Source: Thermaerobacter marianensis DSM 12885
Lineage (GTDB): Bacteria; Bacillota; Sulfobacillia; Thermaerobacterales; Thermaerobacteraceae
DNA length: 64,000 bases
Direction: 5' to 3'
Assembly: GCF_000184705.1 (NCBI RefSeq)
Contig: NC_014831.1
Span: forward strand, 372,001 to 436,000
Each line of letters starts with the position of its first letter. Position 1 is the first letter of the stretch. Under the pieces are notes generated by a model. The model was not told the origin of the DNA, did no database searches, and saw nothing but the letters and a program-made list of their open reading frames with translations. Made by a program: the position numbers and the translations under genes. Shown here piece by piece: positions 1 to 64,000 of the stretch.

Positions 1-1
1 G

Positions 2-538
2 TATATCCTGGCGGCCGTCGGCGCCGCCACGGAGCTCAGCCGGCCGGCGGTGCTGTACTACGTCATGGCGTACACCTTCATGAACGTGGGGGCCTTCGCG
101 GTGATCACCGCCCTGCAGGTGCAGGGCGAAGGCCGCGAGGTGCGGGACTTCGCCGGGCTGGCGCGCCGGGAGCCGTTGCTGGCGGCGCTGCTGGTGGTGT
201 TCCTGGTGTCCCTGGTGGGGCTGCCGCCCACGGCGGGCTTCATGGCCAAGTTCTCGGTGTTCCGCGCCCTGGTCTCCGCAGGCAATTTCTGGCTGCCCGT
301 CGTGGTGGCCCTGAACAGCGTGATCTCCGTGGGCTACTACTACAACCTGGTGCGGTACATGTACGTGGTGCCGGCGGACAAGGAGCCCGTTCCGTCGACG
401 CCCGTGGCGGTGCCGGCGCCCGTCTGGACGGTGCTGGTGGTCTGCGCTTTCTTCACCCTGGTGCTGGGCCTGTGGCCGGACGCCTTCGTGCGCTGGGCCG
501 AGGTGTCCTTGATGGCCATGGGTGGGGCCGGATTCTGA
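2..538 (+). CDS. nuoN: NADH-quinone oxidoreductase subunit N, C-terminal part
   Basis: This is the C-terminal ~178 residues of a proton-pumping membrane subunit of respiratory complex I; the frame is open at the left edge, so the start lies outside the window. The text 'YYVMAYTFMNVGAFAVI' and the segment 'VSLVGLPPTAGFMAKFSVF' are typical of the NuoN/antiporter-like family. At least four hydrophobic membrane segments are visible. It is followed by a long GC-rich hairpin and by a convergent gene, so it is probably the last gene of a nuo operon that continues to the left. Family assignment is confident; no frameshift is seen. Confidence 0.93.
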   Translation, partial: YILAAVGAATELSRPAVLYYVMAYTFMNVGAFAVITALQVQGEGREVRDFAGLARREPLLAALLVVFLVSLVGLPPTAGFMAKFSVFRALVSAGNFWLPVVVALNSVISVGYYYNLVRYMYVVPADKEPVPSTPVAVPAPVWTVLVVCAFFTLVLGLWPDAFVRWAEVSLMAMGGAGF

Positions 539-627
539 GTCCGTGCAGGGCGTCAGGGCCCGGGGCTCTAGGGCTGGTCCGGCTCTGGGGCTGGGCCGTG
601 GGCGGCCTGTCGCGGCAGCGAGAAGGA

Positions 628-662
628 ACGGGCGGCCGTCCCTTGCCGGGACGGCCGCCCGT
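628..662 (+). terminator. Strong hairpin after nuoN
   Basis: A 15-bp perfect inverted repeat (628-642 against 648-662) with a 5-nt loop lies between the convergent nuoN and universal stress genes. No clear T run follows, so it may act on both strands as a structural terminator. Confidence 0.6.
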
Positions 663-775
663 CCTATGTTCAGGCGCGGGCCCGCCGGCGGCGGCGAGTC
701 CGGGCCCCCGGCCGGCGTTGCCAGCGGCGCGGTCAAACCGGGCAAACCGCCGAGCTCCCACCAGCCTGCGGCAGG

Positions 776-1198
776 CTACTGCACCACCAGGACGGGGCCC
801 CGCCAGTGTTCGACCACATAGGCGCTGACGCTGCCCAGCAGGGCCGAGGAGAGCCGTCCCAGGCCGCGCCGGCCCACCACCACCAGGTCCGGGCGCTGCC
901 GTTCGGCCTCGGCGACGATCTCCCGGCCCGGCTCGCCCCGGCGGAGCACCGGCTCCACGGGCGGTCGCGGCTGGCCGAGCCGGTCTGCTGCTGCCTCCAG
1001 GATGGCACGGCCGAGGCGCTCCGATTCCTCCTGGAACCGGTACACGGCATCGGGACCGACGAACAGATCGCCGCTCATTCCAGGGACGCAGTGCACCAGG
1101 ACCACCTGCGGATCCGATTGGCCTCGCAGCAGCTGCCCGGCCAGTTCCACCGCCCGGGCGGAGGCGGGGGAGCCGTCCACCGCGATCAGGAACTTCAC
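776..1198 (-). CDS. Universal stress protein (UspA family)
   Basis: This 140-residue cytoplasmic protein has the single-domain UspA fold. It begins 'MKFLIAVDGSPASARAVELA', the usual first strand and helix. It carries the ATP-binding signature G-x2-G-x9-G-S as 'GRRGLGRLSSALLGSVS' near residues 110-126. The GTG start at 1198 fits the family N terminus, and a G-rich stretch just upstream can serve as ribosome binding site; an ATG two bases further up is out of frame. Such proteins often bind ATP and respond to stress or energy limitation. It follows the antiporter gene on the same strand after about 260 bp. Confidence 0.88.
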   Translation of the reverse strand: MKFLIAVDGSPASARAVELAGQLLRGQSDPQVVLVHCVPGMSGDLFVGPDAVYRFQEESERLGRAILEAAADRLGQPRPPVEPVLRRGEPGREIVAEAERQRPDLVVVGRRGLGRLSSALLGSVSAYVVEHWRGPVLVVQ

Positions 1199-1460
1199 CG
1201 CATGCCACCCCCAGGTCGTTCCCCTGGTCCCAACCCGTCGTTCCCCTGGTCCCAGCAGCCAGGCCTCATGCTTCCGCGGCCCCGCCGACGCGCCGCCGCC
1301 GCGCCGGCGCCGTGACGCCTGCACGATGCCCCCCAGCGCAGTGCGGGTTGAGAGCCTACGCGGGTATCCCGGGCCGGGCCCGGCCATGGCCATGGCACGG
1401 GTCCAGGCCACCGTACCCGCGGCCGCGCTCAACCCTGGTCCGGGTCGGTTCCCGTCCGCA

Positions 1461-2813
1461 TCAGTCGGCCTCTCCCGACCGCGGGCCGGGCGCGGGGGAG
1501 AAGGCGGCCGCACCCGACGGCGACCCGGGGGCACGGCCGAAGGACCAGCGCAACAGGATGGGCGTGATCAGCGTGGTAAAGAGCGTCATGACGACCATGA
1601 CGGAGAAGACCGCCTGGGAGATCACCCCTTCCTGCAGGCCGATGCCTGCCACGATCAGGGCGACTTCGCCGCGGCTGACCATGCCGATGCCCACCCGCAA
1701 GGCCTCCATCCAGGTAAAGCCGAAGGGGCGCACCCCCGAGCCCGAGCCGACGATCTTGCCCAGGGCCGCGGCCAGCAGGATCAGCACCAGGAAGGCGGGG
1801 CCACTGGCCGCCACGGCGTCCAACAGGTCGGTCTCCAGTCCGATGTTGACGAAGAAGATGGGGACGAAGAAGCCGTAGGCCAGCACCGCCAGCCTTTCCT
1901 CGACGGCGCGCTTGACGTCGGGGACCAGGGTCAGCATCACGCCCGCCATATAGGAGCCCGTAATGGCCGCCACGCCGCCCAGTTCCTCCGCGGCCACGGC
2001 CAGCAAGAGGCCGGCCACCAGGGCCATGGCGAACTGGGGTTCCGTGCCCGGCCAGCGGGCGGCCCGGCGCAAAATGGGCGGGAGAAGCCAGCGGCCGGCG
2101 GCGATGGCGGCGGCAAAGAAGGCGACCATGCGCAGGACGATGAGCCCCACCGCCAGGGCACCCGCACCGCCGGCGTCGGCACCCTGCGCGGCCGCGGTCG
2201 ACCCGGAGGAACCGGCGGCCACCGCCGCTGCGCCGCCGGCGGCGTCCCCCGCGCCCGCCAGGCCCGCCTGGTGCAGCGCCACCACCACCGAGAGGATGAC
2301 GATGCCCATGACGTCGTCGATCACGGCGGATCCGAGGATCGTCGTCCCCTCGCGGGAGCGCAGCCGGCCCAGTTCCAGCAGCGTCTGGGCGGTGATGCTG
2401 ACCGAGGTGGCGGTCAGGATGGTGCCGATGAAGATGCTCTCGTAGAGGGGGAAGCCGAAGGCCAGCCCCAGGGCCGTCCCGGCCAGGAAAGGCAGGGCGA
2501 CTCCGCCCACGGCGCCGAAGAAGGCCGCAGCCCCCACCTTGCGCATCTCTTCGAGATCGGTTTCCAGGCCCGCCAGGAACATGAGGAAGATGACGCCCAG
2601 CTCGGCCAGGTCGCGGGTGAGGCGCTCCAGGTACGGGGGATCGGTGAAGACGGGCCAGTGCAGGACGTCGAGCAGGGTGGGGCCGAGCAGGATGCCGGCC
2701 AGCAGCTCGCCGAACACCGCCGGCTGGCCCAGGCGCTTGGAGAGCGCGCCCGCACCCTTGGCGGCGGTGATCACCACGGCGAGCAGGACGGCCACCTGCA
2801 GGAAGGACGGCAT
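1461..2813 (-). CDS. Cation:proton antiporter, CPA2 (Kef/Nap-like) family
   Basis: This 450-residue integral membrane protein has about 12-13 hydrophobic helices. The N-terminal 'LGQPAVFGELLAGILLGP' and 'GVIFLMFLAGLETDL' are hallmarks of CPA2 antiporters. An Asp pair (D166-D167, in 'GSAVIDDVMGI') sits where Na+/H+ antiporters bind the ion. No RCK/TrkA regulatory domain follows; the protein ends in a Pro/Ala-rich tail. A Gly/Ala/Ser-rich loop (about residues 185-215) is inserted between helices. An AAGGAGG ribosome site precedes the ATG. It would exchange Na+ or K+ for protons across the cytoplasmic membrane; ion specificity cannot be read from the sequence. Confidence 0.88.
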   Translation of the reverse strand: MPSFLQVAVLLAVVITAAKGAGALSKRLGQPAVFGELLAGILLGPTLLDVLHWPVFTDPPYLERLTRDLAELGVIFLMFLAGLETDLEEMRKVGAAAFFGAVGGVALPFLAGTALGLAFGFPLYESIFIGTILTATSVSITAQTLLELGRLRSREGTTILGSAVIDDVMGIVILSVVVALHQAGLAGAGDAAGGAAAVAAGSSGSTAAAQGADAGGAGALAVGLIVLRMVAFFAAAIAAGRWLLPPILRRAARWPGTEPQFAMALVAGLLLAVAAEELGGVAAITGSYMAGVMLTLVPDVKRAVEERLAVLAYGFFVPIFFVNIGLETDLLDAVAASGPAFLVLILLAAALGKIVGSGSGVRPFGFTWMEALRVGIGMVSRGEVALIVAGIGLQEGVISQAVFSVMVVMTLFTTLITPILLRWSFGRAPGSPSGAAAFSPAPGPRSGEAD

Positions 2814-2858
2814 ATCGGGTCGGTTCCTCCTTGCGGCTCCTTGATGCGGCGCAGAGCG

Positions 2859-3641
2859 CTACCGGCGGGTCCGGCCGGCGCTTCCGCCCGCGCGCCCGCC
2901 GGCGGGGCCGGAACGGTGGCTTGTCCCTTCGAGTCGTGCCCGCTGCCAGGCCAGCAGGGCCTCACGCAGGGACGAACCGGCCTGCGCCCCCTCGGTCCGC
3001 CCTTCGAAGAGCTTGGCGACGTGCTCCGGGTTCACCTGCCACGCGCCGTGCTCGAGCACGGGTCCGGGAACCGGCCTCCGCGTCAGCACCAGGACCGGTT
3101 GCGGCGCCACGGTCCAGCGGATGCCGGCCGCGGCCAGCTCGGACACCAGGGTCTGGGTATCCGCGGCCAGCCGCTCGGCCGCCCGGACCAGATGCTTTCG
3201 CGCCGCCTTGGGGCGTGCCGCCGCGGAGACGTCCAGCGTCGCCACAACCCATGCCCGGTTTTCACCGGCCACCAGCAGCTCGGCGCCGCCGCGGCCGCGG
3301 TGGGGCGTAGGGGGCAACACCAGTTTGACCAGGCCGCCGGGCAGGCGCTCCAGGGCATCCAGCAGGCGGCGCCGGCCGTCGGCCACCTGCATCAGGGTGA
3401 AGAACCGGGCGGCGCAGAGGCCGGCACCCACCAGGCACCAGAAGCCGAACATGTCCAGGATGTTGATTCCCAGCAGGCGGCGCAGACGAAACAGGGAACC
3501 GGCGCCCCACCCCAGGAGTACGCACGCGACAGCCCAGTTCCAGGGGAAACGCGGCGGTGCGGGCGGCGGGCCGACCCACCCCGACGCCGGCGGCCCCTGA
3601 TGGAGTGCGGGTTGCGAAGCGTCCGGATTGGGCGACGTCAT
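2859..3641 (-). CDS. Membrane-anchored protein with a possible NERD-like domain
   Basis: This 260-residue protein is not firmly recognised. After a Pro-rich N terminus come two hydrophobic segments, about residues 32-50 and 58-82. The cytoplasmic part alternates beta strands and helices ('GGAELLVAGENRAWVVATLDVS' region, then a long basic helix), loosely like nuclease-related (NERD) domains that follow two membrane helices. The expected D-x(n)-E-x-K catalytic residues are not clear, so activity is doubtful. I place the start at the ATG at 3641, where the membrane-protein-like sequence begins; upstream sequence in the same frame is a low-complexity shadow. It lies between the bc-complex terminator and the antiporter gene, 46 bp from the latter. 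Confidence 0.55.
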   Translation of the reverse strand: MTSPNPDASQPALHQGPPASGWVGPPPAPPRFPWNWAVACVLLGWGAGSLFRLRRLLGINILDMFGFWCLVGAGLCAARFFTLMQVADGRRRLLDALERLPGGLVKLVLPPTPHRGRGGAELLVAGENRAWVVATLDVSAAARPKAARKHLVRAAERLAADTQTLVSELAAAGIRWTVAPQPVLVLTRRPVPGPVLEHGAWQVNPEHVAKLFEGRTEGAQAGSSLREALLAWQRARLEGTSHRSGPAGGRAGGSAGRTRR

Positions 3642-3682
3642 GATCTCGGCGAGCCCCCGTTTCACGCCATCAATGGGTTGAA

Positions 3683-3709
3683 GGGGCACCGGCATGGACC
3701 CGGTGCCCC
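3683..3709 (-). terminator. Hairpin ending the cytochrome bc operon
   Basis: A perfect 10-bp stem (3683-3692 against 3700-3709) with a 7-nt loop lies downstream of the diheme cytochrome c stop codon on the minus strand. The next bases on that strand are TTCAACCC, a weak T-tract. It separates the respiratory operon from the membrane protein gene. Confidence 0.55.
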
Positions 3710-3840
3710 TCGGCCCACCTCGGGCGGTCCGCTCGCCCTGGTGGTGCAGTTCGCGCCGGCCGCCCGTCGGGGCGTGGCCGGCGGCGCCGACCACGCCCGT
3801 CGCGCGCACGGGCGACCGAAACTTATCCGGCGAAGCGGCC

Positions 3841-4857
3841 TCACGCGCCGCCGCCCTGGCCCTGGCCCTGGCTACCGGTCCCCTCGGTGGTACCGGGTGC
3901 CGCGGCGGCATTGCGGTTCTCCACGTCACCCAGGCCCATGAGGAACCGGGCCAGGAGGCGGATCTGTTCGGGCGACATGGCGTTCTCGAAGGCCGGCATG
4001 ATGCTGCGGAACTTGTCCTGCTCCTTGCGGTAGGTCTCCGTCAGGTCCACCGGAGTGCCCTGACCGTGCCACACCGAAGGCATCCGCTCCCAGGGCGCGA
4101 AGGCCTGGGGGTTGGCGATCCACCGCTCGACGAACTCCTGGCTCGGCAGCCACTCGCCGGCTCGGGTCAGGTTGGGGCCGACCACGCCGCCGTAACTGCC
4201 GAGGGTGTGGCACTGGACGCAGTTCATCGTGACGAAAAGCTTCTTGGCCTCCTGGTTCTCCTCATCCGTCAATCCGGCGGCCTTCACGTCCAGGTCCTCG
4301 GCGGTGACGGCCCGGGTGCGGGGTTCCTGCTGACCCGTGTCGGGGTTGGTGACGTACTCCGTCACGGTGAGCCGTGCCACCTCAGGGGCGGCCGCGTACT
4401 TGCTGGGCTCCTTCCAGTCGCCGTACATCAAGAAGGTGACCAGGTCGCGAATCTGCTGCTCGTTCAGCGGCCCGTTGTCCGAGGTCGCCCAGGTGGGCAT
4501 GCGCGTGTACGAGTGGATCTTGCCGCCCTCGATCTGCCAGGTGTTGCGATCGAAGCCGGGTCGGCCGCGGGCGATGGTTTTGGTCAGGAAATCCTGAATC
4601 GTGGCGACCTGAATGCCGGTCTTGCCCTCGGCGCGGAATTCCTCCCGGTTCAGGGGCGGGCCGATGATCCCCTCGCCCACGGGGCCGTGGCACACCATGC
4701 AGTTCTGGGCATAGATCTGGGCACCGCGGGTGGCCTGTTCATCCCGCGCCGCCGCCGACGCCCGGGTCATGCGCTGGCTCTCGAAGAGCCAGTACCCCTG
4801 CAGGATCAAGATCAGCGCCCAGAGCAGGGCCAGAGCGACCACTTTCCGCTTGCTCAA
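3841..4857 (-). CDS. Membrane-anchored diheme cytochrome c of the bc complex
   Basis: This 338-residue protein has an N-terminal membrane anchor (residues 6-25) and two class I cytochrome c domains. The heme-binding motifs are C53-x-x-C56-H57 and C213-x-x-C216-H217. Met residues in 'RMPTW' (M120) and in 'RMPS' or 'IMPAF' (M259 or M287) could be distal ligands. As last gene of the operon it replaces cytochrome c1/f as electron acceptor from the Rieske protein. Heliobacteria also use a diheme cytochrome c in this role (established knowledge). It starts at TTG with a good AAGGAG site 8 bases upstream. The C terminus is a Gly/Gln-rich tail. Confidence 0.9.
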   Translation of the reverse strand: MSKRKVVALALLWALILILQGYWLFESQRMTRASAAARDEQATRGAQIYAQNCMVCHGPVGEGIIGPPLNREEFRAEGKTGIQVATIQDFLTKTIARGRPGFDRNTWQIEGGKIHSYTRMPTWATSDNGPLNEQQIRDLVTFLMYGDWKEPSKYAAAPEVARLTVTEYVTNPDTGQQEPRTRAVTAEDLDVKAAGLTDEENQEAKKLFVTMNCVQCHTLGSYGGVVGPNLTRAGEWLPSQEFVERWIANPQAFAPWERMPSVWHGQGTPVDLTETYRKEQDKFRSIMPAFENAMSPEQIRLLARFLMGLGDVENRNAAAAPGTTEGTGSQGQGQGGGA

Positions 4858-4887
4858 GGCTGCGACTCCTTTCCGCGCGGGCGGCCT

Positions 4888-5016
4888 TTAGTCGTCCTCA
4901 CCCGACGTCTCCAGGGGGCGGCCCGTGAACCGCTCCACGGTGTCCACCGCCAAGAGGCAGAGGAAGATCACGACCAGCACGGCGAGAAGCTCCACGGACT
5001 CGAGAACCTCGAACAC
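4888..5016 (-). CDS. 42-residue single-span membrane protein in the bc operon
   Basis: This small frame begins with GTG, directly behind a near-perfect GGAGGTGA ribosome site. It encodes a short N terminus, one hydrophobic span (about residues 9-24, 'ELLAVLVVIFLCLLAV') and a charged tail ending GEDD. It fits tightly between the Rieske gene (28 bp away) and the cytochrome c gene (30 bp away). The strong ribosome site and tight packing argue that it is translated. By size and topology it resembles the small single-helix subunits of cytochrome b6f (PetG/L/M/N); I see no sequence similarity, so a role as an accessory subunit is inference. Confidence 0.7.
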   Translation of the reverse strand: MFEVLESVELLAVLVVIFLCLLAVDTVERFTGRPLETSGEDD

Positions 5017-5044
5017 GGTGGGTCACCTCCTCGTGATCCCGGGG

Positions 5045-5944
5045 TCAGGACACCCGGGTCAGCTGATCCGGGCTGAAGGCCTGGCGCTGCTGGACCCGGC
5101 CGGTATCGACCCACACGTTGCCCGCGGCGTCGATCTCGATGGGGAAGTAGTCCAAGGGCCGCGGCGCGGGACCGCCGATCTTCTCGCCCACCTTGTTGAA
5201 CTGCGAGCCGTGGCACGGGCAACAGAAGCACCCGCCTACGTCGGGCCGCTCCTCGGGCTTCCAGGGCACCGTGCAGCCCAGGTGCGTGCACCGCCAGTAG
5301 AGGGCGATCATGCCTTCTTCCACGTGCACCAGGTAGAACTTGCCGGCATCCACCTTGGTCACGGAGCCGACGGGGTAGTTGGCCACCGGGCCGATATTGA
5401 TCTTCTGGCCGAAGAAGCCCACCTTGCGCGGCCAGAAGTAGTTGGCGAAGCTGCCGGCGAACTGCCCGAGCCAGAGCAGGGCCGATCCCCACAGGGCCCA
5501 GTGCAGGAACGTCCGGCGGGTGACCGGTTCTTCCCGCCCGGCCGCGGCACCGTGACCGCCGGCGCGGGCCGGCGCAGGCCGCGCCGAACCAGCGGCGGCA
5601 CCAGCGGGCTCGCCCGCTGCACCGGCTGCCGCAGCCCTCCCCGCCGCGGCCTTGGCAGCCGCCGCCTTGGCGGCAGCGGCCTTGGCCGCCGCCAGCTTCT
5701 CGGGGTCGACCTTGGGGCGGGCAGGCTTCCCTTCGGTACCACCGGCACCGGCGGCGCCCCCATCACCCGCCCCGCTCCGCGAAGCGGCCGTTCCGCCGCT
5801 ACCCGCCGCAGCCGGCCGGCCGCCGGCAACCTCTCCGCTGGCCGCCGTCCCGGCGGCAGCGTCCGGCGCCTGGCCGGCCGGCCGGGAACCCGCCGCCGGT
5901 TGCCCTTCCGCGGCCTCCGGGCCGCGCTCCTGATCGTCGGCCAT
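5045..5944 (-). CDS. petC: Rieske [2Fe-2S] protein of the bc complex
   Basis: This 299-residue protein carries the electron from quinol to cytochrome c. The cluster motifs are clear: C219-T-H221-L-G-C224 and C242-P-C244-H245-G-S. C219, H221, C242 and H245 bind iron; C224 and C244 would form the stabilising disulfide. The membrane anchor spans about residues 148-170 and is preceded by a twin-arginine 'RRTFL' at 143-147, consistent with Tat export. The odd part is a ~140-residue, Ala/Gly/Pro-rich N-terminal extension with repeated KAAA units (residues 84-107) that would stay in the cytoplasm. GGAGGG precedes the ATG at 5944. Confidence 0.93.
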
Positions 5945-5991
5945 ACGCCAATCCCTCCAAACCTCGAGCTTCCTTCAAGTTTGACCCACGC

Positions 5992-6771
5992 TCAGTGAGG
6001 CGGCTTGAGCTGCCACGGCCAGACCAAGCGCAGGCTCTCGCCGCGGAAGCCCGTGCCGATCACCGTCAGCACGAAGTACGATGCGACGAAGACCGTAAAC
6101 AGCGCGATGATGGTCTCGCGCGTATTCGCTTGGTACCGACGGCGGACGATGGCCGCCAGCGCGCCGGGCACCGCCGCCATGACGATCAGCGGGATGACCA
6201 CGCCAGCGATCCACTCCACCACCTGCGCCTGGGCGTGGATCGCCTCCGGGCTCATAAACAGCCGCATGATGCCCGCCACCAGGCCGCGGGTGCCGATGTA
6301 GTCGACCCCGCCCACGTTGACCGTGAAGAAGGCGTCGAAGAGGATGAGCCCCAGCACGATCAACGTGGTGTACACGAAGGAAAACTTGAAGATCCGCAGC
6401 CCCTTCTCCCCCGAGAACCACACGCCCGTGTCCGACGGGTCGGTATCGATGTAGGGGATGGCCGCGATGAGCACCAGGGCCAGCCCCGGCACGATCACGC
6501 CCGCCAGGCTGGGGTGCATGTGCAGCAGCAACTCCTGCAGGTTGAGGAAGTACCAGGGCGCCTTGGCCGGATTGGGCGTACGGGTTGGATTGGCCAAATC
6601 CAGCAGCGGCGCCTTGATGAGAATGGCCAAAAGCGAGAGTCCGATGGTGTAGATCAGGGCCCCGACGAACTCGATCAGCAGCAGGTGGGGCCAGACGGTG
6701 ACCTGCTCCTTGGGATTGGGCCGCTGGGGCTCCTCGCCGGCCGCGGCCTTCACCGGTTGTGGCTGTGCCAC
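5992..6771 (-). CDS. petD: Cytochrome b6f-type subunit IV
   Basis: This 259-residue membrane protein has five predicted helices and corresponds to the C-terminal half of cytochrome b. It contains 'PWYFLNLQELLLHMHP', the equivalent of the quinol-site PEWY motif with Pro-Trp-Tyr kept and Glu missing. Unlike Bacillus QcrC it has no fused heme-c domain; the cytochrome c is a separate gene downstream. The start is GTG at 6771 behind GAGGAGGGAAG; upstream sequence in frame is Arg-rich and not protein-like. The gene stands between petB and the Rieske gene. Confidence 0.9.
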   Translation of the reverse strand: MAQPQPVKAAAGEEPQRPNPKEQVTVWPHLLLIEFVGALIYTIGLSLLAILIKAPLLDLANPTRTPNPAKAPWYFLNLQELLLHMHPSLAGVIVPGLALVLIAAIPYIDTDPSDTGVWFSGEKGLRIFKFSFVYTTLIVLGLILFDAFFTVNVGGVDYIGTRGLVAGIMRLFMSPEAIHAQAQVVEWIAGVVIPLIVMAAVPGALAAIVRRRYQANTRETIIALFTVFVASYFVLTVIGTGFRGESLRLVWPWQLKPPH

Positions 6772-6908
6772 GGGACTTCCCTCCTCCGTGCCCTTCCCCT
6801 CCGCCGCGCGGGTGCCCTTGCGACCGTGCCGGCACCGCGCGGGCCTGCCGCGTTCGTCCGTGACATCCGGCCGGGCTCGCGCGACGCCAGGCCCGGCCGC
6901 GAGGGTGC

Positions 6909-7679
6909 TCAGCGGGAGAATCCGTCCTTGCGCACCCGCCAGAAGTGCATGCCCATGAACACGGCCGCCACCAGGGGCAGGGCGAACACGTGCAGCGTGT
7001 ACCACCGGATCAGGGTGTTCTGGTTGATGTCATAGCCGCCGATGAGCAGGAACTTGAGCTTGTCCCCTACGAAGGGGGTGGCGCCGGCCATGTTCGTCCC
7101 CACCGTCACGGCCCAGTAAGCCAGCTGGTCCCACGGGAGCAAGTAGCCGGTGAAGCTCATCAGGAAGGTCAGCACCAGCAGCACGACGCCGATGACCCAG
7201 TTGAACTGCCGCGGCGGCTTGTAGGCGCCGGTGTAGAACACCCGCACCATGTGCAGGAACACCAGCAGCACCATGGCGTGGGCGGCCCAGCGGTGCATGT
7301 TGCGGAAGAACTGGCCGAAGGCCACGGTGGTCTCCAGGTCTTCGACGCTGAAATACGCCTGGGGCACGGCGGGGATGTAGTAGAACATCAGGATGACGCC
7401 CGTCACCGTCAACAGGATGAACATGAAAAAGGACGTGCCGCCGAGCCCGAAGGTGTAGCGGAAGGTCAGGGCCTGGCGGGTGATACGGCCCGGGTGCAGG
7501 TGCAGGAAGAGGCTGTTCAGGACGGCCAGGCCGCGGGTGCGCCGGTCCCGCGGGTACGGGTTCATGTACATGGACTTCCAGAGGGCGCTGTTGAAGATCC
7601 AGTCGGCAAGCCGTCCGATCAGCGACTTGCGCCCCCCGGGCGCCGGCGGCTGTTGCTCCGGTGTTCCAACCCGGCTCAA
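6909..7679 (-). CDS. petB: Cytochrome b6 (N-terminal half of cytochrome b)
   Basis: This 256-residue protein has four membrane helices and binds two b hemes. The ligand pairs are H129/H143 and H230/H245. The second pair is 15 residues apart, which is the b6-type spacing rather than the 14 of mitochondrial cytochrome b. '[15 protein letters not shown]' is the conserved quinol-oxidation-site loop. It starts at TTG with a GGAAGGAGG site upstream. It is the first gene of the minus-strand operon petB - petD - petC - small protein - diheme cytochrome c. Confidence 0.95.
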
Positions 7680-8366
7680 CGGGAAGCTCCTCCTTCCGGC
7701 CGACGAGTGTTGCCGCCGACCCCGGACGCCGGCCCGGGCGCGGCGCGGGAACGGAATCGCGCCCGGTGCCGGGGGAGGAACCGGCGCCAGGTGGCGGCGC
7801 TGCGGCGGGGCCGGTCCGAGGCGGGCCGCCGGGATCAGCCCGGGCCGCCAGGGCAGCGGCGAACCGCGGCGGCGAGCCGGTTCGCGGCGGCACCACGCAC
7901 GTCTACCACTTCACACTACACAAAGAGCCTTTGAGCCCGCAAGGGTTGCACACCGGATTATGCCGGGGCCGGCTCCGGCCGCCAACCGAGGCCGGGCCGC
8001 GCGCGGCGCTGGACGGGACCCCCTCCCTGCCGCCGGGGAGCGTGCCGGGCCGGAGGCTCCCGTTCCAGTGCGTTAGCATACCCCCAGCCCGCCGGATCCC
8101 GTCCCACAGCCTGCCATGGCGTTTGCGTCGCCCGCCCCGGGTATCGCACCCTGCAGGGGGGGAATGAAAGTTCGGGGCAGGGCGGGGAGCCGGCAGGAAC
8201 CCCGGCCCCGGCGGCGAATCCTGGCGAAGCGGGTTGCAATCTACATATGGTATCTAATCTTGTAGTGGCGCCTATATCTTGTTGACGGTGGGCGCCGTCA
8301 TCCCGGCAGCCGGCGCGTGCCGGGGACCGTCCGGATCGGCCCGCCGCGGCGAAGGGAGGTGAGCCG
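7680..8366. other. Divergent intergenic region, petB / nrdR
   Basis: This stretch holds no convincing gene. It separates the leftward bc operon from the rightward nrdR-nrdJ pair and should contain both promoters. The half nearest petB is very GC-rich. Lower-GC patches occur at about 7895-7965 and 8230-8285; the second contains the NrdR-box candidates listed separately. I could not assign a firm promoter for the bc operon. Confidence 0.5.
8241..8281 (+). promoter_or_regulatory. Two candidate NrdR boxes, 31 bp apart
   Basis: Cores CTACATATGG (8241-8250) and CTATATCTTG (8272-8281) match the NrdR-box core CWATATATWG at 8 and 9 of 10 positions. They lie start-to-start 31 bp apart, about three helical turns, the spacing known for paired NrdR boxes. 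They stand 86-126 bp upstream of nrdR. A TTGCAA at 8234-8239 could be a -35 element, so bound NrdR would block the promoter. Confidence 0.65.
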
Positions 8367-8924
8367 GTGCGTTGCCCGCGCTGCCATGCACCGGATACCC
8401 GGGTCCTGGATTCGCGGCCGACGGAGGAGGGCATGGCCATCCGCCGCCGGCGGGAGTGCCAGGCCTGTGGCGAGCGCTTCACCACCTACGAGAAGGTGGA
8501 GGTCACCCCGCTGCTGGTGATCAAAAAGGACGGCCGCCGCGAGGTCTTCAACCGGGACAAGGTGTTGCGGGGCATGCTGACCGCGTGCGAGAAGCGACCG
8601 GTGGAGCTGGAACGGCTCCAGGCCATCGCCGCCGAGATCGAGCGGGAGCTGCGCAGCCGCTACGACAAGGAAGTAGAATCCCGCGTCATCGGCGAGATGG
8701 TGATGGACCGGCTGCGCCGGTTGGACCAGGTGGCCTACGTCCGCTTCGCGTCGGTCTACCGGCAGTTTAAAGACATTGAAACCTTCCGGCGCGAGCTGGA
8801 CCGCCTGCTGGCGGGGGACGAACCGGCTCCCGCCGCCCAGGACAGGGACGCGCCGGCTGCGGCCGGCCCGATGCCGGACCATGCGGGGGACGAGCCCGCC
8901 GTACAGGGGACAAGCCCCCGGTAA
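8367..8924 (+). CDS. nrdR: Transcriptional repressor NrdR
   Basis: This 185-residue repressor controls ribonucleotide reductase genes in response to dNTP/ATP levels. It has the four-Cys zinc ribbon (C3, C6, C31, C34) and an ATP-cone domain at about residues 49-139 ('[19 protein letters not shown]'). The usual family length is about 150; the last ~40 residues are an Ala/Pro/Asp-rich tail. The start is GTG with a GGGAGGTGA site. It sits 13 bp before nrdJ, so the pair is co-transcribed and probably self-regulated through the upstream boxes. Confidence 0.95.
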
Positions 8925-8937
8925 AGGAGGACCGCCG

Positions 8938-11583
8938 ATGGAACTCACGGGAATCCGCAGGACCGTCTTCCTGGACCGTTACGCCCGCAAGGGGCCCGAC
9001 GGGAAGCCGGTGGAGTCGTCGCCCGAAGAGATGTGGGACCGGGTGGCCCGGGCCATCGCCGAGGTGGAGGAACCGGGCCAGCGAGAGGTCTGGGAGCGGC
9101 GCTTCCGGCAGGCCCTGGAGGGGTTCAAGTTCGTTCCCGGCGGTCGGATCCTGGCGGGGGCCGGCACCGGGAACAAGGTGACCTATTATAACTGCTATGT
9201 GATCCCCTCCCCCGAGGACAGCCGCAAGGGGATCATGGACAACGTCTCCCTGATGGTCGAGATCATGTCCCGGGGTGGCGGCGTGGGGGTGAACCTGTCG
9301 ACCCTGCGCCCGCGGGGCACCTACGTCAGGGGCGTCAACGGCACCGCCAGCGGCCCCGTTTCCTGGGCGGAGGTGTACAGCACCGCCACGGGCAGCGTGA
9401 TCCAGGGCGGCAGCCGGCGCGGCGCCCTGATGCTCATGCTGGACGACGACCACCCCGACATCGAAGAGTTCATCACCGTCAAGCGGGACCTGACCAAGAT
9501 CACCAACGCCAACCTGTCGGTTTGCATCAGCGACGCCTTCATGGAGGCCGTCCAGCAGGATCTGCCCTGGGACCTGAAGTGGAACGGCAAGGTGTACAAG
9601 ACCGTGCGGGCCCGGGACCTGTGGGAGCTGATCTGCGAGTCGGCCTGGGCGTCGGGCGAGCCGGGCGTGGTGTTCATGGAGCGGGTCAACAAGCGCTCCA
9701 ACACCTGGTACTGCGAGCCCATCAACTGCGTGAACCCCTGCGGCGAACAGCCGCTGGGCCCCTGGGGCGTCTGCAACCTGGGCGCCATCAACCTGGCCGC
9801 GTTCGTCCACGAAGGCGAACTCGACCTGGAGGGCCTGAAGGACACGGTGGCCGTGGCCGTCCGGTTCCTGGACAACGTCATCGACGCCACGGAGTACTTC
9901 TTCCCCGAGAACGAGAAGGCCCAGCGGTACGGGGTGCGGCGCATCGGCCTGGGGACCATGGGCCTGGCCGACATGCTGATCAAGCTGCGGATCCGGTACG
10001 GCAGCGAGAAGGCCTTCGAGGTCTGCGACCAGGTCTACCGGCTGATCCGGGACGAGGCGTACCGCACGTCGGCCCTGCTGGCGAAGGAGAAGGGCGCCTT
10101 CCCCTGGTTCGACAAGGAGAAGTACCTGCAGGGCTGGTTCATCCAGCGGCTGCCCGAAGACATCCGGCAGCTCATCGCCCAGCACGGCATCCGCAACGGG
10201 TTCCTGCTGACCCAGGCGCCCACGGGCACCACCAGCCTGCTGGCGGGCGTCAGCTCGGGCATCGAGCCGGTCTTTGCGTTCTCTTTCAAGCGCACGGACC
10301 GGACGGGCACCCACATCGTCTACCACGAGCTCTACAAGGAGTGGCTGGAGAAGCACCCTGACGAGCCCGTGCCCGACTACTTCGTGTCGGCGGACCAGCT
10401 GACGCCGGAGGAACACGTGCGGATGCAGGCCATCATCCAGCAGTACGTGGACGCCTCCATCTCCAAGACGGTCAACGCGCCGCGGGAGCACACCGTCGAC
10501 CAGGTGCGGACCCTGTACCGCCTGGCGTACGAGCTGGGCTGCAAGGGCATCACCTACTACCGTGACGGCAGCCGCGAAGGCGTGTTGCACAAGCTGGACG
10601 ATGGCGGCAAGGCCAAGCAGGGCAAGGGGACCGGCCAGGGCAAGGGCCAGGCCGGAAGCGAAGCCGCCGCGGCTGCGGACGGCGCCGCCACTACGGCGGC
10701 GGGAGGCGCCGGCGCGGCTGCGACGGCAGCGGCCGTGCCGGCGGGGGCGGCGGCCGGCGCCGGGACCGGTGCCGAGGCCGCGACGGCGCAGCTGCGGGTG
10801 ACCTGGGGGCACATCCGGCCCATCGAGCGGCCCAGCAAGCTCAACGGGTTCACCGTGCGGCGCACCACGCCGCTGGGCAACCTGTACCTGACGCTGAACA
10901 CCTTCAACGGCTATCCCTTCGAGCTGTTCGCCCAGATCGGCAAGGCGGGGTCCGACGTGGCCGCCTTCACCGAGGCCATCGCTCGGCTGGTCTCCCTGGC
11001 GTTCCGGGCCGGCGTCGACCCCCACGAGGTGGTGGAACAGCTGCGCGGCATCGGCGGCAGCCGCTCGGTGGGCTTCGGTCCCAACCGGGTGTTGTCGGTG
11101 CCCGACGCCATCGCCCAGTTCCTGGACGACTACATGGCTGGAAAGATCGAGCGGGATCCCGTGGACGAGGTGGCCGCAGGACAGCTCACGGTCTTCTCCG
11201 CCGATCCGGCCCAGCAGGCGCGGGAAGCCGTGGCCGCTGCCCGGGCCGGCCAGCCGGCGGCCGGCGAGGCCGGTGGGGCCGGCGGGACCGGGGAGGCTGG
11301 CCAGGTGGGCTTCAACCTCGCCGCGGCCGGCACCGGCGGAGCGGCGGGTGGCAACGGCGGAACCGGCGGCAACGGCACCGGGCGGGGCCCGTCGGAGCCG
11401 GGCTCGGCGGTGGTGGTCAACGGCACCCCGGGTGCCCCGGCGGCGGAGCCGCCGGCCCCCCGGATCACCGGCGGCAACGGCCGTGAGCTGAGCATGGACC
11501 TCTGCCCCGAGTGCGGCAGCCACGCGCTGGTACGCGAAGAAGGCTGCAGCAAGTGCCTGGCCTGCGGATACAGCGAGTGCTGA
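8938..11583 (+). CDS. nrdJ: Adenosylcobalamin-dependent ribonucleotide reductase (class II)
   Basis: This 881-residue enzyme reduces ribonucleotides using a B12-derived radical and needs no oxygen. Visible active-site residues are C86 ('TYYNCYVI'), N266-x-C268-x-E270 ('NPCGEQ') and C279 ('GVCNLGAIN'). The C-terminal half carries the domain typical of B12-dependent reductases ('RPSKLNGFTVRRTT', 'AFRAGVDPHEVVEQL'). The end is a Cys-rich zinc-ribbon-like tail with C856, C859, C870, C873, C876 and C881. Two Ala/Gly-rich linkers (about residues 558-620 and 755-845) interrupt the fold without breaking the frame. AAAGGAGG precedes the ATG. Confidence 0.95.
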   Translation: MELTGIRRTVFLDRYARKGPDGKPVESSPEEMWDRVARAIAEVEEPGQREVWERRFRQALEGFKFVPGGRILAGAGTGNKVTYYNCYVIPSPEDSRKGIMDNVSLMVEIMSRGGGVGVNLSTLRPRGTYVRGVNGTASGPVSWAEVYSTATGSVIQGGSRRGALMLMLDDDHPDIEEFITVKRDLTKITNANLSVCISDAFMEAVQQDLPWDLKWNGKVYKTVRARDLWELICESAWASGEPGVVFMERVNKRSNTWYCEPINCVNPCGEQPLGPWGVCNLGAINLAAFVHEGELDLEGLKDTVAVAVRFLDNVIDATEYFFPENEKAQRYGVRRIGLGTMGLADMLIKLRIRYGSEKAFEVCDQVYRLIRDEAYRTSALLAKEKGAFPWFDKEKYLQGWFIQRLPEDIRQLIAQHGIRNGFLLTQAPTGTTSLLAGVSSGIEPVFAFSFKRTDRTGTHIVYHELYKEWLEKHPDEPVPDYFVSADQLTPEEHVRMQAIIQQYVDASISKTVNAPREHTVDQVRTLYRLAYELGCKGITYYRDGSREGVLHKLDDGGKAKQGKGTGQGKGQAGSEAAAAADGAATTAAGGAGAAATAAAVPAGAAAGAGTGAEAATAQLRVTWGHIRPIERPSKLNGFTVRRTTPLGNLYLTLNTFNGYPFELFAQIGKAGSDVAAFTEAIARLVSLAFRAGVDPHEVVEQLRGIGGSRSVGFGPNRVLSVPDAIAQFLDDYMAGKIERDPVDEVAAGQLTVFSADPAQQAREAVAAARAGQPAAGEAGGAGGTGEAGQVGFNLAAAGTGGAAGGNGGTGGNGTGRGPSEPGSAVVVNGTPGAPAAEPPAPRITGGNGRELSMDLCPECGSHALVREEGCSKCLACGYSEC

Positions 11584-11601
11584 GGCCGGGGGCCAGGAAA
11601 G

Positions 11602-11643
11602 GCCGGACCCCCACGGGGCAAGGCATGGCCGGTGGGGGCCGGC
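11602..11643 (+). terminator. Possible terminator after nrdJ
   Basis: GCCGG-A-CCCCCAC (11602-11614) pairs with GTGGGGG-CCGGC (11632-11643), a 12-bp stem with one bulged base and a 17-nt loop. No T run follows, so support is moderate. Confidence 0.35.
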
Positions 11644-11762
11644 GCATGGCGCGGGCAAGAGGGAACGCCGGCGGGACAAGACACAGCTGGAAGCTGGCGG
11701 AGCCGGAGGGACAGTCGGGGCGGGGCGCGATCCCCGCCCCTGGCTGCACAAGGGGGAAAGCA

Positions 11763-11871
11763 GGTGACGAGGCGATACAGCCGGATGAGCGGCGCGCATT
11801 TCAACGCGCAGTTCAAGGAGAAACGGCGGACGGTCCGCTACCGGGGCACGCCCGATGATGCCGGTCCCTGA
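11763..11871 (+). CDS. Possible 35-residue peptide
   Basis: A GTG frame beginning MTRRYSRMSGAHFNAQFK follows an AGGGGGAAAGCAG stretch that could bind ribosomes. It is basic and overlaps the end of the convergent EamA gene by 34 bases. I do not recognise it, and it may be chance. Confidence 0.2.
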
Positions 11872-12824
11872 GCCTCGTCCCGGCTTTGGCTTGACAAAAG
11901 GAGCACGGCGGCCAGCACCGCCCCGCCGCCCGCGGCCATGGGCCCGGTGAAGGGGACGCCGAGCCACAGGGTGGCGGAGGCCGCGGCGGCCAGGGGCTCC
12001 ATACAGGCCAACAGGCTCGTCTGGGACGGCCGCAGGTGCCGCAGGCTGGCCAGGTAGAGGGTGAAGGCTAGCAGGGTGCCCCCCAGCACCACGAAGGCCC
12101 ACAGGCCGGCGGCCGCGGCATCCCACGCCACCGGCCGGGGACCCGGGTGCCATGGGGGCGCCAGGACGGCCATGGCCGCCCCCCCCAGGAGCATCGCCCA
12201 CCCGATGATCAGCGCCGGCGGCCACCGGCGCAGCAGGCCGGCGCCGGACAGGGTGTAGAAGGCCAGGGCCAGCGCCGAGATCAGCCCCCACACCACGGCA
12301 CCGGCGGGCACCGCCAGGCGGTCCAGGGACCCGCCTGTGGCCAGCAGCAGGGTTCCTCCCGTGGCCAGGAGCAGTGCCAGGCCCTCCTGGCGCCGCGGGC
12401 GCCGGCGCCAGCGCAGCACCTCGTACACCGTCACGAAGGCAGGTCCTAGATACTGGAGGAACGTGGCCGTGGCCGCATTCCCCAGGGCGATGGAGGCCAT
12501 GTAGCTGTACTGCACCCCCACGAGCCCGCCCAGGGCGAAGAGCACCAGCTGCCAGCGGGACGCGGGGTCTCGCCAGGGGCCCAGCCCGTCGCGGGCCCCG
12601 AGGAGCCGGGCGGTGGCCAGCAGCAAGAGGCCCGCCACCAGCATCCGGGTGGTGACCAGCCAGTGGGGCGTGACGCCGTACCCCTGCATCAGCTGCTGGG
12701 CGGCGGTCCCGGACAATCCCCAGAGGCTGGCCCCGATCAGGACGCCCGCCATCGCCCGGCGCGCCTGCACGGCGGCAGCGGAGGAGGCGGTCGGGGAAGA
12801 CGGAAGGGCGCGCGGTGTGGCCAT
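11838..12824 (-). CDS. EamA-family (drug/metabolite) transporter
   Basis: This 328-residue membrane protein has about ten hydrophobic helices arranged as two EamA repeats. The repeats are marked by 'GVLIGASLWGLSGTAAQ' near the N terminus and 'PAGAVVWGLISALALAFYTL' in the middle. Each repeat ends in the typical Pro-containing helix ('FLQYLGPAFVTVYE', 'SLLACMEPLAAAASATLWLG'). The family exports metabolites or amino acids; the substrate cannot be deduced. The ATG at 12824 has no clear ribosome site. A later ATG (M25, 'MAGVLIG') would remove a polar N-terminal extension and is an alternative start. Confidence 0.87.
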   Translation of the reverse strand: MATPRALPSSPTASSAAAVQARRAMAGVLIGASLWGLSGTAAQQLMQGYGVTPHWLVTTRMLVAGLLLLATARLLGARDGLGPWRDPASRWQLVLFALGGLVGVQYSYMASIALGNAATATFLQYLGPAFVTVYEVLRWRRRPRRQEGLALLLATGGTLLLATGGSLDRLAVPAGAVVWGLISALALAFYTLSGAGLLRRWPPALIIGWAMLLGGAAMAVLAPPWHPGPRPVAWDAAAAGLWAFVVLGGTLLAFTLYLASLRHLRPSQTSLLACMEPLAAAASATLWLGVPFTGPMAAGGGAVLAAVLLLSSQSRDEAQGPASSGVPR

Positions 12825-12937
12825 GATGGCAGGGTGATTCGTCGCAACACCCCGAGATCCTTCCGATCTTCGGCGGTGCCCGGGACCGGCAGCCGGGTCG
12901 CCCGGAACCGGGCTGCCGGGCCGGGCTCTGGTCTAAG

Positions 12938-13417
12938 ATGAAAGCGGTGATGGCCGTGAACGTGGCCTTCTTCCTCCTGCCCAAGTCCGAGGTGGTCTGG
13001 CTCAGCCCCCGCAACACCCTGCGCCAGGCCCTCGAGCGCATGGAGCGCCACCGCTACTCCGCCGTGCCCCTGGTGGACGACGGCGGCCGCTACGCGGGCA
13101 CCCTCACCGAAGGCGACCTACTCTGGTTCATCAAGGCGACCCCCGGCTTCACCTTCGACCGGGCCGAGCGGATCCTGGTGGCCGACGTTCCGCGGCGCCT
13201 CCGCAACGATCCCGTATCCATCTACGCCGACGTGCGCGACCTGATCCGGCTGGCGGCCGTGCAGAGCTTCGTCCCCGTGGTGGACGACCGCGGCCTGTTC
13301 ATCGGCATCGTCCGCCGGCGGGAGATCATCGAGTACTGCGCCCGGCTGCTGTTCGGGGAGGGCGGCGCGCCGCCGGCGGCGCGCGGTCCGGCCACCGGCG
13401 AGGACAGGGACGGCTAG
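12938..13417 (+). CDS. CBS-domain pair protein (CbpB-like)
   Basis: This 159-residue protein consists mainly of two CBS motifs. The first is about residues 18-72 ('TLRQALERMERHRYSAVPLVDD'), the second about 85-140 ('DLIRLAAVQSFVPVVDDRGLFIGIVRRREII'). Such pairs bind adenine nucleotides. The layout resembles Bacillus CbpB/YkuL, a c-di-AMP-binding CBS protein; that specific role is inference. Its TAG stop lies in a CTAG palindrome (13414-13417) shared with the stop of the opposing DUF2600 gene, so the two genes overlap tail to tail by four bases. Confidence 0.8.
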   Translation: MKAVMAVNVAFFLLPKSEVVWLSPRNTLRQALERMERHRYSAVPLVDDGGRYAGTLTEGDLLWFIKATPGFTFDRAERILVADVPRRLRNDPVSIYADVRDLIRLAAVQSFVPVVDDRGLFIGIVRRREIIEYCARLLFGEGGAPPAARGPATGEDRDG

Positions 13418-14790
13418 CCTGCATTCCCCCGCCACCGCCGGACGAACCGGCTGGCGGCAAAGCACATGCGGGCCCCGGGGCCGCCGGCGGCCAGCAGGCG
13501 CCGGGCCACGGGCTGCAGGTGCTGGCGGGCCACCTTGGGGTCCGTCAGGTAGAGCCCCAGCAGCCCGTCGACCACCAGCCGGTGCAGGGGCGCGTCGGGC
13601 AGGGCCTCGGCCCGCCGGGCGGCTTCGCGGGCGAAGGCCGCAAGACCCTCCACCGCCCGGGACGGGTCCCCGTAGGGGCGAACCAGGTTCAGGTCGCCCC
13701 CGGCCCGGTCTTCCGCCTGGTCGATCAGGTAGTCCAGCAGGATGTGCAGCCCGCCGATCCAGGGAAAGTAGGCGTCCACCAGGGCGGCGACCCGCTCAGC
13801 CGGCGGGGCCGGGTGTAGCAGGGCCTCGCGGAACAGGGCGAAGACCCCCAGGGTCGAGCCACAGGCGGCGGCGAACTCCCACCAGGCCAGGCGGCCATGC
13901 CACCTCCCCGCCTCCCTGTGGTACCACGCCTCCAGCCGGGGCAGCCGCCCCGCCTGGTCCCCGTGCTTGTTGACCTGCAGGTCATTGTAGAGGGCCACCA
14001 GGCGCCGCACGGGCGATGCCACGGCGTGGTAGCCGGGGAAGGCGGCCAGGGCGGTCCGGCAGGATGTGACTAGGGCTGCCAGGTAGCCTCCGTCGTCCTG
14101 GTGGGGATGGAGGCGGTAGTAGGCGCGGCCGCCGGACCCTGCGGTCCCCTCGTCAGCGGAAGGGGGCGCCCCCCGGTGTGGTGCGGGCACCGTTGCCAGG
14201 CGCGGCAGGGGCGCCTCGGCCCGGGACGGAAGCGGCGCCTGGCCACGGTGCGGCGGGGGCATCACCGCCCGGCGCGGCACGGATGCCGGCGCCTGGGCGG
14301 GCCACGGCGTCACCGCGTCCAGCATCGCCTGATGAAGCTGCCGGTAGTCGGCGGGATCCAGGCTTTCGCTCCGGTCGCACAGGTTGTCCAGGTAGTCGCT
14401 GATGGTTTGCAAGGCCACGATGGCCTCGACCAGCGTCGCCCTGCGATCGGGAGGAACCGCCGCGGCGAACACTGCGCCGCCCTCGCAGTGAAAGCGCTTG
14501 GTGCGGAGGCTGGCCAGGGCCTGGCGCCGGAGCTCGGGGTCCGGGATCAGGGCGGCCCGCGCCTGCCAGCGGTCAAGGGCACGGTCGACGGCCGGCAGCA
14601 CTCGCCCCACGTAGGTTGCCAGCCGGGCGGCTTCCGCCAGCAGCCGGCGGGCACCGCCCGGCGGCTTGGAACGAGCCGGCTCGCCGACGTCCGGGACGCC
14701 GCCGGCCTCGCAGGCGGAGGCGGAGCGCCGCCGGGCGGCCGGAGAGTCGGCATCTCTCGACGGGCCAGGTTCGCGCCGGAACGGGTTCAC
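13414..14790 (-). CDS. ytpB: DUF2600 prenyl cyclase (tetraprenyl-beta-curcumene synthase-like)
   Basis: This helical protein matches Bacillus YtpB, which makes tetraprenyl-beta-curcumene, a precursor of spore-associated sesquarterpenes. Key features are 'TISDYLDNLCDRSESLD', the conserved Asp-rich motif, 'LYNDLQVNKH' and 'LLDYLIDQAED'. A ~55-residue Pro/Arg-rich insert follows the Asp-rich motif. The frame stays open far upstream, but a rho-independent terminator at 14813-14855 lies inside it, so the gene must start below that point. The GTG at 14790 is my choice; its ribosome site is weak and a later start is possible. Family homology begins near 'LATYVGRVLPAVDRALDRW'. Confidence 0.82.
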   Translation of the reverse strand: MNPFRREPGPSRDADSPAARRRSASACEAGGVPDVGEPARSKPPGGARRLLAEAARLATYVGRVLPAVDRALDRWQARAALIPDPELRRQALASLRTKRFHCEGGAVFAAAVPPDRRATLVEAIVALQTISDYLDNLCDRSESLDPADYRQLHQAMLDAVTPWPAQAPASVPRRAVMPPPHRGQAPLPSRAEAPLPRLATVPAPHRGAPPSADEGTAGSGGRAYYRLHPHQDDGGYLAALVTSCRTALAAFPGYHAVASPVRRLVALYNDLQVNKHGDQAGRLPRLEAWYHREAGRWHGRLAWWEFAAACGSTLGVFALFREALLHPAPPAERVAALVDAYFPWIGGLHILLDYLIDQAEDRAGGDLNLVRPYGDPSRAVEGLAAFAREAARRAEALPDAPLHRLVVDGLLGLYLTDPKVARQHLQPVARRLLAAGGPGARMCFAASRFVRRWRGNAG

Positions 14791-14812
14791 ACGCCTAACA
14801 TGCCCCGCCGGG

Positions 14813-14855
14813 AAAAAATCCCGCGGCGCGGCCGCTTCAAGCGGCCGCGCCGCGG
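14813..14855 (-). terminator. Rho-independent terminator of the hpt unit
   Basis: A 35-bp near-perfect palindrome (14821-14837 against 14839-14855) is followed on the minus strand by GATTTTTTCC, a classic hairpin plus T run. It ends the transcript carrying hpt and the 77-residue protein. Confidence 0.88.
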
Positions 14856-14920
14856 GGCCGGGTTCGTCCCGGTGGAACGGCTCACCATTCTCAGCAAGGT
14901 TCATTCGCCCGAGGGGGTGG

Positions 14921-15154
14921 TCACTCACCCGAGGCGCTTCGCCGGCCGGTGGCTCCGTCCCCGCCCGAGGCCAGGAATCGCGCGGGGTCGACGCCCGGCG
15001 GCGGGTCCCAGGGTTCAACGTCGTCGGAGGTGCACTCTTGCTCGTGACCGGATTGCCAGCGAACGCGGATGGATTGACGGGAACTGCGGAGCCGGATGAT
15101 GATCCCCAGTTCACCGGACCGGCGGTGGCGCACCCACTGGCCGCGACGGAACAC
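14921..15154 (-). CDS. Small basic protein of unknown function
   Basis: This 77-residue protein is not recognised by name. Its first half has a KOW/SH3-like beta pattern ('GQWVRHRRSGELGIIIRL' then 'SIRVRWQSGHE'), as seen in small RNA- or protein-binding barrels. The second half is Pro/Gly-rich and probably disordered. I choose the GTG at 15154 because it has an AAAGGGGG ribosome site 7 bases upstream; a TTG at 15190 would add 12 residues. It lies between hpt and the terminator, so it is probably co-transcribed with hpt. Antisense frames here are less protein-like. Confidence 0.62.
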   Translation of the reverse strand: MFRRGQWVRHRRSGELGIIIRLRSSRQSIRVRWQSGHEQECTSDDVEPWDPPPGVDPARFLASGGDGATGRRSASGE

Positions 15155-15223
15155 GGCATCGCCCCCTTTCCGGTTGTCGGGCTTAGCCAATAGAGACTTC
15201 GGGGCCAGCGGCCCGATTTCCTT

Positions 15224-15841
15224 TTACTGGGGTTCCAGCCGCACGCACGCGATGTAGGGCAGGTAGCGGAACTGCTCGGCGTAGTCGATGCCGTAGCCCA
15301 CGACGAACTCGTCGGGGATCTGGAAGCCCACGTACTCCACGGGCACGTCCACAAGGCGCCGCTCCGGCTTGTCCAGCAGCACGCAGGCCCGCAGCGAGGC
15401 CGGGTCCTGGGCCATCAGGTGCTCCCGCAGGTAGCGCAGGGTCAGGCCGGTGTCCACGATGTCTTCGATCAGCAGCACGTGCTGGCCGCGGATGGGCCGG
15501 TCCAGGTCCTTGAGGATCCGGATGATCCCCGAGGTCTGGGTCGCCGTGCCGTAGCTGGAGACGGCCATGAAGTCGACCTGCAGCGGGACGTCCAGGGCGC
15601 CCAGGGCCCGCACCAGGTCGGCGGTGAACACGAAGGCGCCCTTGAGGATCCCCACCACCGTCAGCGGCGCCCCATGGCCGCCCGTCCCGTTGGCGCCCGG
15701 CACCGCGGCGTAATCCTGGCGGATCCGCTCCGCCAGCTCCCGCACCTTGCCGGCGATGGCCTCCTGGCTGAAGAGCACCCGGTCGATGCGGGCCTTCCGC
15801 GGGCCGCCCGGCGCCGTTGCACCCGGCTCGTTGACGCTCAT
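15224..15841 (-). CDS. hpt: Hypoxanthine phosphoribosyltransferase
   Basis: This 205-residue purine-salvage enzyme joins hypoxanthine or guanine to PRPP. The PRPP-binding loop is 'VLLIEDIVDTGLTL' (E126, D127, D130). The family strand 'VVGILKGAFVFTADLVRAL' and flexible-loop region 'DFMAVSSYGTATQTSG' are present. A short Gly-rich insert (about residues 49-58) is extra compared with usual ~180-residue proteins. A GGAGGAG site precedes the ATG. Downstream on the same strand are the 77-residue protein and a strong terminator. Confidence 0.95.
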   Translation of the reverse strand: MSVNEPGATAPGGPRKARIDRVLFSQEAIAGKVRELAERIRQDYAAVPGANGTGGHGAPLTVVGILKGAFVFTADLVRALGALDVPLQVDFMAVSSYGTATQTSGIIRILKDLDRPIRGQHVLLIEDIVDTGLTLRYLREHLMAQDPASLRACVLLDKPERRLVDVPVEYVGFQIPDEFVVGYGIDYAEQFRYLPYIACVRLEPQ

Positions 15842-15870
15842 CGCTCGCTCTCCTCCGGGCTGGGGTCAAA

Positions 15871-15890
15871 GGGGGACGAACCCGTCCCCC
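15871..15890 (-). terminator. Terminator of the moxR-DUF58-transglutaminase operon
   Basis: GGGGGACG and CGTCCCCC form an 8-bp stem with a 4-nt loop, followed on the minus strand by TTTGACC. It lies 116 bp after the transglutaminase stop and just upstream of hpt. The stem contains a variant of the dispersed GGACGAACC word. Confidence 0.6.
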
Positions 15891-16006
15891 GCCCATTGTG
15901 GGCGCAGCAGGAGCGCCGTGTCCAGACGGCCACCGGCGATGGGGTTGCGGCTTTCAGCGCCAGGCCGCTGGGTTCCGCCGTGGGCGACCGGAGCGTCGCC
16001 GTCGGG

Positions 16007-18718
16007 CTACCGCGAGCCCCCTGCCGGCCCCGCCGTCCGGACGAACCGGCCCCCGGGGCCCGCCGCCGGCGGCCGCCGGCCCCGGAGGGACGGGCGATGA
16101 CGGCCTGTCCCGCCGGAGCGCAGTGCCGGCCGCCGCCCGCCAAACCGGGCCGCCAGGCCGTTCCGCACCGCCTGGGCCCATCGCGCCACCGCCGCCAGGA
16201 CCACCGCCGGGTCGGGCGTCAGCAGCACCCGGCGGAACCGCCAGCCGAAGTGCCGCTCCAGGTCGCGCCGCAGAGACCGGGCCGCCTCCCGGACGGACTC
16301 GGCCGTCAAGGCGGGCGTCCCGGCGGCCGGGTCCAGCGAGGTCCGGCCGCCCCCGGGGCCGGCCCAGGCCTGGGGACCGCCGCTCCCCGCCGCCTCGGAG
16401 GTTCCGGGGCCCGGCGCATACCGGGCCAGCTCGTACAGGGCCGCCAGCCGCTCCCAGGCAGGTGCCAGTTCGGGGACCCGCCGCGCCAGCCAGCGGGCAT
16501 ACTCCCGTGCCGTCAGGGCCGGGGGCCGCCCGTGGCCGAGCCGGTCCAGCCAGCGCTCGACCCGCACGAACACCGCCCGGGCCGCCAGGGCCGGGTCGGC
16601 GGGCAGGGACCGCCGCCGGCGGCGCCGCTCCAGCAGCACCGCTGCCGCCGCGGCCAGGATCGCCGCGGCCACCACCATGCCTGCCACCGCCGCGGGCCCC
16701 GCCCCGCCGGTGGCGCCGGCCCCGCCGCCTTCCGCCGGCTCCGGCCGCGACGACGGGTCCTCGGGCTCGGCGGCGGCACGGGGCCGCGGGGAGGGGACGG
16801 GCGGTGCCGGCCCGTCACCGGCCGGCGCGTCCGGCTCCGATCCGGGAGGGTTCGCCGGGGCGGCCAGCAGAGGGCCTTCGGGATAGGCGGGCGTCGGTTC
16901 CAGGGGGATCCACCCGTAGCCGGGGATCAGCACCTCCGGCCAGGAGTGGGCCTGGGCGTAGGTGACCACGTACGTGCCCGGCCGGCCGCCCGTCGGCACG
17001 ACGAAGCCTTCGACCCAACGGGCCGCCAGCCCCCCGCTGCGCAGCAACACCACCGCCGCCGAGGCGAAGGCCACGCAGTACCCCCGCTGCAGGTCGAACA
17101 GGAAGTAGTCGACGAAGTCCCGGCCCGCGGGCAGGAAGGGCATGTTGAGGTCATACCGGAAGCCGCGCAAGTAGCGCTCGATGGCCCGGGCCCGGTCGTA
17201 GGGGTTGTCGAACTCCGCCGTGATCTGGGCGGCCAGGTCCCGCACCCGTCGGGGAAGCTCCGGCGGCAGGGCCAGGTAAGGTTGCAGGGCCGGATCGTCC
17301 CGCCAGGCGGGGTTGCGGGCCTCGGCCGCGGCCGCGGCCCGGCGGGCCGCGCCGGGATCGATCTGCGGCACCAGCGACCGCACGGTGTAGGTCCCCGCCT
17401 GGGGATGGAGGACCACCAGCGTGTCGTCGGCGGTGCGCATCACCGGGTTGCGCCCGTCGCGGCCGGCGTCGAGCCCCGGCTGCGGCCCCTGGCCCAGGGG
17501 AGCCCCGTCCTGAACCTCCCGGGCCTCGAAGGCCGCATACAGGTAGGGGTGAACGGGTTGGTGGGGGGTGATCGCCTGCACCAGCAGGCGCGCCTCCCGC
17601 ATCGCCGGCACCGGCGCGCTGGGATCCCCGTAGCCGTTGGCCGTGTACCATGCCGCACCCCCTTCGCCGCCGGCGGCCAGCCAGAGGGAGACGCCCTGCC
17701 GGCTGTACCACGGCACGTCCACCGGCGGCCCCCAGGAGCGGCCGTCGTAGGTCAGGCGGGTGGCGCCCCGCAGGTACACGGTGGCGGGGATCGCGTCACC
17801 CGAGAGCTCCACCGTCAACAGCGGCGTGGCGCCGGGGAAGAAAGGCCCGCCCAGGAACTGCCGCGTCGGCACCTGAAAGCCGCCCCCTGCGCCGGGGATG
17901 GCACCCCAGCCGCCGGCCCGGTCGGCCACGGTGAAGGGCAGGAGCCGGTTGGCCACGCTGGTCACCGCCACCCAGTCGGCGGCCGGTTCGTCCAGGGACG
18001 GGAGGGCCCCGGCGAGGAGGGCTGCGATCAATACCAGCGCCAGCGCCTGGACCGCGGCGGGAAGAACCAGCCGGCCCGGCACCGGGTGCCTCGACCCGGG
18101 GGCGGCCGCCGCCGCCCGGGCCAGGGCGGCGAAGGCGAAGGCGAGGACCAGGTAGGCGGCCAGCGGTCCCTGGGGGCGGGGCAGGTCGCCGTAGAACCAG
18201 GCCAGCAGCAGGATCAGTCCCCCGGTCACCGGCGGCATCAGCGCCAGGGCGGGCCGGCGGGCGGCGAGAAAGACCAGGACCAGGTGGAACCCGGCCAGCA
18301 GCGCCGTGCCCGGACCCAGGAGGTCCGGGGGCAGCTGCTGGTAGGTTCCCCGCCACAAATCCTGCAGGACCGGCGCCCAGCGGGCCGCCATGCCGGAACC
18401 GAACACCGCCGTTCCCGGGACCTCCAGCAGGGTGGCCAGGTGGTCGGGCCGGCGCAGGGCCATCCACCCCACCCAGACGGCCCCGGCCCCCGCCAGGACC
18501 AGCAGCAGCCAGGGGAAGGTCACGGGCAGCCACAGGAGCGCGGCCGCCTTGAGAACCAGCCGGGCGGGTTCGGAGCTGTCCGGCGCCCACCCCAGGAAGG
18601 GGCCGAGCGCCCGGATCATGGCCAGGGTGCTGCCCAGGCCCGCGGCCACCAGCAGGACGTACCACGGGCTCAGCACCGGCACCTGGGCGCGATGGCCGTG
18701 GGATCGCCACGCCTTCAC
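16007..18718 (-). CDS. Membrane transglutaminase-like protein (TgpA type, DUF3488/4129)
   Basis: This ~903-residue protein begins with about seven membrane helices. An extracytoplasmic transglutaminase-core domain follows, then one more helix and a cytoplasmic C-terminal domain. The core shows the catalytic Cys in 'QRGYCVAFASAAVVLL' (about residue 548), His in 'AQAHSWPEVLIPGYGW' (about 591) and the terminal 'PLEPTP' with Glu where many have Asp, as is common in this subfamily. The start GTG at 18718 overlaps the DUF58 stop (GTGA); three codons more are possible. The MoxR-DUF58-transglutaminase set is widespread; its substrate is unknown. The last ~30 residues are low-complexity. Confidence 0.88.
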   Translation of the reverse strand: MKAWRSHGHRAQVPVLSPWYVLLVAAGLGSTLAMIRALGPFLGWAPDSSEPARLVLKAAALLWLPVTFPWLLLVLAGAGAVWVGWMALRRPDHLATLLEVPGTAVFGSGMAARWAPVLQDLWRGTYQQLPPDLLGPGTALLAGFHLVLVFLAARRPALALMPPVTGGLILLLAWFYGDLPRPQGPLAAYLVLAFAFAALARAAAAAPGSRHPVPGRLVLPAAVQALALVLIAALLAGALPSLDEPAADWVAVTSVANRLLPFTVADRAGGWGAIPGAGGGFQVPTRQFLGGPFFPGATPLLTVELSGDAIPATVYLRGATRLTYDGRSWGPPVDVPWYSRQGVSLWLAAGGEGGAAWYTANGYGDPSAPVPAMREARLLVQAITPHQPVHPYLYAAFEAREVQDGAPLGQGPQPGLDAGRDGRNPVMRTADDTLVVLHPQAGTYTVRSLVPQIDPGAARRAAAAAEARNPAWRDDPALQPYLALPPELPRRVRDLAAQITAEFDNPYDRARAIERYLRGFRYDLNMPFLPAGRDFVDYFLFDLQRGYCVAFASAAVVLLRSGGLAARWVEGFVVPTGGRPGTYVVTYAQAHSWPEVLIPGYGWIPLEPTPAYPEGPLLAAPANPPGSEPDAPAGDGPAPPVPSPRPRAAAEPEDPSSRPEPAEGGGAGATGGAGPAAVAGMVVAAAILAAAAAVLLERRRRRRSLPADPALAARAVFVRVERWLDRLGHGRPPALTAREYARWLARRVPELAPAWERLAALYELARYAPGPGTSEAAGSGGPQAWAGPGGGRTSLDPAAGTPALTAESVREAARSLRRDLERHFGWRFRRVLLTPDPAVVLAAVARWAQAVRNGLAARFGGRRPALRSGGTGRHRPSLRGRRPPAAGPGGRFVRTAGPAGGSR

Positions 18719-20439
18719 CGCCACCACCCCCGGGACGGGGTTCCCAACCCCGCCGGCTCCCCGCCTGTGGCGCCGCCCACCGGGACCTGCTTCCCCGCCA
18801 GCAGGTAGGGGACAGCGCCGGCGCGGCCGGCCGAGGAGGAGAGGGACGTCGCTGCAGGGACGGTGACGGGATGCACGGCCACCCCCGCTCCCCGCAGCCA
18901 GCGCACCAGCTCCGGATCGGCGGGCGGCAGGCCGGGGTCATCCGGCGCCGGCAGGCGGGCCGGCGCTCCCAGGCCCGCGGGTGCCGGCCGGTGATGGCGG
19001 TCCGGATCCCGGGACGTCCCGGTGGACGCACCGGTCCCGGCACCCCGGCCCGTGTGAGCGGGCTCGGGGCCCGTTTGCACGATCCACAGCCCCACGGCGT
19101 GCCCTTTGCCGCGCAGCTGCACCAGCACCCGGGCCAGGCGGCGGTCCAGCCGGCGCGTCACCACCAGCACCGCCGAGCGGGGCGTCAAGCCGCTCCCCTG
19201 GGCGGCGAGGAAGTCGGCCAGGGGCATGTCCCCCGGCCGGTCCACGTCGACCAGCCACTCCAGCAGGCGCCGGAAGTGCTGCGGCCCCCGTCCGGGCGGC
19301 AGCCGGTACGGCCGGTCGCCGTGGGCGGCGGCGGCCACCACCAGGTCGCGGTGCAGGGCCTGGGCGGCGATGCCTGCCGCGACCCCGGCCACCCACTCGC
19401 CGGGATCCAGGGGGATCCGATCCGGCCCGCTGAACCCGCCGCCGGCGCCGTTCCGGGAATGGCCGGGTCCGGCCGCGGCGACCGTTCCCCGGGCGCGGGG
19501 TCCACCGGCGGCCGTCCCGGCTCTCGAGGCGACCCCACCGGCCCCGGCTGCCCCCGCAGGGAGCGGTTCCCCCGCGGCCGCCGGCGCCTCGGTCCCGCCG
19601 GCGGCGGCCGGTCCACCCGCCGCTGGAGCGGGACCGGCCGGGGGGCCGCCGTACAGGTCAAGGAACAGGAAGCAGTCGGTGGTCGCCCGCAGCTCGAACT
19701 CCTTGACGTGCAGTTCATCCAGGTGGGCCGACAGCTTCCAGTGGATGTGCTTCGGGTTGTCGCCGGGCTGGAACGGCCGCACGTCGGCCAGGCTGGAGGG
19801 GTCCTGCCACGCCCGGGTGTCCACCCGCTGGCGCCCGAAGGGCTGGCGCGGCAGGACGGGCAGGTGGTCGACCGGCACCACAGGCGGGTAGACCGTGAGC
19901 CCCGGCTCGGCGTAGACCTCCCGGCGGACGCGGAAGATGCCCAGCGGCTCCTGCAGTTCGACCACCACGGGTCCGAGGGTGTAGCGGCCGCGGCGGTGCA
20001 CGGCCACGGTGTCGCGGAACACCAGGTTGCCCAGCGGCCCCAGGCTACGGTAGAACACGGCCCCGGGCACGACGGCAGCCCCCACCGCCGGGAGCCGGCC
20101 CGCCGCCACGGCCCGGATCCACCACGGCGCAGGCCTGCCCGACCGGTCTGGGGGCTCCGTCCAGGCTGGTAGCGAGACGCTCAGCCGGGGCACGGGCAGC
20201 AGCGATTCGTTGTGGACGGCGACTTCCACCTGGACCCGGTCGCCCGCCGTGGCGGTTGGCCGATCGATCCGGGCCTCGACGTGCAGGCCCCGGGCCAGGA
20301 CCCACGCCCAGGCGGCGGCCAGCAGGTGGAGGGCGGCCAGGAACTTGGCGAGAAACCAGGGGACGGGCCCGCCGGTGGTCAGGGCGAAGGCCAGGGCGGC
20401 CAGGGTCCAGACCGGCAAGCCCCAGCTCTGCAGCCGCAT
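18715..20439 (-). CDS. DUF58 membrane protein
   Basis: This 574-residue protein has two N-terminal hydrophobic segments (about residues 8-50), a beta-rich region, and the DUF58 signature 'VRPFQPGDNPKHIHWKLSAH' near residue 225. A VWA-like region follows. A Gly/Ala-rich insert of about 80 residues interrupts the second half. Such proteins form a module with MoxR ATPases, possibly as membrane-linked assembly factors. An AGGAGGCGGGCG sequence precedes the ATG. It starts 10 bp after the moxR stop and overlaps the transglutaminase gene. Confidence 0.88.
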   Translation of the reverse strand: MRLQSWGLPVWTLAALAFALTTGGPVPWFLAKFLAALHLLAAAWAWVLARGLHVEARIDRPTATAGDRVQVEVAVHNESLLPVPRLSVSLPAWTEPPDRSGRPAPWWIRAVAAGRLPAVGAAVVPGAVFYRSLGPLGNLVFRDTVAVHRRGRYTLGPVVVELQEPLGIFRVRREVYAEPGLTVYPPVVPVDHLPVLPRQPFGRQRVDTRAWQDPSSLADVRPFQPGDNPKHIHWKLSAHLDELHVKEFELRATTDCFLFLDLYGGPPAGPAPAAGGPAAAGGTEAPAAAGEPLPAGAAGAGGVASRAGTAAGGPRARGTVAAAGPGHSRNGAGGGFSGPDRIPLDPGEWVAGVAAGIAAQALHRDLVVAAAAHGDRPYRLPPGRGPQHFRRLLEWLVDVDRPGDMPLADFLAAQGSGLTPRSAVLVVTRRLDRRLARVLVQLRGKGHAVGLWIVQTGPEPAHTGRGAGTGASTGTSRDPDRHHRPAPAGLGAPARLPAPDDPGLPPADPELVRWLRGAGVAVHPVTVPAATSLSSSAGRAGAVPYLLAGKQVPVGGATGGEPAGLGTPSRGWWR

Positions 20440-20449
20440 CGCCCGCCTC

Positions 20450-21430
<981 letters not shown>

Positions 21431-21645
21431 GGGCCACCTCGATTTCCTGGGGAATGGAGTGGGAGGAACCCGCGGAGCACCCGCCCGGGCCCGGACCCGC
21501 ACCCGGATCCGGCCGGGGATCCTCGCAAGATCCTTGAACGATAGCTTTCCACTTGCGAACAGCCATTCCCTGCGCCGGGACCGGGGTTTGCCATGGCAAA
21601 CCTTGTCCGGCCCGGGGCCGGGCAGGTGGGGGAGGTGAGCCGGCG

Positions 21646-23076
21646 GTGGCCGGGGAGCCGCGTTTCGACTTCGACGCGGTGTTCGACCCCGACGACTATT
21701 TGTACTTCTATGAGCCCATCCTGACCCCGGAGCGCACCCAGCGGGAGGTGGCGATGGTCTGGACCTTGCTCGGCCTGCGCCCGGGGGAGGAGGTGCTCGA
21801 CTTGGCCTGCGGCCACGGCCGGCTGGCGATCCCCCTGGCGGCCATGGGCGTCCGGGTGACGGGTCTTGATCGCAGCGCCGGGTTCCTGGCCCGGGCGCGG
21901 GCGGAGGCGGCCCGCCAGGGGGTCGAGGTGGAGTGGGTCCAGGGCGACATGCGCCGGCTGCCCTGGCGCGACCGGTTCGACGCCGCCTTCAACGTGTTCA
22001 CCAGCTTCGGCTACTTCGCCGACGAGGAGAACCTCCAGGTGCTGGCGCAGGTGGCGGCGGCGCTGCGGCCGGGCGGCCGGTTCCTCCTGGAGACCCAGCA
22101 CCGGGACGCCCTGCTGGCGCGGTTCGCCCCCTTCAACGTGGTGGAACGCGGCGACGACTTCCTCATCGACGCCCACCGCTGGGATGCGGTGACGGGGCGC
22201 ATGGTGACCCGGCGGACGGTGATCCGGGCGGGGCGGGTGCGGCGGGGGGAATTCTTCGTCCGGCTCTACACCCCGGCGGAACTGGCCGGCCTGCTCCGCC
22301 AGGCAGGGCTCGAGCCCGAGGGGTTCTATGATGAAACGGCCGCGCCCCTGTCGCCCCAGAGCCGGCGGATGGTGGTGGTGGCGCGGAAGCCGGTGGGACG
22401 AACCCGGCCGAGCGTGGCGGCGTCCGAGCCCGCGGGACGAAGCCGGATGGGCGTAGCGGCTTGCGAACCGGCGGGACGAACCCGGCCGGGCGACGAAGGT
22501 CCCTCCGCGGGGGACCGGCCGGCGGGGCAGCCGGGGGCGGCGGGGCGACCCGGCGGGCTGCCGGCAGCGGCGCTGGCGGGCCGGGCCGCTGTAGCAGGGG
22601 CGGGCTCTGCCGCTGCTGGACGGTCGGGCCCTGCCTCCGTTCCCGGAGCCCAGGGCCCGGACGATGCGCCCCACCGGCTGGTGCCGCCGCCTTTGGCCAC
22701 GTTCCTGTGGCTCTACCACCGCGGCCGGTTCTTCGAGAGCCACGAGGTGCTGGAGGAAGCCTGGCACCGGAGCCGCAGCGACTTCTACCACGGGCTGATC
22801 ATCCTGGCGGCCGCCTTCGTGCGGCGGGACCGGGGGACCCCGCGGGGGGTGCGGCGGAACCTGGCCAAGGCGCGCCGGTACCTGGCGAAGTACCGCCCCC
22901 ACTACCTGGGCCTGGACGTGGACGCCATCTTGGCGTTCATCGACCGGCAGATCCCGGCGGTGGAACGGGCCGGCGATCCAGAAGGCGAGGCCCTGCGCCG
23001 GCTGGTGCCGGACCTACCCCTGCCCGTTCATCCGGGATGGGTCCGGGGCGACGAGCCGGAATGGGAGGACGGCTAA
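21646..23076 (+). CDS. Methyltransferase fused to a DUF309 domain
   Basis: This 476-residue protein joins two domains. Residues 1-240 are a class I SAM-dependent methyltransferase, with SAM-binding '[19 protein letters not shown]', '[19 protein letters not shown]' and '[13 protein letters not shown]'. Residues about 350-476 form a DUF309 domain with its signature '[17 protein letters not shown]'. A Gly/Ala/Arg linker of ~100 residues, with three imperfect copies of a repeat built on GGGACGAACCCGG, joins them. The GTG at 21646 has an excellent GGGGGAGGTGAG site. The methyl acceptor and DUF309 function are unknown. It stands 50 bp before bcp. Confidence 0.83.
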
Positions 23077-23126
23077 GGGGCGAGGCGCCGGGGCAGGAAA
23101 CGACGTGCCAAGGAGGGACAAGCCCG

Positions 23127-23588
23127 ATGGTGAAGCCTGGTGATCAGGCCCCCGACTTCACCGCTGTGAACGATCGGGGCGAGACGGTCCGACTGGCCGA
23201 CTTCCGGGGCCGGAAGGTGGTCCTGTACTTCTACCCCAAGGACGACACCCCCGGTTGCACCCGGGAGGCCTGCAGCTTCCGGGACGACTACAGCCAGCTG
23301 CAGCAGGCCGGGGCGGTGGTGCTGGGGGTCAGCCCGGATCCCGTGGAATCCCACGTCAAGTTCCGGGACAAGTACGGCCTGCCCTTCCCCCTGCTCTCCG
23401 ATCCCGACCACCAGGTGGCCGAGGCCTACGGCGTGTGGAAGGAGAAGCGCATGTACGGCCGCACCTACTGGGGCATCGAGCGCACCACCTTCGTCATCGG
23501 TGAAGACGGCCGCGTGCTGGCGGTGATCCGCGGCGTCAAGCCGGAGGAACACCCGCGGCGGGCGCTCAAGGCGCTGGGCGTGGCGTAG
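23127..23588 (+). CDS. bcp: Thiol peroxidase, Bcp-type peroxiredoxin
   Basis: This 153-residue enzyme reduces hydroperoxides in the cytoplasm. The peroxidatic Cys is C44 in 'DDTPGCTREACSF', and C49 is the resolving Cys of the Bcp subfamily. 'GRKVVLYFYPKDDTPGCT' is nearly invariant. The start ATG has AAGGAGGG upstream. It follows the methyltransferase-DUF309 gene and precedes the selenocysteine tRNA. The peroxidatic position is an ordinary Cys codon (TGC), not TGA, so this copy is not a selenoprotein. Confidence 0.96.
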   Translation: MVKPGDQAPDFTAVNDRGETVRLADFRGRKVVLYFYPKDDTPGCTREACSFRDDYSQLQQAGAVVLGVSPDPVESHVKFRDKYGLPFPLLSDPDHQVAEAYGVWKEKRMYGRTYWGIERTTFVIGEDGRVLAVIRGVKPEEHPRRALKALGVA

Positions 23589-23630
23589 CGGCCGGAGCGG
23601 GCGAGGGGTGCCGTCACGGCCGGAGCGGGC

Positions 23631-23659
23631 GAGGGGCGCCGCCCACCGGCGCACCCCTC
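23631..23659 (+). terminator. Hairpin after bcp
   Basis: GAGGGGCGCCG pairs with CGGCG-CA-CCCCTC (two bulged bases, 5-nt loop). Just upstream, a sequence of about 20 bp (CGGCCGGAGCGGGCGAGGGG) occurs twice in a row from 23590 to 23636. No T run follows. Confidence 0.45.
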
Positions 23660-23727
23660 ACGGGCGGCAGCCCCTACGACCTTGCTGGCGAAGGGTGTCG
23701 ATTGCTAGGATGGTGATCGACGGTCAG

Positions 23728-23821
23728 GGGAGCAGCTGGTGACTGGTGTCGCCCCTGGTCTTCAAAACCAGTGGGGGGCGGAAAGACCGTCCCCGGTGGG
23801 TTCGATTCCCACATGCTCCCG
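23728..23821 (+). tRNA. selC: tRNA-Sec, selenocysteine, anticodon TCA
   Basis: All special features of bacterial tRNA-Sec are present. There is a long acceptor arm (GGGAGCA with TGCTCCC, plus a G-A pair at position 8) and a six-bp D stem (GGTGAC/GTCGCC) with a four-base loop. The anticodon loop is CTTCAAA in a CTGGT/ACCAG stem. The variable arm is long (GGGGGCGG/CCGTCCCC) and the T arm is GTGGG-TTCGATT-CCCAC. The discriminator is G; the sequence then reads CA, so CCA may need enzymatic completion. It reads UGA as selenocysteine, which implies selA, selB and selD elsewhere; none is in this window. A diverged copy of its 3' half lies at 34205. Confidence 0.95.
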
Positions 23822-23832
23822 CAAGGCTTGAA

Positions 23833-23860
23833 GGGCCATACCCCTCGCCGGGTATGGCCC
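23833..23860 (+). terminator. Terminator of selC
   Basis: An 11-bp perfect stem, GGGCCATACCC (23833-23843) with GGGTATGGCCC (23850-23860) and a 6-nt loop, lies 11 bases past the tRNA. No long T run follows. Confidence 0.65.
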
Positions 23861-23867
23861 TACCTCC

Positions 23868-24047
23868 AGGTCCCCCCACCGCCGGGCCAAATCACGGCTC
23901 ATCGCCTGGTGGGAGGGCAAGCCCCTGCCCGTGGCTCCCGCCGCCCGCCGCTGGGACATGAATCAGCAGGAGGCCAAGGCGTCGCTGGAGCGGGTAAGGC
24001 GGGAAGTGGCAGAGTGGTTCCCCCACCATCCCCTGGACCCATCCTGA
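23868..24047 (+). pseudogene. Possible gene remnant just after selC
   Basis: An open stretch without a plausible start ends at TGA 24045-24047. It reads like protein: an RRAKSRLIAWWEGKPLP segment, then a charged helix containing NQQEAKASLERVRREVAEWF. It may be the 3' end of a gene cut off at the tRNA end, or a ~38-residue peptide from the GTG at 23931. I do not recognise the family. Confidence 0.3.
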
Positions 24048-24799
24048 GCCGGTCACAGCGCTGCTCCAACGCTGGGACGTTGGAACGCTGCCGCCGGTTC
24101 CGCCGCCGGCGGACTATAGGCGGGAGATTCCACCCGGCCCTTGCCTGGCAGGTGCACGGGATGCATGAGGGGGTGGGCGGTGACCGTCACCGCCACCCTA
24201 ATCCTTTCGGCTTCCGCCTTCCTACCGAATTATTGACATGCGCCATCAATTAACGCGCCGTCTTCCCCTGATCCGCGTCCTGAAGGTCTCCCTTTCCCGC
24301 TTCGGATCGGGTCCTCACCCTACCCCGCCACCGCCAGCACGCTTGTGGTGCCAGGCGGGGCGGGGTTGTCCGCCGGCTGTACAGACCTGCGCCTCGCCGT
24401 GTCCCGTTGCCACAAAGATGAACCGCCGTGAACCCGCGAGAAATCAAGAGCACGAGCAGGAAAACAACCGGAACAAGCCAATTAAGAGGGTGTCCGGCGG
24501 CTTGAACGCCGCTGCCCGAACCGACCAAGATACAACTTGGTTGGTCTTGGACAACTTGGCCACCTTAACCAATGCGGCCCACCGCTTCCCGCTCCCCAAA
24601 GGGGTTGCCCGCCGGGGCGTGCCAATGGCTCCGGCGGGGCAGGAAGGGTTTCAGAGGGGGCCGTTGGCTGTCTGGAGGGAGGTGGTGCCGGCCCCCGCCG
24701 TGCGGCAGACCCGCCAGGCAGGGAGCCAGCACTGGGAGTAGCAGGCGGGGCCTGGGCTCTTCAGCCGGGGCACACCGCCGCAGGCTGGAGGGGGTGAAG
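24048..24799. other. Stretch without a recognisable gene
   Basis: No convincing protein is seen. Small structures include an inverted repeat TCCAACG/CGTTGGA near 24067, an AT-richer patch near 24225-24250, and a palindromic segment GACCAA...TTGGTC near 24522-24545 with repeated CAACTTGG words. The last could be an operator for the winged-helix gene downstream. Confidence 0.4.
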
Positions 24800-25102
24800 G
24801 TGAGTGAGTATCTAACCAGCTCGCAGGCTGCACGCCTCCTCGGCGTCGCCCGGAGCACCTTTCACAACTGGCACATATCCGGGAAGCTGGAGGAGTACGG
24901 CGTGCACGCCATTCAGACCCTCGGCGGGCATTACCGCTACCGCCGGGAGGAGATCGAAGCGCTGCGGGACCTGCTCCTGAGCAGGGCCAGGCGCAGCGCG
25001 GCAGCCTCGCCGAACGGCCATGCCTTCGGGGAGGCGGTCGGGCACCCGGAGGAAGGGGATTACGGCGCAAAGGAGCCGGCTTCGCCCTCCGAATCCGGGT
25101 AG
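24800..25102 (+). CDS. MerR/excisionase-like winged-helix DNA-binding protein
   Basis: This 100-residue protein has an N-terminal helix-turn-helix of the MerR/BldC/excisionase type: 'LTSSQAARLLGVARSTFHNW' (about 5-24), followed by a wing 'TLGGHYRYRREEIEALR'. The C-terminal ~45 residues are Ser/Gly/Glu-rich. The GTG at 24800 has GGAGGGG 7 bases upstream; a GTG six bases earlier is also possible. Single-domain proteins of this class are either small regulators or recombination directionality factors of integrated elements. Its place just inside the selC region fits the second idea, and its place 83 bp before the S-layer gene fits the first. Confidence 0.75.
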   Translation: MSEYLTSSQAARLLGVARSTFHNWHISGKLEEYGVHAIQTLGGHYRYRREEIEALRDLLLSRARRSAAASPNGHAFGEAVGHPEEGDYGAKEPASPSESG

Positions 25103-25185
25103 GCGAATCGTCCTAGCGCATCGCATCTTCGTTCCATCCCCACACCCACAAGCCCGAAGGCTCTCGTGGGAGAGGAGGTCTGGAG

Positions 25186-28100
25186 TTGAGTTCCGTTCAT
25201 CGGCAGCACTCCCGCAAGTTCGCGGTGATCGTGACGGTCCTGGCCCTTTTGTTGGGCTTGTTCCCGGTCGCCGCGTTCGCCAGCCACGGCCAGTTCCCCG
25301 ACGTGAGCGGTGTGCTGGCCGGCGAGATCAAGGCGGCCCATGACGCGGGTCTGGTGGACGGCTACGACGACGGCACGTTCCGGCCCAACGAGAACGTGAC
25401 CCGGGCGGCCTTCGCCAAGTTCATCGTCCTGGCCGTCGAGAAGGCTACGGGCCAGTCCCTGCCGACGGGTGACGAGCCCTTCTCCGACGTGGCCCCCAAC
25501 CAGGCTCTGTACGAGTACGTGGTCAAGGCCTACAAGGCGGGTTACATCCAGGGCTACAGCGACGGCACCTTCGGGTACGACAAGCCCATCAACCGCCAGG
25601 AGGCCGCGGCCATCCTGCAGCGGGCCCTGAAGCTGGCCGACGCCCCGGAGAACTTCGCCGACGTGCCCGATGACAGCGCCTTCGCCAAGGCGATCGGCGC
25701 GGTGGCGGCCGCCGGCCTGATGAAGGGCTATGACAACGGTAACTTCGGCCCCAGCGACAAGGTGAACCGGGCCCAGGCGGCGGCGGTGGCGGTTCGTGGT
25801 TACAACCATCTCGCGCAACAGAACGTCCAGTATGAGGTTGTCTCGGTCGCTGCCGTCAGCTCCAAGGCCTTGCGCGTGACGTTCAACAAGGCTGTGGACG
25901 ACACGAGCAAGGTCAAGTTCGACGTGAAGCGGGACGGCGTAGCCGTCGACTTGACGGCGAAGTGGGCTGAGGACAAGAAGTCCGTGGACCTTGAGTCGTC
26001 GTCCAAGCTGCAGGTTGGAACCTACACGGTGACGGTCAGCGGCCTCGACTTTGCCGAGGGCAAGAACAGCGGCTCGGTCAAGGTCGAGGAAGAGACGGTC
26101 GCCAAGATTGAGATCGTTGGCGACAAGCTGATCCGGGATAAGAACACCCCCTCTGTCGCTCGCATTGGCTACAAGGTGTACAACCAGTACGGCGAGGATA
26201 TCACGAACTCGTCGGTGGCGGCGGGGATTGAGGCGAAGTCCAGCGCTGGTAGCGCGAGTATAACAAGCACCGGTGTCGTCGAGATTACCAACAACCCCAG
26301 CAATCAGGCGTGGCCGCTTGATGCCAAGGTCGTGCTCACGCTGGTCCACTCCGCTACCGGCGTTACGGCGAGTAAGACGCTGACGGTGGCCGATTCCGGT
26401 CAGCTGACCAGCTTCGCATTTGGTAACATCATCTATCCGGATGACTCGAAGCGTATCTATACTGGTCGTTCGGAGGCTGCCTGGATTGAGGTTCAGGCCA
26501 CGGACGCCAATGGTCAGCCTGCGGACGAGGCGTACCTTCGGAACGCTGTGACTCTCGTTCCGCAGTCGGGCCTTCAGGCAGACTTCGCTACGAGGGACGG
26601 TAAGCCTGTCATCAAGATCGATACGACCAGTATCGTGACGGCGGGTAAGTACACCCTTACGGCTGTTGTTCTAAGCTCGCCCGACCTCAACAAGTCCATC
26701 ACTCTGGACGTGGTGAAGGAGCCGTACCCGGCGAAGGTCGAGTTGTCCGCACCGGAAGGGCTTGTAGCGGCTCGGGACGCGGCTGGAACGGTCGTCCTTG
26801 GTCTCAAGGTCTATGACCAGTTTGGCAACGAGATGGCGGGCAAGGACGTTGCGGCCCACAGCGCGGACATTGAGGTGCGGGCTGTGGGTGCCGGATTCGC
26901 TTCCGGCGCCAACGTGGATGTCTTCGGTATCGCAACCACAGGTGCCAATATCGGCAAGGTTGTCAACACTGATGTCATTCCGGCGTTGGCTTCCGGTAAT
27001 GCGGGTACCATTACGGTGTTCGCAACGGCGAAGGAGACCGGGAACACCTCCACCGTGCAGTTCCAGGTTCGGCCCGAGCGTGAGCCGGCGGCCGTGGTCC
27101 TGCCGACTGACGCAGTAACCAACCTGCTGTACAACGCGAGCTCTGTCGTGAGCCTGAACTTCAAGGATCAGTACGAGGCGAACTACGATCCTGCCAAGGC
27201 TGATCCTGCGGGGGCCGTACAGAGCTTTGGCTACAAGGTGACTTTGAGTGGGCAGGATGTGGTCACTGTTACCGTCGGCGGGGTTACGCTGGACCTCGGT
27301 GCCGCGCCCGCTGTGTCGGAGGCTGCGAAGAACGGTACTGCAGGTACTCCCGCGACAAGCGTGCTAGTCGACCTGAAGAACATTACCCTGCAGGCGAAGT
27401 CGGCAAGCGGTAATGCGACTGTGACGGTACAGTTGCTGAAGGGTAGCAATGTGGTAAGCTCGGTGCAGTTCAACGTCTCCGTCGCGGCGCCGTCCAGCAC
27501 GCTGCAGTACAGCTTGGCTCAGATTCCGGCCCTGTACTGGGATGCGGATGGCGACCCGACTAACAATTCGGGCACTACCAATGGCGGCTCTGCTACGGCG
27601 GCGTACGCCGAGGAGATCCGGGTTGTCGCCAAGGACAGCACCGGCAAGACTTACACTGTAGCGCCGTCGACCATCGTCGTTGCGACAGTGGACGGAGCCG
27701 ACTTTGAGACCGGCAAGGACGGCAACGTGTGGAAGGTGTGGTCGACCCGCACGCAGCGTCCCACCGATAAGGTGACCGGCACGCTCACGGTGCAGGTTCA
27801 GACCACCGATGCCGGCTTGGTGACGCTGACCGGCACGGTGACGATCTCCAACGAAGATCGGTATGCCGTGAACGTGCTGGTACGTGACGCGGGGCTGACG
27901 TCGCCGAACGGAAGCGTCAGCTTGCCGGCTAATAGTAATCCGGTGAGCGAGGCAACGTATGACACTGCGGCGACCCCGCCGTCGCTTACGCCGAAACCGT
28001 ACGTGGCGGTGGAGGATCAGTTCGGCCGCTACTGGGTGCCTGGGAATCTGAAGCTGGCTCCTGCGAATGTGTCGCTAGGGGTCACGGTGACCGACGTGTC

Positions 28101-28212
28101 GTACGCGGCGACCGGTGAGGTGACTGTCAGCGCGTCGGGCGCTGGTACGTTCGACGTCGTCATCCAGGCGCCGAACGGCAAGACCGCTACGATCAAGGTG
28201 AACGTTCGGTAG
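25186..28212 (+). CDS. S-layer protein with three SLH domains
   Basis: This 1008-residue exported protein has a signal peptide (hydrophobic 'FAVIVTVLALLLGLFPVAAFA', cut near residue 32). Three S-layer homology repeats follow, about residues 36-82, 97-148 and 155-210. Each has an FxDV start and a G-Y-x-D/N-G-x-F core ('GLVDGYDDGTFRPNENVTRA', 'GYIQGYSDGTFGYDKPINRQ', 'GLMKGYDNGNFGPSDKVNRA'). SLH repeats bind pyruvylated wall polymers. The remaining ~790 residues are beta-rich Ig-like domains. The TTG start has GAGAGGAGG upstream. Codon use shifts: the SLH part is strongly G/C-ending, the Ig-like part much less so. Confidence 0.92.
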   Translation: MSSVHRQHSRKFAVIVTVLALLLGLFPVAAFASHGQFPDVSGVLAGEIKAAHDAGLVDGYDDGTFRPNENVTRAAFAKFIVLAVEKATGQSLPTGDEPFSDVAPNQALYEYVVKAYKAGYIQGYSDGTFGYDKPINRQEAAAILQRALKLADAPENFADVPDDSAFAKAIGAVAAAGLMKGYDNGNFGPSDKVNRAQAAAVAVRGYNHLAQQNVQYEVVSVAAVSSKALRVTFNKAVDDTSKVKFDVKRDGVAVDLTAKWAEDKKSVDLESSSKLQVGTYTVTVSGLDFAEGKNSGSVKVEEETVAKIEIVGDKLIRDKNTPSVARIGYKVYNQYGEDITNSSVAAGIEAKSSAGSASITSTGVVEITNNPSNQAWPLDAKVVLTLVHSATGVTASKTLTVADSGQLTSFAFGNIIYPDDSKRIYTGRSEAAWIEVQATDANGQPADEAYLRNAVTLVPQSGLQADFATRDGKPVIKIDTTSIVTAGKYTLTAVVLSSPDLNKSITLDVVKEPYPAKVELSAPEGLVAARDAAGTVVLGLKVYDQFGNEMAGKDVAAHSADIEVRAVGAGFASGANVDVFGIATTGANIGKVVNTDVIPALASGNAGTITVFATAKETGNTSTVQFQVRPEREPAAVVLPTDAVTNLLYNASSVVSLNFKDQYEANYDPAKADPAGAVQSFGYKVTLSGQDVVTVTVGGVTLDLGAAPAVSEAAKNGTAGTPATSVLVDLKNITLQAKSASGNATVTVQLLKGSNVVSSVQFNVSVAAPSSTLQYSLAQIPALYWDADGDPTNNSGTTNGGSATAAYAEEIRVVAKDSTGKTYTVAPSTIVVATVDGADFETGKDGNVWKVWSTRTQRPTDKVTGTLTVQVQTTDAGLVTLTGTVTISNEDRYAVNVLVRDAGLTSPNGSVSLPANSNPVSEATYDTAATPPSLTPKPYVAVEDQFGRYWVPGNLKLAPANVSLGVTVTDVSYAATGEVTVSASGAGTFDVVIQAPNGKTATIKVNVR

Positions 28213-28250
28213 TCTGTGATCGGTTGGCAGTCCTCGGGAGTGGTCAAGGG

Positions 28251-28285
28251 GAGGCGGGAGTTTGAGCTCGCCTCCTCTTCTTTTC
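28251..28285 (+). terminator. Terminator of the S-layer gene
   Basis: GAGGC-GG-GAG pairs with CTC-GCCTC around a short loop and is followed by CTCTTCTTTTCT, a T-rich tract. Confidence 0.6.
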
Positions 28286-28706
28286 TGGGCTCTGCACGGG
28301 TGGGTGAGATGCACTGTGGAGGGTAGCGCTGTAGAACCGCCAACAAGGCAAGGGGATTGGCCATGACACAGCGTAGGCGAGCTGCCCCAGCGTTACTTGT
28401 AAATCAGCTAAAACACCACCAGCAGCTAGGAGGGGGGAGATTGCGTGGTAAGCCGCTGTGGGCGACGACGACTACGGCAGCCAGACCAGCCAAAGGAGTA
28501 GAATAAGCTGGTGGGGCGCGCGCGGGGCACCGGGTTCTGCGTCTCCGGATGGTCCGGAGCGTTGAGTACCCCCGCAATCGCCGGATCACAGGTGGGGGCC
28601 GGGCACAACCCTCTTTCGCTGTGACCGGAAGTCTGTGTCGGTCGCCTCAGTGATTCCAGAAACCGCATTGGGATGCGGCACCCCGTTGGTGGCGCCTGCG
28701 CGAAGC
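28286..28706. other. Stretch between S-layer gene and IS21 element
   Basis: I see no firm gene. A 47-codon frame at 28363-28506 (ATG, AAGGGG 10 bases upstream, MTQRRRAAPALLVNQLKHHQ start) is possible but unsupported. The last four bases, AAGC (28703-28706), form the target duplication of the IS21 element. Confidence 0.4.
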
Positions 28707-28806
28707 TGTCACGGCCGGTGCAAAAATGACCCAGTAGGGTCGGATGAATTTTGACCCACCCCGCCGAACCGAGTCCCATTCCCTTCCCAGGAATGGAGGC
28801 CGGTTC

Positions 28807-30042
28807 ATGCTGAAAGGTGGGTCGTTGATGGATATTCTGCGGCTGAAGGCTGAAGGCCTGTCCGTTCGGGAAATTGCCCGCCGTACGGGGTTGTCCCGGA
28901 ATACGGTGCGGAAGTACCTGCGCCAACCCGAGCCACCCCGGTACAAGCCACGGCCGCCCAAGGCGTCGAAGTTGGATCCGTTCAAGCCGTACCTCGAGCA
29001 GCGTATGGCCCAAGGGGTCTTCAATGCCAATCGTCTCCTGCAGGAGCTCCGGGCCCAGGGCTATACCGGCGGAAAGACGATTCTCAAGGAGTTCCTTCGG
29101 CCCCATCGCCCGCCCCGGGTCCCACGCGCCGTGGTGCGCTTCGAGCTCCCGCCGGGGACCCAGGCGCAGGTTGACTGGGGGGAGTTCGCCTACACCGACC
29201 TCCAGGGACGACGGCGGAAGGTTTACGGGTTTGTCATGGTCCTCAGTTACTCGCGGGCGATGTACGTGGAGTTCGTGGAACAGCAGGACCTGAGCACCCT
29301 CTTACGATGTCACCTCCACGCCTTCGCGGCCTTGGGGGGTGTCCCGAAGGAGATCCTCTACGACAACATGAAGACCGTCGTCCTTCGCCGCCATGGTGCG
29401 GAGGTGGATTACCACCCAAGGATGCTTGACTTTGCGTTGCTTGCCGGGTTTGCCCCTCGGGTGTGCCGGCCGTATCGGGCCCAGACCAAGGGCCGGGTGG
29501 AGCGAGCCATCGGCTATCTCAAGCAGCACTTCTGGCCGGCCGTCCAGTTCACCGACCTGGCCGATCTCAACCGGCAGGTGCGGGCGTGGGTGGCCGAGGT
29601 CGCGAATCGCCGCATCCACGGGACCACCGGGCAGCGCCCCGCCGATCGACTGGGGGAAGAGCAGGCCCATCTGACGCCCCTTCGGCCCTTGGCGGCTTTC
29701 ACGTCGCTCCTGCACAAAGAACGCCGGGTGAGTCGGGATGGCTACGTGCAGTACGCGGGCAGCCGGTATGGGGTCCCCTGGCGTTATAGCGGCCGATACG
29801 TCACGGTGTTCGCGACCGAAACGGAGGTCGAGATCCGCGACGGGGACCGGGTGATTGCCCGGCACCCTCGGGCCTTGCTGCCCGGACTGACGATCTCCCT
29901 TCCGGAGCAGTACCACGGCCTTGCTTTGGGTGGGACCCAACGTCCCGAGCCGCCCCAAGGCCAGCAGGTCGTCGGCCCGGCGGTGGAGCGCCGCTCGCTC
30001 CAGGTCTACGAAGACCTTCTTCGGGCAGGTGAACGCCGGTGA
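28807..30042 (+). CDS. istA: IS21 transposase IstA
   Basis: This 411-residue DDE transposase has an N-terminal helix-turn-helix ('LSVREIARRTGLSRNTVRKYL', about 18-38). The rve-type catalytic core has D123 ('QVDWGEF'), D186 ('LYDNMK') and E232 ('KGRVERAIGYLK'). The C-terminal beta domain is complete. The ATG at 28807 has GGAGG 7 bases upstream; an in-frame ATG at 28744 lies in the element's end repeats. Its TGA overlaps the istB GTG (GTGA), the normal IS21 translational coupling. Confidence 0.95.
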   Translation: MLKGGSLMDILRLKAEGLSVREIARRTGLSRNTVRKYLRQPEPPRYKPRPPKASKLDPFKPYLEQRMAQGVFNANRLLQELRAQGYTGGKTILKEFLRPHRPPRVPRAVVRFELPPGTQAQVDWGEFAYTDLQGRRRKVYGFVMVLSYSRAMYVEFVEQQDLSTLLRCHLHAFAALGGVPKEILYDNMKTVVLRRHGAEVDYHPRMLDFALLAGFAPRVCRPYRAQTKGRVERAIGYLKQHFWPAVQFTDLADLNRQVRAWVAEVANRRIHGTTGQRPADRLGEEQAHLTPLRPLAAFTSLLHKERRVSRDGYVQYAGSRYGVPWRYSGRYVTVFATETEVEIRDGDRVIARHPRALLPGLTISLPEQYHGLALGGTQRPEPPQGQQVVGPAVERRSLQVYEDLLRAGERR

Positions 30043-30389
30043 TCACGGTGGACAAGGCCCGCCAGCACCTGCTGGCCCTGGGGCTGAAGGATGCGGCGGA
30101 GGTCCTGGAAGCGCGTCTGGAACGCGCTGCGAAGCAGGACGTAACCTATGCTGACTTCCTTGTGGATCTGCTGGAAACCGAACTCGCGGTCCGGCGCCGG
30201 CGTTACCTGGACACACGGACCAAGCTGGCGCGGCTCCCGTTCCGGAAAACGCTGGAGGACTTCGACTTCGAGGCCCAACCCTCCATCGACCCCCGCCAGA
30301 TTCGGGAGCTGGCCACGCTCCGCTTTTTGGGCAACGCCGAGAATGTGATCTTTCTGGGACCACCGGGCGTCGGCAAGATGGTCTGTCAC

Positions 30390-30719
30390 TTATGATCAAG
30401 ACAGGGACGGGCCTGTGCGGCCGCGCTCCCGGCCCTGCTGCACGAACGGTCTCAAGCTCTGAAGTGAGTTTGGGGGCTACGAAACCCTGGGCAAGATGTG
30501 AGCTAGGCCGTTCGAGCAGCGGGTCGAACGTCGAACAGACAGGTGGGCCGAGAGCCTTGATGGTGATGTGGCGCCGACGGGGTCGGGAGCCGAGGCGGCC
30601 GTCTCGGGCAGCAAGCCCCACACAAACGACCAATGGGACCGGCCGTGGCCGTGAGCCCTCATCGGTGACCTGGGCGCGGCCCGGGGCGGTCTCCTCGGGT
30701 CCTGACCGGGAGGGAGAGG
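30390..30719 (+). ncRNA. Candidate bridge (guide) RNA of the IS110 element
   Basis: This leader has no convincing protein frame. IS110-group elements express a structured RNA from this position that pairs with donor and target DNA (established knowledge). At 30490-30498 it contains GGCAAGATG, identical to nine bases of the left insertion junction (30372-30380). That is the behaviour expected of a left target guide, which has the same sense as the target top strand. I did not fold it, and exact ends are unknown. Confidence 0.45.
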
Positions 30720-32006
30720 ACGGACAATGCTCCCCGTACCTATGTAGGCATCGATGTCGGGCGGCGGCGTCACCGGGCTGCGATCTTGCCCATCGGGCGA
30801 GCCATGCACGGGTGGGAGCACGCCCCGGTGCTCGCCTTTACGGCGGACACCGACGGTTTCCGCGAGTTCTTCGATGCTCTCCACGCAGCCGGCGCCACGC
30901 CTGCCAACACCGTGTGCGCACTGGAACCGACCGGCGGCTACTCCTCACAGCCCATCTTCCAGGCCCTCAAGCACCACGGTTTCGAGGTCCTCTGGGTCAA
31001 GAACCAGGCCGTGCATGACCTGCGGGAAACGCTGTACGGTCGCCGATCGAAGACCGACGCGGAAGACGCACGGCTCATTGCCCGGCTGCTGTATCTACGC
31101 GAGGCGATCGGCCAGGAGTACGCGTTCCAGGTGGCCCACACGGGGAGTGCACCCTACCGAAACCTTCGTCTCCTCGTGGAGCTGCGTTGGAAACAGGTGC
31201 AAGCGCACCGGCGGGCATCGAACCAACTGATGCAGGTGCTGGACGTGCTGTTTCCCGAGATGCGGCAGATCTTCCGGAAGGGAACCACACGCCCGACGCC
31301 GCTCCATCTCCTCCGCCGTTTCTCGACGGTGCAGGCCATCGCCGCCGCGTCCGAGCAGGATCTACGCCACGTCCTGGTCAACGAGGCCCGCAGCCTACGC
31401 CATCAAACCGCCGTATCGGAACTCCGCCGGCTGGCCCAGACCAGCGTCGGAGCCCGTGAAGGCCGGGACGTGTTGGAGCTGGCCCAGGGGTGGCTGATCC
31501 AGCAGCTCCACGACTTGCAGGATTCCCTGGTGGACCTCGAGGCCCGGATTAAAGCCGCAGTAGAGGAATTCCCCGAAACCTCGATCCTACGTACTTTCCC
31601 CTCCATGTCGGCTCGTCGGATTGCCACGTTGCTAGCCGGAATGGGGGCTCCGATTGACGCGTTTCCCAACGACCGGGCCTTGCGGAAGCAGTGGGGATGG
31701 TACGTGGAGATCGAGCAGTCGGGTGCACGCACGCGCTCCCGCCTCGGCCGGGGCGGGTACCGCGGTACGCGCCGAGAACTCTACCTGATGGCGATGCAGC
31801 TCATCAAGGAGCAAACCCAGGACAACCCGTTCCGGCACTATTACCGGCGCCTTCTGCGGGGTAACCCCACGCCCAAGGTACCGAAGGTGGCCCTCGGCCA
31901 CGTGGCCTCCAAGCTCATCACCGTGATGTACGTGTGTATGCGACGCCGCGAACCCTATGACCCGGCCAAGCTCTGGAGACACATGGGGGTGAAGACAACG
32001 GCTTAG
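30720..32006 (+). CDS. IS110-family transposase (DEDD + Ser recombinase)
   Basis: This ~428-residue transposase has an N-terminal RuvC-like DEDD domain: 'TYVGIDVGRRRHRAAIL' (first Asp), 'CALEPTGGY' (Glu), and 'SKTDAEDARLIARLL' (last two Asp). The C-terminal Tnp domain ('LRTFPSMSARRIATLLAGMG' ... 'QWGWYVEIEQSG') carries the serine region. No ATG, GTG or TTG allows the first Asp to be included: the first standard start is TTG at 30786, after 'GIDVG'. The natural start appears to be an ACG at 30720, six bases after a GGGAGG site; either it is a rare start or a mutated ATG. Otherwise the frame is intact. Confidence 0.85.
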   Translation, partial: TDNAPRTYVGIDVGRRRHRAAILPIGRAMHGWEHAPVLAFTADTDGFREFFDALHAAGATPANTVCALEPTGGYSSQPIFQALKHHGFEVLWVKNQAVHDLRETLYGRRSKTDAEDARLIARLLYLREAIGQEYAFQVAHTGSAPYRNLRLLVELRWKQVQAHRRASNQLMQVLDVLFPEMRQIFRKGTTRPTPLHLLRRFSTVQAIAAASEQDLRHVLVNEARSLRHQTAVSELRRLAQTSVGAREGRDVLELAQGWLIQQLHDLQDSLVDLEARIKAAVEEFPETSILRTFPSMSARRIATLLAGMGAPIDAFPNDRALRKQWGWYVEIEQSGARTRSRLGRGGYRGTRRELYLMAMQLIKEQTQDNPFRHYYRRLLRGNPTPKVPKVALGHVASKLITVMYVCMRRREPYDPAKLWRHMGVKTTA

Positions 32007-32632
32007 GTTGCCTAATGAGAGGAATCCCCAGCCCACGCCCTCCAGTGGGGGTGCTGATGCTCCTTTTGTCCCCGTCCGCTCCAAGGATTCCAGGCGGAAG
32101 CCTATTGACATGGTAACCCATTTGGCCGTGTCGCTCGGTTTAGCCGCCATCGACCGGGGATATGGCGTCTACTTCACGCCCATGCACCGCCTCATTGAGG
32201 ATCTACGCAACGCCTACGAGGAGCGCCGGCTCGAACGACGGATGCGGATCTACCTGGCGCCCAAGCTCCTGATCATCGACGAACTGGGCTATCTGCCCCT
32301 CGACAAGGTGGGCGCCACGGTGTTCTTCCAACTCGTGGCGGCCCGATATGAGCGCGGCAGCATCGTCCTCACATCGAACCAGACCTTCGCCGACTGGGGG
32401 GAGGTGTTCGGTGACCCGGTCATCGCCACGGCCATCCTCGACCGGTTGCTGCATCACAGTCACGTGATCAACATCCGGGGCGAGAGCTACCGACTCCGGG
32501 AGAAGCGCCGTTCGGGTGTCCTTCGCAGTGCGGTCGAACTACAGCAGGATGAGTGAACCGGATTGCCAAGCTCCGGTGGGTCACTTTTCAACCGGCCGAA
32601 GTGGGTCAAAATTCAACCGGCCTTGACAAAGC

Positions 32633-34204
32633 CTCTTGGACCCCCGATCACCTGATGCCCGGCGTGGGGCGGGCCGGAATGGGGTCATGGGCATGGTCCT
32701 TTGTAGTAGTCGAGCACACGGCCAGTGGGCGGATTCGAGCGGGTGAAGCCGGTCCTGCCAGGCATGGATTACAACGACGGAGCACGCTGTGGGTTCGCAA
32801 CAACGGATCACGTGCCAGGTGCTGGCCCGGTCGCTACAGGCTAGGTTCTCGTCGGTTGGCCCTATCCTAGGTCCGCGGCAGTTGGTCACATCCTAAATGC
32901 CCGGCGTGGGAAGGAGGCTCAAGAGGCGAGCTCCCGCCGTCGTGCCTTTCGGTATCACCTTACGCCGCCTTTTACCCCCGCCTCAAGTTCCGCAGAGGCC
33001 TCTAGGAGGGCGCACAGGCGCCATTTGATCCGGGAGATAACCGGAACTTTTGCCGAGTCCCAAACGCCCGTTGTAGGCCTTCTCAGCGGCCTCCTTCCCC
33101 ACGACCCGGATAAAGCGGCTGTGGGTTAGGCTACCCCAGCGGCAGGGCGAATGCTGGCAACGACGGTCAGGTCCCAGCGGGGGGAGGGGCTGTGCGTGCT
33201 CGTTCCCTATCCCTTCTTGGAGGGAGGGCGCGGAGCCCGCAGGAGTCCCGGAGAACCACACCCGCTGTGGCATGTAGGGCCAAGGGGAACATAGGCCCGC
33301 CGGCCTACGTCGAAGAAGCCCCGGGGATTCGGCTGACCATCGACCATGACGACTTGACGGATCCATTGCCCGTTGTGCGACGTAGTGGTAAGGATGCATC
33401 GGCGCGAACCCCGACCTACCCCTAATCGTGTACGTCACGAACCCCCTGATGCTCGCCATTGCCCACATGCTACAGAGCGGAACGCCGGTGGCGTGATCCC
33501 ACCTGCTCCCTGACCCCCTCACTGCCTCAGTGGCGAAGAGCGGGTCTCATCGTCCAGGCGGGGAGCCAACGAGGTCACCGGGCGCTGTGTTCACCCTTCC
33601 AGGGGTGCGGCGACCTTTCCCCACTCCCGCTGTGGTGCCCTGCTTGGCGAAACCCAACCCGCGCCGACCCACAGGCTTGCGCCATCGGACCGAAGCCCGC
33701 TCGCTGGAGGCCTCTATTTTGGCCTCCAAACAGCCTTTCGGCCATGGCGAGACTTCGCGATGCATGGTCCTTCATCGAGGCCTTGGAGGGCAAATTTGAT
33801 GCCTCCCCTCGGGATGGGAACTGGTGACCAGGCCGCGTCGTTCGGGACCGCCCCTCCGCCGTCGTCCAGGCCTGCCTTGGAAAGGCTCCAGCCTGGACAG
33901 GCCCGCGCCATCCCACCGGGGTGGTGGCCGGAACCAGGCGACCCGCCACAGGCCGGACCCGGGCCGACGGGGGCACGCGGTGCGGTATGGCACGCCGGGT
34001 GCCTACGAACCCTTGTCCTGCATGGCCTCGTGGGCCCTCAACCTGCAAATCAACTTGCAAATCTCCTGCAAATCTGAGGGCCGGAAACAGGGGGAAACAC
34101 AGCGACTGGTAATGACGCCCAATAACCAACGAAGCCTTGTCTCACAAGGGTTTGTTGGCATTCGGTGAGAACGGCGGAAAACGCCCGGAAAGGGCTTTCT
34201 CGAA
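32633..34204. other. 1.57-kb stretch without recognisable genes
   Basis: Both strands lack a convincing gene. Open frames are short, compositionally mixed and unlike known families. A short stretch ending at the TGA 33495-33497 (VYVTNPLMLAIAHMLQSG) looks coding-like and may be the end of a decayed gene. A 7-bp hairpin GGAGGCC/GGCCTCC lies at 33707-33728. Overall it looks like eroded island DNA. Confidence 0.45.
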
Positions 34205-34268
34205 CTTCAAAACCAGTGGGGGATGGCGATACCGTCCCCGGTGGGTTCGGTTCTTACATGCTCCCGCA
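34205..34268 (+). pseudogene. Displaced 3' half of a tRNA-Sec gene
   Basis: From CTTCAAAACCAGTGGGGG (34205-34222, identical to 23760-23777) the sequence follows selC to its 3' end. It covers the anticodon 3' side, the long variable arm, the T arm and ...TGCTCCCGCA. The 5' half is absent. Differences cluster but keep pairing: the variable stem is GGGGATGG/CCGTCCCC and the T stem GTGGG/CTTAC. This suggests a copy from a different tRNA-Sec allele, as left when an element integrates into a tRNA gene and brings its own 3' half. Confidence 0.85.
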
Positions 34269-34280
34269 AAAAGGTATAGG

Positions 34281-34310
34281 GGCTACACCCTGAGCGGGTG
34301 TGGCCGTTTT
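34281..34310 (+). terminator. Terminator following the tRNA-Sec fragment
   Basis: GGCTACACCC and GGGTGTGGCC form a 10-bp stem (one G-T pair) with a 5-nt loop, then GTTTT. It corresponds in position to the selC terminator, so the tRNA 3' end and its terminator were carried together. Confidence 0.75.
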
Positions 34311-34460
34311 ACCTCGTCCTGGCATCGCCCCCTGCGTCACGCCAATTGCAACCGCGGACCAGCGCCGGTCCGGAGGGGGTCCGGGCACCCTGCCGAAGAT
34401 TCACCGGAAAGATCGCCCACCTGCCGGTACGGCGGGGGAACGGGGAGGGACGATGGTTAC

Positions 34461-34688
34461 CTCAAGCCCGGAGAACGCTACGTCGTGGACACGGGCCACG
34501 TGGTGGCGTTCAGTGACGGCATGGGCTTTCAGGTGAGGAGGGCGGGCACGGGCTGGTTCAGCTCGATCGCCAGTGGTGAGGGCCTCGCCTGCGAGTTCAC
34601 AGGGCCCGGCACCGTGTACATCCAAACCCGGTCCGAGGCGTCCTTCCTGGGCTGGTTGATCCCGAAGCTGCCGGCCAAACGCGACTGA
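34461..34688 (+). pseudogene. C-terminal remnant of an AIM24-family protein
   Basis: About 75 codons match the end of AIM24/TIGR00266 proteins: 'LKPGERYVVDTGHVVAFSDG', 'SGEGLACEFTGPGTVYIQTR', ending 'LIPKLPAKRD'. Full-length members have about 220-260 residues. The upstream frame runs into the tRNA fragment region and shows no AIM24 sequence, so the first two thirds are missing. This marks DNA disrupted at the right edge of the island. Confidence 0.75.
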
Positions 34689-34720
34689 CCGTCCGCACCC
34701 TCGCCACCCCGCCCGGGGGA

Positions 34721-34885
34721 CTAGGAGTCGAGGAACCGCCGCACCTCTGCCGCGTAGCGCTCGGGCTCCTCGATGTCGGGGAAGTGGGCGCTGCGCTCGA
34801 AGACCACCAACCGGCTGCGGGACAGCTTGGTGCTGATGTCCCGACAGACGTCGACCCCGGCGTTGCGGTCATGCAGCCCCACCAT
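34721..34885 (-). pseudogene. C-terminal remnant of an alpha/beta hydrolase
   Basis: The last ~54 codons resemble alpha/beta hydrolases near the catalytic His: 'SRLVVFERSAHFPDIEEPER' then 'YAAEVRRFLDS' and stop. The catalytic His would be the one in 'SAHFP'. The N-terminal domain with the nucleophile is missing; the frame begins abruptly next to the DUF1002 gene. It is a decayed fragment. Confidence 0.7.
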
Positions 34886-34897
34886 TCGTCGCCCGCG

Positions 34898-35875
34898 TCA
34901 CTGGCCGAACCAGCTCCGGATGGCGTCCACGACCTGCAGGAGCCAGTTCCACGCCTGGTTGAAGAAGCCCTTGAGGATGGGCGTGTCGTCGCCAAGGAAG
35001 CGGTTCACCTGTTCCCGCACCTGCTGCAGCTGGGTGGTGACCGCCTGCCAGTCGATGCCCGCGTCCCGCAGCTTCTCCACCAGGGTGGCCAGTTCTTCCC
35101 GCAAGGGGTCGCTGAGCTGGATGCCCAGATCCTGCTCCAGCTCGCGGATCAACGCCAGGATCTCCTCGCGGCTGGTGGGCGGGTGCTCGGCCATGCGTTC
35201 CTTCAAGAGGGTCAGGAACTGGCCGGCCTTCTCGGGGTTGCCGATCTCCTGGGCGATGCGCACCATCACGCCGATCTCCCGGGCGCCCAGGTCCTTGCGC
35301 TGGGCGTCCAGGCTCTCGCCGGCGGAGATCTCATAGGCCTTGTAGATCCCCGCCAGGGCGGCGGTGCCCGAGACGTCGAAGGGGGCCGCCACGTAGACCA
35401 CGGCGTCCTTCACGCCCGCCGTGGCCAGCGCCTCCGCATACATCTCCGGAGCCACCCAGGTGATGTGCTTCGTCTCCACCCGGATGCCGCTGCCTGGCGC
35501 CGCCGGTTCCACCCGCACCGACGAGATGGCGCGGCTGCCCAGCTGCTGTCGGGGCACGTAGTCGCCCACCAGGGCGACCTCCTCCTGATGGGTGAGGACC
35601 AGGGGCTCGCCGTCCCAGGTGGCGGGATCGAGGCCCAGCAGGCGCAGCACCTCCTGGCGCTGGGCTTCGGTCAGGTCGGCGCCCAGCACCACCACGGTCC
35701 GCCCCGATCCTGCGGCCTCGCCGGTTGCGGCCGGGCTCGAGCTGCTGGAGGAGGTGCTCGAGTCCGACGCCGCCAGGGCCGGCGCCAACGCCGTCAGGAC
35801 GAAGGAGACCACCAGGGCCAGCGTCAAGGCGACCCACATCCAGCGCAACCACCGGTGCTTTTGCCTCGGTCGCAC
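34898..35875 (-). CDS. DUF1002 exported protein
   Basis: This 325-residue protein has a signal peptide ('WMWVALTLALVVSFVLTALAPALA'), a Ser-rich stretch, and the DUF1002 region beginning 'TVVVLGADLTEAQRQEVLRLLG'. It ends in a helical C terminus. DUF1002 proteins of Firmicutes are secreted and of unknown function. I choose the GTG at 35875, with GAGGTGA five bases upstream; a GTG three codons earlier is also in frame. It is transcribed leftward into the hydrolase remnant. Confidence 0.8.
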   Translation of the reverse strand: MRPRQKHRWLRWMWVALTLALVVSFVLTALAPALAASDSSTSSSSSSPAATGEAAGSGRTVVVLGADLTEAQRQEVLRLLGLDPATWDGEPLVLTHQEEVALVGDYVPRQQLGSRAISSVRVEPAAPGSGIRVETKHITWVAPEMYAEALATAGVKDAVVYVAAPFDVSGTAALAGIYKAYEISAGESLDAQRKDLGAREIGVMVRIAQEIGNPEKAGQFLTLLKERMAEHPPTSREEILALIRELEQDLGIQLSDPLREELATLVEKLRDAGIDWQAVTTQLQQVREQVNRFLGDDTPILKGFFNQAWNWLLQVVDAIRSWFGQ

Positions 35876-36072
35876 GGTGATCACCTCGCTTCGTCGCCGC
35901 GTCCGGTCCTGCCTGCGTCACCGCTGCCGAGCGGGGTCACGTCGTCGCTCCGGCCGCTTCTCACCGCGTAGCCGCCGCCGCATCCCGTCACCGCCAGGGC
36001 CATGCCCGGCCACCGCCACGGCCACCGCTGGAGCCGGTGCCGCCGGCGTCCCGGCGGTATCCCTCGACCGCA

Positions 36073-36678
36073 TCACTTGCGCGGCCGCGCCGCCAGCCGC
36101 AGCCCCACCCAGACCGCCACCAGGACCAGGGCGGCCATCAGCAACACGCGCTGGTAAAGGCGCACCCACTCCTGCACCAGCGGCCAGGCGGCACCCAGGG
36201 CGGTCCCCGCCCCGGCCAGGGCCGTGTTCCACACCAGGGTCCCCGCCACCGTGTAGACCGCGAACATCAGGCCCGGCATCCCGGCCAGTCCGGCGGGGAT
36301 CGAGATCAGGCTGCGCACGATGGGGACGAGCCGCCCCACCAGCACCGCCCAGGCGCCGTAGCGGGCGAACCAGGCTTCCGCCCTTTCAACGTGTTCGATC
36401 TGGATGCCCAGGTAGTGGCCGTACCGCCGGGTCAGCGCCTCCAGCCGGTGCCGGCCCAGGGCCCGCCCGGCGCCGTAGAGCACCAGGGCGCCCAGCAAGG
36501 AGCCCAGGGTCGACGCGGCGATCACGCCGGGCAAGGTCAGCATGCCGAAGGTGGTGAGGAACCCCGCAAAGGGGATGACCACCTCCGACGGGATGGGCGG
36601 GAACAGGTTCTCCAGGGCGACCACCGCCACCAGGCCGAGGTAGCCCCAGCGCTCCACCACCTGGGTCAGCCAGTCCAA
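36073..36678 (-). CDS. DedA-family membrane protein
   Basis: This 201-residue protein of the SNARE-associated/DedA family has about five hydrophobic segments. Signatures are 'LENLFPPIPSEVVIPFAGFL' and 'RLVPIVRSLISIPAGLAGMP' with the conserved Arg residues. DedA proteins recycle lipid carriers such as undecaprenyl phosphate or phosphatidylethanolamine across the membrane. The start is TTG with AAGGAGG nine bases upstream. Confidence 0.9.
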   Translation of the reverse strand: MDWLTQVVERWGYLGLVAVVALENLFPPIPSEVVIPFAGFLTTFGMLTLPGVIAASTLGSLLGALVLYGAGRALGRHRLEALTRRYGHYLGIQIEHVERAEAWFARYGAWAVLVGRLVPIVRSLISIPAGLAGMPGLMFAVYTVAGTLVWNTALAGAGTALGAAWPLVQEWVRLYQRVLLMAALVLVAVWVGLRLAARPRK

Positions 36679-37246
36679 TCTGCGTCCTCCTTGCCTCCGG
36701 ATCCCTCGCCACGCTGGCCGGTTTCCGGTGCCCCGGTCGGGGGATGGGCGCGCCGGGTCTCGTGCCGGGCGCCGGGTCCCCCCTGGGCGGGCCCCGCCTT
36801 GTCCACGGTCCGGTTCATCCTACGCGGCGCGCTGTCCATCCTTGCATCCTTTTTTCCGTTGTCTTTCGCTTGCCTTGTGTTCGCTTGCCTCGTGGGCTTG
36901 TGGCGTGACGCGGCGGAGCCGGGCTGCAGACCGCCCGGACCGCTGGTCCGTGCCGTGCTTCCGCCCCGTCCATTATTGCGGAGGAACCGGGTGGGGCACC
37001 AGCCCGGCCGGATGTGGCAAAATGGGCGCCGGAGCGGCCGCCGGGAGACCGGCCGGGCATGCAGGGGGCCAGGCAACGAGGTGGCCCGATCGCTGGCAAC
37101 CGCTCGAGGCGGCCTGACCGCTCGAGGCGGCCCGACCGCGGCACCACGGCGGAGCAGGACCGCGCGGAAGAACGGCAGAGCCCGAAGATGCAGCAGGACG
37201 GGGCGGAAGGAACCCAGCGCCCAGGGTCGCGGGAGGGGACGCGGGG
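36679..37246. other. Divergent intergenic region
   Basis: No gene is seen. An AT-richer patch lies at 36838-36905 with an A6/T6 tract and a repeated TCGCTTGCCT word. Two tandem copies of an 18-bp unit (ACCGCTCGAGGCGGCCYG) lie at 37099-37134. Both flanking promoters should lie here. Confidence 0.4.
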
Positions 37247-37942
37247 ATGCAGGCGGGCTGGACCAGTCTGATTGTGACGGTGGCCGTGCTGGCGGCGGTG
37301 GTGCTGCTGGCCCGCTCCCTGGTGCGGGCGCGGCCGCGGCTGCGTGCCCTGCGCCAGCAGCAGGAGTGGCAGGCCAGCCGGGAGGCCGACCGGGAGGCGG
37401 CGCGGCGCGTGCTGGCGGTGCCCATGGCGGAGTGGCCGCTGCTGGAGCGCCTGCCCGAGGGGGTTCCTCCCCATCCCGCGTATTACGCCACCCGCTGCAC
37501 CGTCCTGGAAGAGCGCCCGGAGGGCGGCTTCGCCTCCCGCGGCCAGGGCTGGCTCGTGGTGGGCCGGGATAGCCTGTTCTTCCATCCGGATCCCGACGGC
37601 CCCCGCCCGGGCGAACCCGGCGCGGACGAACCCCGCCGCCGTGGGGATCGCCGCGGCGAGCGCGCGGGCGCCCCGGGCGGCACCCAGGGCGGCCCCAACC
37701 CTGCCGGCCGGGCCGGCGCATCCGGTGAGGCCTCGCCCGGGGGCGCCGCCGGTCCCGAACCCCTCGCCATTCCCTACAGCGCCATCGAGCGGGTCGACTC
37801 CCCGTACGTCAACGTGCTGGAGGTCATCGCGCAGGATCCGGTGACCCGGGCGTGGACCAGCCACTTCTTCCGGATGAACCGGCCCCTGGTGGTGGCGGCG
37901 TACCTCTCGCGGCTGGCGCGCTTCGAATTGATCCTGTCCTGA
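37247..37942 (+). CDS. Membrane-anchored protein of unknown function
   Basis: This 231-residue protein has an N-terminal membrane helix (about residues 7-26) and an amphipathic basic helix. A beta-rich region ('CTVLEERPEGGFASRGQGWL') and its continuation ('LAIPYSAIERVDSPYVNVLE') resemble a PH/GRAM-like barrel interrupted by a ~70-residue disordered Gly/Arg/Pro insert. I do not recognise a named family. GGGAGGGG precedes the ATG. It stands alone on this strand. Confidence 0.6.
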   Translation: MQAGWTSLIVTVAVLAAVVLLARSLVRARPRLRALRQQQEWQASREADREAARRVLAVPMAEWPLLERLPEGVPPHPAYYATRCTVLEERPEGGFASRGQGWLVVGRDSLFFHPDPDGPRPGEPGADEPRRRGDRRGERAGAPGGTQGGPNPAGRAGASGEASPGGAAGPEPLAIPYSAIERVDSPYVNVLEVIAQDPVTRAWTSHFFRMNRPLVVAAYLSRLARFELILS

Positions 37943-38054
37943 CGCCTGCCAGCGGGCGCAGCCTCTCGCCGTTAGCGAGGGCGGGCGGCGGATCCGGCGC
38001 AGGCCAGGCGCGTGCGGTCCTGCTGCAGTCGTCCAGCGGGGCAGGTCCACCCGT

Positions 38055-39179
38055 TCAACGGTAGAGCTGCACCAGTGCCGTCCCGGGGTAGTAGTGGGCC
38101 AGGATGTCCCGGTAGCTCCGGCCGTCGCGGGCCATCGCCTCGGCGCCCCACTGGTCGAGGCCGACGCCGTGACCCCAGCCGCGCCCGCGGAAGATCCACA
38201 CCCCGCCCTGCCGCGCCTCGATCTCCGTCACGAAGGTGGACTTCAGGCGGTCGGGCCCGATCTGCCGCCGCAGGTCGGCGGCGTGCACCAGGCGCGGCCC
38301 GATGCGGATCAGCACGGCCCGCCCCGACGGCCCCCGCCGGGCGATGTCCACCGCGCGCACCTCGACGGGCGACACTCCCGCGACGCCGGCCAGCTCGCTC
38401 GACGTCAGCGCCACGGACCACCGCCGGATGAAGTCGGGCGCCGCCCGGTCGCAAGGGGAGGGGACCGGCCGCAGGTAGGGGGCGGGGCGGTCGTCGCCGG
38501 GGAACGATTCCCGCAGCCCCGCCGTCCGCTCCGCCGCACAGGCGCTAAACAGGGCGACGATGGGCTTGCCGCCGTACACCAGGATCTCGCCCCGGGTGGC
38601 CTCGACGGCCGCCCGGACCGCAGGCGGCACCACGGGACGGAACGCCTGGGCCTCCGCCGGGTCGGTGGAGGTGTCGGTGCCGTAGAGCCGGCGGGGCGTG
38701 GACGCTTCGCCGGCCATCAGCAAGGAGACGGTATAGGTGCGGGCCGCCACCGCCTGGGCGCGCAGGGCGTCGGGACGCCAGCCGGGCAACGTCTCCCCCG
38801 CCACCACGTGGGCCACGTACGTTTCCATGCCCATGCCCCGGGGCGCCCCAGCGGCGTGATCGAACACGGTGATCTGCGGTTCCCGGGCGAAGCGGCGGGC
38901 CAGAGCGGGGTCGAGGGGCGCCGCGCCGCCGTCCTCGCCGGCCGGTTCCGGGCCGCCGGCTCGGCCCGGGCCGCCCGGGCACGCCTCGCCGGGGCCCGTC
39001 CCGCCGGGACCGGTGCCCGGCGGCCTGGCCGCGGGGAGTCCCGCCAGCGGACCCGTGGCCAGCACGGCGTAGATCAGCACCAGCGCCACGCCGGCCCAGA
39101 TGGCCGCAGCCCCGGCGGGCAGGGCGCCGCCGGCCCCGCGGCCCCCGGGGCCGGGCCGGGCTTGGTGGTGGTCGGTCAT
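38055..39179 (-). CDS. spoIID: Stage II sporulation protein D (lytic transglycosylase)
   Basis: This 374-residue protein works in the DMP complex that thins septal peptidoglycan during engulfment. It has a membrane anchor (about 26-45), a Pro/Gly-rich spacer, and the SpoIID core: 'METYVAHVVAGETLPGWRPD' with the catalytic Glu, 'ALRAQAVAARTYTV', and the C-terminal 'GRGWGHGVGLDQWGAEAMA'. The ATG is preceded by GGGGG. It is co-directional with spoIIP, 60 bp downstream of it. It would be expressed under sigma E; no promoter was identified. Confidence 0.93.
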   Translation of the reverse strand: MTDHHQARPGPGGRGAGGALPAGAAAIWAGVALVLIYAVLATGPLAGLPAARPPGTGPGGTGPGEACPGGPGRAGGPEPAGEDGGAAPLDPALARRFAREPQITVFDHAAGAPRGMGMETYVAHVVAGETLPGWRPDALRAQAVAARTYTVSLLMAGEASTPRRLYGTDTSTDPAEAQAFRPVVPPAVRAAVEATRGEILVYGGKPIVALFSACAAERTAGLRESFPGDDRPAPYLRPVPSPCDRAAPDFIRRWSVALTSSELAGVAGVSPVEVRAVDIARRGPSGRAVLIRIGPRLVHAADLRRQIGPDRLKSTFVTEIEARQGGVWIFRGRGWGHGVGLDQWGAEAMARDGRSYRDILAHYYPGTALVQLYR

Positions 39180-39239
39180 GCGTCATCCCCCGGCCTTAAC
39201 CTGGGGCGACGCGAGGTCCGTCATACCGCCGGCCCCGGC

Positions 39240-40118
39240 TCACCCGGCGCCGGGTCCGCCGGCGCCGGGCAGGAAGGCTTTGCCGTGCGGTGCCGGCGGC
39301 AGGATCGTGGGGCGGGCCGGCGGGCGGTCGGGCCGGATGGCCAGGGCTTCGACCAGGGCGTCCGCCACCCAGCGGGCGGTCCGCAGGGATTCGGCCAGGG
39401 TGTTCTCGGCTCCGCCGATCTCCACGATCAGCGAGCCGGGCAGGAGATCCTGATTGTAGTGCCAGGGTTTGAGGGCGATGCCCCGCACCAGGCCCGGGTG
39501 GATTCGCTCCAGGCGGTCGGCCAGGGCTTCGGCCAGGGCCAGGTTGCGATGCCAGCCGGGGTGCCCCGCGCCCACCACCAGCAGCACGCCGGCGGCCGGC
39601 TGGCCGCCCACCTGGACGCGGGTCGACGTGGCGTTGCGGTGCACGTCCAGGGCCACGCGGATCGAGGAATGGCGTGCCAGCAGCTCCTTGAGCCCGGCCC
39701 GTGCCCGCTCGTAGGCGTCGTCCCGGCTGGCGGCGTCGTAGACGGTGCCGGACCAGACCACGTCCAGGCCACGCTCGGCCAGCCGGCGGGCCAGCGCCTG
39801 ACCGACCGCCCGGATGGAGCGCCGGGCGTCACGGGTGAAGGCGTCCCGGTGGATGTCGCGGTCCGGCCGGTCCCCGCCGGGCAGGTCGGGCAGGAACGCC
39901 TCGGTGGCGTGGGTGTGATACACGAGGACCAGGGGCTGCTCGCCCCACTGGAGGTGGTCAGGGCCCGGCCGCGCGCGCCACCCGAGAGCCGCGGCCACCA
40001 CCACGGCCACCGCCAGCAAGACCCACAGGACGACCCGGCCGCCCGGCCCTACGGGCCGGCCGGTGACGGCCCCCGGCCCGCGGACCCGCCGGAAGGGTCC
40101 CCGTCCGGTCGCGGCCAT
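39240..40118 (-). CDS. spoIIP: Stage II sporulation protein P (amidase/endopeptidase)
   Basis: This ~292-residue partner of SpoIID cleaves stem peptides and cross-links. Signatures are 'LVLVYHTHATEAFLPD', 'IRVALDVHRNAT' and 'YNQDLLPGSLIVEIGGAENT', carrying the zinc ligands. A basic N terminus and one membrane helix precede the domain. It is shorter than Bacillus SpoIIP (about 400). I start at the ATG at 40118 with GGGGGTG upstream; an ATG five codons earlier is possible. Together with spoIID it argues for a spore-former. Confidence 0.92.
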   Translation of the reverse strand: MAATGRGPFRRVRGPGAVTGRPVGPGGRVVLWVLLAVAVVVAAALGWRARPGPDHLQWGEQPLVLVYHTHATEAFLPDLPGGDRPDRDIHRDAFTRDARRSIRAVGQALARRLAERGLDVVWSGTVYDAASRDDAYERARAGLKELLARHSSIRVALDVHRNATSTRVQVGGQPAAGVLLVVGAGHPGWHRNLALAEALADRLERIHPGLVRGIALKPWHYNQDLLPGSLIVEIGGAENTLAESLRTARWVADALVEALAIRPDRPPARPTILPPAPHGKAFLPGAGGPGAG

Positions 40119-40538
40119 ACGAAGCACCCCCATACCGCGGCGGCAGGCACGCCCGCCAGACCGGCTCCGTGGGCACGCCACCCGCGGTCCCTTCCCGTGC
40201 ATGCCGCCCGCGGCCGGCTTGCCGCCCACGCCGGCCGCGGCACGTGCCCCGCACGGACCGCCCGCGGCAGCCGCCCCGCCCGTGCCGGCCCACGCACCGG
40301 CCCGCCCGGTCCGCCGCCCGCCGCCGCACCCGCGCCATACGTCTATTCCTCCACCGGGCCGGCCATGTCGGGCCTGTGGCGCCGCGGTGCAGCGGGCTGC
40401 CGCGGCGGGCCGGCGGTCCAGGCGACGAGAGGCGCGAACTGCAGCCCGCTTGCAGAGCGGTGCGTGACGGATGGTGGCGGCTCCGCAAGATTGGGGTCAC
40501 CGGCAACAGCCCAAACTAAGGGCCTGGAGGTGGAGATC
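40119..40538. other. Divergent intergenic region, spoIIP / spore-protein-like gene
   Basis: No gene is recognised. The left half is an extremely GC-rich, low-complexity tract with recurrent CCGCCCGCGGC-like words. The right half (about 40440-40535) is less extreme and should contain the promoter for the rightward gene. Confidence 0.35.
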
Positions 40539-41165
40539 ATGCGTTCACAGGAACCCGCCCAGGTGCCCGGCGGCGGTACCGACCCCAGGGTGGCGGCCGG
40601 ATCCCCCGGTGGCCTGGGGGAAGGAGCCGGGGACGGGCCGGCCGGTGATGCCGACGAGCCGGCGGCCGGGCTCGCCGCCGGCTTGACGTCGGACAGCGCA
40701 ACCGGTGGCGCCCCGGGCGCGGCTCCCTGGGGCAGCGGGGCGCCCGGCGATGCAGACGAGGGTGACCCGGCCGCCGCGGAGCCCGCCACCGGCGACCTGA
40801 CCGCCGGCGCGGCGCCGTCCCCCTGGGCCGGGGTGGAGCTCCCGCCCACGGCCACCTCGCGCCGCCGCCGCAAGCGCGGTCACCGGGGCGGGGTGGGCCG
40901 GCGGGGCGGCCGGCGGGTTGCCCAGCCCAACCCGGAAGACGACCCCTTGTACCCCTTCAAGGTCCAGGCCGCCAAGGAGCTGGGCCTCTGGCCCAAGGTC
41001 GAGGCCGAGGGCTGGGGCGCCCTGACGTCCCTGGAGAGCGGGCGCATCGGCGGCTACATGCAGCGGCTGGTCAAGGAAGCCCAGGAAGAGGGCCGCATCC
41101 CGCCCGAGGTGGTCCAGCGCCTGATGCAGCAGCGCAGGATTCGGCCGGCCTCCACGGAAACCTAA
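40539..41165 (+). CDS. Protein with an alpha/beta-type spore DNA-binding (SASP-like) domain
   Basis: This 208-residue protein has a C-terminal segment (about 136-188) resembling alpha/beta small acid-soluble spore proteins. It has a first helix ('FKVQAAKELGLWPKVEA'), a loop ('LTSLESGRIGG') and a second helix ('YMQRLVKEAQEE'); the ELG and GxIGGxM positions are the family's landmarks. True SASPs have 60-75 residues. Here ~105 Ala/Gly/Pro-rich residues and an Arg/Gly patch (108-126, 'RRRRKRGHRGGVGRRGGRR') precede it. The GPR protease site is not visible. GGAGGTGGAG precedes the ATG. Spore-DNA binding is inference. Confidence 0.68.
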   Translation: MRSQEPAQVPGGGTDPRVAAGSPGGLGEGAGDGPAGDADEPAAGLAAGLTSDSATGGAPGAAPWGSGAPGDADEGDPAAAEPATGDLTAGAAPSPWAGVELPPTATSRRRRKRGHRGGVGRRGGRRVAQPNPEDDPLYPFKVQAAKELGLWPKVEAEGWGALTSLESGRIGGYMQRLVKEAQEEGRIPPEVVQRLMQQRRIRPASTET

Positions 41166-41225
41166 GCAGCGATTGCCCGCCGGCCCACCGCCGGCGGGTC
41201 GGGGGAGGGGAGGAGGGCACCGGCC

Positions 41226-41969
41226 ATGCGCCTGACGATCCTGGGCCGCGACGGCCCGTACCCGGCTCCCGGCGGCGCCTGCTCCGGTTACCTGCTGGAG
41301 GGCCCCCAGGGGCCGGTGCTGCTGGACTGCGGGCCGGGCGTCCTGGCCCGGCTGCGGCAGCGGGTCGACGTTCCGCAACTGGCGGCCGTCTTCTACTCGC
41401 ACTACCACCCGGACCACTGCAGCGACCACTTCGTGCTCCGGTACGTCCTGGACATCGCCCGCTACCTGGGATGCCAGCGGCCCGAGCCGCTGCCCCTCTA
41501 CGGCCCGGCCCGGCCGGCGGACCTGGCGGGCCGCATGCCGTACAAGGACGTCTTCACCCCGCACTTCCTGGATCCGGGCGAGTCCGTCGCCATCGCGGGA
41601 TTCGACGTCGAGGTACGCGCCACGGACCATCCCATCCCTTGCCTGGCGTCGTCCTGGAGCGCGGGCGGCCGCCGGGTGGTGTACTCTGGCGATACGGGGC
41701 CCGGCGCGGCGGCCGAACTGGTCCAACTGGCCCGCGGCGCGGACCTGCTGCTCATCGAGGCCAGCCTCCTGGCCCGCCGCGGCGACCGGGCGCCGGGCCA
41801 CCTGACGGCCCGCCAGGCGGCGGAGATCGCCCGAGAGGCCGGGGTCCGGCAGTTGCTTCTCACCCACCTCCTGCCGGAATACGACCCGCAGGAGGTGCTG
41901 GCCGAGGCGCAGGAGGTCTTCCCCGCGGCCCGACTGGCCGAGCCGGGGGCGACCGTGGAGCTACCGTGA
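41226..41969 (+). CDS. Metallo-beta-lactamase-fold hydrolase
   Basis: This 247-residue protein of the RNase Z/YhfI-like group binds two metal ions through H59-x-H61-x-D63-H64 ('SHYHPDHCSDH'). Further ligands are the His in 'ATDHPIPC', the Asp in 'VYSGDTGPG' and the His in 'LLLTHLLP'. GGGGAGGGGAGGAGG lies upstream of the ATG. The substrate is unknown; relatives cleave phosphodiester or ester bonds. It precedes the aminotransferase by ~190 bp. Confidence 0.88.
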   Translation: MRLTILGRDGPYPAPGGACSGYLLEGPQGPVLLDCGPGVLARLRQRVDVPQLAAVFYSHYHPDHCSDHFVLRYVLDIARYLGCQRPEPLPLYGPARPADLAGRMPYKDVFTPHFLDPGESVAIAGFDVEVRATDHPIPCLASSWSAGGRRVVYSGDTGPGAAAELVQLARGADLLLIEASLLARRGDRAPGHLTARQAAEIAREAGVRQLLLTHLLPEYDPQEVLAEAQEVFPAARLAEPGATVELP

Positions 41970-42016
41970 TCGCTGGACGTTCTTCGCCGCGTGGACGCGG
42001 GAGCCACCGCGCAGCG

Positions 42017-42115
42017 GGACGAACCGGTGTCCGGGCGCAAGGCGCTGGCGGCCGCCGGCCGGCGGCCGGCCCTTGCCGCCGGCCCGGACGGCGGGCCGCG
42101 CCGGCCGGTTCGTCC
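42017..42115. repeat. Inverted pair of GGACGAACCGG in a GC hairpin region
   Basis: GGACGAACCGG (42017-42027) and its reverse complement (42105-42115) bracket a tract full of GCCGGC/GGCCGGC palindromes between the hydrolase and aminotransferase genes. It could fold into a ~100-nt hairpin that terminates the upstream gene. See the finding on this dispersed word. Confidence 0.5.
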
Positions 42116-42162
42116 GCGCAGGCACCGCGGGGACCGACACCCCAGGGAGAGGATGAGCCGTC

Positions 42163-43350
42163 ATGCACCTGTCTGCCCGAGCCCGGGGCATCCAGCCCTC
42201 GGTGACCATCACCATCGACACCCGCGCCAAGGAGCTCAAGGCGGCGGGGGAGCAGGTGATCAACCTCAGTGCCGGCGAGCCCGACTTCCCCACGCCCCGC
42301 CACGTGCGGGAGGCGGCCATCGCCGCCATCGAGGCGGGCTTCACCCGTTACACGCCGGCCGCGGGGATCGCCGAGCTGCGACGCGCCATCGCCGAGAAGC
42401 ATCGCCGCGACAACGGGGTGGAATATGCCGAGGACGAGATCGTCGTCTCCTCCGGCGGCAAGCACGCCCTCTTCAACGCCTTCATGGCCGTCTGCGACCC
42501 GGGTGACGAGGTGATCATCCCTGCGCCCTACTGGGTGTCGTATCCGGAGATGGTGCGGCTGGCGGGCGGGGCGCCGGTGATCGTCCAGACCGGGCCGGAG
42601 ACGGGCTTCAAGCTGACGCCGGAGGCCCTGCGGCGGGCGCTGACCCCCCGCAGCCGGGCGCTGATCCTCAACAGCCCCAGCAACCCCACGGGCACCGTCT
42701 ACACCCGGGAGGAACTGGACGCCCTGGCCGCGGTGGCGGCCGAGGCGGGCCTGTGGATGGTGACGGACGAGCTTTACGAGCACCTGATTTATGAAGGCGA
42801 GCACGTGTCCATCGCCGCCCTGCGCCCCGAGTACCGGGAGCGGGTGATCCTGATCAACGGCGTCTCCAAGGCGTACGCCATGACGGGCTGGCGCATCGGC
42901 TGGGCGGCGGCGCCGCGGCCGGTGGCCAAGGCCATGGCGGCCATCCAGTCCCAGGCCACCTCGTCGGTGAACTCCATCGCCCAGAAGGCGGCGGTGGCAG
43001 CGCTGACGGGCCCCCAGGACGACGTGGTGGCCATGCGGGAGGAGTACCGGCGGCGGCGGGACCTTCTGGTGGAGGGGCTGTCCCGCCTGCCGGGGATCGA
43101 GGTGCTGCGGCCGGCGGGGGCGTTCTACGTCTACCCGTCGGTCCGGGGCCTGCTGGGCCGCCAGATCGGGGGCCGGCGAGCCGGCGACGACGTGGCCCTG
43201 GCGGAGATCCTGCTGGAAGCGGCCCGCATCGCCGTGGTGCCGGGCACGGCCTTCGGCACCCCGGGCTACCTGCGCCTCTCCTACGCCACCTCCCGCACCG
43301 ACCTGGAGGAGGCGCTGCGGCGCCTGGAGCGGCTGCTGGGGGGAGCCTGA
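42163..43350 (+). CDS. Pyridoxal-phosphate aminotransferase, aspartate-type
   Basis: This 395-residue class I/II aminotransferase resembles AspB/AspC of Firmicutes. The PLP Lys is K236 in 'INGVSKAYAMTGWRIGW'. 'NSPSNPTGTVY' (N174) and 'MVTDELYEHLIYEG' (D202, Y205) complete the cofactor site, and an Arg near the C terminus ('GYLRLSYATS') binds the substrate carboxylate. It probably uses aspartate or similar amino acids and 2-oxoglutarate. Its TGA overlaps the murD ATG (ATGA-type junction), so the two are translated together. Confidence 0.93.
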   Translation: MHLSARARGIQPSVTITIDTRAKELKAAGEQVINLSAGEPDFPTPRHVREAAIAAIEAGFTRYTPAAGIAELRRAIAEKHRRDNGVEYAEDEIVVSSGGKHALFNAFMAVCDPGDEVIIPAPYWVSYPEMVRLAGGAPVIVQTGPETGFKLTPEALRRALTPRSRALILNSPSNPTGTVYTREELDALAAVAAEAGLWMVTDELYEHLIYEGEHVSIAALRPEYRERVILINGVSKAYAMTGWRIGWAAAPRPVAKAMAAIQSQATSSVNSIAQKAAVAALTGPQDDVVAMREEYRRRRDLLVEGLSRLPGIEVLRPAGAFYVYPSVRGLLGRQIGGRRAGDDVALAEILLEAARIAVVPGTAFGTPGYLRLSYATSRTDLEEALRRLERLLGGA

Positions 43351-45044
43351 TGCCGGCCGGCGAACGGGGTCGCCGCGCGGGTGGGGGCGTGCCGGAGGCG
43401 GCGTCCGGCGCCGGGACGAACCGGCCCACCTCCGCCGCACCGTCCTGGCGGGCCGGGGGATCGGTGGTGGCGGGTCCGGTGGGCGGTCCGGAGCCCCACG
43501 GCGGCCCCGGCCCGGCCACCGGTCCGGAGCCCCGGGTCATGGGCGGCGCGGTGACCGGCCCCGAGCCGAGGGGGGGGCCCGCTGCGGCCACCGGTCCCGA
43601 CTCCAGCGTGGTGCCCGGCCCCGTGGCCGTGGTCGGGCTGGGGCGCAGCAACCGGGCCCTGGTGCGCTATCTTCTCGCCCGCGGCGTGCCGGTGGTCGGG
43701 TGCGATCGCCAGCCGCCCGACCAGGCCGATCCCGAGATCCGCGCCCTGCGGGAGGCGGGGGTCGAGCTCCACCTGGGTCCGGACTACCTGCGGGTGTTGC
43801 GGGAGCGCCCCTTCGCCACCGTGTTCCTCACCCCCGGCATGAAGAAGGACCTGCCCGAGATCCGGGCGGCCCGGGCGGCAGGCGCGCAAATCCGCGGCGA
43901 GATCGACCTGTTCCTCGAGCGGTGCCGGGCGAAGGTGATCGGCGTCACGGGCAGCGCCGGTAAGACCACCACCACCTCCCTCATCGGCGAGGGCCTGCGC
44001 CGGGCGACGGCGCCGGGCGGACCCCTGGAGGGCCGGCCCGTTTACGTGGGCGGCAACATCGGCCGCCCGCTGATCGAAGAGGTCGACCGCATCCCGCCGG
44101 AGGCCCTGGTGGTCCTCGAGCTCTCCAGCTTCCAGCTGGAGCTCTGCCACCGGGCGCCCCAGGTGGCGGTGTACCTCAACCTGCGGCCGAACCACTTGGA
44201 CGTCCACGGCAGCATGGAGGCCTATGCCGCCGCCAAGTCGCGCATCGTCGCACTGCAGGCGGCAGAGGGCTGGGCCGTCTTGAACGGGGATGACCCGGCC
44301 CCCGCCGGGCTTGCCCCGCGGGCCCCGGGTCGGGTGGCCATCTTCGCCGCGTCGGCCCGGGTGGCGCGGCAGCTGGCGGAGCAGGAAGCGGGCCGGCGGG
44401 GCGGGCCCGTGCGGGCCGCCTACCTGGCCGGCGAGCACCTGGCCGTCTGGGACGGGCAGGAGGAACGCTGCGTGCTGGACGGTCGGGCCATGGTGCTGCG
44501 GGGCGCCCACAACCGCCTCAACGCCCTGGCGGCCATCCTGGCGGGGTGGGTGGCGGGGGCGCCGCCGGAGGCCATGGCGGAGGCCGCGGCCGCCTTCCGG
44601 GGCGTGGAGCACCGCCTGGAGCTCGTCCGGGAGGTGGACGGCGTCCGGTACTACAACGACTCCATCGCTACGGCGCCCGACCGCACCCTGGCGGCCCTTG
44701 AGGCCTTCACCGAGCCCGTCGTCCTGATCGCCGGGGGGTACGACAAGGGGATCCCCTTCGACCCGCTGGGGCCGGCCGTCTGCCGCCGGGCCCGGGCGGT
44801 GGTCCTGCTCGGCAAGACGGCGGGGGCGATCCAGCGGGTGATCGAGGAGGCGGCGGCCCGGGAGGGCCGGCGGCCCGTGGTGCGCCGGGTGGGGTCGCTG
44901 GAGGAGGCGGTGGCGGAGGCGCGGCGGCTGGCCCGGCCCGGGGACGTGGTGCTGCTCTCCCCGGCCTGCGCCAGCTACGACATGTTCCGCGACTACGTCG
45001 AGCGGGGGCAGCGGTTCAAGGAGCTGGTCCGGGCCCTGGGCTAG
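43350..45044 (+). CDS. murD: UDP-N-acetylmuramoyl-L-alanine:D-glutamate ligase
   Basis: This 564-residue cytoplasmic enzyme adds D-glutamate to the peptidoglycan precursor. Walker-like 'GVTGSAGKTTTTS' (198-210), 'YVGGNIGRPL', 'LELSSFQLE', 'PNHLDVHGSMEAYAAAKSRI', 'HRLELVREVDGVRYYNDSIAT' and 'LIAGGYDKG' are classic MurD motifs. The first ~90 residues are an unusual extension with repeated 'GPEP-GG' units; MurD usually has ~450 residues. The start, overlapping the upstream stop and preceded by GGGGGGAG, supports the extension. The gene lies outside a division-cell-wall cluster here. Confidence 0.95.
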   Translation: MPAGERGRRAGGGVPEAASGAGTNRPTSAAPSWRAGGSVVAGPVGGPEPHGGPGPATGPEPRVMGGAVTGPEPRGGPAAATGPDSSVVPGPVAVVGLGRSNRALVRYLLARGVPVVGCDRQPPDQADPEIRALREAGVELHLGPDYLRVLRERPFATVFLTPGMKKDLPEIRAARAAGAQIRGEIDLFLERCRAKVIGVTGSAGKTTTTSLIGEGLRRATAPGGPLEGRPVYVGGNIGRPLIEEVDRIPPEALVVLELSSFQLELCHRAPQVAVYLNLRPNHLDVHGSMEAYAAAKSRIVALQAAEGWAVLNGDDPAPAGLAPRAPGRVAIFAASARVARQLAEQEAGRRGGPVRAAYLAGEHLAVWDGQEERCVLDGRAMVLRGAHNRLNALAAILAGWVAGAPPEAMAEAAAAFRGVEHRLELVREVDGVRYYNDSIATAPDRTLAALEAFTEPVVLIAGGYDKGIPFDPLGPAVCRRARAVVLLGKTAGAIQRVIEEAAAREGRRPVVRRVGSLEEAVAEARRLARPGDVVLLSPACASYDMFRDYVERGQRFKELVRALG

Positions 45045-45056
45045 TACCGGGGGTGT

Positions 45057-45548
45057 TCACGTGCCATCCTGCCCCCCGGCGCCGGGGGCCGTCGGGACCG
45101 GTTCGACCCGCAGGCGGAACAGGGAGCGAGGGCCCAGCACCATGCTCTCCACCGTGACCCGGTAGAGGGTCTCGTCCACCTGGAGCCGCCGCTGGTCGAA
45201 CAGGTCCCGCACCACCGCAGGGCTCAGATCGTACACGTTCTCGCCTACCAGCCGTTGGGCTAGAGGCTCCAGCTGTTGCCGCAGGACGATCTCCGTGGCC
45301 TGGGGCAGGCGCTGCCCGCGGCCGCCCACCAGTTCCAGCCGCGTCTCGTACACCGCCACGGACCCCGGCGGTTCCTCCCGCAGGCGGGCCAGCTCGTTCT
45401 CCGCCTCGGCCAGCTCCCGCAAAAGGTCCGTAGCCAGCAGGGTGAGGGTGTCCACCCGCCGGGCCGTCAGGGGCAAGGTGAGGCCGGCGCCCAGGAAGGC
45501 GCCGACGGCCAGGGCGGCCAGCAGGCGCAGGCGCGGCGAAGGGGGCAC
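45057..45548 (-). CDS. YtrI-like sporulation membrane protein
   Basis: This 163-residue protein has an N-terminal membrane helix ('LRLLAALAVGAFLGAGLTL'), then a coiled coil ('LATDLLRELAEAENELARLREE') and a beta-rich C-terminal domain. This is the architecture of Bacillus YtrI, whose gene neighbours ytrH. Direct sequence similarity is weak, so assignment rests on architecture and on the ytrH neighbour. I choose the GTG at 45548 because of the GAGGGAGGGAG site; an upstream GTG at 45638 would add a Pro/Arg-rich leader. Confidence 0.65.
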   Translation of the reverse strand: MPPSPRLRLLAALAVGAFLGAGLTLPLTARRVDTLTLLATDLLRELAEAENELARLREEPPGSVAVYETRLELVGGRGQRLPQATEIVLRQQLEPLAQRLVGENVYDLSPAVVRDLFDQRRLQVDETLYRVTVESMVLGPRSLFRLRVEPVPTAPGAGGQDGT

Positions 45549-45647
45549 CGGGCTCCCTCCCTCGGGTTGGGGCCCTCCGCCGTCCCGGGGGATGGGGCGG
45601 ACGGGCGGCCGGCCGGAGAGACGGGGCTGGATCCGCACCCGGCGCCG

Positions 45648-46007
45648 TCACGAGCCGGGCGGTGCCCCCGCCAGGTAGCGCAGGGCCACGTAGGCCAGGT
45701 GGGCGCCGGTGAAGGCGCTCAGGATCAGCAGGAGCTGGGCGGCCGCCACCCCGAAGGACCGGCCCAGGATCCCGGACTCCAGGTTCTGGAGGGCCGACAG
45801 GGTGCCGCCCAGGGCGGCGAAGGTACCCCACAGCTTCAACCGGTTCGCCAGGTCGGGCAGCGAGCCCACGGGCAGGCTGCTGGGCGCGTCCAAGGGCACC
45901 TGGACGAACAGCAGCCGCGCCAGCCCGCCCGCCAGGGACCCGCCGACCACGATCCCCGCGGCGATGCACGCCACGTAGATCAGATGTCCGACGGACAGGC
46001 GCGCCAT
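45648..46007 (-). CDS. ytrH: Sporulation membrane protein YtrH
   Basis: This 119-residue protein has about three hydrophobic segments. It matches YtrH: 'GIVVGGSLAGGLARLL', 'DLANRLKLWGTFAALGGTLSALQNLESGI' and 'LLLILSAFTGAHLAYV'. In Bacillus it is made under sigma E and needed for efficient sporulation. GAGGGATC precedes the ATG. It is the first gene of a two-gene unit with the YtrI-like gene. Confidence 0.88.
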   Translation of the reverse strand: MARLSVGHLIYVACIAAGIVVGGSLAGGLARLLFVQVPLDAPSSLPVGSLPDLANRLKLWGTFAALGGTLSALQNLESGILGRSFGVAAAQLLLILSAFTGAHLAYVALRYLAGAPPGS

Positions 46008-46392
46008 GGTGGGATCCCTCCACCCAAGCCTATGTCCGGGGGCGCCGGACCAGAAGCTCGGCGTGGCCGCCCCAGCGGGCGCCCCCCCTTCCGGCCGGTG
46101 ACTGCCTAAAGTTTCGATAGTGCCTCAGCCCTCCGGCGCCTGGCGGCGCGGCTGGCAGAATGGTGAGGACAAAGGGGAGAGGCTGTTGCCGCTGGCCGCC
46201 GAGCTCCTTCGGGTCGGAGGGCGGCGAGGCGTAATGGGGTGAAGAGGGCCATTCAGGCGCTGAGGCCCTGCCGATGTCGTGTCCCAGACCGCGTCAGTAT
46301 CCACTCTCCCGTCGCGACGAGGGCGGTGCAGATCCCGTGGCCGGTCGTCTCTCGTTTTTCCCCGCTGACGCCGATGCTGTGGGGCCCAGCGG
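46008..46392. other. Stretch without a recognised gene
   Basis: Nothing convincing is seen on either strand between ytrH and the Phd-type gene. No toxin gene is found downstream of that antitoxin-like gene, where one might be expected. Confidence 0.4.
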
Positions 46393-46725
46393 TTACTCCT
46401 CCCCCCGCAGGAGGCCACGAAGGCGTTCCGCAACGATCGGTGCCGGCCGGCGTTCGTGGTGGAGGCGGTCACCCCAAAGCCGTTCAATCTCCAGTTCCTC
46501 AAGTCGCTCTTCAAGCTCCTCGACGTAGGCCTCAAGCTGCCGGAGCGCCTCCCAGGCCTGCGGACTCAGGAGAACACCCACCACCTCCTGGCGGGGGGCA
46601 ACCCGCAACTTGCCCCGCTCAGCCAGCGTCTTCATCCAGGCTGCCGACCGCAGTTCGGAGAACGTCACCTGCTCATCCAGCTCGAAGCCGCTCCGGATTG
46701 CCTCTCGGAGCTTCTCTGTCAACAT
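46393..46725 (-). CDS. Phd/YefM-like antitoxin-type protein
   Basis: This 110-residue protein has an N-terminal part like Phd-type antitoxins: 'VTFSELRSAAWMKTLAERGKLRVAPRQEVVGVLLSPQAWEAL'. A Leu/Glu-rich coiled coil follows ('QLEAYVEELEERLEELEIERL'). Phd proteins bind DNA and neutralise a toxin encoded downstream; no toxin gene follows here. The ATG at 46725 has GGAGGTAGG upstream. It is 50 bp after the recombinase gene and likely co-transcribed. Confidence 0.65.
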   Translation of the reverse strand: MLTEKLREAIRSGFELDEQVTFSELRSAAWMKTLAERGKLRVAPRQEVVGVLLSPQAWEALRQLEAYVEELEERLEELEIERLWGDRLHHERRPAPIVAERLRGLLRGEE

Positions 46726-46775
46726 CCCGGGCCTACCTCCCATGCCTCTGGATCACGCCCACCCTACTTACCGGC

Positions 46776-47732
46776 TTAGCGGATCTTCTCCACGGCCTCC
46801 CGTAGTCGCCGCTGGGCCACGTGGGCGTAGATCTGTGTCGTGGCCTGTGTCGTGGCCACCGTGGCATGACCGAGCAGGTCCTTGATGACCAGCAGGTCCA
46901 CGCCCGCCTCCGCGAGTCGCGTCCCAAACGTGTGCCGGAGTTTGTGGGCGCTGGCCCGCCAGAGCCCGGCCCGGACCAGGTGGCGCTTGACGGCGGCCGC
47001 ATTCTTGGTCAAGGGCTGGCCGGTGAGTGTCCACCAGAGCGGATCCTGCGGCGCCTTCGGCTTCTTCGGGCCGGGCCAGGTCGCAAGGTAGCGCAGCAAG
47101 GCTTCCTTCGTCCGGCGGTGGAGGGGGAGGAGGCGTTCCTTGTCGCCTTTGCCGATCACCCGCAGGGTGTCCTCGTCAAAGTCCACGTCCCCGTATCGCA
47201 GCCCCACGGCCTCGCTGATCCGCAGCCCCTGATAGAGCAGCGTCGTCACCAGGGCGTGGTCCCGTTCCTTAAGCCGGGCATGGTGGGCTTTCTGCCGGGG
47301 CGTGAGGCCCTCATCGGAGAGGACGGTGCGCAGAAGCCGCTCGGCCTCGGTCTCGGCGAGATAGACCGGAAGCCGCTTGTGCCGCTCGCCGCGAACCGGC
47401 CGTTCCAGGCCCGCAAAGGGGTCGCGGGGGAGAACGCCTTCGGCGACCATCCACCGGAACCAGCCGCCCACCGTGCTCCAGCGCCGGTCCCGCGTGGAGG
47501 GCGCCAGCTCCCGATCGGCCAGATGCGCGAGCCAGCGGCGGGCGCCGTCCCGGTCGAAGCCGGCCAGGTCCGCGTCGGTCAGGTCCTCGGGATTCTTGCG
47601 GAGCCGGCCCGCGAGCCAGCGGCAGAAGTCGGCCAGGTCGCGGCGGTACTCCTCAAGCCTCGAAGTCCGCAGGCCCCGTTCGACCCGCTTCGTTTCGAGG
47701 TACTGCTCGGCTCGTTCGGGGAGTGGCGTCAA
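46776..47732 (-). CDS. Tyrosine recombinase, XerC/D-like, with active-site insertion
   Basis: This 318-residue protein has an N-terminal SAM-like core-binding domain and a C-terminal catalytic domain. It shows R171 ('QGLRISEAVGL'), K195 ('GKGDKER'), H263-x-x-R266 ('HKLRHTFG'), H289 ('LLGHATV') and Y302 ('IYAHV'). Between H289 and Y302 there are 12 residues instead of the usual 8, because ATTQ is duplicated by a 12-bp tandem repeat (46832-46855). The duplication may impair catalysis. The start is TTG with AAGGAGG upstream. Its neighbours, antitoxin-like genes, suggest a mobile-element origin. Confidence 0.9.
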   Translation of the reverse strand: MTPLPERAEQYLETKRVERGLRTSRLEEYRRDLADFCRWLAGRLRKNPEDLTDADLAGFDRDGARRWLAHLADRELAPSTRDRRWSTVGGWFRWMVAEGVLPRDPFAGLERPVRGERHKRLPVYLAETEAERLLRTVLSDEGLTPRQKAHHARLKERDHALVTTLLYQGLRISEAVGLRYGDVDFDEDTLRVIGKGDKERLLPLHRRTKEALLRYLATWPGPKKPKAPQDPLWWTLTGQPLTKNAAAVKRHLVRAGLWRASAHKLRHTFGTRLAEAGVDLLVIKDLLGHATVATTQATTQIYAHVAQRRLREAVEKIR

Positions 47733-47822
47733 AGGACAAGAGCCTCCTTCAGTCCATCTCAGCGACCGCTCAAACCTTTGCGTCCGGCCTGGCGGCCCTG
47801 GCCGGCCGCTGCCGGCACGGAC

Positions 47823-48089
47823 TTACGGACTTTCGAAGGCCTCTTCGGCCAGGGCACGCTCCATCGCATCCCGGGCCGACCGCATGTTGAACCCCTCGGC
47901 GTCAATCCGCGGGAAATCGAGAAGGGACTGCCGGGAGAGCACGCGGACCTCAAAGTGCCCCGGGTCCCGCGCTTCGAGCAACAGGACATCGCCCGGCTTG
48001 ACGCCAACCGCCTTGCGGAAGGCGGCCGGCAGCGTGAACTGCCCTCGGCCCTGGACCCGTGCGACCGCCACGGCTCGTCGCAGGTTCAC
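47823..48089 (-). CDS. AbrB/MazE-type DNA-binding protein
   Basis: This 88-residue protein carries a swapped-hairpin AbrB domain: 'ARVQGRGQFTLPAAFRKAVGVKPGDVLLLEAR' (about residues 9-40). A helical tail rich in acidic residues follows. Such proteins are antitoxins or transition-state regulators. No toxin gene is adjacent; the recombinase follows after 90 bp on the same strand. The GTG start has a weak ribosome site. Confidence 0.75.
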   Translation of the reverse strand: MNLRRAVAVARVQGRGQFTLPAAFRKAVGVKPGDVLLLEARDPGHFEVRVLSRQSLLDFPRIDAEGFNMRSARDAMERALAEEAFESP

Positions 48090-48234
48090 CCGTTTTCTGG
48101 ACCGATTATCGCATCGGAGCCGGTGTGCCGACCATGGAGGCTGTAGCCCTTGCCCGCCGATTAAAATCGGACGAACACGCGTAGACTCCGAACACAAAGA
48201 GAATCGTTTGAGTTCCTCCTGCGGAGGTGGTAGC

Positions 48235-48594
48235 ATGGGGACGCGAGGTGATCGCGCCGTGGCCATCGTGAAGATTCTGCAAAGGGGGCAGATGACGCTG
48301 CCCAAGGCTATCCGTGAGCGCGTGGGGCTGGAGGAAGGGGACGACGTACTCGTGTACGTCAACGGCCAGGGGGAGATCGTGCTCTACCCGCTGCCGCGGC
48401 CGCGGAGCCTCAAGGAGCTGGGCAACGTGCTCAAGATCGACCGGCCCGTCAGCCCGGCGGAGGCGCGGCAAGCCATTCGCGAGCACCGGACCCGCCGGTG
48501 GGCCGAAAAGGACGGCCTTGAAGCTGCGGGGACGCAGGGACTGGCGCAGGCGGCCGCAGGCGGGGAACCGGCCGCGGAGCGGGTGAGGGAATAG
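48235..48594 (+). CDS. AbrB-type antitoxin of a PIN toxin pair
   Basis: This 119-residue protein has an AbrB fold ('KILQRGQMTLPKAIRERVGLEEGDDVLVYV', about 12-41) and a C-terminal helix ('SPAEARQAIREHRTRRWAE') that would mask the toxin. A GCGGAGGTGG site precedes the ATG. It ends three bases before the PIN gene, the normal vapBC-type layout, and should repress its own promoter. The divergent minus-strand AbrB gene shares the upstream region. Confidence 0.85.
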   Translation: MGTRGDRAVAIVKILQRGQMTLPKAIRERVGLEEGDDVLVYVNGQGEIVLYPLPRPRSLKELGNVLKIDRPVSPAEARQAIREHRTRRWAEKDGLEAAGTQGLAQAAAGGEPAAERVRE

Positions 48595-48597
48595 CCC

Positions 48598-49032
48598 GTG
48601 AGCACCTGGTTGCTCGACGCCAACGTCGTCGTGTATTGCCTGGCCCGTGAGCATATCCTGGCGAACCCGCAGGCCGCGCACCTTCACGAGCGGCTCGAGG
48701 CGCTCGACCGGGCCCTGGAGCGGGCCATTGCCGCCGGGCACCGGCTGCGGATCACGCCGGTGGTCGTGGCCGAGACGCTCTACGTCCTGGAAGGCGCGTA
48801 CGGCTACAGCCCTGCCGAGGCGGTCGCGGCGCTCCTTCAGTTTGTCCGGGCCCCGGAGGTGGACGTGGAAGACGAAGAGGCCGTCCTGGCCGGACTCCGT
48901 CACCATGCGGCGGGGCAGCTCGACTTCGTGGACGGCTACCTGGCGGCCCGGACGGCCGACGAGGACGTTTTCCTGCTCACCAACGATCGCGCCATCGCGA
49001 GGTTCACGGACGCCCGCGTGGTGCAGTGGTAG
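48598..49032 (+). CDS. PIN-domain RNase toxin (VapC-like)
   Basis: This 144-residue PIN-domain protein has the acidic active-site residues D7 ('LLDANVVVY'), E59 ('VVAETLYVLE'), D112 ('LDFVDGYLA') and D130 ('LLTNDRAI'). Such toxins cleave RNA in a metal-dependent way and are held inactive by the partner antitoxin. It starts with GTG just after the antitoxin stop, implying translational coupling. All expected catalytic residues are present, so it looks functional. Confidence 0.88.
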   Translation: MSTWLLDANVVVYCLAREHILANPQAAHLHERLEALDRALERAIAAGHRLRITPVVVAETLYVLEGAYGYSPAEAVAALLQFVRAPEVDVEDEEAVLAGLRHHAAGQLDFVDGYLAARTADEDVFLLTNDRAIARFTDARVVQW

Positions 49033-49091
49033 GCCCCGTCCCGAGGCGAGCCTGATGGCCGGGAATCGCAGCAAAGGAGGTGGGCTTGGGC

Positions 49092-49409
49092 ATGGCCACG
49101 GGGCAGGTGATCGGCCCGGCACGGGTCCAAGCAGAAGGCCGCCTCCAAATCCCGGCGGCGCTCCTCGAAGCCCTGGGGATCCGGCCGGGCGATGGGTTGT
49201 TGTTTGAAGCAGTGGGACCGGATGAGGGACGGTTCTGGGTGATCCGGTCGCAACCGCTGGAGGAATTCTTCGACCGGCACCGGATCGACGAGCCCGTACC
49301 AGAACGCCTTTGGGAGACGGCTGTCGACGACATGGTGCGGGACGTCATGGGCCGAAACGTCGGCGGCGGCGACGCTGACTCCGCCGTCGATCGGGGCGAA
49401 AAGCCGTAG
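49092..49409 (+). CDS. Solitary AbrB-type protein
   Basis: This 105-residue protein has the AbrB-like segment 'ARVQAEGRLQIPAALLEALGIRPGDGLLFEAV'. A C-terminal acidic helical part follows. AAAGGAGG lies 12 bases upstream of the ATG; a TTG two codons earlier would have better spacing. It follows the PIN gene by 59 bp with no toxin of its own. It may be a third antitoxin or a regulator of the locus. Confidence 0.7.
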   Translation: MATGQVIGPARVQAEGRLQIPAALLEALGIRPGDGLLFEAVGPDEGRFWVIRSQPLEEFFDRHRIDEPVPERLWETAVDDMVRDVMGRNVGGGDADSAVDRGEKP

Positions 49410-49462
49410 CCGCCCGCCGTGGGCTGGGTAAAGGGAAGACGCCCTAGGGTCAAGTACCCGTA

Positions 49463-50787
49463 GGCTCTAGGCTGAAGAGTGTGGGTCCCAGAAGGGAAAG
49501 GCGGTTGGCGAGCCAAGGGATTGGTAGCCAGTCCACATCCCGGAGGTGACTCGCCACCGCCTATGGACAAGGGTATCGCGATGCTCCTGGGTCTGCAATC
49601 TTGGATTCTCTACCGGGTGCATGTCCAACCGGACCGGATCGACGTCTATACGGGCCGGCCGCGCAAGGAGGCGCGATGCCCAGCGTGTGGATCCGTTAAC
49701 CGGTCCGTGTACGACCGGTGCCGGCAGTGGCAGCAGAAGCTTCACACGTGGTGCAACGGCCTCCCGGTCTTCCTGTGGGTGCGCCCGCGGCGGTTTCGCT
49801 GCCGCGATTGCCGGAAGGTCTTCACGGAGCGCCTTCCGGGACTTCGCCCCTGGGCGCGCCGGACGGAGCGCGCGGAAGCGCAGTTGCTGGAGGAGCTGGC
49901 GCGACGCAGCTTTCGGGGGGCGGCCGAAGCCACGGGGACGAGCCCCAATACGCTGCGGCGGCTCCTGCTACGGCGCGTGAAGGACGGGGTGGGCCTGGAA
50001 CGCGCCCTCCAAGACCTGCCCGAGGTCGTGTTGGGGATCGATGAACACAGTTTCCGAGGGCGAGACATGATGATCACCGTCACCTGCGTCGCCCCGAAAC
50101 GGCGCCTGCTGGCGTTGCTGCCCCACGATCGCGTGCGGCTTCTAGAGCAGTTTTTGCGCAAGCTGCCGGCCTCGGTTCGTGGGAAGATTCGCGCGGTCTG
50201 CATCGACCTGAAGGAGGGCTGGCGGCGGGCGGTCGAACGCGCCTTGCCCGGCGTGCCCGTGGTGGCCGACCCCTTCCACGTCATCCAGGACGCCAACCGG
50301 CGGGTGGACGAAGCCCGTCGCGTGGAGCAGGAGGTGACCGGTCAACGCATCCCCCGCTGGCCGCTGGTGAAGAACGAGGAGAACCTCACCGACCAACAGG
50401 CCGCCCAACTGGCGGCCATCCGCAAGCGGCACAAGAACGTGGCCCACTTTCACTGGGTGAAGGAGCAATTGCGGGACGTCTACCGCGCGTCCAGCCGGGA
50501 GGAGGCCGCGGCGATTCTGGACCGGCTCATCCTCAACGCCCAGGAGGCCGAGGACGCCGCGCTGGTGCAGTGGGGACGCACCCTCCGGCGCTGGCGAACC
50601 GCCATCCTGGCATTCCACGAACACCAGGCCTCCAACGGCTACACCGAAGGCGTCCACACCAAGATCAAGCTCATCAAGCGCCTCAGCTATGGCTTCCGGA
50701 ATCGCGAGGCCTATGTCCGGAAGATGCTGCTGGCCTTTCTGCCCTTGGCTGGGCTGACCGCCCGTCCACACTTCTTGACCTAGAGCC
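49463..50787 (+). mobile_element. ISL3-family insertion sequence
   Basis: This ~1.33-kb element has imperfect terminal repeats: the left end is GGCTCTAGGCTGAAGAGTGTGG, and the right end in reverse complement from 50787 is GGCTCTAGGTCAAGAAGTGTGG. It carries one transposase gene. The eight bases beside each end do not match, so no target duplication is visible; the right side cuts into a gene whose 5' part is absent on the left. This suggests rearrangement or deletion after insertion. Confidence 0.8.
49563..50783 (+). CDS. ISL3-family transposase
   Basis: This 406-residue transposase has an N-terminal zinc-binding region (C-P-A-C-G and C-R-D-C) and a helix-turn-helix ('FRGAAEATGTSPNTLRRLLL'). 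The DDE domain includes 'VVLGIDEHSFRGRDMMITV', 'RAVCIDLKEGWRRAVERALP' and 'VVADPFHVIQDANRRVDEAR'. The C-terminal 'YTEGVHTKIKLIKRLSYGFRN' is strongly conserved in ISL3. The frame is intact, so it could be active. The ATG at 49563 is 14 bases after GGAGGTG, a rather long spacing. Confidence 0.93.
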   Translation: MDKGIAMLLGLQSWILYRVHVQPDRIDVYTGRPRKEARCPACGSVNRSVYDRCRQWQQKLHTWCNGLPVFLWVRPRRFRCRDCRKVFTERLPGLRPWARRTERAEAQLLEELARRSFRGAAEATGTSPNTLRRLLLRRVKDGVGLERALQDLPEVVLGIDEHSFRGRDMMITVTCVAPKRRLLALLPHDRVRLLEQFLRKLPASVRGKIRAVCIDLKEGWRRAVERALPGVPVVADPFHVIQDANRRVDEARRVEQEVTGQRIPRWPLVKNEENLTDQQAAQLAAIRKRHKNVAHFHWVKEQLRDVYRASSREEAAAILDRLILNAQEAEDAALVQWGRTLRRWRTAILAFHEHQASNGYTEGVHTKIKLIKRLSYGFRNREAYVRKMLLAFLPLAGLTARPHFLT

Positions 50788-51163
50788 ACTACAGACCGTG
50801 TACCCCGAGGAATACCGCTACGCCAAGTGGCCGGAAGCATATGCTACGAACTTTCCTGGCACTGCATATCTCAACACCCAGGCTTCTGACGACGAAACGG
50901 AGGAAAACTGGACGGTCGGCACCCTAGACGCGGGGGAGTTTGAGCCCTATGTACAATACTACGCCGACATCATCGGCAGTCCAGACTACCCGGGCACGAA
51001 CTGGTGGAAGCTGTACTTCGAACTAGGGGTCATCGATGCTCCTCTTTGCGGCATCACCGTTTCGCCCGAATGGTGCATGCTCTACCCGCACGACCGATAC
51101 ATGCGAATCCCGTTCACGTATCACTATACGTTCCCAGGTGGTATATACTGGTACGGGCAGTGA
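50788..51163 (+). pseudogene. 3' fragment of an unknown gene cut by the ISL3 element
   Basis: About 125 codons continue in frame from the IS end to TGA 51161-51163. The sequence looks like a real protein: rich in Tyr, Trp and Pro, with two Cys ('EEYRYAKWPEAYATNF', 'NWWKLYFELGVIDAPLCGIT', 'TYHYTFPGGIYWYGQ'). Base composition is clearly lower in GC than the neighbours. No start of its own is seen and the 5' part is not found left of the IS. Family unknown. Confidence 0.6.
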
Positions 51164-51247
51164 ACAAGTGTCATCAGCTCCACGGGGGCAGCAGGAGCAT
51201 GCGGTCCACGTGACCCATGCTCCGGCTTTTCCCTGCCTCTCCCAAAA

Positions 51248-51287
51248 AGGGGATCAGGAATGTCGAGAGGGGATCAGGAATGTCGAG
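51248..51287 (+). repeat. Tandem duplication of a ribosome site and start codon
   Basis: A 20-bp unit, AGGGGATCAGGAATGTCGAG, occurs twice in a row. Each copy has a Shine-Dalgarno-like AGGGGA and an ATG. Only the second ATG (51280) opens the long frame; the first leads to a 10-codon peptide ending at TGA. Confidence 0.85.
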
Positions 51288-51699
51288 GCTGAAACGGGTG
51301 TACTGGCTGGCGGGTTTGATCCTCGTGCTGACCGTGGCTGCATTCGGGCTGCCCCTGCTCTTCCCGGATACTACAAGCAGCGACATATCTGACGCAGAGC
51401 TTCATCGGAAAGCGGTCCATCGCCTGCGTGTTGAAATCGATTCAATCTACAAGATCAATCCAGCGTACCTGCAGATCATTGAAGTGCGACTCGCGAGTGA
51501 GCAACCACCCATCGAACCCGAAGGAGTGGGCGTCTGGCGTACCCTCTTCGGTGTACCGGTGGGTGTGGTTAAGTATAAGCTGCCAGACGTAGAGTTCAAC
51601 CTGAACACTTCACGCCTAGGTATTGTGTGGGGTTCGTTCCTGTTGATACAGACTTTACTTGCGCGCCAGTTGGTCGTGGCATGTAGACGAGCCCACTAA
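51280..51699 (+). CDS. Small membrane protein of unknown function
   Basis: This 139-residue protein has an N-terminal hydrophobic span ('LAGLILVLTVAAFGLPLLF', about 10-28) and a C-terminal one ('LGIVWGSFLLIQTLLARQLVV'). The ~90-residue extracytoplasmic part ('AYLQIIEVRLASEQPPIEPE') is not recognised. Its start lies in the second copy of a 20-bp repeat; an in-frame ATG at 51217 would add 21 residues. Base composition is lower in GC than core genes, like the gene fragment before it, suggesting acquired DNA. Confidence 0.6.
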   Translation: MSRLKRVYWLAGLILVLTVAAFGLPLLFPDTTSSDISDAELHRKAVHRLRVEIDSIYKINPAYLQIIEVRLASEQPPIEPEGVGVWRTLFGVPVGVVKYKLPDVEFNLNTSRLGIVWGSFLLIQTLLARQLVVACRRAH

Positions 51700-52183
51700 A
51701 CGTAGACAGGCTCAGTCTGCGCGTATGCATCGAACGGTGGGCCATGCACTTGCCCCGTTGTCGTGGACAGTTACAGGGCTGCAGGATCAAGGGCTGGCCG
51801 GCCAGGATCAACCGCCCGTTGCAAGGCGAATACCCCTGCCTCTAGGTCGACGCCAGCGGCAAGATAAAGGCAATGCGCCGGATTAGCCTGGTGATTGCCG
51901 GCCGGTCAACGGGTCCGCCCTCCATGCCGAAGGGCACGCCCAGCGTAGGGGAGAGGTTCGACAAGAGCAGAAGTGGACACCGCGACTCCGCGGCGTCCCG
52001 GCGAAATGGCCGCTGGCGACAAGGGTTTCCGTCGCCTGTCCAGGTGGTCAGGGCGTGGTGCCAGTTGATGGGCGATCAAGCGGTTACCCACCGACGGGAG
52101 ACCCTGGCTGGTTCGTCCGGCGGGCGGCAGGCTGCGGGGTGCTACAATGGCAGTAGATCCGCCGACAGCCAGGAGGGGTCCCG
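51700..52183. other. Stretch without a recognised gene, upstream of hemE
   Basis: No firm gene is seen. Open frames here are short and not protein-like. A TACAAT at 52143-52148 could be a -10 element for hemE, but no convincing -35 is found. It marks the return from the accessory patch to core genes. Confidence 0.4.
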
Positions 52184-53254
52184 TTGACGCCCAGCCAGCG
52201 CTTCCTCGCCGCCTGCCGGCGGCAGCCCGTGGACCGGACGCCCGTCTGGTTCATGCGCCAGGCGGGCCGGATCTTCCCGGAGTTCCGGGCACTGCGGCGG
52301 CAGTACGGCTTCGTCGAGCTCATGCAGCACCCGGACCTCTGCGCCGAGATCACCGTGATGCCCGTCGAGCGGCTGGGGGTCGACGCGGCCATCCTCTTCG
52401 CCGACATCATGACGCCGCTTCAGCCCCTGGGCGTCGACTACCGCATCGAGCCCGGGGTGGGGCCCGTGGTGGGCCAGCCGCTGGCCGCGGCGGCCGACCT
52501 GGGGCGGCTGCGGCGGTTCGACCCGCGGGAGGAACTGGCCCCGGTGCTGGAGACGGTGCGGCTGGTCCGGCGGGCCCTGGGCGACCGGGTCCCCCTGATC
52601 GGGTTCGCCGGCGCGCCCTTCACCCTGGCCTGCTACCTGATCGAGGGCCGGCCGTCGCGGGAATTCCACCGGGCCCGGGCGCTGATGTATGGCGATCCCG
52701 CCTTCTGGCACGGGCTGATGGAGCGGCTGGCGGAGACGGTCCTCGACTACTTGCGGGCCCAGGTGGAGGCCGGGGTCCAGGCGGTGCAGCTCTTCGACTC
52801 CTGGGTGGGCGGCCTGGGGCCGGCGGCATACCGCCGGTTCGTCCTGCCCTACTCGCGCCGGGTGCTGGAGGGGCTGGGCGACCTGGGCGTGCCGCGGATC
52901 CACTTCGGTACGGGGAACGCGGCCCTGCTGCCCCTGATGGCCCAGGCGGGCGCCGAGGTGGTAGGGGTCGACTGGCGGGTCGACCTGGATCGGGCCTGGG
53001 AGGCCATCGGCCCGGACAAGGCGATCCAGGGCAACCTGGATCCCGCGGCGCTGCTGGCCCCCTTCGACCAGGTGGAAGAACAGGCGCGCGACGTGCTGCG
53101 GCGGGCGGCGGGGCGGCCCGGGCACATCTTCAACCTGGGCCACGGTGTGCTGCCCGAGACGCCCGTCGACCACCTGCGGCGGCTGGTGGAGCTGGTCCAC
53201 CGGGTGACCGAGCGGCCGGCGGAACCGGAGCCGGAGCCGGTGGCGGGGGCGTAG
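52184..53254 (+). CDS. hemE: Uroporphyrinogen III decarboxylase
   Basis: This 356-residue heme-pathway enzyme converts uroporphyrinogen III to coproporphyrinogen III. It has the signature 'PVWFMRQAGRIFPEFRALR' with substrate-binding Arg residues, 'FADIMTPLQPLGVDY' with the key Asp, 'GFAGAPFTLACYLIEG' and 'FNLGHGVLPETPVDHL'. The start is TTG with AGGAGGGG upstream. Heme supply fits the cytochromes encoded in this window. The C terminus has a short Pro/Glu repeat (EPEPEP). Confidence 0.96.
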   Translation: MTPSQRFLAACRRQPVDRTPVWFMRQAGRIFPEFRALRRQYGFVELMQHPDLCAEITVMPVERLGVDAAILFADIMTPLQPLGVDYRIEPGVGPVVGQPLAAAADLGRLRRFDPREELAPVLETVRLVRRALGDRVPLIGFAGAPFTLACYLIEGRPSREFHRARALMYGDPAFWHGLMERLAETVLDYLRAQVEAGVQAVQLFDSWVGGLGPAAYRRFVLPYSRRVLEGLGDLGVPRIHFGTGNAALLPLMAQAGAEVVGVDWRVDLDRAWEAIGPDKAIQGNLDPAALLAPFDQVEEQARDVLRRAAGRPGHIFNLGHGVLPETPVDHLRRLVELVHRVTERPAEPEPEPVAGA

Positions 53255-53375
53255 GGCCGGCAGAGGTTCAAGCGGCAACGCGGCTGGGCGAACCCGTTGC
53301 GGGGGCGCCCGGGTTGCCGGGCAAGGAGCTGGCAGGTCCCCGGGAAGAACCGGGTGGGGACAGGGAGGGATCCCG

Positions 53376-53807
53376 ATGAGCATGGAGATGCTCGACATGT
53401 TCTTCGCGCCCATGCGGGAGGAGCTGGTCCGCCTGGGCTTCACCGAGCTGCGGACGCCCGAAGAGGTGGACGCGGCCATGGCGGAGGCGGGCGACGACGA
53501 CGTCACGCTGGTCGTGGTCAACTCCATGTGCGGTTGCGCGGGGGGCATCGCCCGGCCGGCGGTGGCCATGGCCCTGGAGCATGAGCGGCGGCCGCAGCGG
53601 TGGCTGACGGTCTTCGCCAGCCAGGATCGGGAGGCCACGGCCCGCATGCGGGAGTACTTCACCGGCCAGCCGCCGTCGTCCCCGTCCATCGCCCTGCTCA
53701 AGGGCCGGCAGCTGGTCTACATGCTGCACCGCAGCGACATCGAGAACCGCACGGCGGAAGAGGTGGCCGCCGACCTGAAGGCCGCCTTCGACCGCTTCTG
53801 CGCCTGA
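53376..53807 (+). CDS. Bacilliredoxin BrxA/BrxB family protein
   Basis: This 143-residue thioredoxin-like protein of the YphP/YqiW family has the C52-G-C54 motif in 'VVVNSMCGCAGGIARPAV'. In bacilli these proteins remove bacillithiol from protein thiols. Whether this organism makes bacillithiol cannot be seen here. GGGAGGG precedes the ATG. The OsmC-like gene follows after 13 bp; the pair probably forms a thiol/oxidant response unit. Confidence 0.92.
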   Translation: MSMEMLDMFFAPMREELVRLGFTELRTPEEVDAAMAEAGDDDVTLVVVNSMCGCAGGIARPAVAMALEHERRPQRWLTVFASQDREATARMREYFTGQPPSSPSIALLKGRQLVYMLHRSDIENRTAEEVAADLKAAFDRFCA

Positions 53808-53820
53808 CGGAGGAGAGACG

Positions 53821-54312
53821 ATGCGGCACGGCACGGTCCGCTGGCAGGGCGGCAGTCGCTACGTCGGGGCCAACGACCTGGGGCTGGAGGTGCCGTTCCA
53901 GGGGGCACCCCGGGAAGGGGAGCGGCGGGAGGCGCCGTCGCCCAAGGACCTGGTGCTCTTGGGCTTGGGTGGGTGCACCGCCGTCGACGTGGTGGAGATC
54001 CTCCACAAGATGCGCCAGCCCCTGGGGTCCCTGGCCATCGACCTGGAGGCGGAGGAGCCGGACGAGCACCCCAAGGTGTTCACCCAGGTCCGGCTGGTCT
54101 ACCGGCTGGAGGGCCACGGCCTCGATCCCGAGCGGGCCGTGCGGGCCGTCGCCCTCAGCCAGCAGAAGTACTGCGGCGTCAGCGCCATGATCGGCCGCAC
54201 GGCGGCGATCCACTATGCCGTGGAGGTCAACGGCCAGCGGGTATACGAGGGAACGGCCGGGGTGGGCGCCGCCACCGGCGAAGGGGTCGACGGCGGAGGC
54301 ACCCCGCGCTGA
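53821..54312 (+). CDS. OsmC-family peroxide-reducing protein
   Basis: This 163-residue OsmC/Ohr-type protein has two redox Cys residues, C52 ('LLGLGGCTAVDVVEIL') and C118 ('QQKYCGVSAM'). The family reduces organic peroxides with thiol donors. The subgroup is the YhfA/YklC-like OsmC type rather than classical Ohr, judged by the 'KYCGVS' motif. The C terminus is a short Gly-rich tail. GGAGGAGAG precedes the ATG. It is co-transcribed with the bacilliredoxin gene. Confidence 0.9.
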   Translation: MRHGTVRWQGGSRYVGANDLGLEVPFQGAPREGERREAPSPKDLVLLGLGGCTAVDVVEILHKMRQPLGSLAIDLEAEEPDEHPKVFTQVRLVYRLEGHGLDPERAVRAVALSQQKYCGVSAMIGRTAAIHYAVEVNGQRVYEGTAGVGAATGEGVDGGGTPR

Positions 54313-54551
54313 ACGCCGCGGGCGGTCAAGCGGCGGCTGCGGCCGGGCAGCCGGCCGGTGGTCCGGGGAGAGGCCGGGGCCCCGCCGGGCGGGCGGCGGG
54401 CGGACGAACGCCGCCACCCGGCCCGCGGGGCCGGCCGCCGGCCCGGCCCGCGGCGCCCGGCCTTCGGCGTCCCCACCGGGCGGTGGCGAGCATCCCGCAG
54501 CCGGGGCATCCCACCGCCCGGTTTGCCCGCCCGCGCCCCGGGCGGCCGGCG

Positions 54552-55442
54552 TCAGTCGGTGGCCGGGTGCTGGACCTGGGACACCGGCGCCCGCCGGCTG
54601 CGTACCGTCACCTGGACCAGCAGGCCCAGGCAGACGGCGGCCACCACGGCGTACCCCACAGGCCGTGCCAGGCCCGTGATCCCCGCGGCCCCGAACAGGG
54701 TGCGCAGGTTCACCAGCAGCACCGCCGTCCCCACCATGACCCCCAGCACCTGGGCCGGCAGCTTGCGGGCCATCCACGCGGCCAGCGGCGCGGCCACCGC
54801 CCCACCGGCTACCAGGGCGGCCACCTGGGCCCACGCCACCGCCTCCCAGCCCAGGGTCAGGGTGAAGCCCAGGGTCGCCGACACGGCCACCACGAACTCG
54901 GCGATGGACACCGAGCCCACCACCTGGTGGGGTGGCAGGTTCCCCCGCACCATCAGCGCCGGGGTGGCGATGGGACCCCACCCGCCCCCGCCCGTGGCGT
55001 CCAGGAGCCCCGCTACGAACCCCAGGGGCACCACGTAACGGAGGCGCACCCGGGGCGGCCGCTGGGCCCGCGGGACCGCGGCCAGGGCAAACCGCACCAG
55101 GATGTACACGCCGAGCATCAGGAGGAACCCGGCCACCACAGGCCGGACCCGCTGCGCGGGCAGGGACGACAGCAGCACCGCGCCGGTGAAGGCGCCGATG
55201 GCGCCGGGGATCACCAGCCCGCGGATGGTCGGCCGGTGCAGGTTGCCCAGCCGCCAGTGGGCGAAGCCCGACAGGGCGGTGGTGACGGTCTCGGCCAGGT
55301 GGACGGAGGCCGAGGCCGCCGCGGGGGCGAGGCCGTAGAGCAGCAGCAGCGACGACGACGTCACCCCGTAGGCCATGCCCAGGGCGCCGTCGACCAGCTG
55401 GGCGATGAGCCCGACCAGGGCAAAGACCAGCAAGCGGTGCAA
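54552..55442 (-). CDS. TauE/SafE (TSUP) family membrane transporter
   Basis: This 296-residue protein has about eight membrane helices. Signatures are 'GLIAQLVDGALGMAYGVTSSSLLL' and 'PLGFVAGLLDATGGGGWGPIATPALM', the paired repeats of the TSUP family. Members export sulfite, sulfoacetate or related anions. The TTG at 55442 has GGGGAGGTGG 7 bases upstream; a longer in-frame N terminus is Arg/Gly-rich and unlikely. A candidate promoter lies about 260 bp upstream. Confidence 0.88.
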   Translation of the reverse strand: MHRLLVFALVGLIAQLVDGALGMAYGVTSSSLLLLYGLAPAAASASVHLAETVTTALSGFAHWRLGNLHRPTIRGLVIPGAIGAFTGAVLLSSLPAQRVRPVVAGFLLMLGVYILVRFALAAVPRAQRPPRVRLRYVVPLGFVAGLLDATGGGGWGPIATPALMVRGNLPPHQVVGSVSIAEFVVAVSATLGFTLTLGWEAVAWAQVAALVAGGAVAAPLAAWMARKLPAQVLGVMVGTAVLLVNLRTLFGAAGITGLARPVGYAVVAAVCLGLLVQVTVRSRRAPVSQVQHPATD

Positions 55443-56049
55443 GGGTTTCCACCTCCCCGAGGCACCGTGGGAGCGGCGGGCAGGGCCGGATCCCCGCCGC
55501 ACGCCCGCGGGCGCCCGTCCCGCCGCTTCAGGGGCGTCGCCCCGATGGCCGGCGGGCGCGTGTCACGGCCACCCTATGGACCGCCCCGGCGGCGGGTGCG
55601 TGTCCGGAGCGCCCAACGGGCCGGCGGGCGAACAAGGCGGCCGGGGCTGGCGCCCACCCGATGGCGCCGGTGGCGGGGGAACGGCGCCGGCCTGGTATGT
55701 TGATAATATTAATTGACTTAGTAGGGTTAAAAGCACCTGCTTCCTGCCGGGACGCACGGGTCCGCGGGTGAAGACCAGGGTCCCTTTCTGCGGGGGCCTC
55801 GCGGCGGGCGCGCCGCCGCCGGCGCCGCGCCCCGGTGCCGGTGCGCCGGCGCGGCGCCGGGTGGGGAGGCGAGGCCGGAGAGGGGCGGGGAGGCCGGGCC
55901 GGCGTGGGGCGCGGGGCCGGGCCGGCGAAGGGCGGGGAGGCCGGACGGGGCCCGGTGCCAGGACCTGCGGCCGCCTGCGGCGAAGGTGGACAGGAGCGGC
56001 GAAAACAGGCGAAAACAGGAGCGGCGAAACCGGAACCGGAGGGGTGGCG
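55443..56049. other. Divergent region, TSUP gene / dnaE
   Basis: No gene is recognised. One AT-rich island (about 55695-55735) is surrounded by GC-rich, low-complexity DNA with repeated GGGGAGGC-like words (about 55855-55950). The island carries the promoter candidate listed separately and may also serve dnaE. Confidence 0.5.
55703..55731 (-). promoter_or_regulatory. Candidate sigma-A promoter for the TSUP gene
   Basis: On the minus strand TTTAAC (55731-55726) and TATTAT (55708-55703) are separated by exactly 17 bp, in the only AT-rich stretch of the region. Confidence 0.45.
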
Positions 56050-59000
56050 ATGCAGCCCTTCGTCCACCTGCACGTCCACAGCGAGTACAGCCTGCTGGAC
56101 GGTGCCGCCCGCGTGGGCGAGCTGGCCGCCCGGGCGGCGGAACTGGGCATGCCCGCCCTGGCCCTGACGGACCACGGCGTCATGTACGGGGCCATCGACT
56201 TCTACAAGGCGTGCAAGAAGCACGGGATCAAGCCCATCATCGGCTGCGAGCTCTACCTGGCGCGGCGCACCCGCCACGACCGGGAGCCGAAGGTGGACGA
56301 CCAGTCCTACCACCTGCTGGCCCTGGCGCAGAACGAGACGGGGTACCGCAATCTGATCAAGATCGTCTCCCGGGCCTACGCCGAGGGGTTCTACTACAAA
56401 CCGCGGGCCGACAAGGAGCTGTTGGCCGAGCACAGCGAGGGGCTGATCGTCACCTCGGGCTGCATCGGCAGCGAGATCCCGCGGCTGCTCCTGGAGGGGC
56501 GGGAGGAAGAGGCCCTCAAGGCCGTCCGCTGGTACCTGGAGGTCTTCGGCGACCGGTTCTACTTCGAGATCCAGGACCACGGCATCCCTGAGGAACGCCG
56601 GGCCTACGCCCGCATCCTGGAGCTGGCCCGGCGCTTCGACGTGCCCGTGGTGGCGACCAACGACGTCCACTACCTGCACAAGGACGACGCCGCCGCCCAC
56701 GAGGTGCTGCTGTGCATCCAGACGGGCAAGACCCTGGACGATCCCCACCGCATGCGCTTCGACGGGGCCGAGTTCTACCTGAAGAGCCCGGAGGAGATGG
56801 CGGCCCTGTTCCGCGACGTGCCCGAGGCCCTGGCCAATACCGTCCAACTGGCCGAGCGCTGCCAGCTGGAGTTCGAGTTCGGCCGGTTCCTGCTGCCCCA
56901 CTACGAGGTGCCGGAGGGGCACGATGCCGCATCCTACCTGCGCTACCTGTGCGAGACCAAGCTGCCCGAGCGCTACCCCGACGCCGGCAGCGAGGTGTGG
57001 GACCGGCTGAACCACGAGCTGGCGGTCATCACCCGCATGGGCTACCCGGCCTACTTCCTCATCGTGTGGGACTTCGTCGACTACGCCCGGCGCAACGGCA
57101 TCGCCGTGGGACCGGGCCGCGGCTCGGCGGCGGGCAGCCTGGTGGCCTATGTGCTGGGGATCACCGACATCGACCCGCTGCGGTACAACCTGCTCTTCGA
57201 GCGGTTCCTCAACCCCGAGCGGGTGACCATGCCCGACATCGACATCGACTTCGACGACCACCGGCGGGATGAGGTCATCGACTACGTGGTCCGCAAGTAC
57301 GGCCGCGACCGGGTGGCGCAGATCATCACCTTCGGCCGCATGCTGGCCCGGGCGGTGATCCGCGACGTGGGCCGGGTCATGGGCCTGCCCTACGGCGAGG
57401 TCGACAAGATCGCCAAGATGGTGCCGGCGCAGCTGGGCATCACCCTGGACCAGGCGCTGGAGGCGAGCCCCGAGCTGAAGCAGGCCTACGAGCAGCAGCC
57501 CGTGGTGCGCCAGCTGGTGGACATGGCCCGCAAACTGGAGGGCATGCCGCGCCACGCCTCGGTCCACGCCGCCGGCGTGGTGATCGGCCGCGACCCCCTG
57601 ATGGAGCACGTGCCCCTGCAGCGCATGCAGGACGGCTCCACCGTCACCCAGTTCCCCATGACCACCCTGGAGGAACTGGGCCTGCTGAAGATGGACTTCC
57701 TCGGCCTGCGCACCCTGCACGTGATCCAGGAGACCGAGGCGATCATCAACACCACGGGGGCGCGGGACGTGCTGGCAGGCGAATCCGGTGGCGGCGGGGC
57801 GGAGGAACCCGGCGCCGCCCCCCGGTTCCGGGTGCGGGACATCCCCCTGGACGACCCGGCCACCTTCGAGGCGATGAGCCGGGGCGACACCGCCGCCATG
57901 TTCCAGGTGGAGTCGTCGGGCTTCACCCAGATGCTGCGGTCCCTGCGGCCCTCCAGCATCGAAGACCTGATCGCCGCCGTGGCCCTGTTCCGTCCGGGCC
58001 CCCTGGGCAGCGGCATGGTGGACGACTTCATCAAGCGCAAGCACGGCCAGGTGCCCGTGGAGTACCCGCACCCGTGGCTCGAGCCGATCTTGAAAGAGAC
58101 CTACGGGACCATCGTCTACCAGGAGCAGGTCATGCAGATCGCCAGCGTCATGGCCGGCTTCACCCTGGGCGAGGCCGACCTGCTGCGCCGGGCCATGGGC
58201 AAGAAGAAGCCCGAAGAGATGCAGAAGCAGCGGGAGAAGTTCCTGGCCGGTGCGGAGGCCAAGGGCGTCGACCGCAAGCTGGCCGAGCACATCTTCGACT
58301 TGATGGAGTACTTCGCCGGGTACGGGTTCAACAAGAGCCACTCGGCCGCCTACGGCTACCTGGCCTACGTGACGGCGTACCTCAAGACCCACTACCCGGC
58401 GCCCTACATGGCCGCCACCTTGAGCAGCGTGATGAGCAACTCCGACCGGGTGGCGGAATACATCGGCGAGTGCCGGCGCCTGGGCATCCCCGTGCTGCCG
58501 CCGGACATCAACGAGAGCCAGGCCCTGTTCACCGTGGTCCCCGACCCCCGGGCGCCGGGCGGCCAGGCGATCCGCTTCGGCCTGGCGGCGGTGAAGAACG
58601 TGGGGTTCGGCGCCATCGAGTCCATCGTGAGCGCCCGGGAGCAGGGCGGGCCCTTCCGCTCCCTGGACGACTTCTGCCGCCGGGTCGACCTGCGCCAGGT
58701 CAACCGCCGGGCCCTGGAGAGCCTGATCAAGGCCGGCGCCTTCGACAGCCTGGGCCACCCGCGGGCACGCCTGCTGGCCGGCCTGGAAGAGGTCATGGAG
58801 CGGGCCCAGCGCTGGCAGAAGGAGCGGGAGACGGGCCAGGTGTCCCTGCTGGACCTGACGGCGGCCCTGGTGGGGGCGGGCGGCGGGTCCGGGGCACCCG
58901 GTGCGGCCGGTGCGGCCGCGGGCGCGGGGGCGCCCGAGGGCTTCGGGTCCCGAGCCGGAGGCGGCCGGCGGCGGGGGAAGGGCGCGGCCCCCGGCGGGGG

Positions 59001-59787
59001 GGCCGGTGCGTCGGGACGAACCGGCGCCGGGGCGGCCGACCCCGGCGGAGCCGGCGGCCTCGGGCCGGCGGGGGCCGGCAACGGCCACGACCCGGCCCGG
59101 GCGGCCGCGTCCCTCTGGGGCGATGAGGCCACCGAGCTGCCGCCGGTGGAGGAGTGGCCGCCCAACCGCAAGCTGGCCATGGAGAAGGAGGTCCTGGGGC
59201 TGTACCTCTCGGGCCATCCCCTGGCCCACTACCAGCGGGAGCTGGCCCGGCGGGTGACGGCCACCACCCGCCAGCTGGCGGAGCGGGAAGACGGCGCCCG
59301 CGTCCAGGTGGGCGGCCTGGTGCAGGGGGTCCGGCGGATCACCACCCGCAGCGGCGAGCTCATGGCCTTCGTCCAGCTGGAAGACCTGGAGGGGTCCGTG
59401 GAGGTGGTGGTCTTCCCGCGGACCTATGGCGAGGCGGCGGAGGCGTTGCAGGAGGACGCGGTGATCGTCGTCCGGGGCCGGGTCGACCGGCGCGAGGAGG
59501 AAGAGCCGCCCAAGGTCGTGGCCGAGGAGATCTGGCCGCTGGTGACGGGCAAGCGGCTGGTGGTGGCCCTGCCGGGCGGCGGCCCCGACGCGGTGGAAGG
59601 GGTCCTGGCGCGGGTCCGCGGCGCCTGCCAGCGGCACCCGGGCACGTCGCCGGTGGTGCTGGTCTTCCCCGGGCGGGAGCACGCCCTGCAGGTCGATGCC
59701 CAGTACTGGGTGACGCCGCGGGCCGAGCTCTTCCAGGACCTGGCCCGCGTGGTGGGCGACAACGGGTTCTACCTGGACGACCACTGA
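56050..59787 (+). CDS. dnaE: DNA polymerase III alpha subunit
   Basis: This 1245-residue replicative polymerase begins with a PHP domain ('FVHLHVHSEYSLLDG'). The palm has catalytic Asp residues D396 and D398 ('MPDIDIDFDDHRRDE') after 'GIAVGPGRGSAAGSLVAYVLG'. Fingers and helix-hairpin-helix regions follow ('YGFNKSHSAAYGYLAYVTAYLKTHYP'), then an OB-fold ('VQVGGLVQGVRRITTRSGE'). An ~80-residue Gly/Ala-rich linker (about 940-1020) precedes the OB domain. A second acidic, Gly-rich insert (about 575-595) lies in the fingers. GGAGGGG precedes the ATG; the GTG two codons earlier is possible. Confidence 0.96.
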   Translation: MQPFVHLHVHSEYSLLDGAARVGELAARAAELGMPALALTDHGVMYGAIDFYKACKKHGIKPIIGCELYLARRTRHDREPKVDDQSYHLLALAQNETGYRNLIKIVSRAYAEGFYYKPRADKELLAEHSEGLIVTSGCIGSEIPRLLLEGREEEALKAVRWYLEVFGDRFYFEIQDHGIPEERRAYARILELARRFDVPVVATNDVHYLHKDDAAAHEVLLCIQTGKTLDDPHRMRFDGAEFYLKSPEEMAALFRDVPEALANTVQLAERCQLEFEFGRFLLPHYEVPEGHDAASYLRYLCETKLPERYPDAGSEVWDRLNHELAVITRMGYPAYFLIVWDFVDYARRNGIAVGPGRGSAAGSLVAYVLGITDIDPLRYNLLFERFLNPERVTMPDIDIDFDDHRRDEVIDYVVRKYGRDRVAQIITFGRMLARAVIRDVGRVMGLPYGEVDKIAKMVPAQLGITLDQALEASPELKQAYEQQPVVRQLVDMARKLEGMPRHASVHAAGVVIGRDPLMEHVPLQRMQDGSTVTQFPMTTLEELGLLKMDFLGLRTLHVIQETEAIINTTGARDVLAGESGGGGAEEPGAAPRFRVRDIPLDDPATFEAMSRGDTAAMFQVESSGFTQMLRSLRPSSIEDLIAAVALFRPGPLGSGMVDDFIKRKHGQVPVEYPHPWLEPILKETYGTIVYQEQVMQIASVMAGFTLGEADLLRRAMGKKKPEEMQKQREKFLAGAEAKGVDRKLAEHIFDLMEYFAGYGFNKSHSAAYGYLAYVTAYLKTHYPAPYMAATLSSVMSNSDRVAEYIGECRRLGIPVLPPDINESQALFTVVPDPRAPGGQAIRFGLAAVKNVGFGAIESIVSAREQGGPFRSLDDFCRRVDLRQVNRRALESLIKAGAFDSLGHPRARLLAGLEEVMERAQRWQKERETGQVSLLDLTAALVGAGGGSGAPGAAGAAAGAGAPEGFGSRAGGGRRRGKGAAPGGGAGASGRTGAGAADPGGAGGLGPAGAGNGHDPARAAASLWGDEATELPPVEEWPPNRKLAMEKEVLGLYLSGHPLAHYQRELARRVTATTRQLAEREDGARVQVGGLVQGVRRITTRSGELMAFVQLEDLEGSVEVVVFPRTYGEAAEALQEDAVIVVRGRVDRREEEEPPKVVAEEIWPLVTGKRLVVALPGGGPDAVEGVLARVRGACQRHPGTSPVVLVFPGREHALQVDAQYWVTPRAELFQDLARVVGDNGFYLDDH

Positions 59788-59814
59788 ACCGCTTCGGGGG
59801 AGGAGGGAAGCCGG

Positions 59815-60333
59815 TTGGCGGAATCGGTACCGAAGATCTCCGCGCCGGTGCGCCTGCGGGCCGACCACCGGGCGGAGGTGATCCGGCGCCTGGAGCGCCG
59901 GGGCGTGACGATCCGGGACATCGCGGAGATCGTCCGCAGCATCCAGGAGAAGTACGTGCCGGGGATCACCCTGGAGCAGTGCGAGGCCAGCGTGGAGGCG
60001 GTCATCGCCAAGCGGGAGGTGCAGCACGCCCTGCTGACGGGCATCGCCCTGGACGAGGCGGCGGAGCAGGGCCTGCTGGAGGAGCCGCTGCTGTCCATCC
60101 TGCGCACCGACGAGCCCCTCTACGGGGTCGACGAGGTGCTGGCGCTGGCCATCACCAACGTGTACGGGTCCATCGGGCTGACCAACTTCGGCTACCTCGA
60201 CAAGGTGAAGCTGGGGGTCATCGAGCGGCTCAACAACGAGAAGAGCCAGGGCCGCGTCCAGACCTTCCTGGACGACCTGGTGGCTGGCATCGCGGCGGCC
60301 GCCGCGGCGCGGATCGCCCACAACGAGCCATGA
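59815..60333 (+). CDS. pgpA: Phosphatidylglycerophosphatase A-like protein (YutG type)
   Basis: This 172-residue protein matches Firmicute PgpA/YutG: 'LERRGVTIRDIAEIVRSIQ', 'KREVQHALLTGIALD', 'DEPLYGVDEVLALAITNVYG', 'GSIGLTNFGYLDK' and 'TFLDDLVAGIAAAAAARIAH'. PgpA dephosphorylates phosphatidylglycerol phosphate. This short, soluble-looking form lacks clear membrane spans, so the substrate is less certain. The start is TTG behind GGGGAGGAGGG. It follows dnaE by 27 bp. Confidence 0.88.
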   Translation: MAESVPKISAPVRLRADHRAEVIRRLERRGVTIRDIAEIVRSIQEKYVPGITLEQCEASVEAVIAKREVQHALLTGIALDEAAEQGLLEEPLLSILRTDEPLYGVDEVLALAITNVYGSIGLTNFGYLDKVKLGVIERLNNEKSQGRVQTFLDDLVAGIAAAAAARIAHNEP

Positions 60334-60468
60334 GGGCGGGCGGCCGGGCCGGCCTCCGCCGGCGAGGCGGGCGAGGCGGCCCGGTCCGCGTCGTGGAGCC
60401 GAGCGAGGGCGCCCGGCCGGCAACGGGCGGCCCAGGCGATGACGCCTTCGCAGCGAGGGGATCAGGAG

Positions 60469-61761
60469 ATGGCGGAGGGCGCTCCGGCGCCGGCGGTCCT
60501 GCTGATCGGCCCAGGACGGGCGGGCCGGGCCCTGGCCCTGGGCTGGCACGCCGCCGGCGTGCCGGTGCCCTGGGTGGTGGGGCGCCGGGAAGAACCGGCC
60601 CGGGACCTGGCCCGGGCCGTAGGCGGGCGGGCGCTGTCCTGGGAGGGCCTGCTGGACCGGGGGCTGCCCGGGCCGTGGCCGCCGGTGGTGGTGCTGGCCG
60701 TGCCGGACCGGGCGGTGGAACCGGCGGCGGAGGCGCTGGCCGGCAGGCTGGCGGCGGTGCCGCCGGGCCGGCGGCCGCGGTACGCCCTGCACCTGAGCGG
60801 CGCCCTGGGCCTCGGGCCGCTGGCTTCCCTGGAACGGCTCGGCCTGGCGGTGGAGGTGTTCCACCCGCTGCTGCCGCTGGCCGGTGAGCCGCTGCCGAGC
60901 GGGGCCGCCGGGCCGGCGGGGGGCCGGCCCGGCGGCCCCGCGGGAGGGCTGCCGGCCACCCCGCCGGGGGGTCGCCCGGCCACCCCGCCAGGGGGTCCCG
61001 CCCGGCGGGACCCCCTGGCGGGGGCGTACGTCACCGTGGTGTACGCGCCGGGCCAGGGCCGGGCCCCGGTGGGCCCGGCCCTGGCCCGGGCGCTGGGCGC
61101 CACGGCCGTCCCCTGGCCGGGCGCCACGGGCCGGCAACTGGCGCTCTACCACGCCGCCGCGACCCTGGCGGCCAACGGCGTCACGGCCCTGCTGTGGGCG
61201 GCAGAGGAACTGCTCCGGCACGCGGGCTACCCGGGGGTGGGCGGGCCGGCCGCCGGCCCTGCCGGTTCCACGGGCGGCGGATGCCCCGCAGGCGGCGGCC
61301 CCGCCCCGTCGGCCACGGCCGCCGCCACCGCCCCGGCCGGCGCCGCCGCGGCCGTTCCCTCCGGCCCGGCCGCGGCGGCCCCCTCCGGCCCCGCGGGGCG
61401 TGGCGATCCTGCCCGGCCCCCGGAGGGCGCCGGCGCTCGGGCTCCGCTGCTGGCCCTGGCCGGCACCGCCCTGCGGGCCGTGGCCGAACGGGGCCCGCTG
61501 GCCGCGCTGACGGGGCCGATCACCCGGGGTGACGCAGTGACCGTGGCCCGCCATCTGGAGGCGCTGGAAGCCTTGGCGCCGGAGGCCGGATCAGCGGGCG
61601 GCCTCGATCCCGGCCCCGCCGGCCGCTACCGGCTGGCCGCCGCCCTGGTGCTGGCCGCCGCCAGCCGGGCGGGCGCGCCCCGGTCCGGGCTCGACGCCGT
61701 GGCCCGTTTGCTGGGTCGCCGGGGGGACGGACCGGATGGGACAGGGATCGGCCCAGGGTGA
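60469..61761 (+). CDS. Rossmann/DUF2520 protein, probable ketopantoate reductase
   Basis: This 430-residue protein has an N-terminal NAD(P)-binding fold ('VLLIGPGRAGRALALGWHAAG', about 9-29; 'VVVLAVPDRAVEPAAEAL') and 'ALHLSGALGLGPLASLERLG'. A DUF2520 helical domain follows ('GRQLALYHAAATLAANGVTALLWAAEELL'). It stands directly before panB and panC where a ketopantoate reductase is needed and no panE is seen. DUF2520 proteins have been proposed for this role (PanG), from memory. Two inserts (about 145-187 and 265-320) are Gly/Ala/Pro-rich; the first contains a 41-bp palindrome. The ATG has AGGGGATCAGGAG upstream. Confidence 0.78.
   Translation: MAEGAPAPAVLLIGPGRAGRALALGWHAAGVPVPWVVGRREEPARDLARAVGGRALSWEGLLDRGLPGPWPPVVVLAVPDRAVEPAAEALAGRLAAVPPGRRPRYALHLSGALGLGPLASLERLGLAVEVFHPLLPLAGEPLPSGAAGPAGGRPGGPAGGLPATPPGGRPATPPGGPARRDPLAGAYVTVVYAPGQGRAPVGPALARALGATAVPWPGATGRQLALYHAAATLAANGVTALLWAAEELLRHAGYPGVGGPAAGPAGSTGGGCPAGGGPAPSATAAATAPAGAAAAVPSGPAAAAPSGPAGRGDPARPPEGAGARAPLLALAGTALRAVAERGPLAALTGPITRGDAVTVARHLEALEALAPEAGSAGGLDPGPAGRYRLAAALVLAAASRAGAPRSGLDAVARLLGRRGDGPDGTGIGPG
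60983..61023. repeat. 41-bp palindrome inside the DUF2520 gene
   Basis: Two perfect 20-bp arms (60983-61002 and 61004-61023) flank one central base. The palindrome lies in an inserted, disordered part of the reading frame and keeps the frame. A partial copy of the arm (GGCCACCCCGCCGGGGGGTC) lies just upstream. Confidence 0.9.
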
Positions 61762-61887
61762 ACGCCCGGTGCCGGGGTGAGGAGTCGTTGACGGGCGTGG
61801 CCGGCCGGGGAACCGCCGGGCCGCAGGATGGCGTCCGGCGGGCCCGCGCCCGAGGGACAAGGGCTTCCGACAGAGGAGGGGTTGCCG

Positions 61888-62838
61888 ATGAACGCGGGGG
61901 AGACGGCGCAGGGCGAAGGCGCCACGGCACGGGCCGCCGGGCCGGGTTCGTCCGCCACGCCGGCGTCCGGACGGGTCACCGTCCGCACCGTGCTGGAGAG
62001 CAAGCAGCAGGGTCGGCCGCTGGTGATGGTGACGGCTTACGACTATCCCTTCGCCCGCCTGGCCGACGCCGCCGGCGTCGACATGATCCTGGTGGGCGAC
62101 TCCCTGGGCAACGTGGTCCTGGGGTACCCGACCACCGTGTCCGTCACCCTCGACGACATGGTCCACCACACCCGGGCCGTCCGCCGCGGGGTCCAGCGGG
62201 CCCTGCTGGTGGCGGACATGCCCTTCCTCACCTTCCACCTGTCGGTGGAAGAGGCCTTGCGGGCCGCCGGCCGGCTGGTGCAGGAAGGCGGGGCCGAGGC
62301 CGTCAAGCTGGAAGGGGCGGGCCGCGTCGTCGAAGTGGTCGACCGGTTGACGGAGGCCGGCATCCCCGTGGTCGGCCACCTGGGCCTGTTGCCCCAGCGG
62401 GTTCACGCCCTGGGCGGCTATCGCGTCCAGGGCCGTGACGAGGAGGAGGCCCGCCGCCTGCTGGACGACGCCGTGGCCCTGGAGCAGGCCGGCTGCTTCG
62501 CCCTGGTGCTGGAGATGGTGCCCCGGGAGCTGGCCGCGCTGGTCAGCCGGCGCCTGCGCATCCCCACCATCGGCATCGGCGCCGGCCCCGACTGCGACGG
62601 GCAGGTGCTGGTGCTGCACGACCTGCTGGGCCTCACCCAGGGCCGCGTGCCGCGCTTCGCCCGGCGGTACGCCGAGCTGGGGCGACTGGCCCTCGAGGCC
62701 CTGCAGCGGTATGCCGCCGACGTGCGCAGCCGCGCCTTCCCGACGGACGAGCACAGCTACCACATGGCCGCCGGCGTGGCGGAACGCCTGCAGGGGCCGG
62801 CCGGCGAGGAAGGTGAGGCACCGTACGGGGGTTCCTGA
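61888..62838 (+). CDS. panB: Ketopantoate hydroxymethyltransferase
   Basis: This 316-residue enzyme makes ketopantoate from 2-oxoisovalerate. Motifs: 'VMVTAYDYPFARLADAAGVDMILVGDSLGNVVLG' with the Mg-binding Asp, 'ADMPFLTFHLSVEEAL', 'VKLEGAG', 'PVVGHLGLLPQ' and 'IPTIGIGAGPDCDGQVLVLHDLLGL'. The first ~28 residues are an Ala/Gly-rich extension. AGAGGAGGGG precedes the ATG. It lies between the DUF2520 gene and panC. Confidence 0.96.
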   Translation: MNAGETAQGEGATARAAGPGSSATPASGRVTVRTVLESKQQGRPLVMVTAYDYPFARLADAAGVDMILVGDSLGNVVLGYPTTVSVTLDDMVHHTRAVRRGVQRALLVADMPFLTFHLSVEEALRAAGRLVQEGGAEAVKLEGAGRVVEVVDRLTEAGIPVVGHLGLLPQRVHALGGYRVQGRDEEEARRLLDDAVALEQAGCFALVLEMVPRELAALVSRRLRIPTIGIGAGPDCDGQVLVLHDLLGLTQGRVPRFARRYAELGRLALEALQRYAADVRSRAFPTDEHSYHMAAGVAERLQGPAGEEGEAPYGGS

Positions 62839-62878
62839 CGGCCCGCCACCGGTTCATCCACGGGAAGGAGGCAGGTCC

Positions 62879-63763
62879 ATGGAACTGGTGCAGGACATCG
62901 CCGCGTTGCGGGAGCGCATTGCCCGCTGGCGGCGGGAAGACCCGGACGGCCGCGTGGGGTTCGTCCCCACCATGGGCTATCTCCACGAGGGCCACCTCTC
63001 GCTGATCCGCCGCGCCCGGGCGGAGTGCCGCCGGGTGGTGGTCAGCGTGTTCGTCAACCCGCTGCAGTTCGGCCCCCAGGAGGACTTCGCCCGCTATCCG
63101 CGGGACCTGGAGCGGGACCTGCGCCTGGCCGCCGGCGCCGGCGCCGACCTGCTCTTCCATCCCCCGGTGGAGGCGATGTACCCCCACGGCGACCCGGGCG
63201 TCTTCGTCGACGTGGGCGACCTGGCCCGGCGCTGGGAGGGGGCCCGGCGCCCCGGCCACTTCCGCGGGGTCGTCACCGTGGTGACCAAGCTCTTCCACCT
63301 GGTTCAGCCCGACCGGGCGTACTTCGGGCAGAAGGACGCCCAGCAGGCGGTGATCGTCCGCCGCATGGTGGCCGACCTCAACTTCCCCCTGGAAGTGGTG
63401 GTCTGCCCCACGGTGCGGGAGCCCGACGGCCTGGCCATGAGCTCCCGCAACGTGTACCTGGACGAAGACCAGCGCCGGGCGGCGCCGATCCTCTATCGCG
63501 CCCTGCAGGCGGCCCGCCGGCGCCTGGAAGCCGGTGAGCGCAGCGGGCCCGCCCTGGTCGAAGCGATGGAGGCCGTTCTGGGCGGGCAGCCCCTGATCGA
63601 CCCCGAGTACGCCGCCGTCGTCGATGCCGCCACCTTGGAACCCCTGGAGCGGGTGGAGGGGGAGGTGCTGTTGCTGGTAGCGGCCCGGCTCGGGTCCACC
63701 CGGCTGATCGACAACCTCTGGCTGGTGGTGGAGGGCGACCGCGTCCGGGACCGCTGGACCTGA
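62879..63763 (+). CDS. panC: Pantothenate synthetase
   Basis: This 294-residue enzyme joins pantoate and beta-alanine with ATP. Motifs: 'GFVPTMGYLHEGHLSLIRRA' (HIGH-like), 'VSVFVNPLQFGPQEDFARYPRD', 'YFGQKDAQQAVIVRRMVADL' and 'REPDGLAMSSRNVYL' (KMSKS-like). GGGAAGGAGG precedes the ATG. panD, if present, would lie beyond the right edge. Confidence 0.96.
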   Translation: MELVQDIAALRERIARWRREDPDGRVGFVPTMGYLHEGHLSLIRRARAECRRVVVSVFVNPLQFGPQEDFARYPRDLERDLRLAAGAGADLLFHPPVEAMYPHGDPGVFVDVGDLARRWEGARRPGHFRGVVTVVTKLFHLVQPDRAYFGQKDAQQAVIVRRMVADLNFPLEVVVCPTVREPDGLAMSSRNVYLDEDQRRAAPILYRALQAARRRLEAGERSGPALVEAMEAVLGGQPLIDPEYAAVVDAATLEPLERVEGEVLLLVAARLGSTRLIDNLWLVVEGDRVRDRWT

Positions 63764-63817
63764 CGGCCACCGGGGCCCCGCGGCCTGGCGGTGCCCCTGC
63801 CGCTGCCCCTCCTCCTT

Positions 63818-63943
63818 CCCGGCACCACGACCTGCCCGCGCCTCCCGCCCCGTGCCACGGGTCCTCCGCCTGCCCGGCACCACGACCTGCCCGCGCCTCC
63901 CGCCCCCCGCCACGGGCCCTCCTCCTGCCCGGCACCGCCACCG
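63818..63943. repeat. 55-bp tandem repeat after panC
   Basis: A 55-bp unit beginning CCCGGCACCACGACCTGCCC occurs at 63818 and 63873, with a third, partly diverged copy from 63928. Units differ at a few positions. No gene is recognised between panC and the window edge. Confidence 0.8.
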
Positions 63944-64000
63944 GCCCGGTGCCGGTACCTCGGGACCTGGTGCGGCCCGGCACCGCCGCGCCGGGCTCCG

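Follow-up and report, generated by a model that had tools for sequence, protein, structure and literature searches.

Genomic islands that insert into tRNA genes through an attachment site centred on the anticodon represent an established mechanism (Islander, PMC4383910), and islands in selC, the gene for tRNA-Sec, are well known in Escherichia coli (review PMC7545054). In the part of the literature that we searched, we found no description of selC islands in Thermaerobacter or its class. Here we analyse a window of 64,000 nucleotides from the deep-sea thermophile Thermaerobacter marianensis (G000:C1:372001-436000; the genome is one contig of 2,844,696 bp, the size published for strain 7p75, PMC3035304), which holds a further case of this known kind of island. 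Like the islands found by Islander, it combines a regenerated tRNA gene with a displaced 3' fragment in the same orientation and a crossover in the anticodon loop; unlike them, it contains no integrase, so that the integrase filter of Islander would reject it, and one of its flanks is eroded. With the E. coli selC islands it has in common the target gene and a large cargo region, the two features on which we base the likeness, while hosts and cargo differ. The locus provides evidence of integration at selC in a genus that branches deeply in the Bacillota; sister species supply an intact element as well as undisturbed sites.

An initial annotation, made from the letters of the window, had pointed out an intact tRNA-Sec gene followed about 10.4 kb downstream by its 3' half in the same orientation, and this arrangement is confirmed (Table 1). 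The displaced half is the only other match to selC across the whole genome, and its E-value of 5e-16 rules out a chance repeat. Also as first described, identity between the two halves begins abruptly in the anticodon loop with 18 identical bases (CTTCAAAACCAGTGGGGG), the bases just before being GGT in one and GAA in the other.

Table 1. Coordinates of the selC island and its right flank, in positions of the window.
Feature	Position	Strand	Basis or remark
Intact selC (tRNA-Sec, anticodon TCA)	23728..23822	+	ARAGORN; sole tRNA-Sec called in the window
Attachment core CTTCAAAACCAGTGGGGG, left junction	23760..23777	+	18 nt identical to 34205-34222
Terminator-like hairpin 3' of selC	23833..23860	+	Stem common to G001 with paired changes, absent from G002 and G003
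Left remnant	23861..24747		Lacks arm repeats and integrase; unmatched in the genus
BldC-like HTH gene	24791..25102	+	HTH_17 (Pfam); precedes the main S-layer gene in all four species
Main S-layer protein, 1008 aa, three SLH domains	25186..28212	+	SLH match; G001, G002 and G003 have the orthologue in their S-layer clusters
IS21 (istA 28744-30042, istB split) interrupted by IS110 (transposase 30786-32006)	28707..32628	+	Pfam, NCBIfam, inverted ends
Right remnant, no recognisable genes	32629..34040		No match in congeners
Three TGCAAATC direct repeats, candidate integrase arm-binding sites	34044..34074	+	Only copies in the window
Displaced selC 3' half, 65 nt	34205..34269	+	88% identical to selC, spacing 10,445 bp
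Second terminator-like hairpin	34281..34309	+	Sequence; no counterpart in relatives
AIM24-family gene, C-terminal end, truncated by deletion	34456..34688	+	AIM24 positions 150-205 of 205; full gene in G001
Last 165 bp of a gene whole in G001 (L050:3140-4063)	34721..34885	-	Alignment and ORF list

Regarding the differences between the two halves, the C-to-T changes in the displaced copy pair as G-U, in agreement with the remark that base pairing is kept. The accompanying view that the second copy is another allele and not a product of decay holds for one arm only: the variable arm of the displaced half (ATGGCGATACC) is the allele of the working selC of the congener G003, but its T arm has TTCGGTTCTTAC in place of TTCGATTCCCAC, a change seen in 0 of 3 congeners. 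Since it also affects a conserved A of the T loop, presumably A58 in standard numbering, the T-arm differences look like decay. The variable arm of the intact selC (GCGGAAAGACC) equals that of both copies in the congener G001 and differs from those of the congener G002, of G003 and of the displaced half. This pattern fits the allele exchange expected upon integration, by which the active selC would be part host and part element. From these alignments, the element is the most likely source of the 3' part of selC, starting at 23760, and the displaced half is best explained as the host's original allele, now decaying. The hairpin behind selC was probably brought in by the element, and the one behind the displaced half may be the host's or come from a lost second element. 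The selenocysteine factor SelB was found in all four Thermaerobacter genomes.

The proposal that selC serves as attachment site for a tyrosine recombinase, and the suggestion to look for a similar element with its own integrase, were borne out in the congener G001, where an identical selC 3' half lies 12.56 kb downstream of selC and closes an element of 12.6 kb. A tyrosine integrase with Arm-DNA-bind_4 and catalytic domains directly adjoins selC, and the element also encodes a Prim-Pol/D5 primase and, at the far end, a short integrase-SAM fragment. It resembles the window in its core, terminator type and arm repeats at equal distances, and differs in being intact, with integrase and primase, and in carrying no S-layer gene. 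Its 948-aa protein (L050:7123-9969) has no match in Pfam or PHROGs. In the other congeners, G002 and G003, selC is single-copy. When the outer flanks of the G001 element are joined, they align with the G002 selC locus across the junction over 1,654 columns at 93.2%, so that the G001 case is a clean site-specific insertion in selC. Recombination at the selC attB is predicted to take place within a putative stretch, CTTCAAAACC. The undisturbed-site comparison is thus exact for the G001 element; in the window it succeeded only in part, its right flank having suffered deletions. Because 34270-34455 has no match in relatives and the AIM24 gene behind it is truncated, the right junction of the window cannot be followed base by base. 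The gene beyond, whole in G001, was read by eye as coding for an alpha/beta hydrolase.

The final 149 bp before the displaced half of the window are collinear with the right end of the G001 element. In both, TGCAAATC stands at -149 and -138 from the core, 11 bp apart, and in the window a further copy lies at -161; the three copies compare with 0.4 expected in the window. G001 carries a TGCAAATC pair at its left end as well, whereas in the window island such repeats are found at the right end and not at the left. From their placement, they are probably integrase arm-binding sites. We take short direct repeats 11 bp apart to resemble the arm sites of Tn916. The elements thus recall the Tn916 type in the Arm-DNA-bind_4 domain of the G001 integrase and in the short, 11-bp-spaced direct repeats inside each end, and depart from it in that the G001 element has a fixed tRNA target and shows no conjugation genes among its scanned ORFs. 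No relaxase or conjugation genes were present among the subset of ORFs scanned in the window and the G001 element. As no element gene is left inside the window island, it is assigned to the G001 family by about 150 bp at one end, by its core and by its terminator. GC content is 62-67% inside the island (52% at the arm end) and 72.5% outside.

A search with seven query proteins in six frames detected no integrase-like ORF between the two selC copies, as the initial annotation had reported. With left arm sites and integrase lost, the island is a fixed remnant and not a complete island, and would no longer be able to move by itself. The search that had been suggested for an integrase elsewhere in the genome yielded a sole relative, at 14.9-16.0 kb. 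With 37% identity and a place between tRNA-Arg and tRNA-Ala, it is unlikely to act on selC and was discarded as a helper. This tyrosine integrase (L110, G000:C1:14944-16047) marks a possible second integration site. The full-length relatives that integrase scans retrieved from genome and viral collections were no more than about 42% identical, and none of the five closest relatives checked had a selC half.

The S-layer gene does lie inside the island, as claimed, with its HTH neighbour directly upstream. That neighbour had been suggested to be an excisionase. Its best NCBIfam model is HTH_BldC, with a score under the cut-off, and it stays below the cut-off of the excise model too (27.9 against 28.8 bits). 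Synteny rules the suggestion out: each of the three congeners has one orthologue, directly upstream of its S-layer gene and far from selC. The HTH/S-layer pair occurs once per genome and belongs to the S-layer cluster in G001, G002 and G003 (with a different position within it in G003 than in G001 and G002), whereas the T. marianensis cluster (765-785 kb) lacks the pair, which sits in the selC island. Hence, the pair (about 24748 to 28212) has been relocated from the S-layer cluster. The presence of this conserved S-layer pair in an island that is itself dead opens the route of S-layer relocation to testing.

Taken as a whole, we consider it very likely that an integration into selC with regeneration of the gene on the left was followed by loss of arm sites and integrase, and that the S-layer pair was relocated into the island. 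An element with an arm-binding tyrosine integrase would have inserted into selC of a T. marianensis ancestor, its attP recombining with the core of the anticodon loop. At the left junction, the element's own selC 3' half and terminator would have made the tRNA gene whole again, and the host's original 3' half would have been pushed to the right junction, where it would then decay. Left arm sites and integrase would have been lost later, the HTH/S-layer pair would have moved in from the separate cluster, and an IS21 carrying an IS110, which now follows the pair, would have come to lie beside it. This is the order that we infer; the pair may also have entered later by another route.

One could argue that there was no integration at all and that the second copy is a duplicated, decayed tRNA fragment left by ordinary rearrangement, given that no integrase survives in the window island. 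We give this hardly any credence: the copy starts sharply in the anticodon loop, its end is common to an intact element, the arm repeats lie at a fixed distance and the congener sites are single-copy, and the comparison of G001 with G002 contradicts it. A tandem accretion has a minor yet real chance of being correct. By this account the half at 34205 is the junction of two elements, A and B, the terminator at 34281-34309 is the left end of B, and the rest of B was deleted together with the true right junction and the start of the AIM24 gene. The stem of that hairpin (GGCTACACCC) resembles the element-type GGCTATACCC of G001 and has no such counterpart in G002 or G003, the AIM24 gene is cut just past it, and several genomes of the class (G112 and G133, for example) have more than one displaced half. 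However, 34310-34455 has no further homology to the left end of the G001 element, and the terminator likeness is short and could belong to the host's own selC.

An exchange of the cell coat, with the HTH/S-layer pair imported by the element as cargo from a different strain and the cluster's native copy lost afterwards, appears slightly less probable still. It would explain why the pair lies inside an att-bounded island and is missing from the native cluster; yet the intact G001 element has no S-layer gene, and the HTH gene diverges from those of the congeners (78-81%) as expected of a native gene. Nor does low GC prove a foreign S-layer gene, the congeners' S-layer genes being equal in GC. As a general rule, that selC-targeting Thermaerobacter elements carry the main S-layer gene and its HTH neighbour as cargo is improbable; if true, the cell coat would be exchangeable between strains by site-specific integration.

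Beyond the genus, we surveyed 154 genomes of the class with a pattern for the selC 3' half, which was present in 94. Displaced copies without the tRNA 5' half occur, besides the window's, in G001 and in 13 more genomes, namely twelve of family f8 (which we take to be probably Sulfobacillaceae) and G086. Counting the window's, 21 displaced ends were compared, some of them near-copies and therefore not all independent. In 19 of these, a run of at least 8 nt recurs with period 11 at 136-176 bp ahead of the core; random 230-bp stretches had such a run in 1-5% of cases. These repeats comprise five different sequences. Judged from these patterns, elements have integrated into selC repeatedly within the class. 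In six of these genomes an integrase adjoins the displaced copy, and in the tree these integrases form a clade separate from that of G001, so that the use of selC as a target apparently arose two or more times. A single origin of all selC integrases was rejected, with two changes in the best tree and 0 bootstrap trees uniting them, although the strongly supported branches by themselves are compatible with one. Throughout the class the same target and arm-repeat geometry recur, apparently employed by two integrase lineages.

Several minor observations accompany these loci. The IS110 of the window lies within istB of the IS21, just past the Walker A codons (28707-32628); a similar nested IS adjoins the S-layer gene of G002 in the opposite orientation (L056, L144, L146), and a second IS110 copy in T. 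marianensis (2,269,602) is flanked by an istB tail on just one side. Some f8 genomes have several displaced halves, and in this family CGTCACCA repeats occur in a conserved end of about 140 bp (f8 loci: L109, L111, L113, L114, L116-L123, L125, L128, L129, L131, L133). In G037, about 105 kb separate selC from the displaced half (L108/L109, G037:C1:1103233-1208206), beside which lies an integrase. Finally, the 3.1-kb region between selC and displaced half in G125 encodes a toxin-antitoxin-like pair of the RHH/PIN kind, together with a fragment of an AAA ATPase (L113:1944-2635).
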